Below are positions 1-39,668 of a stretch of 39,668 nt of DNA, one piece after another. The notes below the pieces were generated by a model. The model made no database searches and was not told where the DNA came from. It was given only the letters and a program-made list of their open reading frames with translations. Position 1 is the stretch's first letter, and the number at the start of each line of letters is the position of its first letter. A program made the position numbers and the translations under genes. Origin of the DNA: Ignavibacteriaceae bacterium (GTDB lineage Bacteria > Bacteroidota > Ignavibacteria > Ignavibacteriales > Ignavibacteriaceae); the NCBI GenBank assembly GCA_013359345.1, contig JABWCA010000004.1:1-39668 (forward strand). The letters are read 5' to 3'.

Positions 1-697
1 TACGAACTACCTTCAAAAGATTTTTCCGCTTATGATGACCGCAGCAGGAACAATCACCCCCTCAAAAGTGGTGATTATGGGTGCGGGAGTTGCAGGCCTT
101 CAGGCACTTGGCACCGCCAAAAGACTTGGCGCCGTTGTGGAAGTTTCAGATGTGCGGCCTGCAGTTAAAGAAGAAGTCATGAGTCTCGGCGGAAGGTTCA
201 TTGAAGTTGAGATGGATAAATCAATGCAGGATGAAAGAGGATACGCCAAAGAGGCCTCACAGGAATATCTTAACAAACAGAAAGAAGTTCTCTTTAAGCA
301 CATCACTGCAGCAGATATCGTAATCACCACTGCACTGGTGCCGGGCAGAAAAGCCCCCATACTTGTCACAGAAGAAATGGTTAAGCATATGCGCCATGGT
401 TCTGTGGTTCTTGATATGGCGGTTGAGTTTGGCGGAAACTGTGAAATCAGCGAAGCAGGCAAAGTTGTCGTTAAACACGGAGTCACTATAATCGGGGAGC
501 CAAACCTCCCGTCATTAATGGCTCATCAGGCAAGCGATCTTTATTCAAAAAATCTTCTCGCCTTTATTCAGCATTTCAGTAAGGAGGGTAATCTGAATCT
601 TAATCCCGATGATGAAATTGTAAAATCCTCACTCATTGTAAAAGACGGCGAGCTCGTTAATGAAAGAGTGAAAAATCACTGGAATACAGGAGTATAA
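1..697 (+). CDS. pntAA: NAD(P) transhydrogenase subunit alpha part 1, 5'-truncated
   Basis: C-terminal part of the NAD(H)-binding (domain I) subunit of proton-translocating transhydrogenase, which exchanges hydride between NADH and NADP+ using the proton gradient. The frame is open from base 2, so the gene begins upstream of the window; the ATGs at 32 and 35 are internal. The visible protein has a Rossmann glycine motif (VVIMGAGVAGLQA), then TTALVPGRKAPIL and GEPNLPSLMAHQAS, all typical of the alanine dehydrogenase/PntA family. A full subunit is about 370-380 residues, so roughly 150 are missing. One base separates it from pntAB, which has an AGGAG ribosome site in the end of this gene. This is the three-polypeptide form (alpha1, alpha2, beta). 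Confidence 0.95.
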   Translation, partial: TNYLQKIFPLMMTAAGTITPSKVVIMGAGVAGLQALGTAKRLGAVVEVSDVRPAVKEEVMSLGGRFIEVEMDKSMQDERGYAKEASQEYLNKQKEVLFKHITAADIVITTALVPGRKAPILVTEEMVKHMRHGSVVLDMAVEFGGNCEISEAGKVVVKHGVTIIGEPNLPSLMAHQASDLYSKNLLAFIQHFSKEGNLNLNPDDEIVKSSLIVKDGELVNERVKNHWNTGV

Positions 698-698
698 C

Positions 699-977
699 AT
701 GGGTACAGAAATTTTTGCTTTACTATACATTTTTGTTCTTGCCAGTTTTGTTGGTTTTGAGCTTATAACAAAAGTGCCTCCCACACTGCACACGCCGCTT
801 ATGTCGGGATCAAATGCAATTTCGGGTATCACCATTGTCGGGGCGCTTATTGCAGCGGGACATAATGATACAATGGCACAGATACTTGGTATGGTCGCCG
901 TGATTTTTGCCACAATCAACGTGGTGGGCGGTTATCTTGTTACCGACAGAATGTTAAAAATGTTTAAAAAGAAGTGA
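699..977 (+). CDS. pntAB: NAD(P) transhydrogenase subunit alpha part 2
   Basis: Small membrane subunit (92 residues) that contributes helices to the proton channel (domain II) of transhydrogenase. About three hydrophobic segments are visible: residues 2-22, roughly 35-55 and 60-82. The segment containing PPTLHTPLMSGSNAISG, with the conserved SGxNAIxG signature of this subunit, lies between the first two. An AGGAG box sits 6 bases before the ATG. It lies between pntAA and pntB with gaps of 1 and 10 bases, so the three are surely one operon and act as one complex in the inner membrane. Confidence 0.94.
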   Translation: MGTEIFALLYIFVLASFVGFELITKVPPTLHTPLMSGSNAISGITIVGALIAAGHNDTMAQILGMVAVIFATINVVGGYLVTDRMLKMFKKK

Positions 978-987
978 GTGAAAAGAA

Positions 988-2403
988 ATGAGAGAAATTT
1001 TAATCCCTGTACTGTATCTGGTCGCCTCATTCCTTTTTATATACGGAATTAAAGGATTAGGTTCGCCCCTCAAAGCTGTCAAGGCAAATCAGCTTTCTGC
1101 CCTTGGAATGCTTCTGGCAATAGTGGCCACATTGCTTGTCAAAGATATCGTAAGCTTTGAGTATATTCTCATCGGTCTGGTGGTTGGCTCCGGTATCGGG
1201 GCGCTGCTGGCGTATACGGTTAAAATGACCGATATGCCGCAGATGGTGGGGCTTCTTAACGGTTTCGGCGGTGGTGCATCAGCCATAGTGGCTTTTGCCG
1301 AACTTCTTATAAGACTCCATAATGCCGAAGCAAATCCTTCACAGATTGCAGATTTCCTTAATCTTAAATCGGGACTCACAATCCAGCTAAGCATAATCAT
1401 AGGCGGCGTTACATTCACCGGCTCACTTATTGCATTTGGCAAACTGCAGGGAATTGTAACCGGTAAGGTTGTCAAATTACCGGGACACAACATCCTGAAT
1501 ATCCTCCTTCTTGCAGGTGCCGTTGCCCTTATAGTTTTTTCTTCAATATATCCCGGTGATCTGAACGCTTATTATGTTTCACTTGCAGTGGCACTTATTC
1601 TTGGCATCATGCTTGTTCTCCCTATAGGGGGGGCGGATATGCCGGTGGCCATTTCGCTGCTTAATTCTTATTCAGGTCTGGCAGCCGCGGCAACCGGATT
1701 TGTGATAAATAATGAAATGCTGATTATTGCAGGAGCGCTCGTTGGTGCCTCTGGTGTTATTCTCACCAACATCATGTGCAAAGCTATGAACAGATCATTA
1801 ATGAATGTTCTGCTCGGAGGATGGGCAAATGCAGCTGCCTCCGGAGGTGCTGATGCACAGACTGAGAAGAAAACGGTAAAGTCTGTCGATTCAGAAGAAG
1901 CAGCCATGCTTTTCAGTGTTGCATCAAATGTGGTTATCGTTCCCGGATATGGTATGGCGGTGGCTCAGGCACAGCATACTGTTAAAGAACTGATGGATAA
2001 CCTGGAGAAAAAGGGTGTCAACGTAAGGTTCGCAATTCATCCCGTGGCGGGCCGTATGCCAGGTCACATGAATATTCTTCTGGCCGAGGCAAACATTCCG
2101 TATGATAAACTGCTTGCACTTGAAGATATAAATGATGATTTTAAGAACACTGATATCTCATTAATTATTGGTGCAAACGATGTTGTGAATCCTGCGGCAA
2201 GAAATAATCCGCAGTCAACAATTTACGGAATGCCTATTCTCAATGTCGACTATTCAAAGACTGTTGTAATTATTAAGAGATCAATGGCATCAGGATACGC
2301 CGGAATTGAAAATGATCTGTTTTATAATGACAATTCTCTTATGTATTTTGGTGATGCAAAAGATGCGCTTGTTAAACTTAATAATGAGCTAAAAAATTTA
2401 TAA
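988..2403 (+). CDS. pntB: NAD(P) transhydrogenase subunit beta
   Basis: The 471-residue beta subunit carries the rest of the proton-translocating membrane domain and the NADP(H)-binding domain III. Residues 1-270 are a run of about nine hydrophobic helices with MVGLLNGFGGGASA and ADMPVAISLLNSYSGLAAAA motifs. The C-terminal domain has PGYGMAVAQAQ (NADP-binding loop), HPVAGRMPGHMNILLAEA and GANDVVNPAA, all diagnostic of PntB. Length is normal for the family. It is last in the pnt operon; the intergenic stretch after it is only 40 bases, so the downstream envelope block may be partly read through. Confidence 0.95.
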   Translation: MREILIPVLYLVASFLFIYGIKGLGSPLKAVKANQLSALGMLLAIVATLLVKDIVSFEYILIGLVVGSGIGALLAYTVKMTDMPQMVGLLNGFGGGASAIVAFAELLIRLHNAEANPSQIADFLNLKSGLTIQLSIIIGGVTFTGSLIAFGKLQGIVTGKVVKLPGHNILNILLLAGAVALIVFSSIYPGDLNAYYVSLAVALILGIMLVLPIGGADMPVAISLLNSYSGLAAAATGFVINNEMLIIAGALVGASGVILTNIMCKAMNRSLMNVLLGGWANAAASGGADAQTEKKTVKSVDSEEAAMLFSVASNVVIVPGYGMAVAQAQHTVKELMDNLEKKGVNVRFAIHPVAGRMPGHMNILLAEANIPYDKLLALEDINDDFKNTDISLIIGANDVVNPAARNNPQSTIYGMPILNVDYSKTVVIIKRSMASGYAGIENDLFYNDNSLMYFGDAKDALVKLNNELKNL

Positions 2404-2443
2404 ATTTGAATAATTAATATTCTAAATTTTTGAGGGCGGTAAA

Positions 2444-2683
2444 ATGAAGCTAAACTGGGAACAGTTTGTCGGCAAGACGCTGAATATCACGATGCATGAA
2501 AATTACGGACTCGTAAATGAGTCGTCTACAAACAGCGCCGTTTACGAAATAGTATTTAAAAGCGGCACTTTACAGGGCGCCTATGATGACGGACTGTTAC
2601 TGCTTACTGAGCGTGAAAGCGAAAAGATAACCATTTTTGTGCCCTATGGCTCCATAAAATGCGTTGAGATTTTTAACTTTTAA
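2444..2683 (+). CDS. small hypothetical protein, possibly Sm-like fold
   Basis: A 79-residue protein that I do not recognise as a named family. There is no signal peptide or membrane segment, so it is probably cytoplasmic. The second half (SGTLQGAYDDGLLLLTERE, then ITIFVPYGSIKCVEIF) has the strand pattern of a small Sm/Hfq-like barrel, in which a ligand-binding strand is followed by a final strand entered through a conserved 'P-x-x-x-I' turn; this is inference from pattern only. A GAGGGCGG ribosome site precedes the ATG. The next gene starts 3 bases after its stop, so it is likely translated together with the Plug-type protein. Confidence 0.6.
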   Translation: MKLNWEQFVGKTLNITMHENYGLVNESSTNSAVYEIVFKSGTLQGAYDDGLLLLTERESEKITIFVPYGSIKCVEIFNF

Positions 2684-2686
2684 TTT

Positions 2687-3916
2687 GTGAGCCGATACCT
2701 TTTATTGCTTTTGCTTCAGGTGCTGTTAACTGAGAGTTTATACTCATCGGTACCTGAAGTGAAAGCCCTTGTTTGCTATAAGTCGCCATCCGGCAAAAAC
2801 TTCCCAATCATCAATCCAGATACCGGTGAGAAAATCACCATTGAGTTTGATTTTAACTCAGCTTCATATCCTGAAACAGCTATAATCTTTAAGCCCTGTG
2901 ATCCCGGCGGAAGACCCCTTAAAGATCAGTTCTTTTATTCACGCAATGAAAATATTCTGAGGAATCCTGAATTTGAATATCTTCCGGTTACCGTTAAAGA
3001 TGCCAGATATCATTTCAGCGGATCATTCCCTGATGCCCGTGCCGGCATTGAATTCCCCTTCAGGACAAAATGGATGTTTCTGATTACCGATTCCTTTGAT
3101 ACAACCCGGGTATATGCCACCGGTTATTTCTATGTTGTATCTGATGAGGCCTCTGCAGGTGCGGCATTTGTAACCGAATCAATCTATGATGCTCCGCTCT
3201 TTCCGGTTGATTTATCAAAAGCACTCACAATGAATATAAAACTGCAACTGCCGGATGGTTTCTTTCAGGAATATTTTGAGGCTGTTGAGGTTATAGAGAA
3301 TAATAAATTTTACGATGGGAAATATTATCCTAAAAATATGCGGGCCGACAGCGTTTTATTCAGGACAACAGACGGCAGTAATTTTGAGATTACAATCAGG
3401 GGTATAAGGCCGGGCAACTCTTACAGACAAATTGATATAACAAATCAGTCAAAATATCAGGGAGACGGGGCTTACGCAACTCCTGACGGAGTGGAAACCT
3501 CCCGATTTTACTTCAGGGGAGATAAAGATAATAACGGTGCCATGCTGCTTGCCCCTTTCAATGAGCTTACTTCTGATTACATTACAATCAGATTCAGGTT
3601 CACTCCGCCAGATGATTCGCAGACCGGAATTTACCTCAACGGGTCATTTAATTACTGGAATCCGGGGGGCATGATAAAAATGGAAAAATCAGGAAACCGT
3701 TATGAAGCCTCTTTAAGACTCAAGAGAGGTGTTTACGACTATCAGTATGTGAGTGCCTCAGCAGACGCGCAGAAAATCTTGTCAGATCCCTATGTGTTTG
3801 AAGGCAATTTTTTTGAAACAGACAACATCTATACGGTGCTGTTTTATTATAAAGATCAGCAGAACAGGGGATACAGTAAAATTATTAAAGTATTGAGTGT
3901 ACATAATGGAAAATAA
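2687..3916 (+). CDS. type IX secretion system Plug-type protein (DUF5103 family)
   Basis: 409 residues beginning with a hydrophobic signal peptide (SRYLLLLLLQVLLTESLYS), so it is exported to the periplasm. The body matches the Bacteroidota DUF5103 family: an N-terminal region with 'FKPCDPGGRPLKDQFFYSR', a central motif about oriented dyes of RxIDITNQ type, then a carbohydrate-module-like Ig region (YLNGSFNYWNPGG) and the characteristic end 'DPYVFEGNFFETDNIYTVLFYY'-like stretch. In Flavobacterium the Plug protein occludes the periplasmic side of the SprA translocon. The GTG start 3 bases after the previous stop has no clear Shine-Dalgarno. Its 3' end overlaps the next gene. Together with the sorting-domain protease at 29917 it implies a working T9SS. 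Confidence 0.78.
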   Translation: MSRYLLLLLLQVLLTESLYSSVPEVKALVCYKSPSGKNFPIINPDTGEKITIEFDFNSASYPETAIIFKPCDPGGRPLKDQFFYSRNENILRNPEFEYLPVTVKDARYHFSGSFPDARAGIEFPFRTKWMFLITDSFDTTRVYATGYFYVVSDEASAGAAFVTESIYDAPLFPVDLSKALTMNIKLQLPDGFFQEYFEAVEVIENNKFYDGKYYPKNMRADSVLFRTTDGSNFEITIRGIRPGNSYRQIDITNQSKYQGDGAYATPDGVETSRFYFRGDKDNNGAMLLAPFNELTSDYITIRFRFTPPDDSQTGIYLNGSFNYWNPGGMIKMEKSGNRYEASLRLKRGVYDYQYVSASADAQKILSDPYVFEGNFFETDNIYTVLFYYKDQQNRGYSKIIKVLSVHNGK

Positions 3917-4913
3917 AAATAAACTTAAAATCGGCATTGCAGGGGTTGGTCACCTCGGAACCCTGCATCTTAAAATGCTCCTTCAGTCAGATAACTGTAC
4001 AGTAACGGGTATATACGATGGTAATATTGAAAATCTTAACAAAAAGGCAGAGGAATACAGCGTTAAGGCGTTTGAGAACTATGATCAGTTTCTGGAACAT
4101 TGCGACGCTGTATCAATAGCGGTATCAACTCCGGCTCACTATGAGATCGCAAAACAAGCTCTGCTGAGCGGCCGTCATATATTTATTGAAAAACCGATAA
4201 CTTCGACTATTGAGGAGGCAGTTGAACTCTGCCGGATAGCTGATGAAAGGGGCTTGAAGATACAGGTGGGTCATATCGAGAGATTTAATCCTGCAATTCT
4301 GGCTGTCGAAAAGTATTCAATCAGTCCGTTATTTATTCAGACCGACAGGCTTGCACAGTTTAATCCCAGGGGTTCAGATGTTGCAGTGGTTCTTGACCTC
4401 ATGATACATGATATAGATCTGATCCTCTCGCTTATAAAAAGTAAGGTCGTAAAAATTGACGCCAGCGGTGTTGCAGTGGTATCTGATTATCTGGATATTG
4501 CAAACGCACGCATTGAGTTTGAGAATGGTGCTGTTGCCGTGGTTACCGCAAGCAGGATTTCTCAGAAAAAGATGAGAAAGATGAGAATCTTCCAGAAGGA
4601 TCATTATATCTCGCTCGATTTTAATTCGGGTGTGGCAGAAGTTTTCAGGCTTGTTGATCCAAAAGTGAACCATCAGATCACGGGAATCTCCTTTGGGAGC
4701 ATTGGCACAGGAGAAAATATAAAAAGCATAGTTTATGAACAGCCTGAAGTTATTGAGATAAATGCACTGAAACATGAACTCAGTCTTTTTATTGATGCGG
4801 TGCTTAATGACACCACTCCGGTTGTATCGGGAGTTGATGGTCTTGAGGCATTAAAAATTGCCGAGCAGATCATTAAGAAAATTGAAGAATCTGCTGCAAA
4901 GCTTAAGGTTTAG
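3906..4913 (+). CDS. Gfo/Idh/MocA family NAD(P)-dependent oxidoreductase
   Basis: Cytoplasmic sugar (or nucleotide-sugar) dehydrogenase-like protein, 335 residues from ATG 3906. An in-frame GTG at 3897 is possible but less likely. The N-terminal Rossmann fold shows KIGIAGVGHLGTLHLKMLL; the family's catalytic 'EKP' motif is present (FIEKPIT), as is the C-terminal-domain motif LDLMIHDIDLIL with its conserved histidine. It overlaps the end of the Plug-type gene by 11 bases and is followed 14 bases later by lptD. Relatives beside lipid A genes include UDP-GlcNAc 3-dehydrogenases (GnnA) that make amino-linked lipid A. That role fits the LptD neighbour but no partner aminotransferase is visible here, so the substrate stays unassigned. 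Confidence 0.85.
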   Translation: MENKNKLKIGIAGVGHLGTLHLKMLLQSDNCTVTGIYDGNIENLNKKAEEYSVKAFENYDQFLEHCDAVSIAVSTPAHYEIAKQALLSGRHIFIEKPITSTIEEAVELCRIADERGLKIQVGHIERFNPAILAVEKYSISPLFIQTDRLAQFNPRGSDVAVVLDLMIHDIDLILSLIKSKVVKIDASGVAVVSDYLDIANARIEFENGAVAVVTASRISQKKMRKMRIFQKDHYISLDFNSGVAEVFRLVDPKVNHQITGISFGSIGTGENIKSIVYEQPEVIEINALKHELSLFIDAVLNDTTPVVSGVDGLEALKIAEQIIKKIEESAAKLKV

Positions 4914-4927
4914 TTATTAACTCAGAC

Positions 4928-7570
4928 ATGAAAAATCCAGGATCTCTCCCGGTTTCCCGACTTATACTTTATATGTGTTCAGCATGCATTCTTATTTGCT
5001 TTGCTGAAACGGCTGCATTTCCTGTTGCATCCCTTCAGTTTGAGCCGCTGCCTGCTGCCGACACAATAAATATCAAAGATAGTCTGGTGCTTGCGGATAC
5101 CTTATTTGAGGATGATTCTGATATCGATTCGGTTATATATGCATCATCAACCGATTCTCTTATATTTTTCACTCAGGATAAGATGATGCACATTTACGGC
5201 AAGGGTAAACTAAAGTATAAAAATACAAACCTGACATCAGGCACAATCTTCGTTGATTTTGAAACATCATTTCTTGAAGCTTTCGGAGCTGAGTCTGATA
5301 CCGCAGGGGGACTTACCGATACGCCGGTTCTTAATGAGGAGGGAACCGATTACCGGGGCAGTAAGATGAAATATAACTTTAAGAACAGGAAAGGATATAT
5401 CACTTACGCCGAAACCGAAGCTGAAAATGCTAATTATTCCGGTGCAAAGATCAAAAAAGTCACCAAAGATGTCTTTTTTGTTGAAAACGGTTTTTATACC
5501 ACCTGCGATGCCGACCACCCTCATTACGGATTCTTCTGTGCGCAGATGAAAGTCATCCCTGATGAACAGGTTATAGGGAAATGGATTTTTCTCACGTTCG
5601 GAGGCGTTCCGTTTCCCGTGCCGATTCCTTTTGCCGTATTCCCTCTTGAAAAAGGAAGGAGATCAGGCATAATAGCCCCTGCATTCGGTAACCGGACCGG
5701 TTATGGAAGATATCTTTCCAGATTCGGATATTTCTGGGCTCCGAGTGATTATTTTGATCTTACCTTAACCGGTGATTTTTACACAAGGGGGAGTTTTGGT
5801 GTTAATTCCCGTTTCAGATACAATAAAAGATATGATTTCAATGGTTATGTTGAAGGGAGTTACTATAATCTGATCAGTGGTGAAAGCAATGATCCCGGCC
5901 GGGCTTCAGAACAGAACTGGCGGCTGAGATGGTTTCACAATCAAAGCCTGACTCCCACCTCACGCTTTGATGCAAACCTTGAGTTCCTTTCCTCTAATTT
6001 TATCAGGGAAACCAGCACCAATATCAATGAGCTCCTGAAGAATGATATTTATTCTAATATCACCTATTTTGAAACCTGGGAAGAATCAGGGATGAGCCTT
6101 ACGGCCAATTATAACAGAAGGCAGGAATTACAAACCGGTAACATCTTTGAAACTCTCCCGGGAGTAACATTCAGCAAATCACTCTTTTATCCGTTTGCAA
6201 ATCCTGATGCGCCTGAAAAACTGCACTGGTATGAAGAAATCGGCGTTTCATATACTGGTCAGCTTCAGAATCAGCGCAATAATGTAAACGGAATATTTGA
6301 TGTGAGAAACGGTATCCAGCATCAGATTTCATTAACCGCCGCACCAAAAATCGGTTTCTTCAATGTTTCACCCTCAGTCAGCTATCAGGAAATCTGGTAT
6401 ACTAAAAGTATTCTCCGCGAAGCTGTTTTAACAGGAAATCAGGTAAATACGCCTCTGTGGGCCGAACTGAATAAAAACAGATATTTTGAAACAAATCAGG
6501 CGGCGGATACTGTAATAACACGAGATGTTGACGGATTCAGGGCGGTCAGAACCTTTACTCTTTCACTTGCCGCGCAGACTAAAGTCTTCGGTATTTTCCC
6601 GGTTAATAATTTCGGCGTTTCAGCACTCAGGCACACTCTCATCCCCAGAGTCAGTTATAATTACCAGCCTGATTTTTCTGAAGATTTCTGGGGGTATTAC
6701 GGTTCATATCAGCTTAGCAGCGGCGAGACCGTAAAATACAGCAAATTTGAAAAGGAAATTTTTGGCGGACCCTCAACCGGAGAGCAGCAGAGCTTAAGTT
6801 TCGGGGTGTCAAATATTTTTGAAATAAAAACAATGAAGGATCTGACCGATACGACCTCCAAAGAGCAGAAAATACAGCTGCTTAACGTTAATGCGTCAAT
6901 GAATTACAATTTTGCAGCAGATAGCCTTAAGTTCTCCAATCTCTTTGTTGATTACAGAACTCAGGTGTCAGATTTTCTTAATCTCGCCGGTTCAACAACT
7001 TTCGGTTTGTATGATTATGACCAGAACGGCAGGGATATCAATAAATTTCTGATCTCTGAAGGGAAGGGATTTCTCAGACTCAAAAATGTAAGCTTTTCTG
7101 CCTCACTCAATCTCTCAGGCGAACGCTTTAAATCTGAACAGAAAGAAGATACAATTCAGACTACCGGTGAGGAGATATTTTTCAGGGAAAGTAATTATTA
7201 CACCGGACTTTACTCTCCGGTTGAACCTGATTTTACAATTCCCTGGAGCCTCAGTCTTTCTTACAATTTCAATGAAAACAGATTCAACCCCAACTCAATC
7301 CAGAAATTCTCAAACGTCAGAGGTGATTTCAGTCTGAGTCTGACCAAGAACTGGAAATTCACTCTCGGCGGAAGTTATGACATTGAAAGAAAAGAATTTG
7401 CTGCCCCGCAGATAGTGATAAGCCGTGATCTGCATTGCTGGGTGATGAATTTTGTATGGAATCCTGTGGGAACATACACAGGCTACAGGTTTGAGATCAA
7501 GGTTAAGGCCCCTCAGCTGAGTGACCTTAAGCTTGAAAAATCGGATAACTTCTTCAGCGGAAGAAGATAA
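4928..7570 (+). CDS. lptD: LPS-assembly outer membrane protein LptD, Bacteroidota type
   Basis: 880-residue outer-membrane translocon that inserts lipopolysaccharide into the outer leaflet. The N-terminus has a signal-like hydrophobic stretch (residues 10-31). Residues about 75-180 form an OstA/LptA-like jellyroll (IYGKGKLKYKN, YRGSKMKYNFKNRKGYITY). There follows the LptD core motif TTCDADHPHYGFFCAQMKV and PFAVFPLEKGRRSGIIAP, then a long beta-barrel of alternating aromatic strands to the C-terminus. Length suits the Bacteroidota LptD_2-type proteins. There is no strong ribosome site before ATG 4928. It ends 2 bases from the convergent yajQ stop with no obvious terminator between them. Confidence 0.88.
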   Translation: MKNPGSLPVSRLILYMCSACILICFAETAAFPVASLQFEPLPAADTINIKDSLVLADTLFEDDSDIDSVIYASSTDSLIFFTQDKMMHIYGKGKLKYKNTNLTSGTIFVDFETSFLEAFGAESDTAGGLTDTPVLNEEGTDYRGSKMKYNFKNRKGYITYAETEAENANYSGAKIKKVTKDVFFVENGFYTTCDADHPHYGFFCAQMKVIPDEQVIGKWIFLTFGGVPFPVPIPFAVFPLEKGRRSGIIAPAFGNRTGYGRYLSRFGYFWAPSDYFDLTLTGDFYTRGSFGVNSRFRYNKRYDFNGYVEGSYYNLISGESNDPGRASEQNWRLRWFHNQSLTPTSRFDANLEFLSSNFIRETSTNINELLKNDIYSNITYFETWEESGMSLTANYNRRQELQTGNIFETLPGVTFSKSLFYPFANPDAPEKLHWYEEIGVSYTGQLQNQRNNVNGIFDVRNGIQHQISLTAAPKIGFFNVSPSVSYQEIWYTKSILREAVLTGNQVNTPLWAELNKNRYFETNQAADTVITRDVDGFRAVRTFTLSLAAQTKVFGIFPVNNFGVSALRHTLIPRVSYNYQPDFSEDFWGYYGSYQLSSGETVKYSKFEKEIFGGPSTGEQQSLSFGVSNIFEIKTMKDLTDTTSKEQKIQLLNVNASMNYNFAADSLKFSNLFVDYRTQVSDFLNLAGSTTFGLYDYDQNGRDINKFLISEGKGFLRLKNVSFSASLNLSGERFKSEQKEDTIQTTGEEIFFRESNYYTGLYSPVEPDFTIPWSLSLSYNFNENRFNPNSIQKFSNVRGDFSLSLTKNWKFTLGGSYDIERKEFAAPQIVISRDLHCWVMNFVWNPVGTYTGYRFEIKVKAPQLSDLKLEKSDNFFSGRR

Positions 7571-7572
7571 AA

Positions 7573-8070
7573 TTATTTATAGTTTGTAAACTGAACCGGA
7601 AATGTAAGATCGGCATCAAGCAGCATCTTCTGAACGGCCTGCAGGTCATCTATTTTCGGTGCAGTCACTCTTACCTGCTCATCCTGTATCTGAGCCTGCA
7701 CTTTCAGGCCTGAATCTTTAATCATCTTTGTGATGATTCTTCCGTCATCTTTCGAAATACCCACTCTCAGATTAATTTTTTGCCTGAGTCTCCCGCCCGA
7801 AGCCTGTTCTGCTTCATCAGGATTTAAAGCCTTTATTGATAAACCTCTTTTAATAAATTTTGTCTGAAGAATATCAATTGTTGCTTTCAGAGAATAGTCA
7901 TCTTTCGTATTTAAATTGATAAACTTATCTTTTTTGTTAAGTTCTATTGTTGTATGTGAATCTTTCAGGTCATAACGCTGGATAATTTCCTTGGTTGCCT
8001 GATTTATTGCATTATCCACTTCCTGAAGATCAATTTCTGAAACTACATCAAATGAATGTGATTTTGCCAT
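7573..8070 (-). CDS. yajQ: YajQ family nucleotide-binding protein
   Basis: Small cytoplasmic protein of 165 residues, the normal length of the family. It opens with the hallmark SHSFDVVSEIDLQEVDNAINQA and continues with IIQRYDLKDSHTTIEL and LRQKINLRVGISKDDGRIITKMIKDS-like segments (duplicated ferredoxin-like fold). Some YajQ proteins bind cyclic di-GMP and act with transcription factors; others bind tRNA or GTP in vitro, so the exact role here is open. An AAGGA ribosome site lies just upstream of the ATG on the minus strand. It stands alone, convergent with lptD. Confidence 0.93.
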   Translation of the reverse strand: MAKSHSFDVVSEIDLQEVDNAINQATKEIIQRYDLKDSHTTIELNKKDKFINLNTKDDYSLKATIDILQTKFIKRGLSIKALNPDEAEQASGGRLRQKINLRVGISKDDGRIITKMIKDSGLKVQAQIQDEQVRVTAPKIDDLQAVQKMLLDADLTFPVQFTNYK

Positions 8071-8397
8071 AATTTTCCTTTATTTATAATCTCTTTTTTA
8101 CATTGGAATCAACAACACAAAGATAAGAATATTTGATAAAATACACTTTGGGGATAATTCCGAACTAATTTTCGGGATATTTGAATTTATTTTTGCAAAT
8201 AATCAGAAATGAGTGTAATTTTTGGAGTATTTAACGAAAATATATTGCGCTTAAAGTGTAATTTGCAGTAAGGACCCGGGCTGAACCGATAAGATTCCGG
8301 ATAATGAATAAAAACCGGTTGTGATTTCCTCTTTATGATCTCAGTACAATGTAAGGCCGGGTAAATAATAATGGAGTAATTTGAGCGGGAAAATTGC
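8071..8397. other. intergenic region upstream of yajQ
   Basis: 327 bases between the yajQ start and the 3' end of the tRNA gene. It is AT-rich next to yajQ and must hold the yajQ promoter on the minus strand. I find no convincing open reading frame, hairpin terminator, repeat array or riboswitch in it. Confidence 0.5.
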
Positions 8398-8475
8398 TGG
8401 TCGGGGTGATAGGATTCGAACCTACGACCTCTTCGTCCCGAACGAAGCGCGCTAGCCGGGCTGCGCTACACCCCG
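8398..8475 (-). tRNA. tRNA-Pro (anticodon CGG), CCA encoded
   Basis: Reading the minus strand from 8475, the cloverleaf folds cleanly: acceptor CGGGGTG pairs with CACCCCG; D arm GCGC/GCGC; anticodon arm CTTCG-TTCGGGA-CGAAG with anticodon CGG (reads codon CCG, proline); five-base variable loop; T arm GTAGG-TTCGAAT-CCTAT; discriminator A. The 3' CCA is encoded (plus-strand TGG at 8398-8400). Length is 75 plus CCA. A 61-codon open frame over this locus is a shadow of the tRNA. Confidence 0.97.
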
Positions 8476-8689
8476 AAAAACAGAATACAAATTTAACGAA
8501 AAAGAAATAAATGACCAAAAATTAAATGAAATCATTTCCGGCTGCAAAAGTTTCTAACCCCGTTATACGCAAAATAATACTGTCAGATTATAATAAGTAA
8601 CGCTATAAGTAAATACCGTAACTGTTTTGTTTTTAATAAAATATAATTATATTCCATAGTTTTTTTTGAAATCTTTACACAGAGTGGGT

Positions 8690-10471
8690 ATGTTAAAAAA
8701 TCTAACTTTCTTTATTGTATTTGCTGCGGCACTCATTACTGATGTATATGCTCAGGTTCCGACAGATTCATGGGGCTTCGGCTTTGGTGTCGGGTACCCA
8801 AGATTCATCGGTTCAGAAGCCACTTCACGTGAGATTAATTACGGCGGATTTCTTTCCATCCAGAGAGATTTTTCCGAGCATGTTTCCCTGCGTCTTAAAC
8901 CGGCCTATTCAAGAATAGAAGGCAACACCCCTAAAGTCGGGGTGGACCTGATGCAGGTTGCTGCTGATATTCTCTTTAATTTCAATCCCAGGCTGAATAT
9001 ATCCCCATATATCGGACTCGGATTTTCTGCCACCTATCAGGATGTGAAAAACACAGTCAATCCTAACACCACTCTTGATTATCAGTCAAATATTTACCTC
9101 GGGGCATATTACAGAAATGCATTAGGTAAAGACTGGGGCTTAAAAGCAGAAGTTGGTATCCATACACTTGGTAATGACCAGCTTGATGGCATAACCGGTC
9201 CGCTTAGCGGTCTGCTGGGCGGAGGCAGAGACAGTTACCTCAATTTCGAATTCGGACTTATAAAGACATTCGGCAAAGGGCCGGAGTCAAAACTCTTTTC
9301 ATTGTATCCGGGGGTCACCGGCTCAGGCGACTCAAAGGAACCGGAAAAGAAAAGGGCTCACAGCCTTGTAACAGCCTATAAAACTTCCTGGCAGATGGGT
9401 ATTGGTGCATTATTGCCACGGTTCACCGGCACCGATATTGTAAGCCCTGAAGAAAGCTACGGCGGTTACATTCATTTCACCCGCTATTTTTCAGAGTATG
9501 TCGGTCTGAGAATTAAGCCATATTATGCATACTTTACACTGAAGAAAAAACCGGAGACAACCTTTATCGGCTCCAACCTTGATCTTATTTACAAGTTTGT
9601 GCCCTGCGAGCCTGTATCACCCTATGTGGGGCTTGGCGGCGGTTTTTATTATATGGATGTCAAAAACGGAACATCATTCAAAGATAAATCATGGATTGAT
9701 TACCAGTTTAACCTCACCATGGGTGCTCAATGGAACCTCTTCAGTGATAACTGGAGCATAGCAACAGAAGTTATGTACCACACTCTGGCAAATGACAATG
9801 CCGATGGTCTTATCGGACCGGTCGGCGGCATGTTCGGCGGCCCGCATGACGCTTATATTTCATTTAACATGGGTATCAATTTCTACCTCAAAAAGGGTGA
9901 GAAATCTGATGAATGCACCATTTATGATGGCCTGGCTGTAAAGTACATTGAAAAAGAAAAGCAACCCGATCAGCCGTCAGGCAAAGACACTGTTAAGATT
10001 GTTGACGGTAAAGTTTATGAGCCGATAGATTATTCAAAAATTGAAGAAATCGTCAAAAAATACAGACAGGATCCTGTAGATTACAAGAAGATTGAGCAGA
10101 TAGTAAAAGAGAACGCCGGCAAGGGTTCAGCAAACTGGGTTCTCATGAACATCAATTTTGACTTTGCTTCTGCAACAATAAGATCTGAATCATATCCCAT
10201 ACTGTATAATGCAGCTCAGATTCTCATTGATAACCCGAAAATGACAGTTGAAATTCAGGGACACACAGATAATGTGGGCGGCTCTGAATCTAATGTTGAT
10301 TTATCATTGAAACGCGCTGAAGCTGTCAGAAACTTCCTTATTTCAAAAGGTGTTGCCGGCACAAGGTTAACCGCCAAAGGTTATGGTGCCACATTACCGG
10401 TTGGCGATAACGCCACAGCCGAAGGAAGAGCAATGAACCGGAGAGTGGAATTTAAGGTGCTCTCAAAATAA
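8690..10471 (+). CDS. OmpA family protein with duplicated outer-membrane barrel
   Basis: About 593 residues from ATG 8690, chosen over the in-frame TTG at 8666 because it places a clean signal peptide (MLKNLTFFIVFAAALITDVY, then AQ) at the start. Two homologous halves follow. The first contains WGFGFGVGYPRFIGSEA, YGGFLSIQRDFSEHVSLRLK and ends near LGNDQLDGITGPLSGLLGGG. The second contains WQMGIGALLPRFTGTDI, YGGYIHFTRYFSEYVGLRIK and LANDNADGLIGPVGGMFGG. After a charged linker with two KIEEIV/KIEQIVK repeats comes a C-terminal OmpA peptidoglycan-binding domain (MNINFDFASATIR, IQGHTDNVGG, NRRVEFKV). It probably anchors the outer membrane to the cell wall. A strong terminator follows. The 214-base AT-rich stretch upstream to the tRNA should hold its promoter. 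Confidence 0.88.
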   Translation: MLKNLTFFIVFAAALITDVYAQVPTDSWGFGFGVGYPRFIGSEATSREINYGGFLSIQRDFSEHVSLRLKPAYSRIEGNTPKVGVDLMQVAADILFNFNPRLNISPYIGLGFSATYQDVKNTVNPNTTLDYQSNIYLGAYYRNALGKDWGLKAEVGIHTLGNDQLDGITGPLSGLLGGGRDSYLNFEFGLIKTFGKGPESKLFSLYPGVTGSGDSKEPEKKRAHSLVTAYKTSWQMGIGALLPRFTGTDIVSPEESYGGYIHFTRYFSEYVGLRIKPYYAYFTLKKKPETTFIGSNLDLIYKFVPCEPVSPYVGLGGGFYYMDVKNGTSFKDKSWIDYQFNLTMGAQWNLFSDNWSIATEVMYHTLANDNADGLIGPVGGMFGGPHDAYISFNMGINFYLKKGEKSDECTIYDGLAVKYIEKEKQPDQPSGKDTVKIVDGKVYEPIDYSKIEEIVKKYRQDPVDYKKIEQIVKENAGKGSANWVLMNINFDFASATIRSESYPILYNAAQILIDNPKMTVEIQGHTDNVGGSESNVDLSLKRAEAVRNFLISKGVAGTRLTAKGYGATLPVGDNATAEGRAMNRRVEFKVLSK

Positions 10472-10485
10472 TCTGTTTTATGAAA

Positions 10486-10518
10486 AGGTCGGCTCACACA
10501 GGGCCGACCTCTTTATTT
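10486..10518 (+). terminator. rho-independent terminator after the OmpA-family gene
   Basis: Perfect 8-base-pair stem AGGTCGGC / GCCGACCT around a 9-base loop, followed by CTTTATTTT. It lies 15 bases after the OmpA-family stop and separates that gene from the regulator gene downstream. Confidence 0.85.
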
Positions 10519-10608
10519 TAAACTGGAAAGTTTATATATTCATACTTTAATTAACTATTTTATAAAAAAATACCTGAAGTAAATGTAGAATAATCCTGAG
10601 GGGGATAA

Positions 10609-11775
10609 ATGAAGAGGGCGAGAAAACAAAATAAACGACATACATTTCAGATTCACTCCGGCCGGCATCCAATTCTAAATAACTCAGAACGTCACTATAA
10701 CTGCGTTCTGTTCAGTACTTTTATTATATCAGCAGCCGCATCTGTCTGGCTTGCTGCACTGTCACTCAGTACTATCTTCCGGAAAGAGCTTTTGCCTCCG
10801 AACCGGAACGGCATTTTTTCTGCGCAGAGCTTTTTCTCCAATGAACTGCAGTCGAGAGAATATTTTTTCATTATCCTGATTGTAGTGCTTGCATTTCTTG
10901 CGGGGTACCTGTACAGGAAAAATAACGGAAACGGGAAACCGGTTAAGGGGAAAGGAACGGCAGAAAACTCTCCGCATTCCACCATGAATCCGCAAAGCGC
11001 TGAAGAGTTACAGATTCCGCATACGGGTATTCATATCCTGTTTTTTGAAAATCTGAGGATAATCTCAGGTACAGGAGAAGATATTGCCGCAAAACTGACT
11101 CCTAAACTGAAACAGCTTTTTATTCTCCTGACAATAAGCAGTATTGATTTTAAGACCAGATTCAAGGGAATAACCACAGAAAAACTTAACACAACCCTGT
11201 GGCCTGACCACCCCAGAGAAAATGTTAAAAACAACCGTAACGTATCCATAAATCATCTCCGCTCTCTGCTTGATGAGATCGGCGGCATTGAAATTGTATA
11301 TAATAAAAATCTCTGGTATGTGAGTTTTGATGATTCTGTCAGGTTTGATCTGATGGATTATTTCAAACTGAAAGAAAGCTTTATGAAATCAGATGATCCC
11401 AGAAAAGATATGAAGAATCTTCTTAATCTGATCGGTAAAGGCAAGCTTCTTGATGACTGTAATTTTGACTGGCTTGATAATTATAAAATAAAGATACATG
11501 AAGACATTGTGTCATTTCTGCTTAAGGCAGTTCAGATGGTCAATAACAAAATGGATGATGATGAACTGCTCTCAGCGGCTCAGGTTATTCTGAAATATGA
11601 CACACTTAATGAATTTGCAATGCAGCTTAAAATCAGGCAGCTCCTGAAGCTTGGTAAAACAAAAGCTGCCCGTGATTATTTTATCACCTACACAAATGAG
11701 TATAAAGATATACTCGGTCAGAATTACAAACAGTCATTTGAAAAAATCAAAAATAACGGCTTGTTTGATAATTAA
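10609..11775 (+). CDS. membrane-tethered SARP/BTAD-like transcriptional regulator
   Basis: 388 residues with an unusual layout. A basic N-terminus is followed by a membrane helix at about 33-55 (VLFSTFIISAAASVWLAALS), a short extracytoplasmic loop of about 30 residues, and a second helix at about 85-103 (YFFIILIVVLAFLAGYLY). Residues about 145-250 look like a winged-helix DNA-binding domain (LTPKLKQLFILLT, LWPDHPRENVKNNRNVSIN, LRSLLDEIGG). The remainder resembles a bacterial transcriptional activator (BTAD, TPR-like) domain: KLLDDCNFDWLDNYKIKIHE, then AQVILKYDTLNEFAMQLKIR. Both ends lie in the cytoplasm, so it may sense envelope state and act on DNA from the membrane. A GAGGGGG ribosome site precedes the ATG. 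Its stop overlaps the stop of the convergent next gene. The DNA-binding call is by pattern only. Confidence 0.72.
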   Translation: MKRARKQNKRHTFQIHSGRHPILNNSERHYNCVLFSTFIISAAASVWLAALSLSTIFRKELLPPNRNGIFSAQSFFSNELQSREYFFIILIVVLAFLAGYLYRKNNGNGKPVKGKGTAENSPHSTMNPQSAEELQIPHTGIHILFFENLRIISGTGEDIAAKLTPKLKQLFILLTISSIDFKTRFKGITTEKLNTTLWPDHPRENVKNNRNVSINHLRSLLDEIGGIEIVYNKNLWYVSFDDSVRFDLMDYFKLKESFMKSDDPRKDMKNLLNLIGKGKLLDDCNFDWLDNYKIKIHEDIVSFLLKAVQMVNNKMDDDELLSAAQVILKYDTLNEFAMQLKIRQLLKLGKTKAARDYFITYTNEYKDILGQNYKQSFEKIKNNGLFDN

Positions 11776-13397
11776 CTGAAAAACAGAAGCCTTACAATAA
11801 ATGTTGCTCCTAAAATTCCGGCAATATCAGCTAAAAGTCCTGCCGGCAGAGCATGCCTTGTGTTTTTAATGCCCACCGATCCAAAATAAACCGCAAGAAC
11901 ATAAAATGTTGTCTCGGTGCTCCCGAAAAATGTTGATACAAGAATGCCTATAAATGAATCAGGCCCGTGTATGGCAATTATCTCTGCCATTATGCCAAGT
12001 GATCCGCTTCCTGAGAGAGGTCGCATCAGAGCCATTGGGAGGGCTTCTGCGGGCATCCCGATCAGATTTGTTGCAGGAGTCAGGATTGCTATAAGCCAGT
12101 CCATTGCGCCGCCTGCCCTGAAAACACCGATTGCCATTAGCATGGCCACAAGATAGGGAATGATTCTGATGGCAATATTGAATCCCTCTTTTGCTCCTTC
12201 AACAAAAGATTCATAAACTTTAACTTTTTTAATGAGTCCGGCTGTGATAAAAATTGCCATGATCAGGGGAATGGCAATCACAGAGAAAAACTGGACAAAA
12301 TTCTTGAAGTTCTCAGCCGTCAGAAAAGATGAGTTTTTCAGGATGCCGCTGAAAAACACTGCAGAAATAACAGCCAGAGCTGAAGCAACAAAAAGCATCA
12401 CCTTAAGAATAGTTTTTTTCTTTTCCTTAATAACAGAAGGGATATCCCTTAGTTTCATGGGGAAATTTTCAAGTATCTTGACAGAAATGATGGCTGTCAC
12501 GGTTGCGCAGAATGAACCAAAAAGGGAAGTCCCGATAATGATTGCCGGCTCAGAACTTCCTGCTGATGCTCTTATTGCAATGGCTGTTGCCGGTATAAGG
12601 GTCATTCCCGCTGTATTGATAGCCAGAAAGGTGCACATTGCGTTTGTTGCGGTACCTTTATTCTCATTAAGCTTATCAAGTTCTTCCATAGCCTTCAGGC
12701 CGAATGGGGTGGCGGCATTTGAGAGCCCCAGGAAATTTGCCGAGACATTCATAATGATTGCCCCCACGGCGGGATGATCAGTGGGCACATCAGGAAAGAG
12801 TCTTCTGATTACAGGCCGCAGAACTTTTGCAATAAAATTGATAACTCCCGCCTGATCTGCAATTTTCATGACGCCCAGCCATAAAGCCATAATGCCAATG
12901 AGGCCCAGTGCAATATTTACCGCTGTTTCTGAATAGGAAATTATTGCGCCGGTAATTTCTTTCACTTTACGGAAGGTGACTTCTTCAAAGAGCACCGAGG
13001 CATGTGAGTCTGCAGTGTCAGCCGGATTTGCCGGAAAGAGCCGGGCCTGAAAATCATCGGCTTTTCCGTTACTGGCGGCAATAATTTTTAATATTTCCGG
13101 TGCGTCAGCAGGCAGCTTCATGTTTACAATCAGCGTGTCAGAGTTGCCTTTTCTGGTAGCTTTGCCTGCCAGAATTAAATCCTTATCAGTATCCGCCCCG
13201 AAAAAATGGTTAAAATCCTGTGATTTTATCCGGATACTCAGATCCTGTTTTTCCTTTGAATAATCAAGACCTTCAGGCCGTTCAATTTTCAAAGCCACAT
13301 TGTTTTTAAATCTGTTTGTGGCAGAGTCAGATATATCAGTTGTTACAGCGGCAGCAAGACCCAGAAAGATCAGAGCCATCCAGATATAATTAAGCAT
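11772..13397 (-). CDS. nucleoside-recognition (Gate) domain membrane protein, SpmA/SpmB fusion type
   Basis: 541 residues, multi-pass inner-membrane protein. It starts with a short hydrophobic segment (MLNYIWMALIFLGLAAAVTT), followed by a soluble insert of about 130 residues. Two Gate modules follow. The first (about 170-300) contains NVSANFLGLSNAATPFGLKA and the SpmA-like CTFLAINTAGMTLIPATAIA; the second (about 365-541) contains SGSGSLGIMAEIIAIHGPDS and the SpmB-like FFGSTETTFYVLAVYFGSVG. In Bacillus, SpmA and SpmB are separate proteins needed for spore-core dehydration. This lineage does not sporulate, so the role is unknown and may be transport. Convergent with the regulator gene; the stops share TTAA. 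56 bases separate it from the upstream helicase gene. Confidence 0.85.
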   Translation of the reverse strand: MLNYIWMALIFLGLAAAVTTDISDSATNRFKNNVALKIERPEGLDYSKEKQDLSIRIKSQDFNHFFGADTDKDLILAGKATRKGNSDTLIVNMKLPADAPEILKIIAASNGKADDFQARLFPANPADTADSHASVLFEEVTFRKVKEITGAIISYSETAVNIALGLIGIMALWLGVMKIADQAGVINFIAKVLRPVIRRLFPDVPTDHPAVGAIIMNVSANFLGLSNAATPFGLKAMEELDKLNENKGTATNAMCTFLAINTAGMTLIPATAIAIRASAGSSEPAIIIGTSLFGSFCATVTAIISVKILENFPMKLRDIPSVIKEKKKTILKVMLFVASALAVISAVFFSGILKNSSFLTAENFKNFVQFFSVIAIPLIMAIFITAGLIKKVKVYESFVEGAKEGFNIAIRIIPYLVAMLMAIGVFRAGGAMDWLIAILTPATNLIGMPAEALPMALMRPLSGSGSLGIMAEIIAIHGPDSFIGILVSTFFGSTETTFYVLAVYFGSVGIKNTRHALPAGLLADIAGILGATFIVRLLFFS

Positions 13398-13453
13398 AGC
13401 AACTCATCAATAATTGTAGTAAAAAGTTATATCAATCTAAAGTTTTTGGGGTA

Positions 13454-16400
13454 TCAATCAAAATTTTTGCAATAACAATTGATACACATTCCTCTTCTTT
13501 CAGGGAACTCTCTTTGTCTGATCATTTTTACCATCTTGATCACTTCTGCCTCTGTTTCCCGGATATCTTTTCTTGTAAGGGTAACCGGTTCATGTTTTCC
13601 CGCTTCGTTGATAAAGACAAGATTCAGCACGAATTTTTCGATCTCAGGATTCAGTCTGCTTACAAGAAGCGCATAAAATTCAAGCTGCTTCCCGTAATAT
13701 CTTTTTTTGTATTCTATGGAATCCCTGTTTACCCTGTCGGTTTTGTAATCATAAATGATGGCAGTATTGCCGCTTATATGAAGCAGATCGATAATTCCGT
13801 GTATGTAGAAATCTTCAACGCGTGCATAGATCTCAAATTCCCTTTTCGGATCAGGTGAATTTACTATCTCACGATAAATATCCGATTCCATAAATTTCAG
13901 AAGAGACCCCGCAAGCTGCTCAATATAAGGTTCATCATCCGCTTCCCATACAAGTCCTGCTTCAGCAAGCTTTTGTCTGATATCATCCCGGTGAGCACCA
14001 ATCTCTCCGGCTCTTTCCAGCAGTTTGTGTATTGCAGTTCCTCTTGCTTTAGGGTCAATACCGGGCCGGTCAGAGTCTCCAGTGAACAGGGTTTCATTCA
14101 TCAGGTCCTCAAGTCTCCAGCTGTTCAGAATGTACTTAAGATAATAACTCCCCGGGCAGTTCATAAATGTTGAAAACTGAGAGGCAGAAATAATTTCTGA
14201 TGCCGATTCAGAGCTGATATTGCGTGTAAAAATTCTCAGATTTTTAGCAGAGTCTGCACTCAGAGTTTTTCTTTGAAGATTGGTTTCATTGATTGCCGTG
14301 ATTGACCTCAATGAGAAAACTGTTTCTGAATCCCTTTCCAGATCAGTGTTAATTCCGGTGTCAAGCACTTGTATCCGGTCACTCAGCTTCAGAAGCTTCT
14401 GCCCGGTTTTCTCATCATCTTCAATAATTTCGATTTTATCTGAGTTAATGAAGCCTTCTGTTACCGGTTTAAAGAATTTGTAAAACCCGACTGAGCTTTT
14501 CCCCTTTGTAAAGGAAAGAAAAAGTCTGTTTTTTGCTCTGGTGAGTGCAACATAAAAAAGTCTCTTCTTTTCGGCCTCATCACGTCCTGTTGAGACTGAA
14601 TTATACAAAGAGTGTATCAGATTCTGTTTCTTTTCACTTTTTTTACCCAGAATTTTGTCTGACCCGGGGAGATATGAAACAATGCCGAAATCGGGAGAAA
14701 CAACTACATCTCTTTTCCTGGCCCCTCCGCTGTCTCCCTGGGCGTTAATTCCCGTTAGAAAGACAGTGTCAAACTGAAGCCCTTTAGACTGGTGAATATT
14801 CATAAGAGTAACAGCCTCACCGTCTGAGATGACACTCTCCTGTGATTCGCGTGCGCCATCTTTTATCTGTTCGCGCAGATTGTTTATGAAATCAAAGAGT
14901 CCTTTCCTTAACCCGCGGCCGGCAGAATGCTCTCTTGCAATATCGCAGATCTTTTCAAAGTTTGCATAATTCTGATTGCCATTGAGCCCATGACTCAGAG
15001 ATGCCAGATATGGAGTCTGCACAGCAGATTTTCTGATAAATTCTTCGAGTCCGGATGATGCCGCAAGATTAATAACCGAATCAAGTTCAAGTGAGAGTTC
15101 CCTGCAGAACTCATCTCCGTCTGCTTTCAGCTTTATTGAATCATAAACTGAAGGGGTTTCCCGGTCAAGAATTAAATTAACAATCTGATCATCAGAAACG
15201 GAAAGAAAAGGTGATCTCAGCAGGGCAGTCAGGGCGGTGTTGTTTCCCGGATCAAGAACAAATTCGCAAAGACTGAGCACATCAAGAACAACCTGGGTCT
15301 GGTAAAATCCTTTTCCCTTTATCATGCGGTAAGGGATGTTAAACTCATTCATCAGGAGGCCCAGTTCTTCAAGGAGATTATTTTTAATACACAGAACGGC
15401 TATCTGTGAGGGTGAGACTCTCTTATCCCCCATCTTATCTGAGGTAATCTCAAGGATCTTGCTGATTATGTATAAATGCTCGGTTTTTACAGATCTGTCT
15501 GAAGCAGAGTCTGATTCAGCATTTTCATCTTCTGAACCGGGATTTTCTTTCTTCTCAGGGAAATTATTCCCGTCATTTTTCTCACTGTTCTGCGGAGTCT
15601 CGATACATGCAATCTCTATTTCTGTGAAATCATCTTCCCTTGATACTGCAGTGATGGGCTGATATTCCGCTTCAAACTGAAGCGCAGATTTCCCGGGGTC
15701 ACTATTTGTTGTGAAAATCTCCCTGAAAATAAAATTAAGAAACAGAGCAAGCTTTTCAGTCATCCTGAAACTGTGAGGCAGGATAACCTCGTTAACAGGT
15801 ACGCCTGTCCGGTTAAGATTTGCAACCGTAGAATTAAATACACCCGGATTAGCCCCTTTAAACATATATATGCTCTGTTTAGGGTCGCCGACAAAATAAA
15901 GATTAGTCTTAAGCTGAGTGTTTATGCTTTCATTCACTATATCCCTGAATATTTCGAACTGAAGATCATCAGTATCCTGGTATTCATCAATCATTATGAA
16001 CTTATATGCTGATGCAAGGGATGAAACGACGGTTTTATCACTCAGAACTTTTTTTGTTTTTATAAGAACATCCGTAAAATCAACTATGCCCTCTGATTTT
16101 TTCCTGAGCTCAAGCTCATTGTGGATTTTTGAGAAAATCAGGAATACTTTCTGCAGACCTGATGCCAGTTCCACGAAACCCGTATCTTCAAAGTCGAATT
16201 CTTCTTTAAATGAAGCAGATATTTTATTAAAACCATCCTGAAATTCTTTATCAAAAAGTCCTTTCACTGCTTTAAGTTTCGGAAATTTTTTGGCTCCCAT
16301 ATTCTGAATTCCGGCAGAGATCAGGATATTCTGAAGATTTCTGATTTTCTCACCGAGTGCAATTAACTCATCATACTCTGAAGGCGAATTAAAAGAAGGG

Positions 16401-17167
16401 ATATCATAATTATCTGAATAACCGGGTTTCAATATATTTGAAAGTTCAGCCAGTCTCTGTATATATTCCTCAAGATCTGTTCCTTTATATTTCTTATAAA
16501 TCTCAAAGCTTTTCTTTTTATAGAAAGAGATTATTCCGGCCGGATCCACTCTGAGAAAAAGATCAGCAAAAGATTCAGAAGTTCCAGGTGAGTGAGGCTG
16601 AAGAAGATAATATCTGCTGTTGTAAAGCCCTTTCATCTCGGCGACAAATTTATCAAATGTGCCAAATGAAAGTAAAAGCTCACGGAAAACTCCGTATGCC
16701 TCCGGTTCATCTTTTTTAAGCCTTCTAAGAACCAGATCTATAGTATCGTCTGTGAGATCATTCAGTTCCTGTGTATCTGCAATCCTGAACTCATAATCAA
16801 GTCCCGCTTCAAAAGGAAACTCTCTCAAAATATCATTGCAGAAAGAGTGGATTGTTGAAATTCTGGCAGAAATAAGGCGGTGGCGGTTTTCAATCAGCCG
16901 TTTTACCTGGTTTATATGAAGACCGTTTTTTTCATGATTCTCAATGAGGCTGTTAATGATGGAAGTGATCCGGCTGAAAAGCTCACCGGCTGCTTTATCA
17001 GTGAATGTGATTGCCACAATATTCTTAAGATTAATATCATCCTTAAGAATAATATCAGCGAACCGGCTGGCAAGAACTGCCGTTTTACCTGCACCGGCAT
17101 TCGCAATTACAAACAGGTTGTTCTCGGTATTAAGTGCTTCTTTTTGCTGCTGAGTGAACTTTGACAT
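13454..17167 (-). CDS. UvrD/RecB-family helicase-nuclease, AddA-like, with a C-terminal cysteine cluster
   Basis: 1237 residues. Superfamily 1 helicase motifs occur in order: Q motif FTQQQKEAL, Walker A ANAGAGKT with K28, motif Ia AITFTDKAAGEL, Walker B MIDEYQDTDDLQ, motif V MNIHQSKGLQFDTVFL, motif VI RLFYVALTRAKNRLFLSF. The C-terminus holds a PD-(D/E)XK nuclease: H1047, D1127 (GIIDLL) and D1140-Y-K1142 (YDYKTDR). It should process double-strand breaks for RecA loading, as AddA/RecB do. Odd points: C1004 (NCPGSYY), C1228, C1231 and C1233 match the one-plus-three cysteine layout of iron-sulfur nucleases, normally seen in AddB or Cas4 rather than AddA, and no AddB gene is next to it. GGGGAG precedes the start. 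Divergent from the SDR gene. Confidence 0.88.
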   Translation of the reverse strand: MSKFTQQQKEALNTENNLFVIANAGAGKTAVLASRFADIILKDDINLKNIVAITFTDKAAGELFSRITSIINSLIENHEKNGLHINQVKRLIENRHRLISARISTIHSFCNDILREFPFEAGLDYEFRIADTQELNDLTDDTIDLVLRRLKKDEPEAYGVFRELLLSFGTFDKFVAEMKGLYNSRYYLLQPHSPGTSESFADLFLRVDPAGIISFYKKKSFEIYKKYKGTDLEEYIQRLAELSNILKPGYSDNYDIPSFNSPSEYDELIALGEKIRNLQNILISAGIQNMGAKKFPKLKAVKGLFDKEFQDGFNKISASFKEEFDFEDTGFVELASGLQKVFLIFSKIHNELELRKKSEGIVDFTDVLIKTKKVLSDKTVVSSLASAYKFIMIDEYQDTDDLQFEIFRDIVNESINTQLKTNLYFVGDPKQSIYMFKGANPGVFNSTVANLNRTGVPVNEVILPHSFRMTEKLALFLNFIFREIFTTNSDPGKSALQFEAEYQPITAVSREDDFTEIEIACIETPQNSEKNDGNNFPEKKENPGSEDENAESDSASDRSVKTEHLYIISKILEITSDKMGDKRVSPSQIAVLCIKNNLLEELGLLMNEFNIPYRMIKGKGFYQTQVVLDVLSLCEFVLDPGNNTALTALLRSPFLSVSDDQIVNLILDRETPSVYDSIKLKADGDEFCRELSLELDSVINLAASSGLEEFIRKSAVQTPYLASLSHGLNGNQNYANFEKICDIAREHSAGRGLRKGLFDFINNLREQIKDGARESQESVISDGEAVTLMNIHQSKGLQFDTVFLTGINAQGDSGGARKRDVVVSPDFGIVSYLPGSDKILGKKSEKKQNLIHSLYNSVSTGRDEAEKKRLFYVALTRAKNRLFLSFTKGKSSVGFYKFFKPVTEGFINSDKIEIIEDDEKTGQKLLKLSDRIQVLDTGINTDLERDSETVFSLRSITAINETNLQRKTLSADSAKNLRIFTRNISSESASEIISASQFSTFMNCPGSYYLKYILNSWRLEDLMNETLFTGDSDRPGIDPKARGTAIHKLLERAGEIGAHRDDIRQKLAEAGLVWEADDEPYIEQLAGSLLKFMESDIYREIVNSPDPKREFEIYARVEDFYIHGIIDLLHISGNTAIIYDYKTDRVNRDSIEYKKRYYGKQLEFYALLVSRLNPEIEKFVLNLVFINEAGKHEPVTLTRKDIRETEAEVIKMVKMIRQREFPERRGMCINCYCKNFD

Positions 17168-17248
17168 AAATCTCCCCGGGTTACTTCAAATATTTTTACA
17201 GGAACTACACTAAATTACTGACTGTTCATGTAAATAAAAAGGTCTGTT

Positions 17249-17941
17249 ATGTCTGTTTATTTAGTTGTTGGCGGTTCAGGAGGAATTGGTAACGCCCTTG
17301 TTAAAAATTTACTTGGAAAAGGTCATAAAGTATACTCCGTTTCAAGAAATATTCCTGAGATTGCTCATCCTGAACTGATCAGCTTTAGCTGTGATGTTCT
17401 TTCTCCGGATCCTCTGCCTGAGATCAAAGAACCGCTTAACGGACTTGTATACGCACCGGGATCTGTAAATCTGCGTCCGTTCACCTCACTAAAGCAGACA
17501 GATTTCCAGAATGACATGAGCATTAACCTATACGGAGCTGTGAGAGTGCTGCAGAATTATCTGCCCGCACTTAAGAAAGCGGGTGATGCATCGGTGGTGA
17601 TGTTCAGTACGGTAGCCGTACAGCTTGGCCTGCCTTATCATGCATCTGTGGCGGCTGCCAAAGGTGCGGTTGAAGGATTAATCAGATCTCTTGCCGCTGA
17701 GTTTGCACCGGCAATCAGGGTTAACGGGATAGCACCCTCACTGACTGATACACAGCTGGCCGGCAAACTCCTCAATACCGATGAAAAAAGAAAAATGGCT
17801 GCAGAACGACATCCGCTTAAGAGATACGGATCTGCAGATGAAATTGCAGAAACCGCCGCATTCCTTCTTTCACCCGCCGGCTCATGGATAACCGGACAGA
17901 TTATTCATGCCGACGGAGGTTTATCTTCATTAAAGGTGTGA
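17249..17941 (+). CDS. SDR-family protein lacking the canonical catalytic tyrosine
   Basis: 230-residue Rossmann protein of the short-chain dehydrogenase family. The cofactor motif is GGSGGIGNA (residues 8-16), and YAPG at 68-71 fills the place of the usual NNAG. The end GSWITGQIIHADGG is classic FabG-like. The active site departs from the rule: aligning on K138 of the YxxxK motif, the tyrosine position is V134 (SVAAAKGAVEGL) and the catalytic serine position is T121. A tyrosine (Y130) sits four residues earlier. Related sequences with HASVAAAKGAVEG-type motifs are, as I recall, a recurring subgroup, so this is probably not an assembly error. Substrate unknown. It is the first gene of a co-directional run; the next gene starts 1 base after its stop. 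Confidence 0.9.
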   Translation: MSVYLVVGGSGGIGNALVKNLLGKGHKVYSVSRNIPEIAHPELISFSCDVLSPDPLPEIKEPLNGLVYAPGSVNLRPFTSLKQTDFQNDMSINLYGAVRVLQNYLPALKKAGDASVVMFSTVAVQLGLPYHASVAAAKGAVEGLIRSLAAEFAPAIRVNGIAPSLTDTQLAGKLLNTDEKRKMAAERHPLKRYGSADEIAETAAFLLSPAGSWITGQIIHADGGLSSLKV

Positions 17942-17942
17942 T

Positions 17943-18524
17943 ATGAAGACTGCCGTTATCTTCATGATTTTCCTTGGCACACTTGCTGCGCAGGAGATTG
18001 CAACAGCTGAAAAGGCAATTGCAATTGTAAATGGCACTAATGCTTCCGGAATGCTTGTTCTTGGAGGCTGGGCACTGAGCAATATGCTGGTGAGCGGTTC
18101 CTCATACTTTGCCACCTCTGGTGAAGCCAGGCAGTTTCATGCAATGAATGCAATGTGGAATCTGGTGAATTTCGGGATTGCGGCCTTCGGATATTCTGCC
18201 GCTGTTAATGCGGTGCCTTCAGATAAACTTAGCGATGCACTGAAGCAATCGGCCGAAATGCAGAATATACTTCTTCTGAATGCCGGCCTGGATGTTGCAT
18301 ACATCGTAACAGGATTTCTGCTGAGAGAAAAAGGTAAAACCTCTGAAAAATACAGCGAAATATTAAAGGGATACGGAAGTTCTCTGGTGCTGCAGGGCTC
18401 ATTCCTTCTTATTTTTGATACTATTCTTTATTTTGTGCATCAGAATAATTTTACTGAAATCTTAAAAATGGCCGATCTGAGTTTTTCATTAAATACTATT
18501 AACCTAAGGATACCGCTTAATTGA
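17943..18524 (+). CDS. hypothetical multi-pass membrane protein
   Basis: 193 residues that I cannot assign firmly. After a hydrophobic start (possibly a signal peptide ending at LAAQ) there are about four membrane segments: MLVLGGWALSNMLVSGSSYF, WNLVNFGIAAFGYSA, NILLLNAGLDVAYIVTGFLL and LVLQGSFLLIFDTILYFV. The pattern resembles the DUF6992-type membrane proteins of Bacteroidota, but that is from memory. It begins 1 base after the SDR stop, and its stop codon (TGA at 18522) overlaps the TTG start of the next gene, so translation is probably coupled. Confidence 0.7.
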   Translation: MKTAVIFMIFLGTLAAQEIATAEKAIAIVNGTNASGMLVLGGWALSNMLVSGSSYFATSGEARQFHAMNAMWNLVNFGIAAFGYSAAVNAVPSDKLSDALKQSAEMQNILLLNAGLDVAYIVTGFLLREKGKTSEKYSEILKGYGSSLVLQGSFLLIFDTILYFVHQNNFTEILKMADLSFSLNTINLRIPLN

Positions 18525-18667
18525 AAAAAACTGATCTCTCCGTAAAAATATGTGCCGTCTGCGGACGTGAGTTTGCATGGAGAAAGAAGTGGCGCAAAGT
18601 ATGGCACGAGGTTAAATACTGCAGTGAAAGATGCAGATCTGATAAAATGCGGGCAAAAACAAATTGA
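18521..18667 (+). CDS. DUF2256 zinc-binding small protein
   Basis: 48 residues from TTG 18521 to TGA 18667. It carries the DUF2256 pattern: KICAVCGREFAWRKKW, then VWHEVKYCSERCRSDK. Four cysteines (C11, C14, C34, C38) should bind one zinc as a treble-clef-like knuckle. DUF2256 genes are widespread, short and often missed; function unknown, often near photolyase or flavoprotein genes. The TTG start overlaps the preceding stop, and its own TGA overlaps the TTG start of the flavoprotein gene downstream. No ATG exists in a suitable place, so the TTG is needed. It is absent from a 60-codon filtered gene list because of its size. Confidence 0.85.
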   Translation: MKKTDLSVKICAVCGREFAWRKKWRKVWHEVKYCSERCRSDKMRAKTN

Positions 18668-19305
18668 TAAGCAAATCTGAGTATGAGATCCCTCAATATA
18701 TTCCTGAGATTTACAGTAATACATCTCAGGTTTTTGACAGCATAATTAAAGCTCTTGCGGAGGGGGTTACAAACCGGAGACACCCTTTTCACACACCTGT
18801 TATTTCAACAATAAACGGAGATAAGCCGGAATTAAGAACGGTTGTTCTCAGAGACTTTAACAAAGATCTGATGGAGATTCTGATTCACTCCGATTACAGA
18901 ACAGGCAAGGTTTCACAGCTAAAACTCAATCCTAACACTTCATTTTTATTTTATGACAGCAATTCTGCGGTTCAGGTAAGAGCAAGAGGAATTTCATTTG
19001 TGCATTACACGGATGATACCGCATTTGAGCGCTGGCAGATATCAAAACCTGCGAGCAGGAGATGCTATCTTACAACTGTTGATCCGGGAGAGGAGATACC
19101 GGTGCCCGATTCAACACTTCCTGCTGATTATAAAAATATCACACCCTCACTTACAGAAAGTGAATCAGGCTATAAGAATTTCTGTGTTATCAGAACGGTA
19201 ATAAATGAGATAGACTGGCTGTATCTTCATAAGTCGGGCAATATCAGGGCTGCTTTTAAGATTAAAGAGGGGAAACTTCACCACTCGTCATGGCTTGCAC
19301 CATGA
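18664..19305 (+). CDS. pyridoxamine 5'-phosphate oxidase-like FMN-binding protein
   Basis: 213 residues, cytoplasmic split-barrel flavoprotein. Recognisable pieces are the N-terminal helix with an RRHPFHTPVIST segment, PELRTVVLRDF (FMN-phosphate strand), IHSDYRTGKVSQLKLNP, and FERWQISKPASRRCYLT followed by WLYLHKSGNIRAAF near the C-terminus. The layout resembles the PNPOx-like group with the Alr4036-type FMN domain rather than true PdxH, so the pyridoxal role is not certain. It starts at TTG 18664 overlapping the DUF2256 stop. The first residues read ISKSEYEIPQY. The CYTH gene follows after 25 bases. Confidence 0.83.
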   Translation: MISKSEYEIPQYIPEIYSNTSQVFDSIIKALAEGVTNRRHPFHTPVISTINGDKPELRTVVLRDFNKDLMEILIHSDYRTGKVSQLKLNPNTSFLFYDSNSAVQVRARGISFVHYTDDTAFERWQISKPASRRCYLTTVDPGEEIPVPDSTLPADYKNITPSLTESESGYKNFCVIRTVINEIDWLYLHKSGNIRAAFKIKEGKLHHSSWLAP

Positions 19306-19330
19306 AAATTAAATCATAAGGATAATTGTC

Positions 19331-19879
19331 ATGTCACATATAAATTACGAGTTTAAGGCATCTGCCACTGATATTAATGAGCTTGAAAATAAATTCAAAG
19401 GACTGAACCCGGAGTTCAGGGGAACAGACCACCAGACAGATACTTATTTTAACGTGCCTGAAGGGAGAATGAAACTGAGGGAAGGAAATATTGAAAATTC
19501 TCTTATTTTCTACGAAAGGGAGAATCTGAAGGATGCGAAAGTTTCAAGAATTCTTCTGTACAGGCATAATCCTGATCCGGTCTTAAAGGAAATACTCACA
19601 AAGGTTAATGGCATAAAAGCGGTGGTGAAAAAGGAGAGGAAAATATATTTTATTGATAATGTAAAGTTTCATTTTGATAATGTTGAAGGGCTCGGATCTT
19701 TCATTGAAGTTGAGGCAATTGACGCAAACGGCGATCTGGGAATTGAGAAAATCAGGGAACAATGCTTATTCTACGCAAATTTTTTCGGGATCAGGGAGAG
19801 TGATTATATCAGTCATTCATACAGTGATCTTATAGTGGGTATTAGCAGGCAGTGCAAAAATAATTCTCTTTCTGATTGA
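19331..19879 (+). CDS. CYTH-domain protein (class IV adenylate cyclase/triphosphatase type)
   Basis: 182 residues forming the triphosphate tunnel fold. The N-terminal signature is YEFKAS (a reduced form of the ExExK metal motif), followed by TDTYFNVPEGRMKLREG, VKKERKIYFIDNVKFHFD and LGSFIEVEAI, the strands that carry the charged tunnel residues. Such proteins either make cAMP (CyaB type), hydrolyse thiamine triphosphate or inorganic triphosphate, or are uncharacterised; sequence alone does not decide. An AAGGA ribosome site lies about 9 bases before the ATG. A weak terminator follows, closing the run that started at 17249. Confidence 0.85.
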   Translation: MSHINYEFKASATDINELENKFKGLNPEFRGTDHQTDTYFNVPEGRMKLREGNIENSLIFYERENLKDAKVSRILLYRHNPDPVLKEILTKVNGIKAVVKKERKIYFIDNVKFHFDNVEGLGSFIEVEAIDANGDLGIEKIREQCLFYANFFGIRESDYISHSYSDLIVGISRQCKNNSLSD

Positions 19880-19907
19880 CAATAGCAAATCTATTGCGTA
19901 TTTTTTT
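19880..19907 (+). terminator. possible rho-independent terminator after the CYTH gene
   Basis: Six-base-pair stem CAATAG / CTATTG with a 5-base loop, then CGTA and seven T's. The stem is short and AT-rich, so strength is doubtful, but it lies directly after the CYTH stop and before the kinase gene. Confidence 0.5.
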
Positions 19908-19929
19908 ACTGAAAATAATAATTAGATAA

Positions 19930-21429
19930 ATGAATTCTTTTCTTCATTCTGCACTGAGTATTGCCGCCATTTTTATCTGGTCGATTGAATTGCCTGATAA
20001 GAAGGTAAAATTCTCGGATAGTATTAAAAATATTCTCGGGTACAATCCTTCAGATTTAGACACACTTCAGAAATTCGGTGAGTTAATCCATCCCTCTGAT
20101 TATGCAGGATTTTTTCTGTCACTCGATCAGTATTTAGCAGGTGCTGAAGATATATTCTACTATGAATACAGGGTGAAAAACTCTGAAGGTGAATATAAAT
20201 GGTTCAGAATAAAAGGGAAAACAGAGCAAAACGAGAATGGAAAGACAGTCATTGCCGGGGCTGCAACCGATATCACTCATGAAAAGCTGAAAGAAAAAGA
20301 ACTGAATAATGCGAAAGCCCAATTCAAGCTGATCGCCGAAAACACTTCAGACGGTATTATTGTGTTTGAAAAGGAACATATTGTTTTTGTATCAGATTCA
20401 TATACCCGTCAGCTTGGATACAGTGAAGATGAAGAGGTGGGGAGAGATTCCGCAGGAATTTTTGAGTTAATACATCCCGAGGACAGAGGAATTTTTAATG
20501 ATATTTACGCAGCAATAGGTAAGAAAGAAGAAAGTCTGCTCTATATGTACAGAGCCAGATGTAAAAACGGTGATTATATCTGGCGGGAAGATCATGCAAA
20601 CTTTTTTTATGATGAGAACGGCGATTATGTAAGATCCATTGTTGTGGCAAGAGATGTCACTTTCAGGGTTGAAGCCACAGCAAAACTGGAAGCTGCAAAA
20701 AACAAAGCTCAAGAGCTTGCACGTCTTAAATCAAGCCTGCTTAATAATATGAGTCATGAATTAAGGACTCCTCTTATCGGTATACTGGGATATGCAGAAA
20801 TTATGGCGGAAGAAGCAAGTCAGGAATCAGAACGGGTTATGGCGAACAGAATTTTCCAGGGAGGGAAACGCCTTATCCGTACAATCAACCTGATACTTGA
20901 ATATTCAAGAATGGAGTCCGAAAATTACAGAGTGAAGGCCCATAATGTTAATCTGGAAGAGTTGTTTTATGAAATGAGAGAGATGTTTCTGCCTGAAGCC
21001 GCTAAAAAGAATCTCAAACTTGAAATAAATGTTCAGAAGGATCTTCAGGAAATTTTTTCAAACAAGGTTCTCCTTGAGAACATATTTATGAACCTGATTG
21101 ATAATGCCATTAAATTCACAATAAAGGGGGGAGTTACTGTATCAGTAAATACAACGGATGACACCACCGGAACGAGAGAATTAATACTAAAAGTGACTGA
21201 TACCGGCATCGGTATTGATGAGGGTAACTTTGACCTGATATTTGATGAATTCCGTCAGGTGAGCGAAGGGATGGACAGGCATTTTGAAGGCTCCGGCCTC
21301 GGACTTACCCTCACAAAAAAATGGATTGAAAAACTCGGTGGTTCAATCACTCTTGAAAGCCACATCAACAGCGGCACAACTGTATCCGTTTTTCTTCCTT
21401 ATCATACAAGTGAACAGTCTGTGAGCTGA
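19930..21429 (+). CDS. PAS-PAS sensor histidine kinase
   Basis: 499 residues with no membrane segment, so probably a cytoplasmic sensor. PAS domain 1 covers about 10-118 (VKFSDSIKNILGYNPSDL, ending with the PAC motif AGAATDITHEK). PAS domain 2 covers about 130-245 (YTRQLGYSEDEEVGRDS, VVARDVT). The dimerisation/phosphoacceptor domain has LLNNMSHELRTPLIGILGYA with H276. The ATPase domain shows the N box NLIDNAIKFT, G1 DTGIGID and G2 GSGLGLTLTKKW. There is no receiver domain and no response regulator gene adjacent, so its partner is elsewhere. It ends 1 base from the convergent NtrY-like kinase gene. Confidence 0.93.
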   Translation: MNSFLHSALSIAAIFIWSIELPDKKVKFSDSIKNILGYNPSDLDTLQKFGELIHPSDYAGFFLSLDQYLAGAEDIFYYEYRVKNSEGEYKWFRIKGKTEQNENGKTVIAGAATDITHEKLKEKELNNAKAQFKLIAENTSDGIIVFEKEHIVFVSDSYTRQLGYSEDEEVGRDSAGIFELIHPEDRGIFNDIYAAIGKKEESLLYMYRARCKNGDYIWREDHANFFYDENGDYVRSIVVARDVTFRVEATAKLEAAKNKAQELARLKSSLLNNMSHELRTPLIGILGYAEIMAEEASQESERVMANRIFQGGKRLIRTINLILEYSRMESENYRVKAHNVNLEELFYEMREMFLPEAAKKNLKLEINVQKDLQEIFSNKVLLENIFMNLIDNAIKFTIKGGVTVSVNTTDDTTGTRELILKVTDTGIGIDEGNFDLIFDEFRQVSEGMDRHFEGSGLGLTLTKKWIEKLGGSITLESHINSGTTVSVFLPYHTSEQSVS

Positions 21430-21430
21430 T

Positions 21431-24400
21431 TTATGAGCTGAATTTCCTGAATTTCAGTGCGAACTCAGAACCTGATTCCCCGGTTGAAACGAGTTCAATA
21501 TCCCCGCCTATTTTTTCCATATATTTTTTTACAATCTTAAGCCCGAGTCCCATTCCCGTTTCTTTTGTCGTAAAATCTGCAAGAAAAATCTTGTTCCTGA
21601 ATTCCTCTTTGATGCCATGTCCGTTATCACGGATGCTGAGAGTAACAAATCCTGAGTTTTCACTTATGCTGAAACTGACTGCAGTTGATGATGCCTGGAT
21701 TGCGTTCCTGACAAGATTGATTATAATTCTCCTGAGATTGGATTCGTCCGCAGAAACGATATATGGCTTTTCCTCCCCGAAAACAATATTCTGATTTTGT
21801 TCTGAATAGAGCACCTGAATTTCCTTAAGCACATCAGTAAGGTTTACAGGTTTAACATCAATTGCCGGCATCTTTGCAAATCTTGAGAACTCAGACGCAA
21901 TCTGATTCAGGGTTTCAATCTGATTCAGAACGGTTGTCATAACCTTGTTAAAGACGCTTTCAAACTTTTCAGGTTTATTATGATAGGCAGAAAGCAGGTG
22001 CTGAATGCTTAATTTAATAGGAGTAAGAGGGTTTTTAATTTCATGAGCAACCTGGCGTGCAATCTCTTTCCATGCCGTCTCTCTTTCCAGAGAGGCAATC
22101 TCTTCCTGATTTTTCCTTATTTCAAGAGTCATCTTGTTAAATCCGGAGATCAGCTCACCAATTTCACTTCTGTCAGTTTCGTTAATTTTGTAATCAAGAT
22201 CGCCGTGAGCGATGCTTTTGGTGGCCGAAGTGAGAGTTTTTATCGGTTTGTAAATACTGTTTGCAATAAAAGTGCTTACCATAAAAATCAGCATTACGGC
22301 AAATGAATAGATTCCGAAAAGAAAAACATCGAACTCAAGTGAAGAAAATGCTGCCCCTTTCCTGAAACTGCTGTCGTCTGTTGAAAGAATCAGATTCTCA
22401 CCTCTGAACTTAATCTGCCTGTAATATTTGTAATAGTTATAGTTCTCTATTCCCGCTTCTGTGAAATATTCCTGATTATCAGATTTAAGCATCCTGTAAG
22501 CATTATAACTTATGAGGCTGCCCTGCAAACCCGAAAGATTGAATGAACTGCTGCTCATATACCAGACTTCTTTACCCCGGTAGATTATAAAATCTGCATC
22601 GGTGGAGTTCTTGATATTTTCAAAAACTTCATAGGGGGCAGGGTAGAGCTTTGAAAAGTAGTTCAGGCTGTTTTCAATTGTGCTGAATTTCTGAATCAGT
22701 CTTGTTTTAATAAATTCTTTCTCTTTGTTCATCACCTCCGATCTGTTGAAAACTGCCAGTGCAAGTATGGGGAGAATGGAAATCACCAGAAGTGCGCCCA
22801 GCAGTCTGAAGCGGAAGGAATAGAGCGGACGGATATCTTTCCGGAGTCTCAGAACAAGAATGATTATATAAATAACTGTTATAAACAGAAAGTGGATAAT
22901 GAACAGCTTGAAGAAATTGAAGTAACTCCACTCAAATGCTCTGCTCTTTGCAGCAGTGGCTATTATGCAGGGTTTACCTCCCCTCATTGAGAGTAAAGCG
23001 AAAACTGTGACATTTTCTCCCCCGCGTGTCAGATATACCCAGTTTTCTGACACTCCTTCTGACAGTGAGGCAAAAATGGTGCTCAGTTCTTCCCGGCCGG
23101 GACTGAACTTACCCTGATAATTTATAACTGTATCTTCAAATATGAAAAAAATATCGGGGCTGAAAGCCTCATTCTCTTCAAGATCATTTTTCCCCGCAAA
23201 TATTTCAGGTATGAACCCGGAACTCTTATTAAAATAATCAAGTGTTGCCGATACATTAACGTAACCAATTATTCTCCCTCTGTCTTCAACTCCTGATGTA
23301 ACAGAAAGGTGAACGGCAGAGCGGTTCTTATCATTCAGCGACCTTACGGCACCATCCTGATCAAAATCAGGAGCGGCAGTCAGGATTCCGTAATAATCAG
23401 GATTCCCCGTAAAAAATTCTCCGCCTCTTTCTTTATTTTTATCATAAAGAGTGATTGCTCCCGAAATGCCTTCGCCAAACAGCGGGCTCTTTGACCATAA
23501 TGCAAATGCCTCTCTGTCAGATATGTTTTTGTTCTGAACAGCAAATTTCACCTTTTTATCAGTTGCGATTTCTGAGGCGGTCTGAAGTAAGAGAAAACTC
23601 AGATATCCTTCATTGATTCTGGTGAGGTTATAAGTGGTTTTCTTGAGAGATTCTTTTTCGAGATCAGTGTTAAAATAATTCAGAACAGATATACCGAACA
23701 CTGAAGAGAATACCGGCAGTATCAGGAAGTAACTGATATTAAAAGAGCCTCTTTTTCTGTAAATTATTTCGATGACAGCTGCAAGAATCATGAAAAGAAT
23801 GTGCTGGTACACATTGATGAGAGGTGCATTCTGCATGAAATAGAATATCAGGGAGATAATCAGGATCAAACCGGAGACAATCATCAGCTGTCCTGTTTCT
23901 TTCTCACGGGAAGTGACAGTCATATGATACAGGAATTTCAGCAAACCCGAGACGAGCAGAAAAGAAGCCACGCTGAAGAGGATCAGATTTATATTCATAA
24001 AAATAATCTCTTTAGCCGGCACGATATCAGAACCGCCAAAGTAGTTCAGTGAAGAATCAAAAATAACGCTCCTCAGAGCTGCCGCGTAACCCCTTACAAT
24101 GAAATTAATAACCAGAATAGAGATAAATCCTGCTGTGATTCTTATTGCAGGATGCCATGAGGGGAGTTCCTCCTTAATTCTGCCGATGTACCGTGTTATT
24201 ATAACAGATGAAAAGAATATAGCTGTAACCGACAGCGCCAGTTCAAGGGGTGATCTGAATGCGCCGCTCAGCAGTTTGGAAGAAAAAACAGAGGGGTCAT
24301 TTATCCAGCCCGAAATGAATTTCTGCGGAAGATCAAAAAATATGAGAATGTATCTGAAACCGAAAATAACGGCCAGGTAAATTGCGGTTCTCAGATGGAG

Positions 24401-25228
24401 CGACTTTAATTTCTTTGTTTCACCGATAATTCCCGCCGCAAAAAGCAATGAGGCGAATATTGTGAAGAACGCCTGAACAAGAGATATCCGCTGCTGAATG
24501 GTCTTAAGCTCATTTTTGAGCATCGGTTTATCAATGGTGACAAGCCCGATCTTTTCTCCGTGATTATTGAGAAGTTCAAAAGATGCTTTTCTTCCGTCTT
24601 TAGTCTTTGGCTTGTAAGGAAGGTAATCTATCTCAGTTTCTGTCATCAGGAGAGACGAGAGCTGACTTTTAAAGCCCGGTTCAGAGATATATGTTTCGGT
24701 TATATTGTATTCTTTTTCAAGGATCTGAAATGTAATCAGTCTGTTATCCGGGCGGCCGCCAATCGAATCGCTGATTATGACAAGAGCCGTGAAAAGGTCT
24801 GATATTTCAAAAAAGGTATTATCAGGTTGATGCTTTTTAAGCATACTTCCGATTTCTTCGGGAGAGAAAAAGTTGCTGTTCCAGATTACGGGTTCATTAT
24901 CTTTTGTCAGAATAAAGCCGTATTTCTCTGATGTGGCTTCAGAGACTTCCTCACCGGTGACTGCTGAAAAATCTGAAGAGGCAAACTTTAGAGCCAGTTT
25001 CCGGGATTCAGATACAAGTCCCGTCTGGCGCTCATTAAAAAAATCCAGAGCCTCATCAATTCTTTCATTCAGCTGATTTTCGATATTTCCTTTCCATCCG
25101 TTCACTGCCGAATCAATTAAGACCGGTTCTGTTATTCCCGTCAGAAGAACCACCAGAGCAGAGAGAATTCCCCATGCAAAAAGGGATAATTTACGCAGAT
25201 AGCGGGGAATGAGTCTTTTGCGGATCAT
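21431..25228 (-). CDS. very large multi-pass NtrY-like sensor histidine kinase
   Basis: 1265 residues, far longer than NtrY proteins (about 700-770). A first helix (LFAWGILSALVVLLTG) precedes an extracytoplasmic region of about 220 residues. A cluster of roughly eight helices follows between about 240 and 510, then a second extracytoplasmic region of about 240 residues, two more helices, a third shorter outer domain, a last helix and a HAMP domain (SIYKPIKTLTSATKSIAHGD). The phosphoacceptor is H1062 (VAHEIKNPLTPIKLS, the NtrY-type H box). ATPase boxes: NLVRNAIQAS, DNGHGI, GMGLGLKIVKKY. No response regulator is adjacent. Its ATG overlaps the stop of the DUF4783 gene by 4 bases (ATGA), so the two are translationally coupled. 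Confidence 0.9.
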   Translation of the reverse strand: MIRKRLIPRYLRKLSLFAWGILSALVVLLTGITEPVLIDSAVNGWKGNIENQLNERIDEALDFFNERQTGLVSESRKLALKFASSDFSAVTGEEVSEATSEKYGFILTKDNEPVIWNSNFFSPEEIGSMLKKHQPDNTFFEISDLFTALVIISDSIGGRPDNRLITFQILEKEYNITETYISEPGFKSQLSSLLMTETEIDYLPYKPKTKDGRKASFELLNNHGEKIGLVTIDKPMLKNELKTIQQRISLVQAFFTIFASLLFAAGIIGETKKLKSLHLRTAIYLAVIFGFRYILIFFDLPQKFISGWINDPSVFSSKLLSGAFRSPLELALSVTAIFFSSVIITRYIGRIKEELPSWHPAIRITAGFISILVINFIVRGYAAALRSVIFDSSLNYFGGSDIVPAKEIIFMNINLILFSVASFLLVSGLLKFLYHMTVTSREKETGQLMIVSGLILIISLIFYFMQNAPLINVYQHILFMILAAVIEIIYRKRGSFNISYFLILPVFSSVFGISVLNYFNTDLEKESLKKTTYNLTRINEGYLSFLLLQTASEIATDKKVKFAVQNKNISDREAFALWSKSPLFGEGISGAITLYDKNKERGGEFFTGNPDYYGILTAAPDFDQDGAVRSLNDKNRSAVHLSVTSGVEDRGRIIGYVNVSATLDYFNKSSGFIPEIFAGKNDLEENEAFSPDIFFIFEDTVINYQGKFSPGREELSTIFASLSEGVSENWVYLTRGGENVTVFALLSMRGGKPCIIATAAKSRAFEWSYFNFFKLFIIHFLFITVIYIIILVLRLRKDIRPLYSFRFRLLGALLVISILPILALAVFNRSEVMNKEKEFIKTRLIQKFSTIENSLNYFSKLYPAPYEVFENIKNSTDADFIIYRGKEVWYMSSSSFNLSGLQGSLISYNAYRMLKSDNQEYFTEAGIENYNYYKYYRQIKFRGENLILSTDDSSFRKGAAFSSLEFDVFLFGIYSFAVMLIFMVSTFIANSIYKPIKTLTSATKSIAHGDLDYKINETDRSEIGELISGFNKMTLEIRKNQEEIASLERETAWKEIARQVAHEIKNPLTPIKLSIQHLLSAYHNKPEKFESVFNKVMTTVLNQIETLNQIASEFSRFAKMPAIDVKPVNLTDVLKEIQVLYSEQNQNIVFGEEKPYIVSADESNLRRIIINLVRNAIQASSTAVSFSISENSGFVTLSIRDNGHGIKEEFRNKIFLADFTTKETGMGLGLKIVKKYMEKIGGDIELVSTGESGSEFALKFRKFSS

Positions 25229-25674
25229 TTAATTGAAAACTGAAGAATGGTCCAGTTGGATTTTTCGTGTCCGAGAGATATAAAAACCTGTGAATAATCT
25301 TTTCTGGTCTGGTTTTCATAAAGAAGTGTGCCTATCGCAAAAGGGTTATCGCCGTCTTTGATGCTGTCGAACCGGAATGAAACAGGTTTATGGGTATGAA
25401 AATATTCCTGCAGAATATAGTAAGACTGGTTAACAGAGTAGTAACCGCTTTTCCCGGAGGAAAGATTTATAAAAGTTTTATCGGATATATATTCAGAGAA
25501 TTGTGAGATGTCACCGCTCAGAATACCCTTTTGAATTTTTTCAAAGACAGCAGTGTAATCGGGAGTTTTGGGAAATTTGATTTTCCCCTGCCCGTTGAAA
25601 TTCTGAGCTATTGTTTCTGATGGCGTGAGAGAAAACAGAACGAAAAAAACTGACAAGTAAAAGCATTTTTTCAT
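25225..25674 (-). CDS. secreted DUF4783-family protein
   Basis: 149 residues with an N-terminal signal peptide (KKCFYLSVFFVLFSLTPSET, then IAQ). The mature part has the DUF4783 pattern: a helix (YTAVFEKIQKGILSGDIS), FSEYISDKTFINLSSGKSGYY, SVNQSYYILQEYFHTHKP, FAIGTLLYENQ and a closing WTILQFSIK, an NTF2-like cone fold seen across Bacteroidota. Function unknown. It is upstream of and overlaps the giant kinase gene by ATGA, which suggests it may be a periplasmic partner or ligand-binding accessory of that kinase (inference). A TATCTTTG box, matching the Bacteroidota -7 consensus TAnnTTTG, lies only about 4 bases before its ATG, which would give a leaderless transcript. Confidence 0.82.
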   Translation of the reverse strand: MKKCFYLSVFFVLFSLTPSETIAQNFNGQGKIKFPKTPDYTAVFEKIQKGILSGDISQFSEYISDKTFINLSSGKSGYYSVNQSYYILQEYFHTHKPVSFRFDSIKDGDNPFAIGTLLYENQTRKDYSQVFISLGHEKSNWTILQFSIK

Positions 25675-25695
25675 ATTACAAAGATAAAGTATAAA

Positions 25696-25723
25696 AAGGA
25701 GAGAGGGAAGTCTCTCCCTCTCT
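25696..25723 (-). terminator. rho-independent terminator after the FnIII lipoprotein gene
   Basis: Nine-base-pair stem AGAGAGGGA / TCCCTCTCT with a 6-base loop starts directly after the lipoprotein stop codon on the minus strand and is followed by CCTTTTTATACTTT. It separates the lipoprotein gene from the DUF4783-kinase pair. Confidence 0.75.
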
Positions 25724-26539
25724 TTATTTTATGCCGGATACTTTACGATCCTGCTCTTTTTTGAGCGGCTTCAGATCAACATTCCCTTCTGCAGTCTGAT
25801 ATGCCCAGTCAAAGATGATCCTGTCGCGTGATACAGATTTAATTCTGATCTTGGCAAAGTGATTATCCCATGTCCAGATCACATAAGTGTTACCCGCATA
25901 AACTCTTACAGTTTTATCAGCATCCCAGCCCGATGTGGGTGCAAAGGGGATGTCTTTCAGGTCTCTGGTGTAACCCATATCCTGAATGTCTGTATCGTCC
26001 CATACTGTCAGGTAAAGCTGACCGTTATATGATTCGAGGAAGAAATCAGCCGCCTGGTCATCAAATGGAACAACTGAAAATGATGAAAAATCATATCCCG
26101 ATGAATTGGGGTTTACATCAGCATCAAATATGGTTTTGTTATAGCCTTCGGGTCTGGGAGTAATGTAAATATCCTCATGGCTCAGGTCACTTTCATTACC
26201 GTTATAATCATAAGCTGTCACTGCGTAATAGTAGGTTACACCGTTTGTAACGCCATAATCCATAAATGTATTTGATTTGGTTGAGCCTATAAGTTCATAT
26301 CTTCCGTAATAGGATGATGAGCTGTAAACATTATAACCGGCCACGTCATTTTCATAATTATAGTTCCAGTAAACAAGAACTTCACGATCCCCGTTCTGAA
26401 CTCCCACTCCGACCGGATCGGAGGGAGGTGTATTATCATAATAAACAGGATCCAGAAAAAAATCACCTCTTACCCTGCAGCCTGAAAAAAGAGTCAGACC
26501 AATTAAAAGCAATACAGATGTCATTACAAGCTTTTTCAT
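25724..26539 (-). CDS. lipoprotein with fibronectin type III domain
   Basis: 271 residues if started at the ATG at 26539. I chose this start because GGAG lies about 8 bases upstream and the protein then opens with a lipoprotein signal (MKKLVMTSVLLLIGLTLFSG followed by the lipobox cysteine at residue 21). The open frame extends upstream to 26734 but that extension is unlike any protein start. Residues about 35-125 are an FnIII domain (PPSDPVGVGVQNGDREVLVY, VAGYNVYSSS, YYYAVTAYDYNGNES). The C-terminal 145 residues form an unassigned, aromatic-rich beta domain (FFLESYNGQLYLTVWDDTD). Probably an outer-membrane or periplasmic surface lipoprotein. It has its own terminator downstream. Confidence 0.8.
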   Translation of the reverse strand: MKKLVMTSVLLLIGLTLFSGCRVRGDFFLDPVYYDNTPPSDPVGVGVQNGDREVLVYWNYNYENDVAGYNVYSSSSYYGRYELIGSTKSNTFMDYGVTNGVTYYYAVTAYDYNGNESDLSHEDIYITPRPEGYNKTIFDADVNPNSSGYDFSSFSVVPFDDQAADFFLESYNGQLYLTVWDDTDIQDMGYTRDLKDIPFAPTSGWDADKTVRVYAGNTYVIWTWDNHFAKIRIKSVSRDRIIFDWAYQTAEGNVDLKPLKKEQDRKVSGIK

Positions 26540-26840
26540 TTTAGTAATCTCCATTTTGTTCTGAATCATATTATTCAACAACCATGCCAGAATGCTATTG
26601 TTTGCAGATGGAGGAATCAAAAAACAGGACGATACGCCGTAAGATGTTGAATTTGCTGAGGTTACAGACTTGTATGATCCCCTGGAGATTACTTGTATAG
26701 TTATCGGTATGGCCTGAACCCTATCCGGTCTCAAATCTGCTGTACACTTAATGTAGCCTGTTGTATATAAAAATAGACACAGGTGAAGTGCCTTTGCTGT
26801 TACAGACGCTGATTCTGCTGAGGTTGTATGAAGTGTGAAT
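26540..26840. other. intergenic region upstream of the lipoprotein gene
   Basis: About 300 bases with no credible gene. It must hold the lipoprotein promoter on the minus strand. Two short degenerate repeats are visible: TTTGCTGAGGTTACAGAC near 26652 and TTTGCTGTTACAGAC near 26793, and TGCTGAGGTT recurs near 26816. They may be remnants or an operator; I cannot tell. The pyrC terminator lies at its right-hand edge. Confidence 0.4.
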
Positions 26841-26880
26841 TAAAAGGAGAAAAGGGCTGAACTTATGAAGCCAGCCCTTT
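26841..26880 (-). terminator. rho-independent terminator after pyrC
   Basis: On the minus strand a nine-base-pair stem AAAGGGCTG / CAGCCCTTT encloses a 12-base loop and is followed by a pyrimidine tail TCTCCTTTTA. It begins 12 bases after the pyrC stop and ends the pyrR-pyrB-pyrC operon. Confidence 0.8.
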
Positions 26881-26892
26881 GCAGATATGAAA

Positions 26893-28182
26893 TTATATAG
26901 TGCTGAAGGTATCGTTATGGTAAATCTGTCCCTTGTTTATTACGGCTTTTGCACAGCCTTTATAGTTTGTGCCGTGAAAAGGGGTGTTAAATGATTTACT
27001 CTTCATTTTTGAGGAATCAAACTGCCATTCGCTTTCAGGATCAAGAATGGTTATGTTTGCCACAGCTCCCTCTTTGATTGAAGGGATTTCAAGACCGAGG
27101 ATTTTCCTGGGGTTTATTGCCAGTTTCTCAACAATCTGTTCAAGGGAGAGGATGTTATTGTGATAGAGTTCTGTCAGGGTAATGCCAACCTGAGTCTCAA
27201 GGCCCAGAATTCCGTTGGGAGCATATTCAAACTCCATCTCTTTCTCTTCAAGGGTATGCGGTGCGTGATCACTGGCAATGCAGTCAATTGTGCCGTCTCT
27301 CAGGCCTTCAACCGCAGCCGCAACATCTTCTGCTGTTCTCAGCGGGGGATTCATTTTATAGTTTGTATCATAACCGGCAAGCATGTCATCGGTTAATGTA
27401 AAGTGATGAGGGGTAACTTCAGCAGTCACTTTAATCCCTTTTGCTTTGCCCTGCCGTACAAGGTCTATAGCATTTTTTGTAGAAATATGTGCAATATGAA
27501 CCCTTGCGCCGGTGTACTCTGCCATCATAATATCACGTGCCACAGTCAGTTCTTCGGCAATCGGGGGAACCGAAGATAATCCGAATATGGTGGAGTTGAA
27601 TCCTTCATTCATTGCGCCGCCGGCAAGAGAATCATCTTCACAATGCTCAATAACCGGTCTGTCAAACATATTGGCATATTCCATTACTCTTCTCAGAATA
27701 GCTGCGGTTTTTATTGCCACGCCGTCATCAGAAAATGCTACTGCGCCAGCTTCTGAAAGTTCGGCAATAGGCGAAAGCGTTTCACCCTTTCTTCCGAGTG
27801 TTGCGGCTGCAACCGGGTGCACATCAACAAGATGCTTTTCTGCTTTCATTCTGATAAAGTGCACTGTTTCTGCGGAGTCAATTGCCGGAGTGGTATTGGG
27901 CATGCAGGCAACTCCTGTAAACCCGCCTCTGGCTGCCGAATTGCATCCCGTAATCACGGTTTCCTTATCTTCTCTGCCGGGCTCTCTTAAGTGAACATGC
28001 ATATCAAAAAAGCCCGGTACCGCAACACAGCCCGTGAAGTCAATTTCGCGGTCGGCCCCTGATGAATCAGATCCGGGAGCTGATAAACCGGTTATGACAC
28101 CATTTTCAATCAGGATATCATATTTGTCATTAATATTCTGTACAGGGTCACATACTGAAATATTTTTAAGTCTCGTTCTCAT
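26893..28182 (-). CDS. pyrC: dihydroorotase (type I)
   Basis: 429-residue amidohydrolase that cyclises carbamoyl-aspartate to dihydroorotate, step three of pyrimidine synthesis. The metal-binding HxH is H62 and H64 in FFDMHVHLREPG; further ligand motifs are VIEHCED, VHIAHIST and IASDHAPHT. Length and motifs fit the class I bacterial enzymes. Its ATG follows the pyrB stop codon directly (TAAATG), and GAGGA within the last pyrB codons serves as the ribosome site, so the two are co-translated. A terminator follows. Confidence 0.95.
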   Translation of the reverse strand: MRTRLKNISVCDPVQNINDKYDILIENGVITGLSAPGSDSSGADREIDFTGCVAVPGFFDMHVHLREPGREDKETVITGCNSAARGGFTGVACMPNTTPAIDSAETVHFIRMKAEKHLVDVHPVAAATLGRKGETLSPIAELSEAGAVAFSDDGVAIKTAAILRRVMEYANMFDRPVIEHCEDDSLAGGAMNEGFNSTIFGLSSVPPIAEELTVARDIMMAEYTGARVHIAHISTKNAIDLVRQGKAKGIKVTAEVTPHHFTLTDDMLAGYDTNYKMNPPLRTAEDVAAAVEGLRDGTIDCIASDHAPHTLEEKEMEFEYAPNGILGLETQVGITLTELYHNNILSLEQIVEKLAINPRKILGLEIPSIKEGAVANITILDPESEWQFDSSKMKSKSFNTPFHGTNYKGCAKAVINKGQIYHNDTFSTI

Positions 28183-29112
28183 TTATTCCTCACTCGTTCT
28201 GGTGCCTAAAAGATAAAGAATTGACATACGGACTGCCACACCGTTTGTCACCTGATCAAGAATGATCTGGTTAGGTCCGTCTGCAACATCAGATGTGATT
28301 TCAACGCCTCTGTTAATGGGGCCCGGGTGGAGAATCAGGATATCCTTGTTGTTTCTGTCAATTCTCTCCTGTGTTATACCGTAAAACTGATGGTATTCTC
28401 TTACGGAGGGGAAGTATTCACGCGCTTTTCTTTCAAGCTGAATTCTGAGCACATTCAGCACGTCGTTCTCTTTCATTGCCTTGTCTATATCAGTATAGAC
28501 TTTAACGCCGAGATTTTCTATGCCGCGGGGTATCATGGTTGCGGGTCCGCATAATGATACGTGCGCTCCCATTGCCTTCAGGCCGAAAATGTTTGACAGT
28601 GCCACTCTGCTGTGTGCAATATCGCCGACAATACAAACTTTCAAACCTTCAAGTTTACCTGTTTTTTCACGGATGGAGAACATATCAAGCAGAGCCTGAG
28701 TCGGGTGCTCGTGAATTCCGTCGCCTGCGTTAATCACAATCGATTTGCAGATTTTAGTGAGATAAAGGGGCACTCCTGCCGATGCGTGCCGCACGACAAT
28801 CATATCAACCTTCATTGCCTCAATATTCCTCACGGTGTCTTTAAAAGTTTCACCCTTTGATACCGAGCTTCCGCTGACCGAAAAATTCACAGCATCAGCC
28901 GAGAGTCTTTTTTCTGCCAGTTCAAAAGAAATTCTTGTTCTGGTTGAGTTTTCATAAAAGAGGTTTACAACCGTTTTACCCTGCAGAGTGGGCACCTTTT
29001 TTATAGGTCTTTCAAGCACCTGCTTAAAAGTGGTGGCCGTATCAAGCAGCATCTGAATATCATTTGCACTGACACCCTGCAATCCCAGTAAATGTTTAAT
29101 ACCTATTTGCAT
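28183..29112 (-). CDS. pyrB: aspartate carbamoyltransferase catalytic subunit
   Basis: 309 residues; joins carbamoyl phosphate and aspartate in the second step of pyrimidine synthesis. The carbamoyl-phosphate motif is STRTR at residues 56-60, with HPTQALLDMFSI and LHPGPINRGVEI further on. No regulatory PyrI gene is adjacent, which fits control through PyrR rather than through allosteric chains. It starts 2 bases after the pyrR stop and runs directly into pyrC. Confidence 0.96.
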   Translation of the reverse strand: MQIGIKHLLGLQGVSANDIQMLLDTATTFKQVLERPIKKVPTLQGKTVVNLFYENSTRTRISFELAEKRLSADAVNFSVSGSSVSKGETFKDTVRNIEAMKVDMIVVRHASAGVPLYLTKICKSIVINAGDGIHEHPTQALLDMFSIREKTGKLEGLKVCIVGDIAHSRVALSNIFGLKAMGAHVSLCGPATMIPRGIENLGVKVYTDIDKAMKENDVLNVLRIQLERKAREYFPSVREYHQFYGITQERIDRNNKDILILHPGPINRGVEITSDVADGPNQIILDQVTNGVAVRMSILYLLGTRTSEE

Positions 29113-29114
29113 TC

Positions 29115-29669
29115 TTAAATCACCTGATTACTTTCCGTTTCAACAAGGTAAACGGCATCTTCACCATCCACCTCCTTAAGTTTCACTTTTACTTCCTCAT
29201 TTATTGATGTCGGGATATTTTTACCGATAAAATCGGCTTTTACAGGCAATTCCCTGTGCCCGCGGTCAACAAGCGTGAAAAGCATGATTGAAGCCGGCCG
29301 GCCCATATCCATGATTGCGCATAAGGCTGATCTTACCGTGCGTCCGGTGTAAAGAACATCATCAATGAGAATTATATTGGCTTCGGTGAGATCAAAAGTG
29401 ATGTCAGAAAGGGAAACTTCGGGCTGCTTGAGCCTGGTTCTGAAGTCATCACGATAGAGCGTGACATCAAGAATGCCAAGCGGAACATCAACGCCTTCAA
29501 TTTCACTTATCTTATCACGGATACGTTTGGCAAGGAATTCACCGCGGGTTCTCATTCCCATAAGGATCAGATTTGCGGTTCCCCGGTTTTTCTCCATTAT
29601 TTCATGGGAGATTCTGGTTATGATACGGCTGAGAGCCGTTTCATCAATGATTTTTGCTTTGATTTTCAT
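29115..29669 (-). CDS. pyrR: bifunctional PyrR regulator / uracil phosphoribosyltransferase
   Basis: 184 residues. PyrR binds pyr mRNA when UMP is high and also makes UMP from uracil and PRPP. The PRPP-binding loop ILIDDVLYTGRTVRSAL (about residues 100-116) is diagnostic, with MGMRTRGEFLAKRI earlier and TLVDRGHRELPVKADFIGKN after it. It is first in the pyrR-pyrB-pyrC operon. Its own leader carries a PyrR-site-like element and a terminator whose 3' arm includes AGGAGG, the only ribosome site before the ATG, so self-regulation is likely. Confidence 0.95.
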   Translation of the reverse strand: MKIKAKIIDETALSRIITRISHEIMEKNRGTANLILMGMRTRGEFLAKRIRDKISEIEGVDVPLGILDVTLYRDDFRTRLKQPEVSLSDITFDLTEANIILIDDVLYTGRTVRSALCAIMDMGRPASIMLFTLVDRGHRELPVKADFIGKNIPTSINEEVKVKLKEVDGEDAVYLVETESNQVI

Positions 29670-29800
29670 AAATAAAAAAGCCTCCTCAACCCGGAGGGTT
29701 GGGAGGCATCCTCAAAATAATTTGACAAACTTCTGGTGGCTATTGACATAGTCCTTTTTCATCTCTCTGTATGAATTTAAAGGTTATTTCCAAAAATAGT
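29670..29800 (-). promoter_or_regulatory. pyr operon leader: candidate PyrR attenuator with embedded terminator
   Basis: Read on the minus strand. A possible -7 box TATTTTTG (29798-29791, Bacteroidota TAnnTTTG type) would start a leader of about 115 nt. At 29775-29758 a small hairpin TTCAT/ATGAA shows a CAGAGA loop, and CAGAGAG is followed ten bases later by the end of AAGG, the spacing of the Bacillus PyrR-binding element. Then GAGG-ATG-CCTC (29711-29701) could form a small antiterminator. It competes with a strong hairpin at 29707-29680: GCCTCC-CAACCC, loop TCC, GGGTTG-(bulged A)-GGAGGC, then six T's. The 3' arm carries AGGAGG, 11 bases before the pyrR ATG, so the hairpin both terminates and hides the ribosome site. 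Confidence 0.7.
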
Positions 29801-29916
29801 TAAAAATCAGTTGATTTAAAAGTAAAAATAATATTAAATGCATTTTAATTTAAGAGATGGTTTATTAGATTTTATAACAAAAAGAACCTCTTTCTCAAAA
29901 ACAACAGGAGATCATA

Positions 29917-32900
29917 GTGAAAAAACTTCTTCTTCTTCTGACGGCGCTGCTGTTTCTGCCGTTAACGAACATAATTGCGCAGCCTGAGGTAAGCACGAGG
30001 CTTACAAGGGTTTTACAAAATTCATCACCTGAACAATATGTGAAAGGTATATTATACTTCAGAGATCAGGTTGATATTCTTTCTCTTGATGCACGTTTAT
30101 ATGCTGAAAAAGCAGACATGAACAGGCGTGTATATGAAGTTCTCACAGCACTTCAGAATAAAGCCAATTCAACCCAGGGCAATATGCGGGCTTATCTGGA
30201 AGCAAAGTATGCAACAAGAGATGTATTTAAATATCAGTCATTCTGGGTGGCAAACGCAATAGCCATTGAGGCAAAAGCATCTGTTTATTATGAACTTATG
30301 AACAGCATGGAACTTGCTGAGATAGATCTGGATGCTGAAACCAAACTTGATGAACCCGTAAGAAGAAATGCTTCTGCCACAGAAGTTAAAGAATCTACTG
30401 AACCGGGACTTAAAATAATTAACGCTCATTTACTCTGGCAGCTCGGTATTACGGGTCAGGGTGTTATTGTAATGGGTGAAGATACAGGAGTAAGACACAC
30501 TCACTCAGCTCTGGCGGCCAGATGGGTAGGGAACAGAAGACCCGCATCCGAAGCATGGCTTGATCCTGCAGGCGGAACTTCAACCCCTTCAGACTGCGAC
30601 GGCCACGGTACACACACAGTAGGTACAATGGTGGGAAGAACTGCCGGCGGTGATACAGTTGGTGTTGCCCCCGATGCAGAGTGGATTGCTGCTAAAACAA
30701 TATGCAGCGGTAACAGCACTTCAAACCATATGGCTGCTTTCCAGTGGGCAATGAATCCTGATGGTAATATCAATACCATCTCTGATATGCCTTGTGTTAT
30801 AAGCAACTCATGGTATGACCCCGGTACAGTTAACGAATGCGGCGGACAGTATGTCACAATGTTTAACTCCGTTGAAGCAGCAGGAATTGCAATAGTATTT
30901 TCTGCAGGTAACAGCGGACCGAACGCATCAACTATCACGATGCCTAAAAATATCAACACTAATGAAGTGAATGTGTTTGCAACTGCTGCAATTGACGGAG
31001 CACAGTGGATTGGCGGCAGCACAAACCCGATAGCAAGTTTTTCAAGCCGTGGTCCCTCAACATGCGGAGGCACAGGCTCATTACAGATTAAACCTGAAGC
31101 TGCAGCCCCCGGTGTTAACGTCCGTTCATGCTACGGTTCAGGCGATAACAACTTTTCGCTTCTCAGCGGTACATCAATGGCTGCTCCGCATGTATCAGGA
31201 GCAATCGCTCTTCTTAAATCGGCTAACCCGTCTTTAACCGGTCATGAAATCAAAATGGCATTATACAATACTGCCCGTGATCTCGGTACAGCAGGCGAAG
31301 ACAATAACTATGGTAAAGGTCTTATAGATGTTTACGCTGCTTATCTGCTTGTTGCAACAGGCCCCGGTTCATTAACCAATCCTGTTCCTCCGGATAATGC
31401 AGTTAACGTACCCCTTAATAACACCCCGACTATTTCATGGACCAACCCTGACAGCGTAATAAGAAATACGGTATATTTCTCTGAAAATGCTCAGGCTGTT
31501 CAATCACTTGATCCCTCAGCCATAGTGCTTGCAAATAATCAGGTGAATACTTCATGGACCGCTCCGGCCGCCCTGCAGTATTCCAAAACTTATCACTGGA
31601 GAGTTGTTCAGAGAGGCACAGTTGATTCAACATTAGGTCCGGTTGTAAGATTTTCAACCCAGCTGGCCCCTGCTCCCGCGGCTCCTAAAAATGTGACTGC
31701 AGTATGGAACGGCGCTAACAATAATACTGTGACAGTAAATTTCACAGTTGCTGATACCAATATTTACGGTCAGCAGATAGTTGTCGATTCATCCGTTGTA
31801 TTCCTCGGCGATACTCTCAGACTTGCTAAAATTAACGGCAACGGCAATTCAATCATTCTTTCCAACGTTCCCTCCGGCATTCACAGTTTCAGCGTAAGAA
31901 GCTTTGATATCGGTTATGCAAGCGCACCGGGATGGTCAGCTCAGACAGGCGTTGGTATTTACGCAAATGTATACTCAAGAAACAATCTCTGGCTGAATAT
32001 CAGAGATCAGCAAAACGCTTATGACTCTATTTATGTTAATGCAACAGAAGCAACCATAAGCAAAGTAATCGTTAAGATTGACACAATTATTCACACTTAT
32101 GACAGTGATCTTGATATTTCACTCATTGCCCCTAACGGAACAACAATTGACCTTTCAAGCGATAACGGTTCCAGCGGCGATAACTATATAAACTGCGTTC
32201 TTGACGATGCAGCAACTCAGTTAATAACCTCAGCAACTGCTCCGATGACAGGTACATGGAAACCTGAATCACCTCTTTCAGCGCTTAACGGAATTTCCTC
32301 AGGCGGATACTGGGTATTAAAGGTGTTTGATGATGCTAACGCTGATACAGGTCACGTTAAAGCATGGTCAATTACACTGATCACCACAGCACCTATTCCC
32401 GTTGAACTTTCATCATTCACAGCAAATGTTGATGAAGGTAAGGTTAATCTTAACTGGGTAACTGCTTCAGAAACCAATAACATGGGATTTGAAGTTGAGA
32501 AGAGTGTAAATAACGGCGAATTTGCCAAGATAGGATTTGTAGGCGGTAAAGGAACAACCACTGAAACTTCTGTATACAGATTCACAGACAACTCATCTTC
32601 AGCCGGCAAGGTCTCCTACAGACTGAAGCAGCTCGATTTCAGCGGAACGTTTGAATATTCAAATGCCATCGAAGTTGATATAAATGTTCCTTCAGAATTC
32701 AGTCTGATGCAGAACTATCCGAATCCTTTTAACCCTTCAACCACAATAAGATTCGGTCTGCCATCTGATTCAAAAGTGAAACTTGTTATTTTTGATGCAG
32801 TAGGCCAGGAAATAATGAGCCTGATTGACGGCAGCCTTACAGCAGGAATTCACACGAAGAACTTTAATGCTTCGGGATTAAATTCCGGTATTTACTTCTA

Positions 32901-32970
32901 TAAACTTGAAGCCACCGGCAAAGACGGTAAGGTATTCAGTGAAACGAAAAAAATGCTGTTAATGAAGTAA
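29917..32970 (+). CDS. secreted subtilisin-family (S8) serine protease with T9SS type A sorting domain
   Basis: 1017 residues. Signal peptide: KKLLLLLTALLFLPLTNII, AQ. A propeptide-like region covers about 25-150. The S8 catalytic domain has D189 (GEDTGV), H230 (CDGHGTHTVG), oxyanion N332 (SAGNSGP) and S420 (LSGTSMAAPHVSG); all are intact. Two FnIII-like regions follow (about 485-680), then a proprotein-convertase P-type domain (about 690-830, YDSDLDISLIAPNGT, GYWVLKVFDD). The C-terminus has the Ignavibacteria linker FTANVDEGKVNLNWVTASE and the T9SS type A signal: LMQNYPNPFNPSTTI to ETKKMLLMK. It should be exported through Sec, then the T9SS, and attached or released at the surface. GTG start with GGAG 8 bases upstream. 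Divergent from pyrR. Confidence 0.92.
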   Translation: MKKLLLLLTALLFLPLTNIIAQPEVSTRLTRVLQNSSPEQYVKGILYFRDQVDILSLDARLYAEKADMNRRVYEVLTALQNKANSTQGNMRAYLEAKYATRDVFKYQSFWVANAIAIEAKASVYYELMNSMELAEIDLDAETKLDEPVRRNASATEVKESTEPGLKIINAHLLWQLGITGQGVIVMGEDTGVRHTHSALAARWVGNRRPASEAWLDPAGGTSTPSDCDGHGTHTVGTMVGRTAGGDTVGVAPDAEWIAAKTICSGNSTSNHMAAFQWAMNPDGNINTISDMPCVISNSWYDPGTVNECGGQYVTMFNSVEAAGIAIVFSAGNSGPNASTITMPKNINTNEVNVFATAAIDGAQWIGGSTNPIASFSSRGPSTCGGTGSLQIKPEAAAPGVNVRSCYGSGDNNFSLLSGTSMAAPHVSGAIALLKSANPSLTGHEIKMALYNTARDLGTAGEDNNYGKGLIDVYAAYLLVATGPGSLTNPVPPDNAVNVPLNNTPTISWTNPDSVIRNTVYFSENAQAVQSLDPSAIVLANNQVNTSWTAPAALQYSKTYHWRVVQRGTVDSTLGPVVRFSTQLAPAPAAPKNVTAVWNGANNNTVTVNFTVADTNIYGQQIVVDSSVVFLGDTLRLAKINGNGNSIILSNVPSGIHSFSVRSFDIGYASAPGWSAQTGVGIYANVYSRNNLWLNIRDQQNAYDSIYVNATEATISKVIVKIDTIIHTYDSDLDISLIAPNGTTIDLSSDNGSSGDNYINCVLDDAATQLITSATAPMTGTWKPESPLSALNGISSGGYWVLKVFDDANADTGHVKAWSITLITTAPIPVELSSFTANVDEGKVNLNWVTASETNNMGFEVEKSVNNGEFAKIGFVGGKGTTTETSVYRFTDNSSSAGKVSYRLKQLDFSGTFEYSNAIEVDINVPSEFSLMQNYPNPFNPSTTIRFGLPSDSKVKLVIFDAVGQEIMSLIDGSLTAGIHTKNFNASGLNSGIYFYKLEATGKDGKVFSETKKMLLMK

Positions 32971-32983
32971 AATATTTAATTAA

Positions 32984-33014
32984 GAGGGAGCCGTCAGGCT
33001 CCCTCAGTATTTTC
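32984..33014 (+). terminator. rho-independent terminator after the S8 protease gene
   Basis: Perfect nine-base-pair stem GAGGGAGCC / GGCTCCCTC with a GTCA loop, followed by AGTATTTTC, 13 bases after the protease stop. The protease is thus a single-gene transcription unit. Confidence 0.85.
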
Positions 33015-33046
33015 AAGGTAAAGATTTAATACAGAAATTTCAGGAA

Positions 33047-34615
33047 ATGAATACTAACGGTGTCAGGAAAAAGCTTCCATGGTTAAAGCCCATCTTTTTG
33101 CTTCTGGGAGCAACATTTTATGTCTATTTCAGCCTGCATGCAGTAGATAAGATACTGCATTACTTCAAGATTAATATATTTGCCGACTGGTACGCAAAAG
33201 ATCTTTCAACCCTGATAAATGGTGTGGCGGGGCTTCCTGAGGCCATTACCGCAATACTCGGGATTGAGATAACCACCCTTGCAATTGTTGTGCAGTTAGC
33301 TGCAAACAAGTATTCATCCAAAATCTTTGATCTGTTTCTTAAAAACAGGGTGAACGTTATCGTGATGTTCATTTTTATTTTAACTGCTGCCTGCACTCTT
33401 CTGGTCACTAATACACTCAGAGAATCAGAACCGCTGCCCGGGTTTACAATCACGGTAACCCTCTTCCTGATTGTTACAAGTCTTATCATAATAATCCCGC
33501 ATTTCAATTATGTGTTTTATTTCCTCAAGCCGGAAAACTTTCTGACTTTTGTGAGAGAGGATATAACAAAGAAAATAAAGAAAGTAGCCGATGGTGAAAA
33601 GCCCTTTATAAAAGCCGATATTGAAGAAGTAAAAGAAGGCATCAATTTTATGGGGGATGTTGCCATTAACTCAGTGGTTTTTGGTGACAGAGCCGTTTCG
33701 CTTCTCTGCGTTTCAAATCTTCAGCAATTTGCAGTTGAGTATATAAATTACAAGAAGAATCTGCCTGAAGGATGGTTTAAGCTGACCGGAACAGAAGGTC
33801 TGGATCCTGATTTCTCCAGTTTTGCCAATTTTGTGATGTCTCGTATCGCAGAACAGAAGATTCTTATTGAAACAAAGGTTTTTAAAGTCTATGAACTTTT
33901 ATTTGACAACTCCAGAAGAAATCTGAGAGATGTTGCTTCAGGAGTATTGTTTAATTCCGAGATGATTGCCACAAGCGCAATAAAAAGCGGTGACAGCGGC
34001 TCACTCAAGATAATACTTCAGTATTTTAATACATATATAAGAATAGGTATAAGAGAGCGTGACCCCAGGGCGGTATTCACAACGCTTGAGCATTACCGTC
34101 TTGTTGCCGAAGCACTTCTTGATTACAATCCTAAAAGAGTGGAAGAAGTGTCATTTTACTTTAAGTATTATGGTCAGGAGGCTGAAAAGAATAATGTCTT
34201 TTTTATACTTGAGACTGTCTCTTATGACTTATGCATTCTGAATGAAAGGGCGTATGAAAAAAACGTGCCGAACATAAGAGAACTGCTTGACATATTCCTT
34301 ACACTTGATCAGCCCATAACCGACAAAAAGACTCCGGTTGCAGAATCAAAAGAGGTTTCACTCATTGGAGTCAGGATTGCGCAGGCAAGACTTGCCGCAT
34401 TCTATCTCCGTAACAATGAGAACGATCTGGCAAAATTAATTTACGAAGATATGAAAGTGGAACCTGTATCACGTATAGAAAAGATAAAAAATGTTATATT
34501 CACCACGACAAATGAAGAATTTTGGGAAATTACGCCCCGTGGTATTAATTTCTACTATATGTCAGATTCCAGAAAAGAAGCATTAAAAACATTTTTCAGC
34601 TGGTTTGAAGAATAA
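33047..34615 (+). CDS. DUF2254-like integral membrane protein
   Basis: 522 residues. The N-terminal third has about four membrane segments (PIFLLLGATFYVYFSLHA; ITAILGIEITTLAIVVQLAA; VIVMFIFILTAACTLLVT; ITVTLFLIVTSLIIII). The second resembles the DUF2254 pattern in which a helix rich in hydroxyl residues leads into QLAANKYSSKIFDLFLKN. The remaining 370 residues are a soluble, largely helical, repeat-like domain that is probably cytoplasmic. DUF2254 proteins are predicted membrane proteins of unknown function. It stands alone, with a terminator before it and a 254-base AT-rich gap after it. Confidence 0.68.
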   Translation: MNTNGVRKKLPWLKPIFLLLGATFYVYFSLHAVDKILHYFKINIFADWYAKDLSTLINGVAGLPEAITAILGIEITTLAIVVQLAANKYSSKIFDLFLKNRVNVIVMFIFILTAACTLLVTNTLRESEPLPGFTITVTLFLIVTSLIIIIPHFNYVFYFLKPENFLTFVREDITKKIKKVADGEKPFIKADIEEVKEGINFMGDVAINSVVFGDRAVSLLCVSNLQQFAVEYINYKKNLPEGWFKLTGTEGLDPDFSSFANFVMSRIAEQKILIETKVFKVYELLFDNSRRNLRDVASGVLFNSEMIATSAIKSGDSGSLKIILQYFNTYIRIGIRERDPRAVFTTLEHYRLVAEALLDYNPKRVEEVSFYFKYYGQEAEKNNVFFILETVSYDLCILNERAYEKNVPNIRELLDIFLTLDQPITDKKTPVAESKEVSLIGVRIAQARLAAFYLRNNENDLAKLIYEDMKVEPVSRIEKIKNVIFTTTNEEFWEITPRGINFYYMSDSRKEALKTFFSWFEE

Positions 34616-34869
34616 AACTTTATTAATATTAGCTGAAATTGGATTTTAGGCTTTTAATTTAGCCGGAAAATATTTATACTTCTGCTTAATAAAACACTAA
34701 ATTACTATATTTACTTACCCGAATAATTTTTTATTGTGATTTGGAGGGTATTAAACAAATCACATTTAAAAGATTTATTCTGTCTTAAATTGTAGTATAC
34801 CTGTAAATTTTTGTCTTGGCTTAGTATAATTTAATACAATCAATAAACAATAATCTAAGGAGATATAAC
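34616..34869 (+). promoter_or_regulatory. AT-rich promoter region upstream of the GldL-like gene
   Basis: 254 bases without a gene. A TATAAT hexamer at 34825-34830 lies 40 bases before the GTG start, and AAGGAG (about 34857-34862) is a strong ribosome site. I see no good -35 at the usual distance, so the promoter call is tentative. A weak GGCT/AGCC hairpin near 34650 is not convincing as a terminator. Confidence 0.4.
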
Positions 34870-35433
34870 GTGGCATCAGGCAAAATCAAACTCAACAGCG
34901 AACCCAAAACCGGATTTGGCAAATGGATGGTTTATACTGTTATTCCTCAGTATTCGAATAACGTACAGGGTTTGGTATATATCGGAGCAGCGCTGCTTAT
35001 TATCATCGTTGGTATCAGAGGTTTAGGTACTCTTGCCAGTGAGCTGGCTATTATTCCTTCAGCCATTCTTGATCATGAAGGTAAACTTAATGCAAACATA
35101 GTTATGATGGCACTTTTCCTGGAGTTTTTCCTGCTCCTCATACTCGCACTCGTAACATTCTTCACCCCTGAAGATATCAGCTACCACAAAGACGGACAAG
35201 AAGAGGGCGGAGCAGCCTCAGCACACAGCAGTGCCAGTGTTGTTAATGTTCCCAAAGGTGTATCTCAGGATCTTAAAAATGAGCTTGAGCAGTTAAAAAC
35301 AGTTACTGATCAGCAGCTCAAAGCAATTGATGATTTCGTTGAAAAAGTAAATGCTTTAAACAGAAAGCTTACCAAAGTACAGCTTGATTCTATTAAAGCT
35401 CTCCAGGAAATGAGCCAGAACATTACAAAATAA
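34870..35433 (+). CDS. GldL-like inner-membrane motor protein
   Basis: 187 residues with the shape of GldL/PorL, the stator-like ring that converts proton flow into motion in the T9SS. After about 30 residues comes helix 1 (GLVYIGAALLIIIVGIRGLG, with R50 inside), a loop of about 20 residues, and helix 2 (IVMMALFLEFFLLLILALVT) with E85 buried in it. GldL has an essential glutamate in its second helix. The cytoplasmic tail (about 98-187) ends in a coiled coil (LKNELEQLKTVTDQQLKAID). The immediate neighbour is a GldM-like protein, as in gldLM operons. Sequence similarity to textbook GldL is modest, so I call it GldL-like. GTG start with a strong AAGGAG site. Confidence 0.65.
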   Translation: MASGKIKLNSEPKTGFGKWMVYTVIPQYSNNVQGLVYIGAALLIIIVGIRGLGTLASELAIIPSAILDHEGKLNANIVMMALFLEFFLLLILALVTFFTPEDISYHKDGQEEGGAASAHSSASVVNVPKGVSQDLKNELEQLKTVTDQQLKAIDDFVEKVNALNRKLTKVQLDSIKALQEMSQNITK

Positions 35434-35480
35434 GACTTGAATATTTTTTCTAAACCCATTAAAAAAACAGGAGTTTTCAG

Positions 35481-36089
35481 ATGAAGAAAAGTCAGGTCTA
35501 CTTTATAATGTACATAGTGCTCATCACCGAGCTGCTTGTTGTTATTACAGAGCGTGACGAACTGCACGAAAAAGAACAGCAGGTTAAAGCTAAAATGGTG
35601 AAAAGTATCGCTGAGCAGTACAAAAGACCTATTACCTTAGTGATACCCAATCCTAATACCACAAAAGAGATAAACGGCGATTCAGTTATAGTTGCCATGA
35701 CTCCTCTTGGGCTGGTATCAGATGAAGAGAAAAAAGAAGTAAAATTCTTTGTTAATCTGGTTTCAAAAGGCGGTGACCCGGTAGGTTCATTCCCCGCAGG
35801 AGGACTTTCAGAAGGAATCACTGCAAACGGATACCAGATTGTTAAAACAGACGACGGAAATGCAAGATTTATAGTTCTCAAACCCGGCAGGGCGGGAGAT
35901 TTCGTATTCTCTGCTTATTGTCAGGTAACAAGAATATTGCCTTCATATCTGCCGCAGTTCCTTCTCGATGAACTGAAAAAAGAAATTGGCACTCTTAGCG
36001 ATGCTAAAAGCGAACCGGTTAACTTTACAATAAAAGTTACCGCTGCCAATAAAGGTGATGTTGATTACGTTCGTCCTTCACTTGATTAA
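35481..36089 (+). CDS. short GldM-like single-pass membrane protein
   Basis: 202 residues. A single membrane helix lies at the N-terminus without a cleavage site (VYFIMYIVLITELLVVIT). It has K3 ahead of it and E17 buried inside it; the MYIV segment resembles the MYLV helix start of GldM, where an arginine at the same distance pairs with the GldL glutamate. A short helical stretch (about 25-48) leads to one beta-rich Ig-like domain (VIVAMTPLGLVSDEEKKEVK, FIVLKPGRAGDFVFSAYCQV). Canonical GldM is about 510 residues with four periplasmic domains, so this is a short or split version. AGGAG site 7 bases before the ATG; 47 bases after the GldL-like gene. Confidence 0.6.
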   Translation: MKKSQVYFIMYIVLITELLVVITERDELHEKEQQVKAKMVKSIAEQYKRPITLVIPNPNTTKEINGDSVIVAMTPLGLVSDEEKKEVKFFVNLVSKGGDPVGSFPAGGLSEGITANGYQIVKTDDGNARFIVLKPGRAGDFVFSAYCQVTRILPSYLPQFLLDELKKEIGTLSDAKSEPVNFTIKVTAANKGDVDYVRPSLD

Positions 36090-36121
36090 TTTTTAAGTTA
36101 TTAGAGTACAGAAGTATCTTT

Positions 36122-37219
36122 ATGAAAAATTTTAAATTACTGATTGCAGGTATTATCCTTTCTTCAGCCACTTTGTTCGGTCAGGGAATGAAGATTGAGG
36201 ACACTATTAAAGTGGTCACAAATCAGCTGTTTGATGTCCCTAAAAAAGGCGCCACGATTATTTCAAACATAACCAAAGTGAATTCCATTACCGGTGCATT
36301 ATATGATGCACAGAATAAAAAAATAAAGGACTGCAAAGATCCTTATCTGAAGCCATCGGCTGCAGAAGTTGCCCAGAGGGCACAGCAGCAGGGAGGCAGA
36401 GGAGTTACGGTTCAGATGGTTTTCACTGAGCAGTTAAGCGAAACCGGCACCTATTACCTGAAAATATCAGTTAATTGCGTTGGTGAAAATGGCGCTGCAC
36501 TTGTTGGTGAAAAGAATTATATGATAATCGTTGAAAATCCCACACTTTCTGCCCCGGTAAAAATCAGAGAGAGATATTTCTTCTCTGAGCAGGAAGCCAT
36601 AAGTTTCTCAATGGTTGAATATACTGAGCCAAACAATTATTCATACAAAATTACCGATGGTGTTAACGTTCTCGCCGAAGGAAAAGGTCCTTACGTTGTT
36701 CTGGGTGATATTCTCAATTCAGAGGCAAATGTAGGTAAAACTCTTACCATAACCGGTTATTATAACGGTCAGGTAATTACTTATAAAGACCCTGATTCCG
36801 GTGAGATGAAAAAAGCTGAATATCAGGTCTCAATTGCATTGCCGTCCATTGGCGGTTTCAGCGGCTGGGCACTTGTTTCGGATAAACCGGAAGAAAATCA
36901 GTCAGCATGGTATATAAGTGTGGATAATGCAGCCGTAAAGCAATTCCTGTTCGGCTATTTTGGTAATACTCCAAACGGATTTGTTTTTATTACTCCGAAA
37001 TTTAACTCACTGAGAGTTACATCACGTCCCGATAATTTTCTTAAAGGTACTTCTGTAGGTAAAAGGGGACAATTCCCGGCGGTACAGATAGAAGTAAATC
37101 CTGCATTTATGGATGCAATGGCAGTTGGTGACGTACAGGATATTGAACTCGATATCCAGTTTACCACTCAGTTTGGAGAAAAGGTTGTTCGTAAATACAG
37201 AGCATCCGTAATTAAGTAA
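36122..37219 (+). CDS. exported Ig-like protein, possible detached distal part of GldM
   Basis: 365 residues with a cleavable signal peptide (KNFKLLIAGIILSSATLFG, QG), so it is periplasmic. I recognise no named family. Two or three Ig-like beta domains can be read: IISNITKVNSITGALYDAQ to KNYMIIVENPT, then YFFSEQEAISFSMVEYTEP to KTLTITGYYNGQ, then SGWALVSDKPEENQSAWYIS to the C-terminus. An Ala/Gln-rich insert (AAEVAQRAQQQGGRG) interrupts the first. Coming 32 bases after the GldM-like gene, it could supply the domains that canonical GldM carries on the same chain. That is inference from position and fold type. Confidence 0.6.
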   Translation: MKNFKLLIAGIILSSATLFGQGMKIEDTIKVVTNQLFDVPKKGATIISNITKVNSITGALYDAQNKKIKDCKDPYLKPSAAEVAQRAQQQGGRGVTVQMVFTEQLSETGTYYLKISVNCVGENGAALVGEKNYMIIVENPTLSAPVKIRERYFFSEQEAISFSMVEYTEPNNYSYKITDGVNVLAEGKGPYVVLGDILNSEANVGKTLTITGYYNGQVITYKDPDSGEMKKAEYQVSIALPSIGGFSGWALVSDKPEENQSAWYISVDNAAVKQFLFGYFGNTPNGFVFITPKFNSLRVTSRPDNFLKGTSVGKRGQFPAVQIEVNPAFMDAMAVGDVQDIELDIQFTTQFGEKVVRKYRASVIK

Positions 37220-37247
37220 GGTGATTTTAATTAAAATAAGATGAGCT

Positions 37248-38777
37248 ATGAAATATAAAAATTACTTATATCTATTTCTTCTCTTTTTGTTCGGAGCAGA
37301 GGCAGTCTTTGCTCAGGAGGTAGACGATTATATTTACAAGATCGATCTCAAATTAAGAAAGGATAAAAACTATCTTAATTTGTTCTACCTTGACGTACCG
37401 GGTAACGAGGCCTTCATAAGAGGATTAGGCACAATACCCCGCCAGGATGGTAGAGATCCATTCTCCTTTAAGAATTCTGAAGCTGTTAATTACAGATTCG
37501 TGTTCATTAAAGATGCTATTGGTCTCGATTCACTGATCGTTCTTTATGTTACAGAACTTGTTACCGCCGGAGCAGATACAAATGCCCTGTTTGCCGAAGG
37601 TACAGGCGAAGTGACAGATAATGTGGTTATACCTTTCAAAGATATGTACTATCTTAAGGTTACCGCGCCTGATACATATGCTAAAATATTTGAGCATATT
37701 GACAGGCAGCAGAGAATTGATCCTGAATTTAAGTATGGTACACTGCTCGGAATTGTACCTGACGATGAAATTAAAACATCATTAGGTATTACCTCCAGAG
37801 ACAATACTGATTTTCTTAACTACATGAGAGCCAATTATAATCACTGGTATCCGCGTGAGGCTCCCAAAGTAGCAGGAAGAAGAGGGGGCGGTGAAACTGC
37901 AACTCAGTCATTTGCATACAGACTTGATGCAGGTTTCAGTTCGGTCAGTTTTGCACACAGATTCATGGACTTCTCGCTGGGCGGAGCCTCAATTGAGCTC
38001 GGCACAGAAGAACCGGTTCTCAATGTTCTGCCATATCAGGCAAACATTCTCAATTTCGGTTTCAGAACTCTGATCAGTGTGGCAGATAAAAAAACAGACT
38101 TATACAACGCACTTATTATTGATGCAAGATTTATGGGCAGAGTTGCAATGAACACCACAAGCATTGCAGATAATCTTCCCTTTATACTTGGTGGCGGTTC
38201 AAGAGTTAACGTTGGTACTTCAGCTGCAGTTGATCTGCACCTGACCAGACCATTCGGAATGCCCTTCCTGAATCTTTATGTTTCGGTAGGTTCACCCGGA
38301 TACTCAAGCCCGTCAGTAAGATTTAACGATCCCAAGATTACTAACACAGAATATGCATACTGGAGCTTTACTCAGGCTGAAGCTACGATGTCATTTTACT
38401 GGAATACCAGTGATAAAAAGACAGTCAGAATGAAAGCTGATGTGGGTGTCGGACATTATGATATGCGTAAGGCTTATTATAGCAAAGGTTCAAAGACACA
38501 AAGATCTAATGAAAGTGTAAAAAATCTCGTTAGTCCTGTTGTTGCATTTTCTCTGACCTTTGTACCCGACGGAGTAAATGAATTGTTCGGCGGGAAGGTC
38601 AGAATCTTTGATTCTTCAGTTAAGGCAGAATCCTGGCTTAAGCTTCTTGAATTCCCGGGCGGACACACAATCAGATTTGCTGCAACAGTTGTTTCAGGAC
38701 CACTGGGCAGAAGTCGTGATGACTGGGAGAGTGAAGGCGGGGCAATGGTCCAGCTTAGATACAGATACGGTTTTTAA
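37248..38777 (+). CDS. outer-membrane beta-barrel-like protein of the GldLM-like cluster
   Basis: 509 residues. Signal peptide: KNYLYLFLLFLFGAEAVF, AQ. Residues about 25-210 look like a soluble periplasmic domain (VDDYIYKIDLKLRKDKNYLN, NYRFVFIKDAIGLDSLIVLY). From about 225 the sequence alternates polar and hydrophobic residues as barrel strands (FAYRLDAGFSSVSFAHRFMD, NILNFGFRTLISVADK) and ends in VQLRYRYGF with a terminal phenylalanine, as many outer-membrane barrels do. No family recognised. It follows the periplasmic protein by 28 bases and shares an unusual GATGAGCYATGAAA start context with the next gene. Confidence 0.6.
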   Translation: MKYKNYLYLFLLFLFGAEAVFAQEVDDYIYKIDLKLRKDKNYLNLFYLDVPGNEAFIRGLGTIPRQDGRDPFSFKNSEAVNYRFVFIKDAIGLDSLIVLYVTELVTAGADTNALFAEGTGEVTDNVVIPFKDMYYLKVTAPDTYAKIFEHIDRQQRIDPEFKYGTLLGIVPDDEIKTSLGITSRDNTDFLNYMRANYNHWYPREAPKVAGRRGGGETATQSFAYRLDAGFSSVSFAHRFMDFSLGGASIELGTEEPVLNVLPYQANILNFGFRTLISVADKKTDLYNALIIDARFMGRVAMNTTSIADNLPFILGGGSRVNVGTSAAVDLHLTRPFGMPFLNLYVSVGSPGYSSPSVRFNDPKITNTEYAYWSFTQAEATMSFYWNTSDKKTVRMKADVGVGHYDMRKAYYSKGSKTQRSNESVKNLVSPVVAFSLTFVPDGVNELFGGKVRIFDSSVKAESWLKLLEFPGGHTIRFAATVVSGPLGRSRDDWESEGGAMVQLRYRYGF

Positions 38778-38808
38778 TTTTGTTTCATTAATAAGAAGTT
38801 GATGAGCC

Positions 38809-39668
38809 ATGAAAAATAAGATATTTATAATTGTAATTGCTTTGTTCGCCTTCAGACTGTCGGCGCAGACGGGTGACCTGGGTGAATTAAAGCAAATCTA
38901 CGAGGGTGTTGAGTATAATACTCTCGCATTCAATGATCTGAAACAGCAGTGGATACTTGATGATCCCACCCTTATCAGGGAGCTTTATAACAGATTCATT
39001 GTAAGAAATTCATTCAGACTTAACGGAAGGCCCGTTAAACTGGATGTTGTAAAAGAAAAAACAGCACTTATACAGGAAGGTGACGTTGTAATTCAGCTTC
39101 GTAAAAGATATTACGATGATGAAATAGAATATTTCGCCTTTATGCCGCAGGAAGAATTTGGCAAGGATAATCCTCAGCTTCTTTTTGATCCTGTGGTTGA
39201 TGGTTTCTTCCTTAAAGAAATTGTCGGTCAGAAATATTATGAGAAGATTCAGGAATTATCTTACTTCTCAAAAGATATTACGAAATCAACTTTCGGTACC
39301 AAATACGGATATTACTTTGATCTGAACCTCAATATGCTCAATTCTGAGGTAATGTTCTGGAACACCACTTCAAATAACAGAAATAAATATCTGTTATCAC
39401 TTTTCTCACAGTGGGGTAATGATTATGTTAATCTTCCCGGCTGGTACAGCAGAGAAATGATAGTGGGTTCAAGACTTACATACTTTAAGTCACTTACAAA
39501 CAATCCCGATGATTTCACTTACAAGATATCAGTTGGTGCAGGCACACCTGCATTCGGATTATACAAAGATGACACAAAAGTTAAACCGCTCTGGGTTGCA
39601 GGTCAGTCAGTATATGGAAAGATTGAAGGATACATGCTCGGTTTTATAGAGTCAGATTTCTTCAAAAA
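38809..39668 (+). CDS. exported protein of the GldLM-like cluster, 3' end beyond the window
   Basis: At least 286 residues; the frame is still open at the last base. Signal peptide: MKNKIFIIVIALFAFRLSA, Q. The N-terminal part is charged and mixed (LKQQWILDDPTLIRELYNRF, VKEKTALIQEGDVVIQLRKR); from about residue 160 beta-strand-like stretches appear (KYGYYFDLNLNMLNSEVMFW, DDFTYKISVGAGTPAFGLY). This suggests a second outer-membrane or outer-membrane-associated component. It does not show the pattern of GldN. The gene begins 31 bases after the preceding barrel-like gene and continues the same operon. Function unknown. Confidence 0.65.
   Translation, partial: MKNKIFIIVIALFAFRLSAQTGDLGELKQIYEGVEYNTLAFNDLKQQWILDDPTLIRELYNRFIVRNSFRLNGRPVKLDVVKEKTALIQEGDVVIQLRKRYYDDEIEYFAFMPQEEFGKDNPQLLFDPVVDGFFLKEIVGQKYYEKIQELSYFSKDITKSTFGTKYGYYFDLNLNMLNSEVMFWNTTSNNRNKYLLSLFSQWGNDYVNLPGWYSREMIVGSRLTYFKSLTNNPDDFTYKISVGAGTPAFGLYKDDTKVKPLWVAGQSVYGKIEGYMLGFIESDFFK

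Follow-up and report, generated by a model that had tools for sequence, protein, structure and literature searches.

Judged from its sequence, the SDR encoded in the window (the whole 39,668-nucleotide stretch of an Ignavibacteriaceae contig analysed here) belongs to a conserved, widespread and Tyr-less clade of SDRs that carry a histidine seven residues before the catalytic lysine ('HxxVxxxK', hereafter His-type). Our leading interpretation, to which we give slightly less than even weight, is that the protein is catalytically active as an NAD(P)H-dependent reductase, with His131, aided by Lys138 and Thr121, standing in for the catalytic tyrosine, and that it serves light-stress and photolyase metabolism, possibly acting on pterins. 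SDRs are recognised by the hallmark tyrosine of YxxxK, and a large Tyr-less clade with histidine at the enoyl-reductase site would test how replaceable the proton donor is; the clade also points to a reductase without an assigned role in bacterial light-response gene clusters. No description of the HxxVxxxK motif was found among the Tyr-less or Tyr-shifted SDRs of the open-licence literature, a weak hint of novelty.

The window SDR (Table 1) matched the Pfam families adh_short_C2 and adh_short, while the best 25 of the 210 NCBIfam models matched all scored below their own cut-offs, so that no named subfamily was found there for it. An AlphaFold2 model built from a 36-row alignment had a mean pLDDT of 93.3 and a classical SDR fold. 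When the whole model was compared with known structures, the matches were classical SDRs with Z scores of 31-33, led by 4e4y (Z 32.9, 1.4 Å over 225 residues; rows within 1 Z count as ties), and the top Foldseek row was 5ff9. FabI does not occur among the 50 structural matches listed, to which no weight attaches. With a predicted Rossmann fold and the Gly-rich NAD(P)-binding motif in its sequence, the protein is a member of the SDR superfamily by these signs. The model, built without cofactor, confirms the fold. A helix begins at residue 132 of the model, which would make H131 the residue immediately preceding the catalytic helix. The initial annotation had described the cofactor motif (GGSGGIG) and the C-terminal FabG-like motif (ITGQxxxxDGG) as intact, and both are; Asn93, the catalytic Asn of helix 4, is also present. 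The active-site stretch VVMFSTVAVQLGLPYHASVAAAKGAVEGL contains T121, Y130, H131, V134 and K138, and the codon of T121 (17609-17611) falls just beyond the range that the initial annotation had quoted (17621-17701).

Table 1. Coordinates of the His-type SDR, its key residues and the genes that follow it in the window.
Feature	Positions	Strand	Basis
His-type SDR (HxxVxxxK family), 230 aa	17249..17941	+	ORF and translation, ATG start; Pfam adh_short_C2 1.2e-41; AlphaFold2 model
VGGSGGIG, Gly-rich NAD(P)-binding motif, residues 7-14	17267..17290	+	G8 133/137, G12 132/137, G14 133/137
S120-T121; T121 at the catalytic-serine position, K minus 17	17606..17611	+	T 117 / S 20 at 121; S120 132/137
His131, K minus 7, proposed stand-in for the catalytic Tyr	17639..17641	+	H 137/137; aligned with the K-7 Tyr of E. 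coli FabI and the FabL-like protein
Val134, YxxxK tyrosine position	17648..17650	+	V 79, I 57, T 1, Tyr 0 (n = 137)
Lys138, catalytic lysine retained	17660..17662	+	K 137/137
R187-H188-P189, conserved loop signature	17807..17815	+	R 116, H 133, P 128 (n = 137)
DUF6992 protein, 193 aa, 1 bp after the SDR	17943..18524	+	Pfam PF22503 5.7e-41
FMN split-barrel (PPOX/Pyridox_oxase_2) protein, TTG start listed, uncertain	18664..19305	+	PF12766 6.8e-12; NCBIfam PPOX_FMN_cyano 4.9e-10, below cut-off
CYTH-domain (class IV cyclase / triphosphate-tunnel) protein	19331..19879	+	PF01928 2e-13; TIGR00318 cyaB 3e-12, below cut-off

The placement of the active-site residues rests on two sets of alignments. HMMER alignments to 5ff9, 5feu and 6y4d, the best sequence matches of the window SDR, and to 2nm0 were free of gaps from the serine region to the lysine, and in them V134 faces the YxxxK tyrosine and K138 the lysine. 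The same placement came from a MAFFT alignment that included E. coli FabG and FabI as well as six SDRs from the same genome: V134 fell at the tyrosine position, where five of the six SDRs have Tyr. The corresponding strings are GGQANYAAAK in FabG, IPNYNVMGLAK in FabI, IPYYGAVSAAK in the sixth own-genome SDR (L004) and LPYHASVAAAK in the window; the tyrosine thus stands at K-4 in FabG and at K-7 in FabI and L004, and the window protein has His at K-7 and Val at K-4. From FabI (NYNVMGLAK) through the FabL-like protein (YYGAVSAAK) to the window SDR (YHASVAAAK) the stretches align without gaps, with Tyr, Tyr and His at K-7. Measured against classical SDRs, the window protein therefore has the catalytic Lys and a Ser/Thr at K-17 and lacks the YxxxK Tyr. 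The assignment of V134, T121 and K138 made in the initial annotation is thus borne out, and a conserved tyrosine in the normal active-site place, the finding that would have spoken against it, did not appear in these alignments. In the plant reductases 5ff9 and 6y4d, a K-7 His accompanies the normal Tyr at K-4 (GHSIYSSTK and GHSMYSATK), and this co-existence makes a path from Tyr plus His to His alone plausible. A fifth HMMER alignment, to PDB 1o5i, a protein named as a 3-oxoacyl-ACP reductase, shows Ser in place of the Tyr and Arg in place of the Lys, so that 1o5i is an atypical SDR too. L004 (positions 1246-2070 of its locus, own-genome contig C144) is a FabL-like enoyl reductase whose best NCBIfam match was FabL (3.9e-45, below cut-off); the DNA just 3' of it reads like the start of a thioredoxin (WCGPC).

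To see how far the motif extends, we collected loci with a match of E <= 1e-20 to the window protein or to its relative L147, which gave 164 loci and 137 distinct sequences including that of the window. E. coli fabG and fabI (L157, L158), the plasmid clusters L181-L184 and the own-genome SDRs L002-L007 (five with Tyr at K-4, L004 with Tyr at K-7) were excluded from the 137. Because recruitment was based on similarity to family members, the set speaks for constancy inside the family; it does not measure the rarity of the motif across SDRs as a whole. H131, K138, G71 and N159 were present in all 137 sequences, D222 in 136, H188 in 133 and S120 in 132, and Arg33, after beta-2, in 110. In the Gly-rich motif, the rows without Gly at positions 8, 12 or 14 are gaps save for one Thr at position 12. 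Position 134 was never Tyr; this pattern, with H131 and K138 invariant, goes far beyond chance and makes the loss of the tyrosine a trait of the family. The catalytic Asn at position 93 was N in 112 sequences and Q in 25, and NNAG was changed to Y(A/C)PG in most of 36 aligned members. Threonine at the serine position, singled out in the initial annotation, is not alarming on this alignment, the position being T or S throughout the family. The initial annotation had also expected standard SDR chemistry to be lost unless Y130 or H131 had taken over. Of these two candidates H131 survives the comparison and Y130 does not: position 130 is F in 92 sequences, Y in only 25 and N in 12, with other residues in the remainder, so Y130 cannot be a shared catalytic residue and we rejected it as the replacement. 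The most distant group of the family (11 loci) is only 32-36% identical to the window protein; the invariance of H131 and K138 across such divergent relatives, alongside the variability of position 130, supports His131 as the candidate that was never lost.

Relatives were separated from other SDRs by a gap in score in the protein searches. Among 247 Bacteroidota genomes, 61 matched the window SDR at E <= 1e-30 (52 at <= 6.3e-45 and nine at 6.6e-35 to 9.6e-31), and the next-best SDR of its own genome, at 9.7e-21, is of the Tyr type. In the phylum of Halochromatium (Pseudomonadota), six of 299 genomes matched at E <= 1e-32, with at most nine candidates scored per genome. The best 80 matches among GTDB genomes were mostly Bacteroidota; others carried the labels Cellvibrio, Halochromatium, Nitrotoga, Verrucomicrobiales and Opitutae, and the majority of those non-Bacteroidota records are metagenome bins and possibly contaminated. 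Plasmids of Spirosoma and Mesorhizobium carry a relative, labelled just 'SDR family oxidoreductase' in two annotated plasmid records. A further plasmid match by similarity came from Methylobacterium bullatum. That the window gene is a local accident, a decayed SDR copy in a single genome, has nothing in its favour beyond the odd motif itself, and we give it next to no credence: the frame is open, the next gene follows 1 bp on, and the same motif recurs in 137 distinct sequences, whose source records bear labels that include Bacteroidota, Pseudomonadota and Verrucomicrobiota. A decayed copy was rejected on this last ground.

A FastTree phylogeny of 67 sequences placed all His-type proteins in one clade (support 0.994) beside Tyr-type FabG-like proteins, with FabI and the FabL-like L004 outside it; the tree was rooted on FabI by choice and holds only eight outgroup sequences, so it shows monophyly and not the exact ancestor. 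This bears on the possibility that the family performs a different chemistry, either C=C (ene) reduction like FabI/FabL or a redox-neutral isomerisation or tautomerisation with His131 as general base. Such a role, which we hold to be improbable, would fit the position of the histidine at the enoyl-reductase Tyr site and the hydrophobic residue at K-4, as in FabI (Met) and the FabL-like protein (Val). However, the clade lies next to FabG-type SDRs rather than with FabI or the FabL-like protein, so that any likeness would be convergent, and no fatty-acid-synthesis gene occurs among the 17 named recurrent neighbour clusters (of 40 listed). Descent from FabI/FabL was likewise considered and is not supported by this small tree with its eight outgroup sequences.

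The defining proton-transfer residue is absent from all 137 sequences while the cofactor motif and the fold are retained, a combination that would also suit an SDR devoid of catalysis, whose NAD(P) binding would serve sensing, scaffolding or the regulation of light-stress and photolyase genes. We consider this quite unlikely, since Lys138 and His131 are kept without exception, Ser or Thr at 121 in all, N159 in all and H188 in all but four; in a pseudoenzyme, one would expect some of them to have been lost across sequences so divergent. We think it probable that the window SDR is a functional enzyme of light stress and not a degraded gene copy. In the mechanism that we propose, NAD(P)H would be bound as usual, as the conserved motifs suggest, and Arg33 points to NADPH as the probable cofactor. 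By analogy with classical SDRs, Lys138 would hold the nicotinamide ribose and tune the proton relay, and Thr121 would play its customary part. His131, invariant and placed as in FabI, would donate a proton or polarise the substrate oxygen as the cofactor delivers hydride. A donor histidine is not required for activity, however, because eugenol synthase works through its lysine without the tyrosine: according to the portions of PMC1991597 available to us, that enzyme lacks the SDR Tyr, needs Lys132, and has the p-hydroxyl of its substrate at the site of the Tyr hydroxyl. The window SDR could similarly be led by Lys138, with a substrate hydroxyl or enol in the place of the Tyr hydroxyl and His131 merely binding substrate, and the K-7 histidine that stands alongside a normal Tyr in 5ff9 and 6y4d indicates that the position can serve another role. 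We rate this as distinctly improbable; a histidine never replaced in 137 sequences is under stricter constraint than would be expected of a mere substrate contact.

To characterise the genomic setting of the family, we clustered the ORFs of 80 genome-contig loci and the window; of 40 recurrent clusters listed, 17 were named, each from one representative, and the peroxidase and CarH matches lie below the NCBIfam cut-offs. The counts that follow are lower bounds because many contigs are truncated. A photolyase/DASH cryptochrome cluster was found near the SDR in at least 31 of the 80 loci, a flavin-reductase-like protein in at least 23, the DPRP photolyase-related protein in at least 21, FolE and an NAD-binding/DUF2867 protein in at least 19 each, and PTPS in at least eight. 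TspO and a TetR_C_23 protein each occurred in at least 14, a glutathione-peroxidase-like protein in at least 12 and a CarH-like MerR protein in at least seven. Another cluster, present in at least 19 of the 80 loci, we take to be an SRPBCC-like protein, although its representative has no Pfam match, and one in at least seven is presumably phytoene-synthase-like. A small TIGR03643/DUF2805 protein (e.g. L051 14293-14658) lies near photolyases and the SDR in at least 23 loci. Across a wider count of 119 loci, 52 had a photolyase-type gene and 67 showed none, some of the loci being duplicates and some cut contigs. In the most distant group, a photolyase/cryptochrome-type gene lies within ~100 bp of the SDR and on the same strand in nine of 11 loci (L161-L163, L166-L168, L173, L147 and L152); it was not found beside the SDR in L164 and L165.

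The flavin-reductase-like gene lies -38 to +32 bp from the SDR in 15 of its 23 loci, and its product may work with the SDR. This PF01613 protein (e.g. L043 4960-5589 and 22 other loci) has no NCBIfam match. FolE is encoded on the strand of the SDR in 19 of 19 loci and directly upstream with a gap of <= 6 bp in seven; two apparent FolE-SDR overlaps of ~125 bp seem to reflect ORF starts set too far upstream. Eight loci read PTPS, usually FolE, and then the SDR, and all eight SDR-linked PTPS proteins have the form CxxxxxHGHNY, which we take to be the signature of the tetrahydrobiopterin-type PTPS and not of QueD.

The window SDR itself adjoins DUF6992, PPOX and CYTH genes, with 139 bp between the first and second of these and 25 bp between the second and third, and no photolyase- or pterin-type neighbour occurs here. 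The packed run of a zinc protein, a flavoprotein and a triphosphate-tunnel protein that the initial annotation had proposed downstream holds for its last two members (Pyridox_oxase_2 and CYTH); the second gene of the run proved to be DUF6992, with no Pfam or NCBIfam sign of a zinc protein. A DUF6992 homologue also lies 5' of the SDR in L043 and L054. Eight SDR loci came from genomes of the same taxonomic family. The flavin-reductase-like gene adjoins the SDR in three of them (L138, L142 and L143); L137 has a glutathione peroxidase and, further on, FolE; L144 has TIGR03643; L140, a short contig, has a CarH-like regulator ~2 kb away; and L139 and L141 have none of these. A locus from the same order (L145) also has the flavin-reductase-like gene. 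Away from the SDR, the window's own genome holds one DPRP gene (C13), two PF00875 photolyase-type genes (C204 and C205) and, on C411, a PTPS-FolE pair whose PTPS has the CxxxxxHGHNY form, near phenylalanine 4-monooxygenase. In this last locus (L188, 479-4003) PTPS and FolE are adjacent, and the monooxygenase gene lies ~1.7 kb off on the same strand with one opposite-strand gene between; it is a likely reduced-pterin locus. These photolyase-type genes and the PTPS-FolE locus suggest that the organism probably makes and uses reduced pterin.

Co-occurrence across the 247 Bacteroidota genomes was then compared; the tests treat genomes as independent, which, phylogeny being ignored, they are not. 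DPRP was present in 37 of the 52 genomes with the SDR (E <= 6.3e-45) versus 46 of the 195 without it (odds ratio 8, Fisher p 4e-10), and 15 of the 52 lacked DPRP. PTPS presence was uninformative as a marker, since 237 of the 247 genomes have one, and second copies were used instead: two copies occurred in 12 of the 52 genomes with the SDR versus six of the 195 without (p 1.7e-5), though in one of the six (G129) the two copies score equally and may stem from duplication in the assembly. The SDR shares a strand with one PTPS copy in G116, G151 and G228, at a distance of ~790-960 bp that would accommodate a folE.

The enzyme would act in light or photo-oxidative stress metabolism. Sepiapterin reductase fills the slot after PTPS in tetrahydrobiopterin synthesis, and our most specific guess is that the SDR would perform a step of reduced-pterin synthesis in the corresponding place; a pterin as substrate is a guess from gene order, and a rather doubtful one. 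Several observations count against the main reading: DPRP is missing from 15 of the 52 SDR-bearing Bacteroidota genomes and a photolyase-type gene from 67 of the 119 loci, PTPS adjoins the SDR in just eight of 80 loci, position 93 is Gln in 25 of 137 sequences, and the window copy has no photolyase- or pterin-type neighbour. As described in part of PMC9852545, bacterial (6-4) photolyases carry FAD and a lumazine antenna, and other photolyases use folate, deazaflavin, FAD or FMN, which makes pterin or flavin supply a reasonable role for the neighbours. The boldest form of our proposal, which we regard as unlikely, is a new catalytic type of SDR in which His wholly replaces Tyr and which carries out the final reduction in a light-induced pathway to a pterin (or a flavin/antenna cofactor) serving bacterial photolyases and cryptochromes.

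SDRs have been placed in comparable light-response settings. The singlet-oxygen regulon of Rhodobacter, as far as the available text of PMC7074977 and PMC7380195 goes, contains phrA, folE2 and the SDR RSP_1087, and deletion of RSP_1087 left furan fatty acids unchanged; this SDR belongs to a photo-oxidative-stress operon (RpoE/ChrR). We considered that the family might be the SDR of the R. sphaeroides RSP1087-1091 operon and dropped the idea: the comparable Azospirillum cluster (L182) is flanked by an SDR with the ordinary YGPTK motif, unlike the family, so no link to RSP1087 is claimed and the published expression data serve as analogy only. No SDR was listed around the other three comparable clusters (L181, L183 and L184), for which the gene table is incomplete. 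In Vibrio cholerae, blue light induces photolyases via MerR and ChrR, with no SDR named in the excerpted text of PMC5241685. In Pseudomonas mendocina, the accessible part of PMC9758184 describes a light-induced cluster with phrB and the short-chain dehydrogenase PME6630, and a second locus in which folM, folE and folX form a light-responsive operon.

Compared with classical SDRs (FabG and reductases of the tropinone and noroxomaritidine type), the window protein is alike in fold, in GGSGGIG, in the Lys and Ser/Thr residues and in ITGQ...DGG, whereas the family lacks the YxxxK Tyr, has an invariant His at K-7 and mostly replaces NNAG with Y(A/C)PG. For the divergent SDRs FabI and FabL, the portion of PMC10864336 available gives the YxxMxxxK motif and describes what Tyr156 and Lys163 do in FabI. 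The family resembles FabI and FabL in having its key residue at K-7 and a hydrophobic residue at K-4, but Tyr at K-7 (YxxMxxxK / Yx6K) is absent from it, His taking its place in all 137 sequences; it also has Ser/Thr at K-17 where FabI has Tyr, and it forms a separate clade. The likeness of the family to sepiapterin reductase and FolM, the pterin-reducing SDRs, is one of gene order, the family gene following PTPS and/or FolE in some loci; both of those enzymes carry the catalytic Tyr. A Tyr-less parallel is offered by eugenol synthase and other PIP-family reductases, active NADPH reductases that keep the Lys without the Tyr (PMC1991597, in part), so that loss of the tyrosine is by itself not new; they belong to a different, isoflavone-reductase-like subfamily and, in the text available from that source, are not described as having HxxVxxxK.
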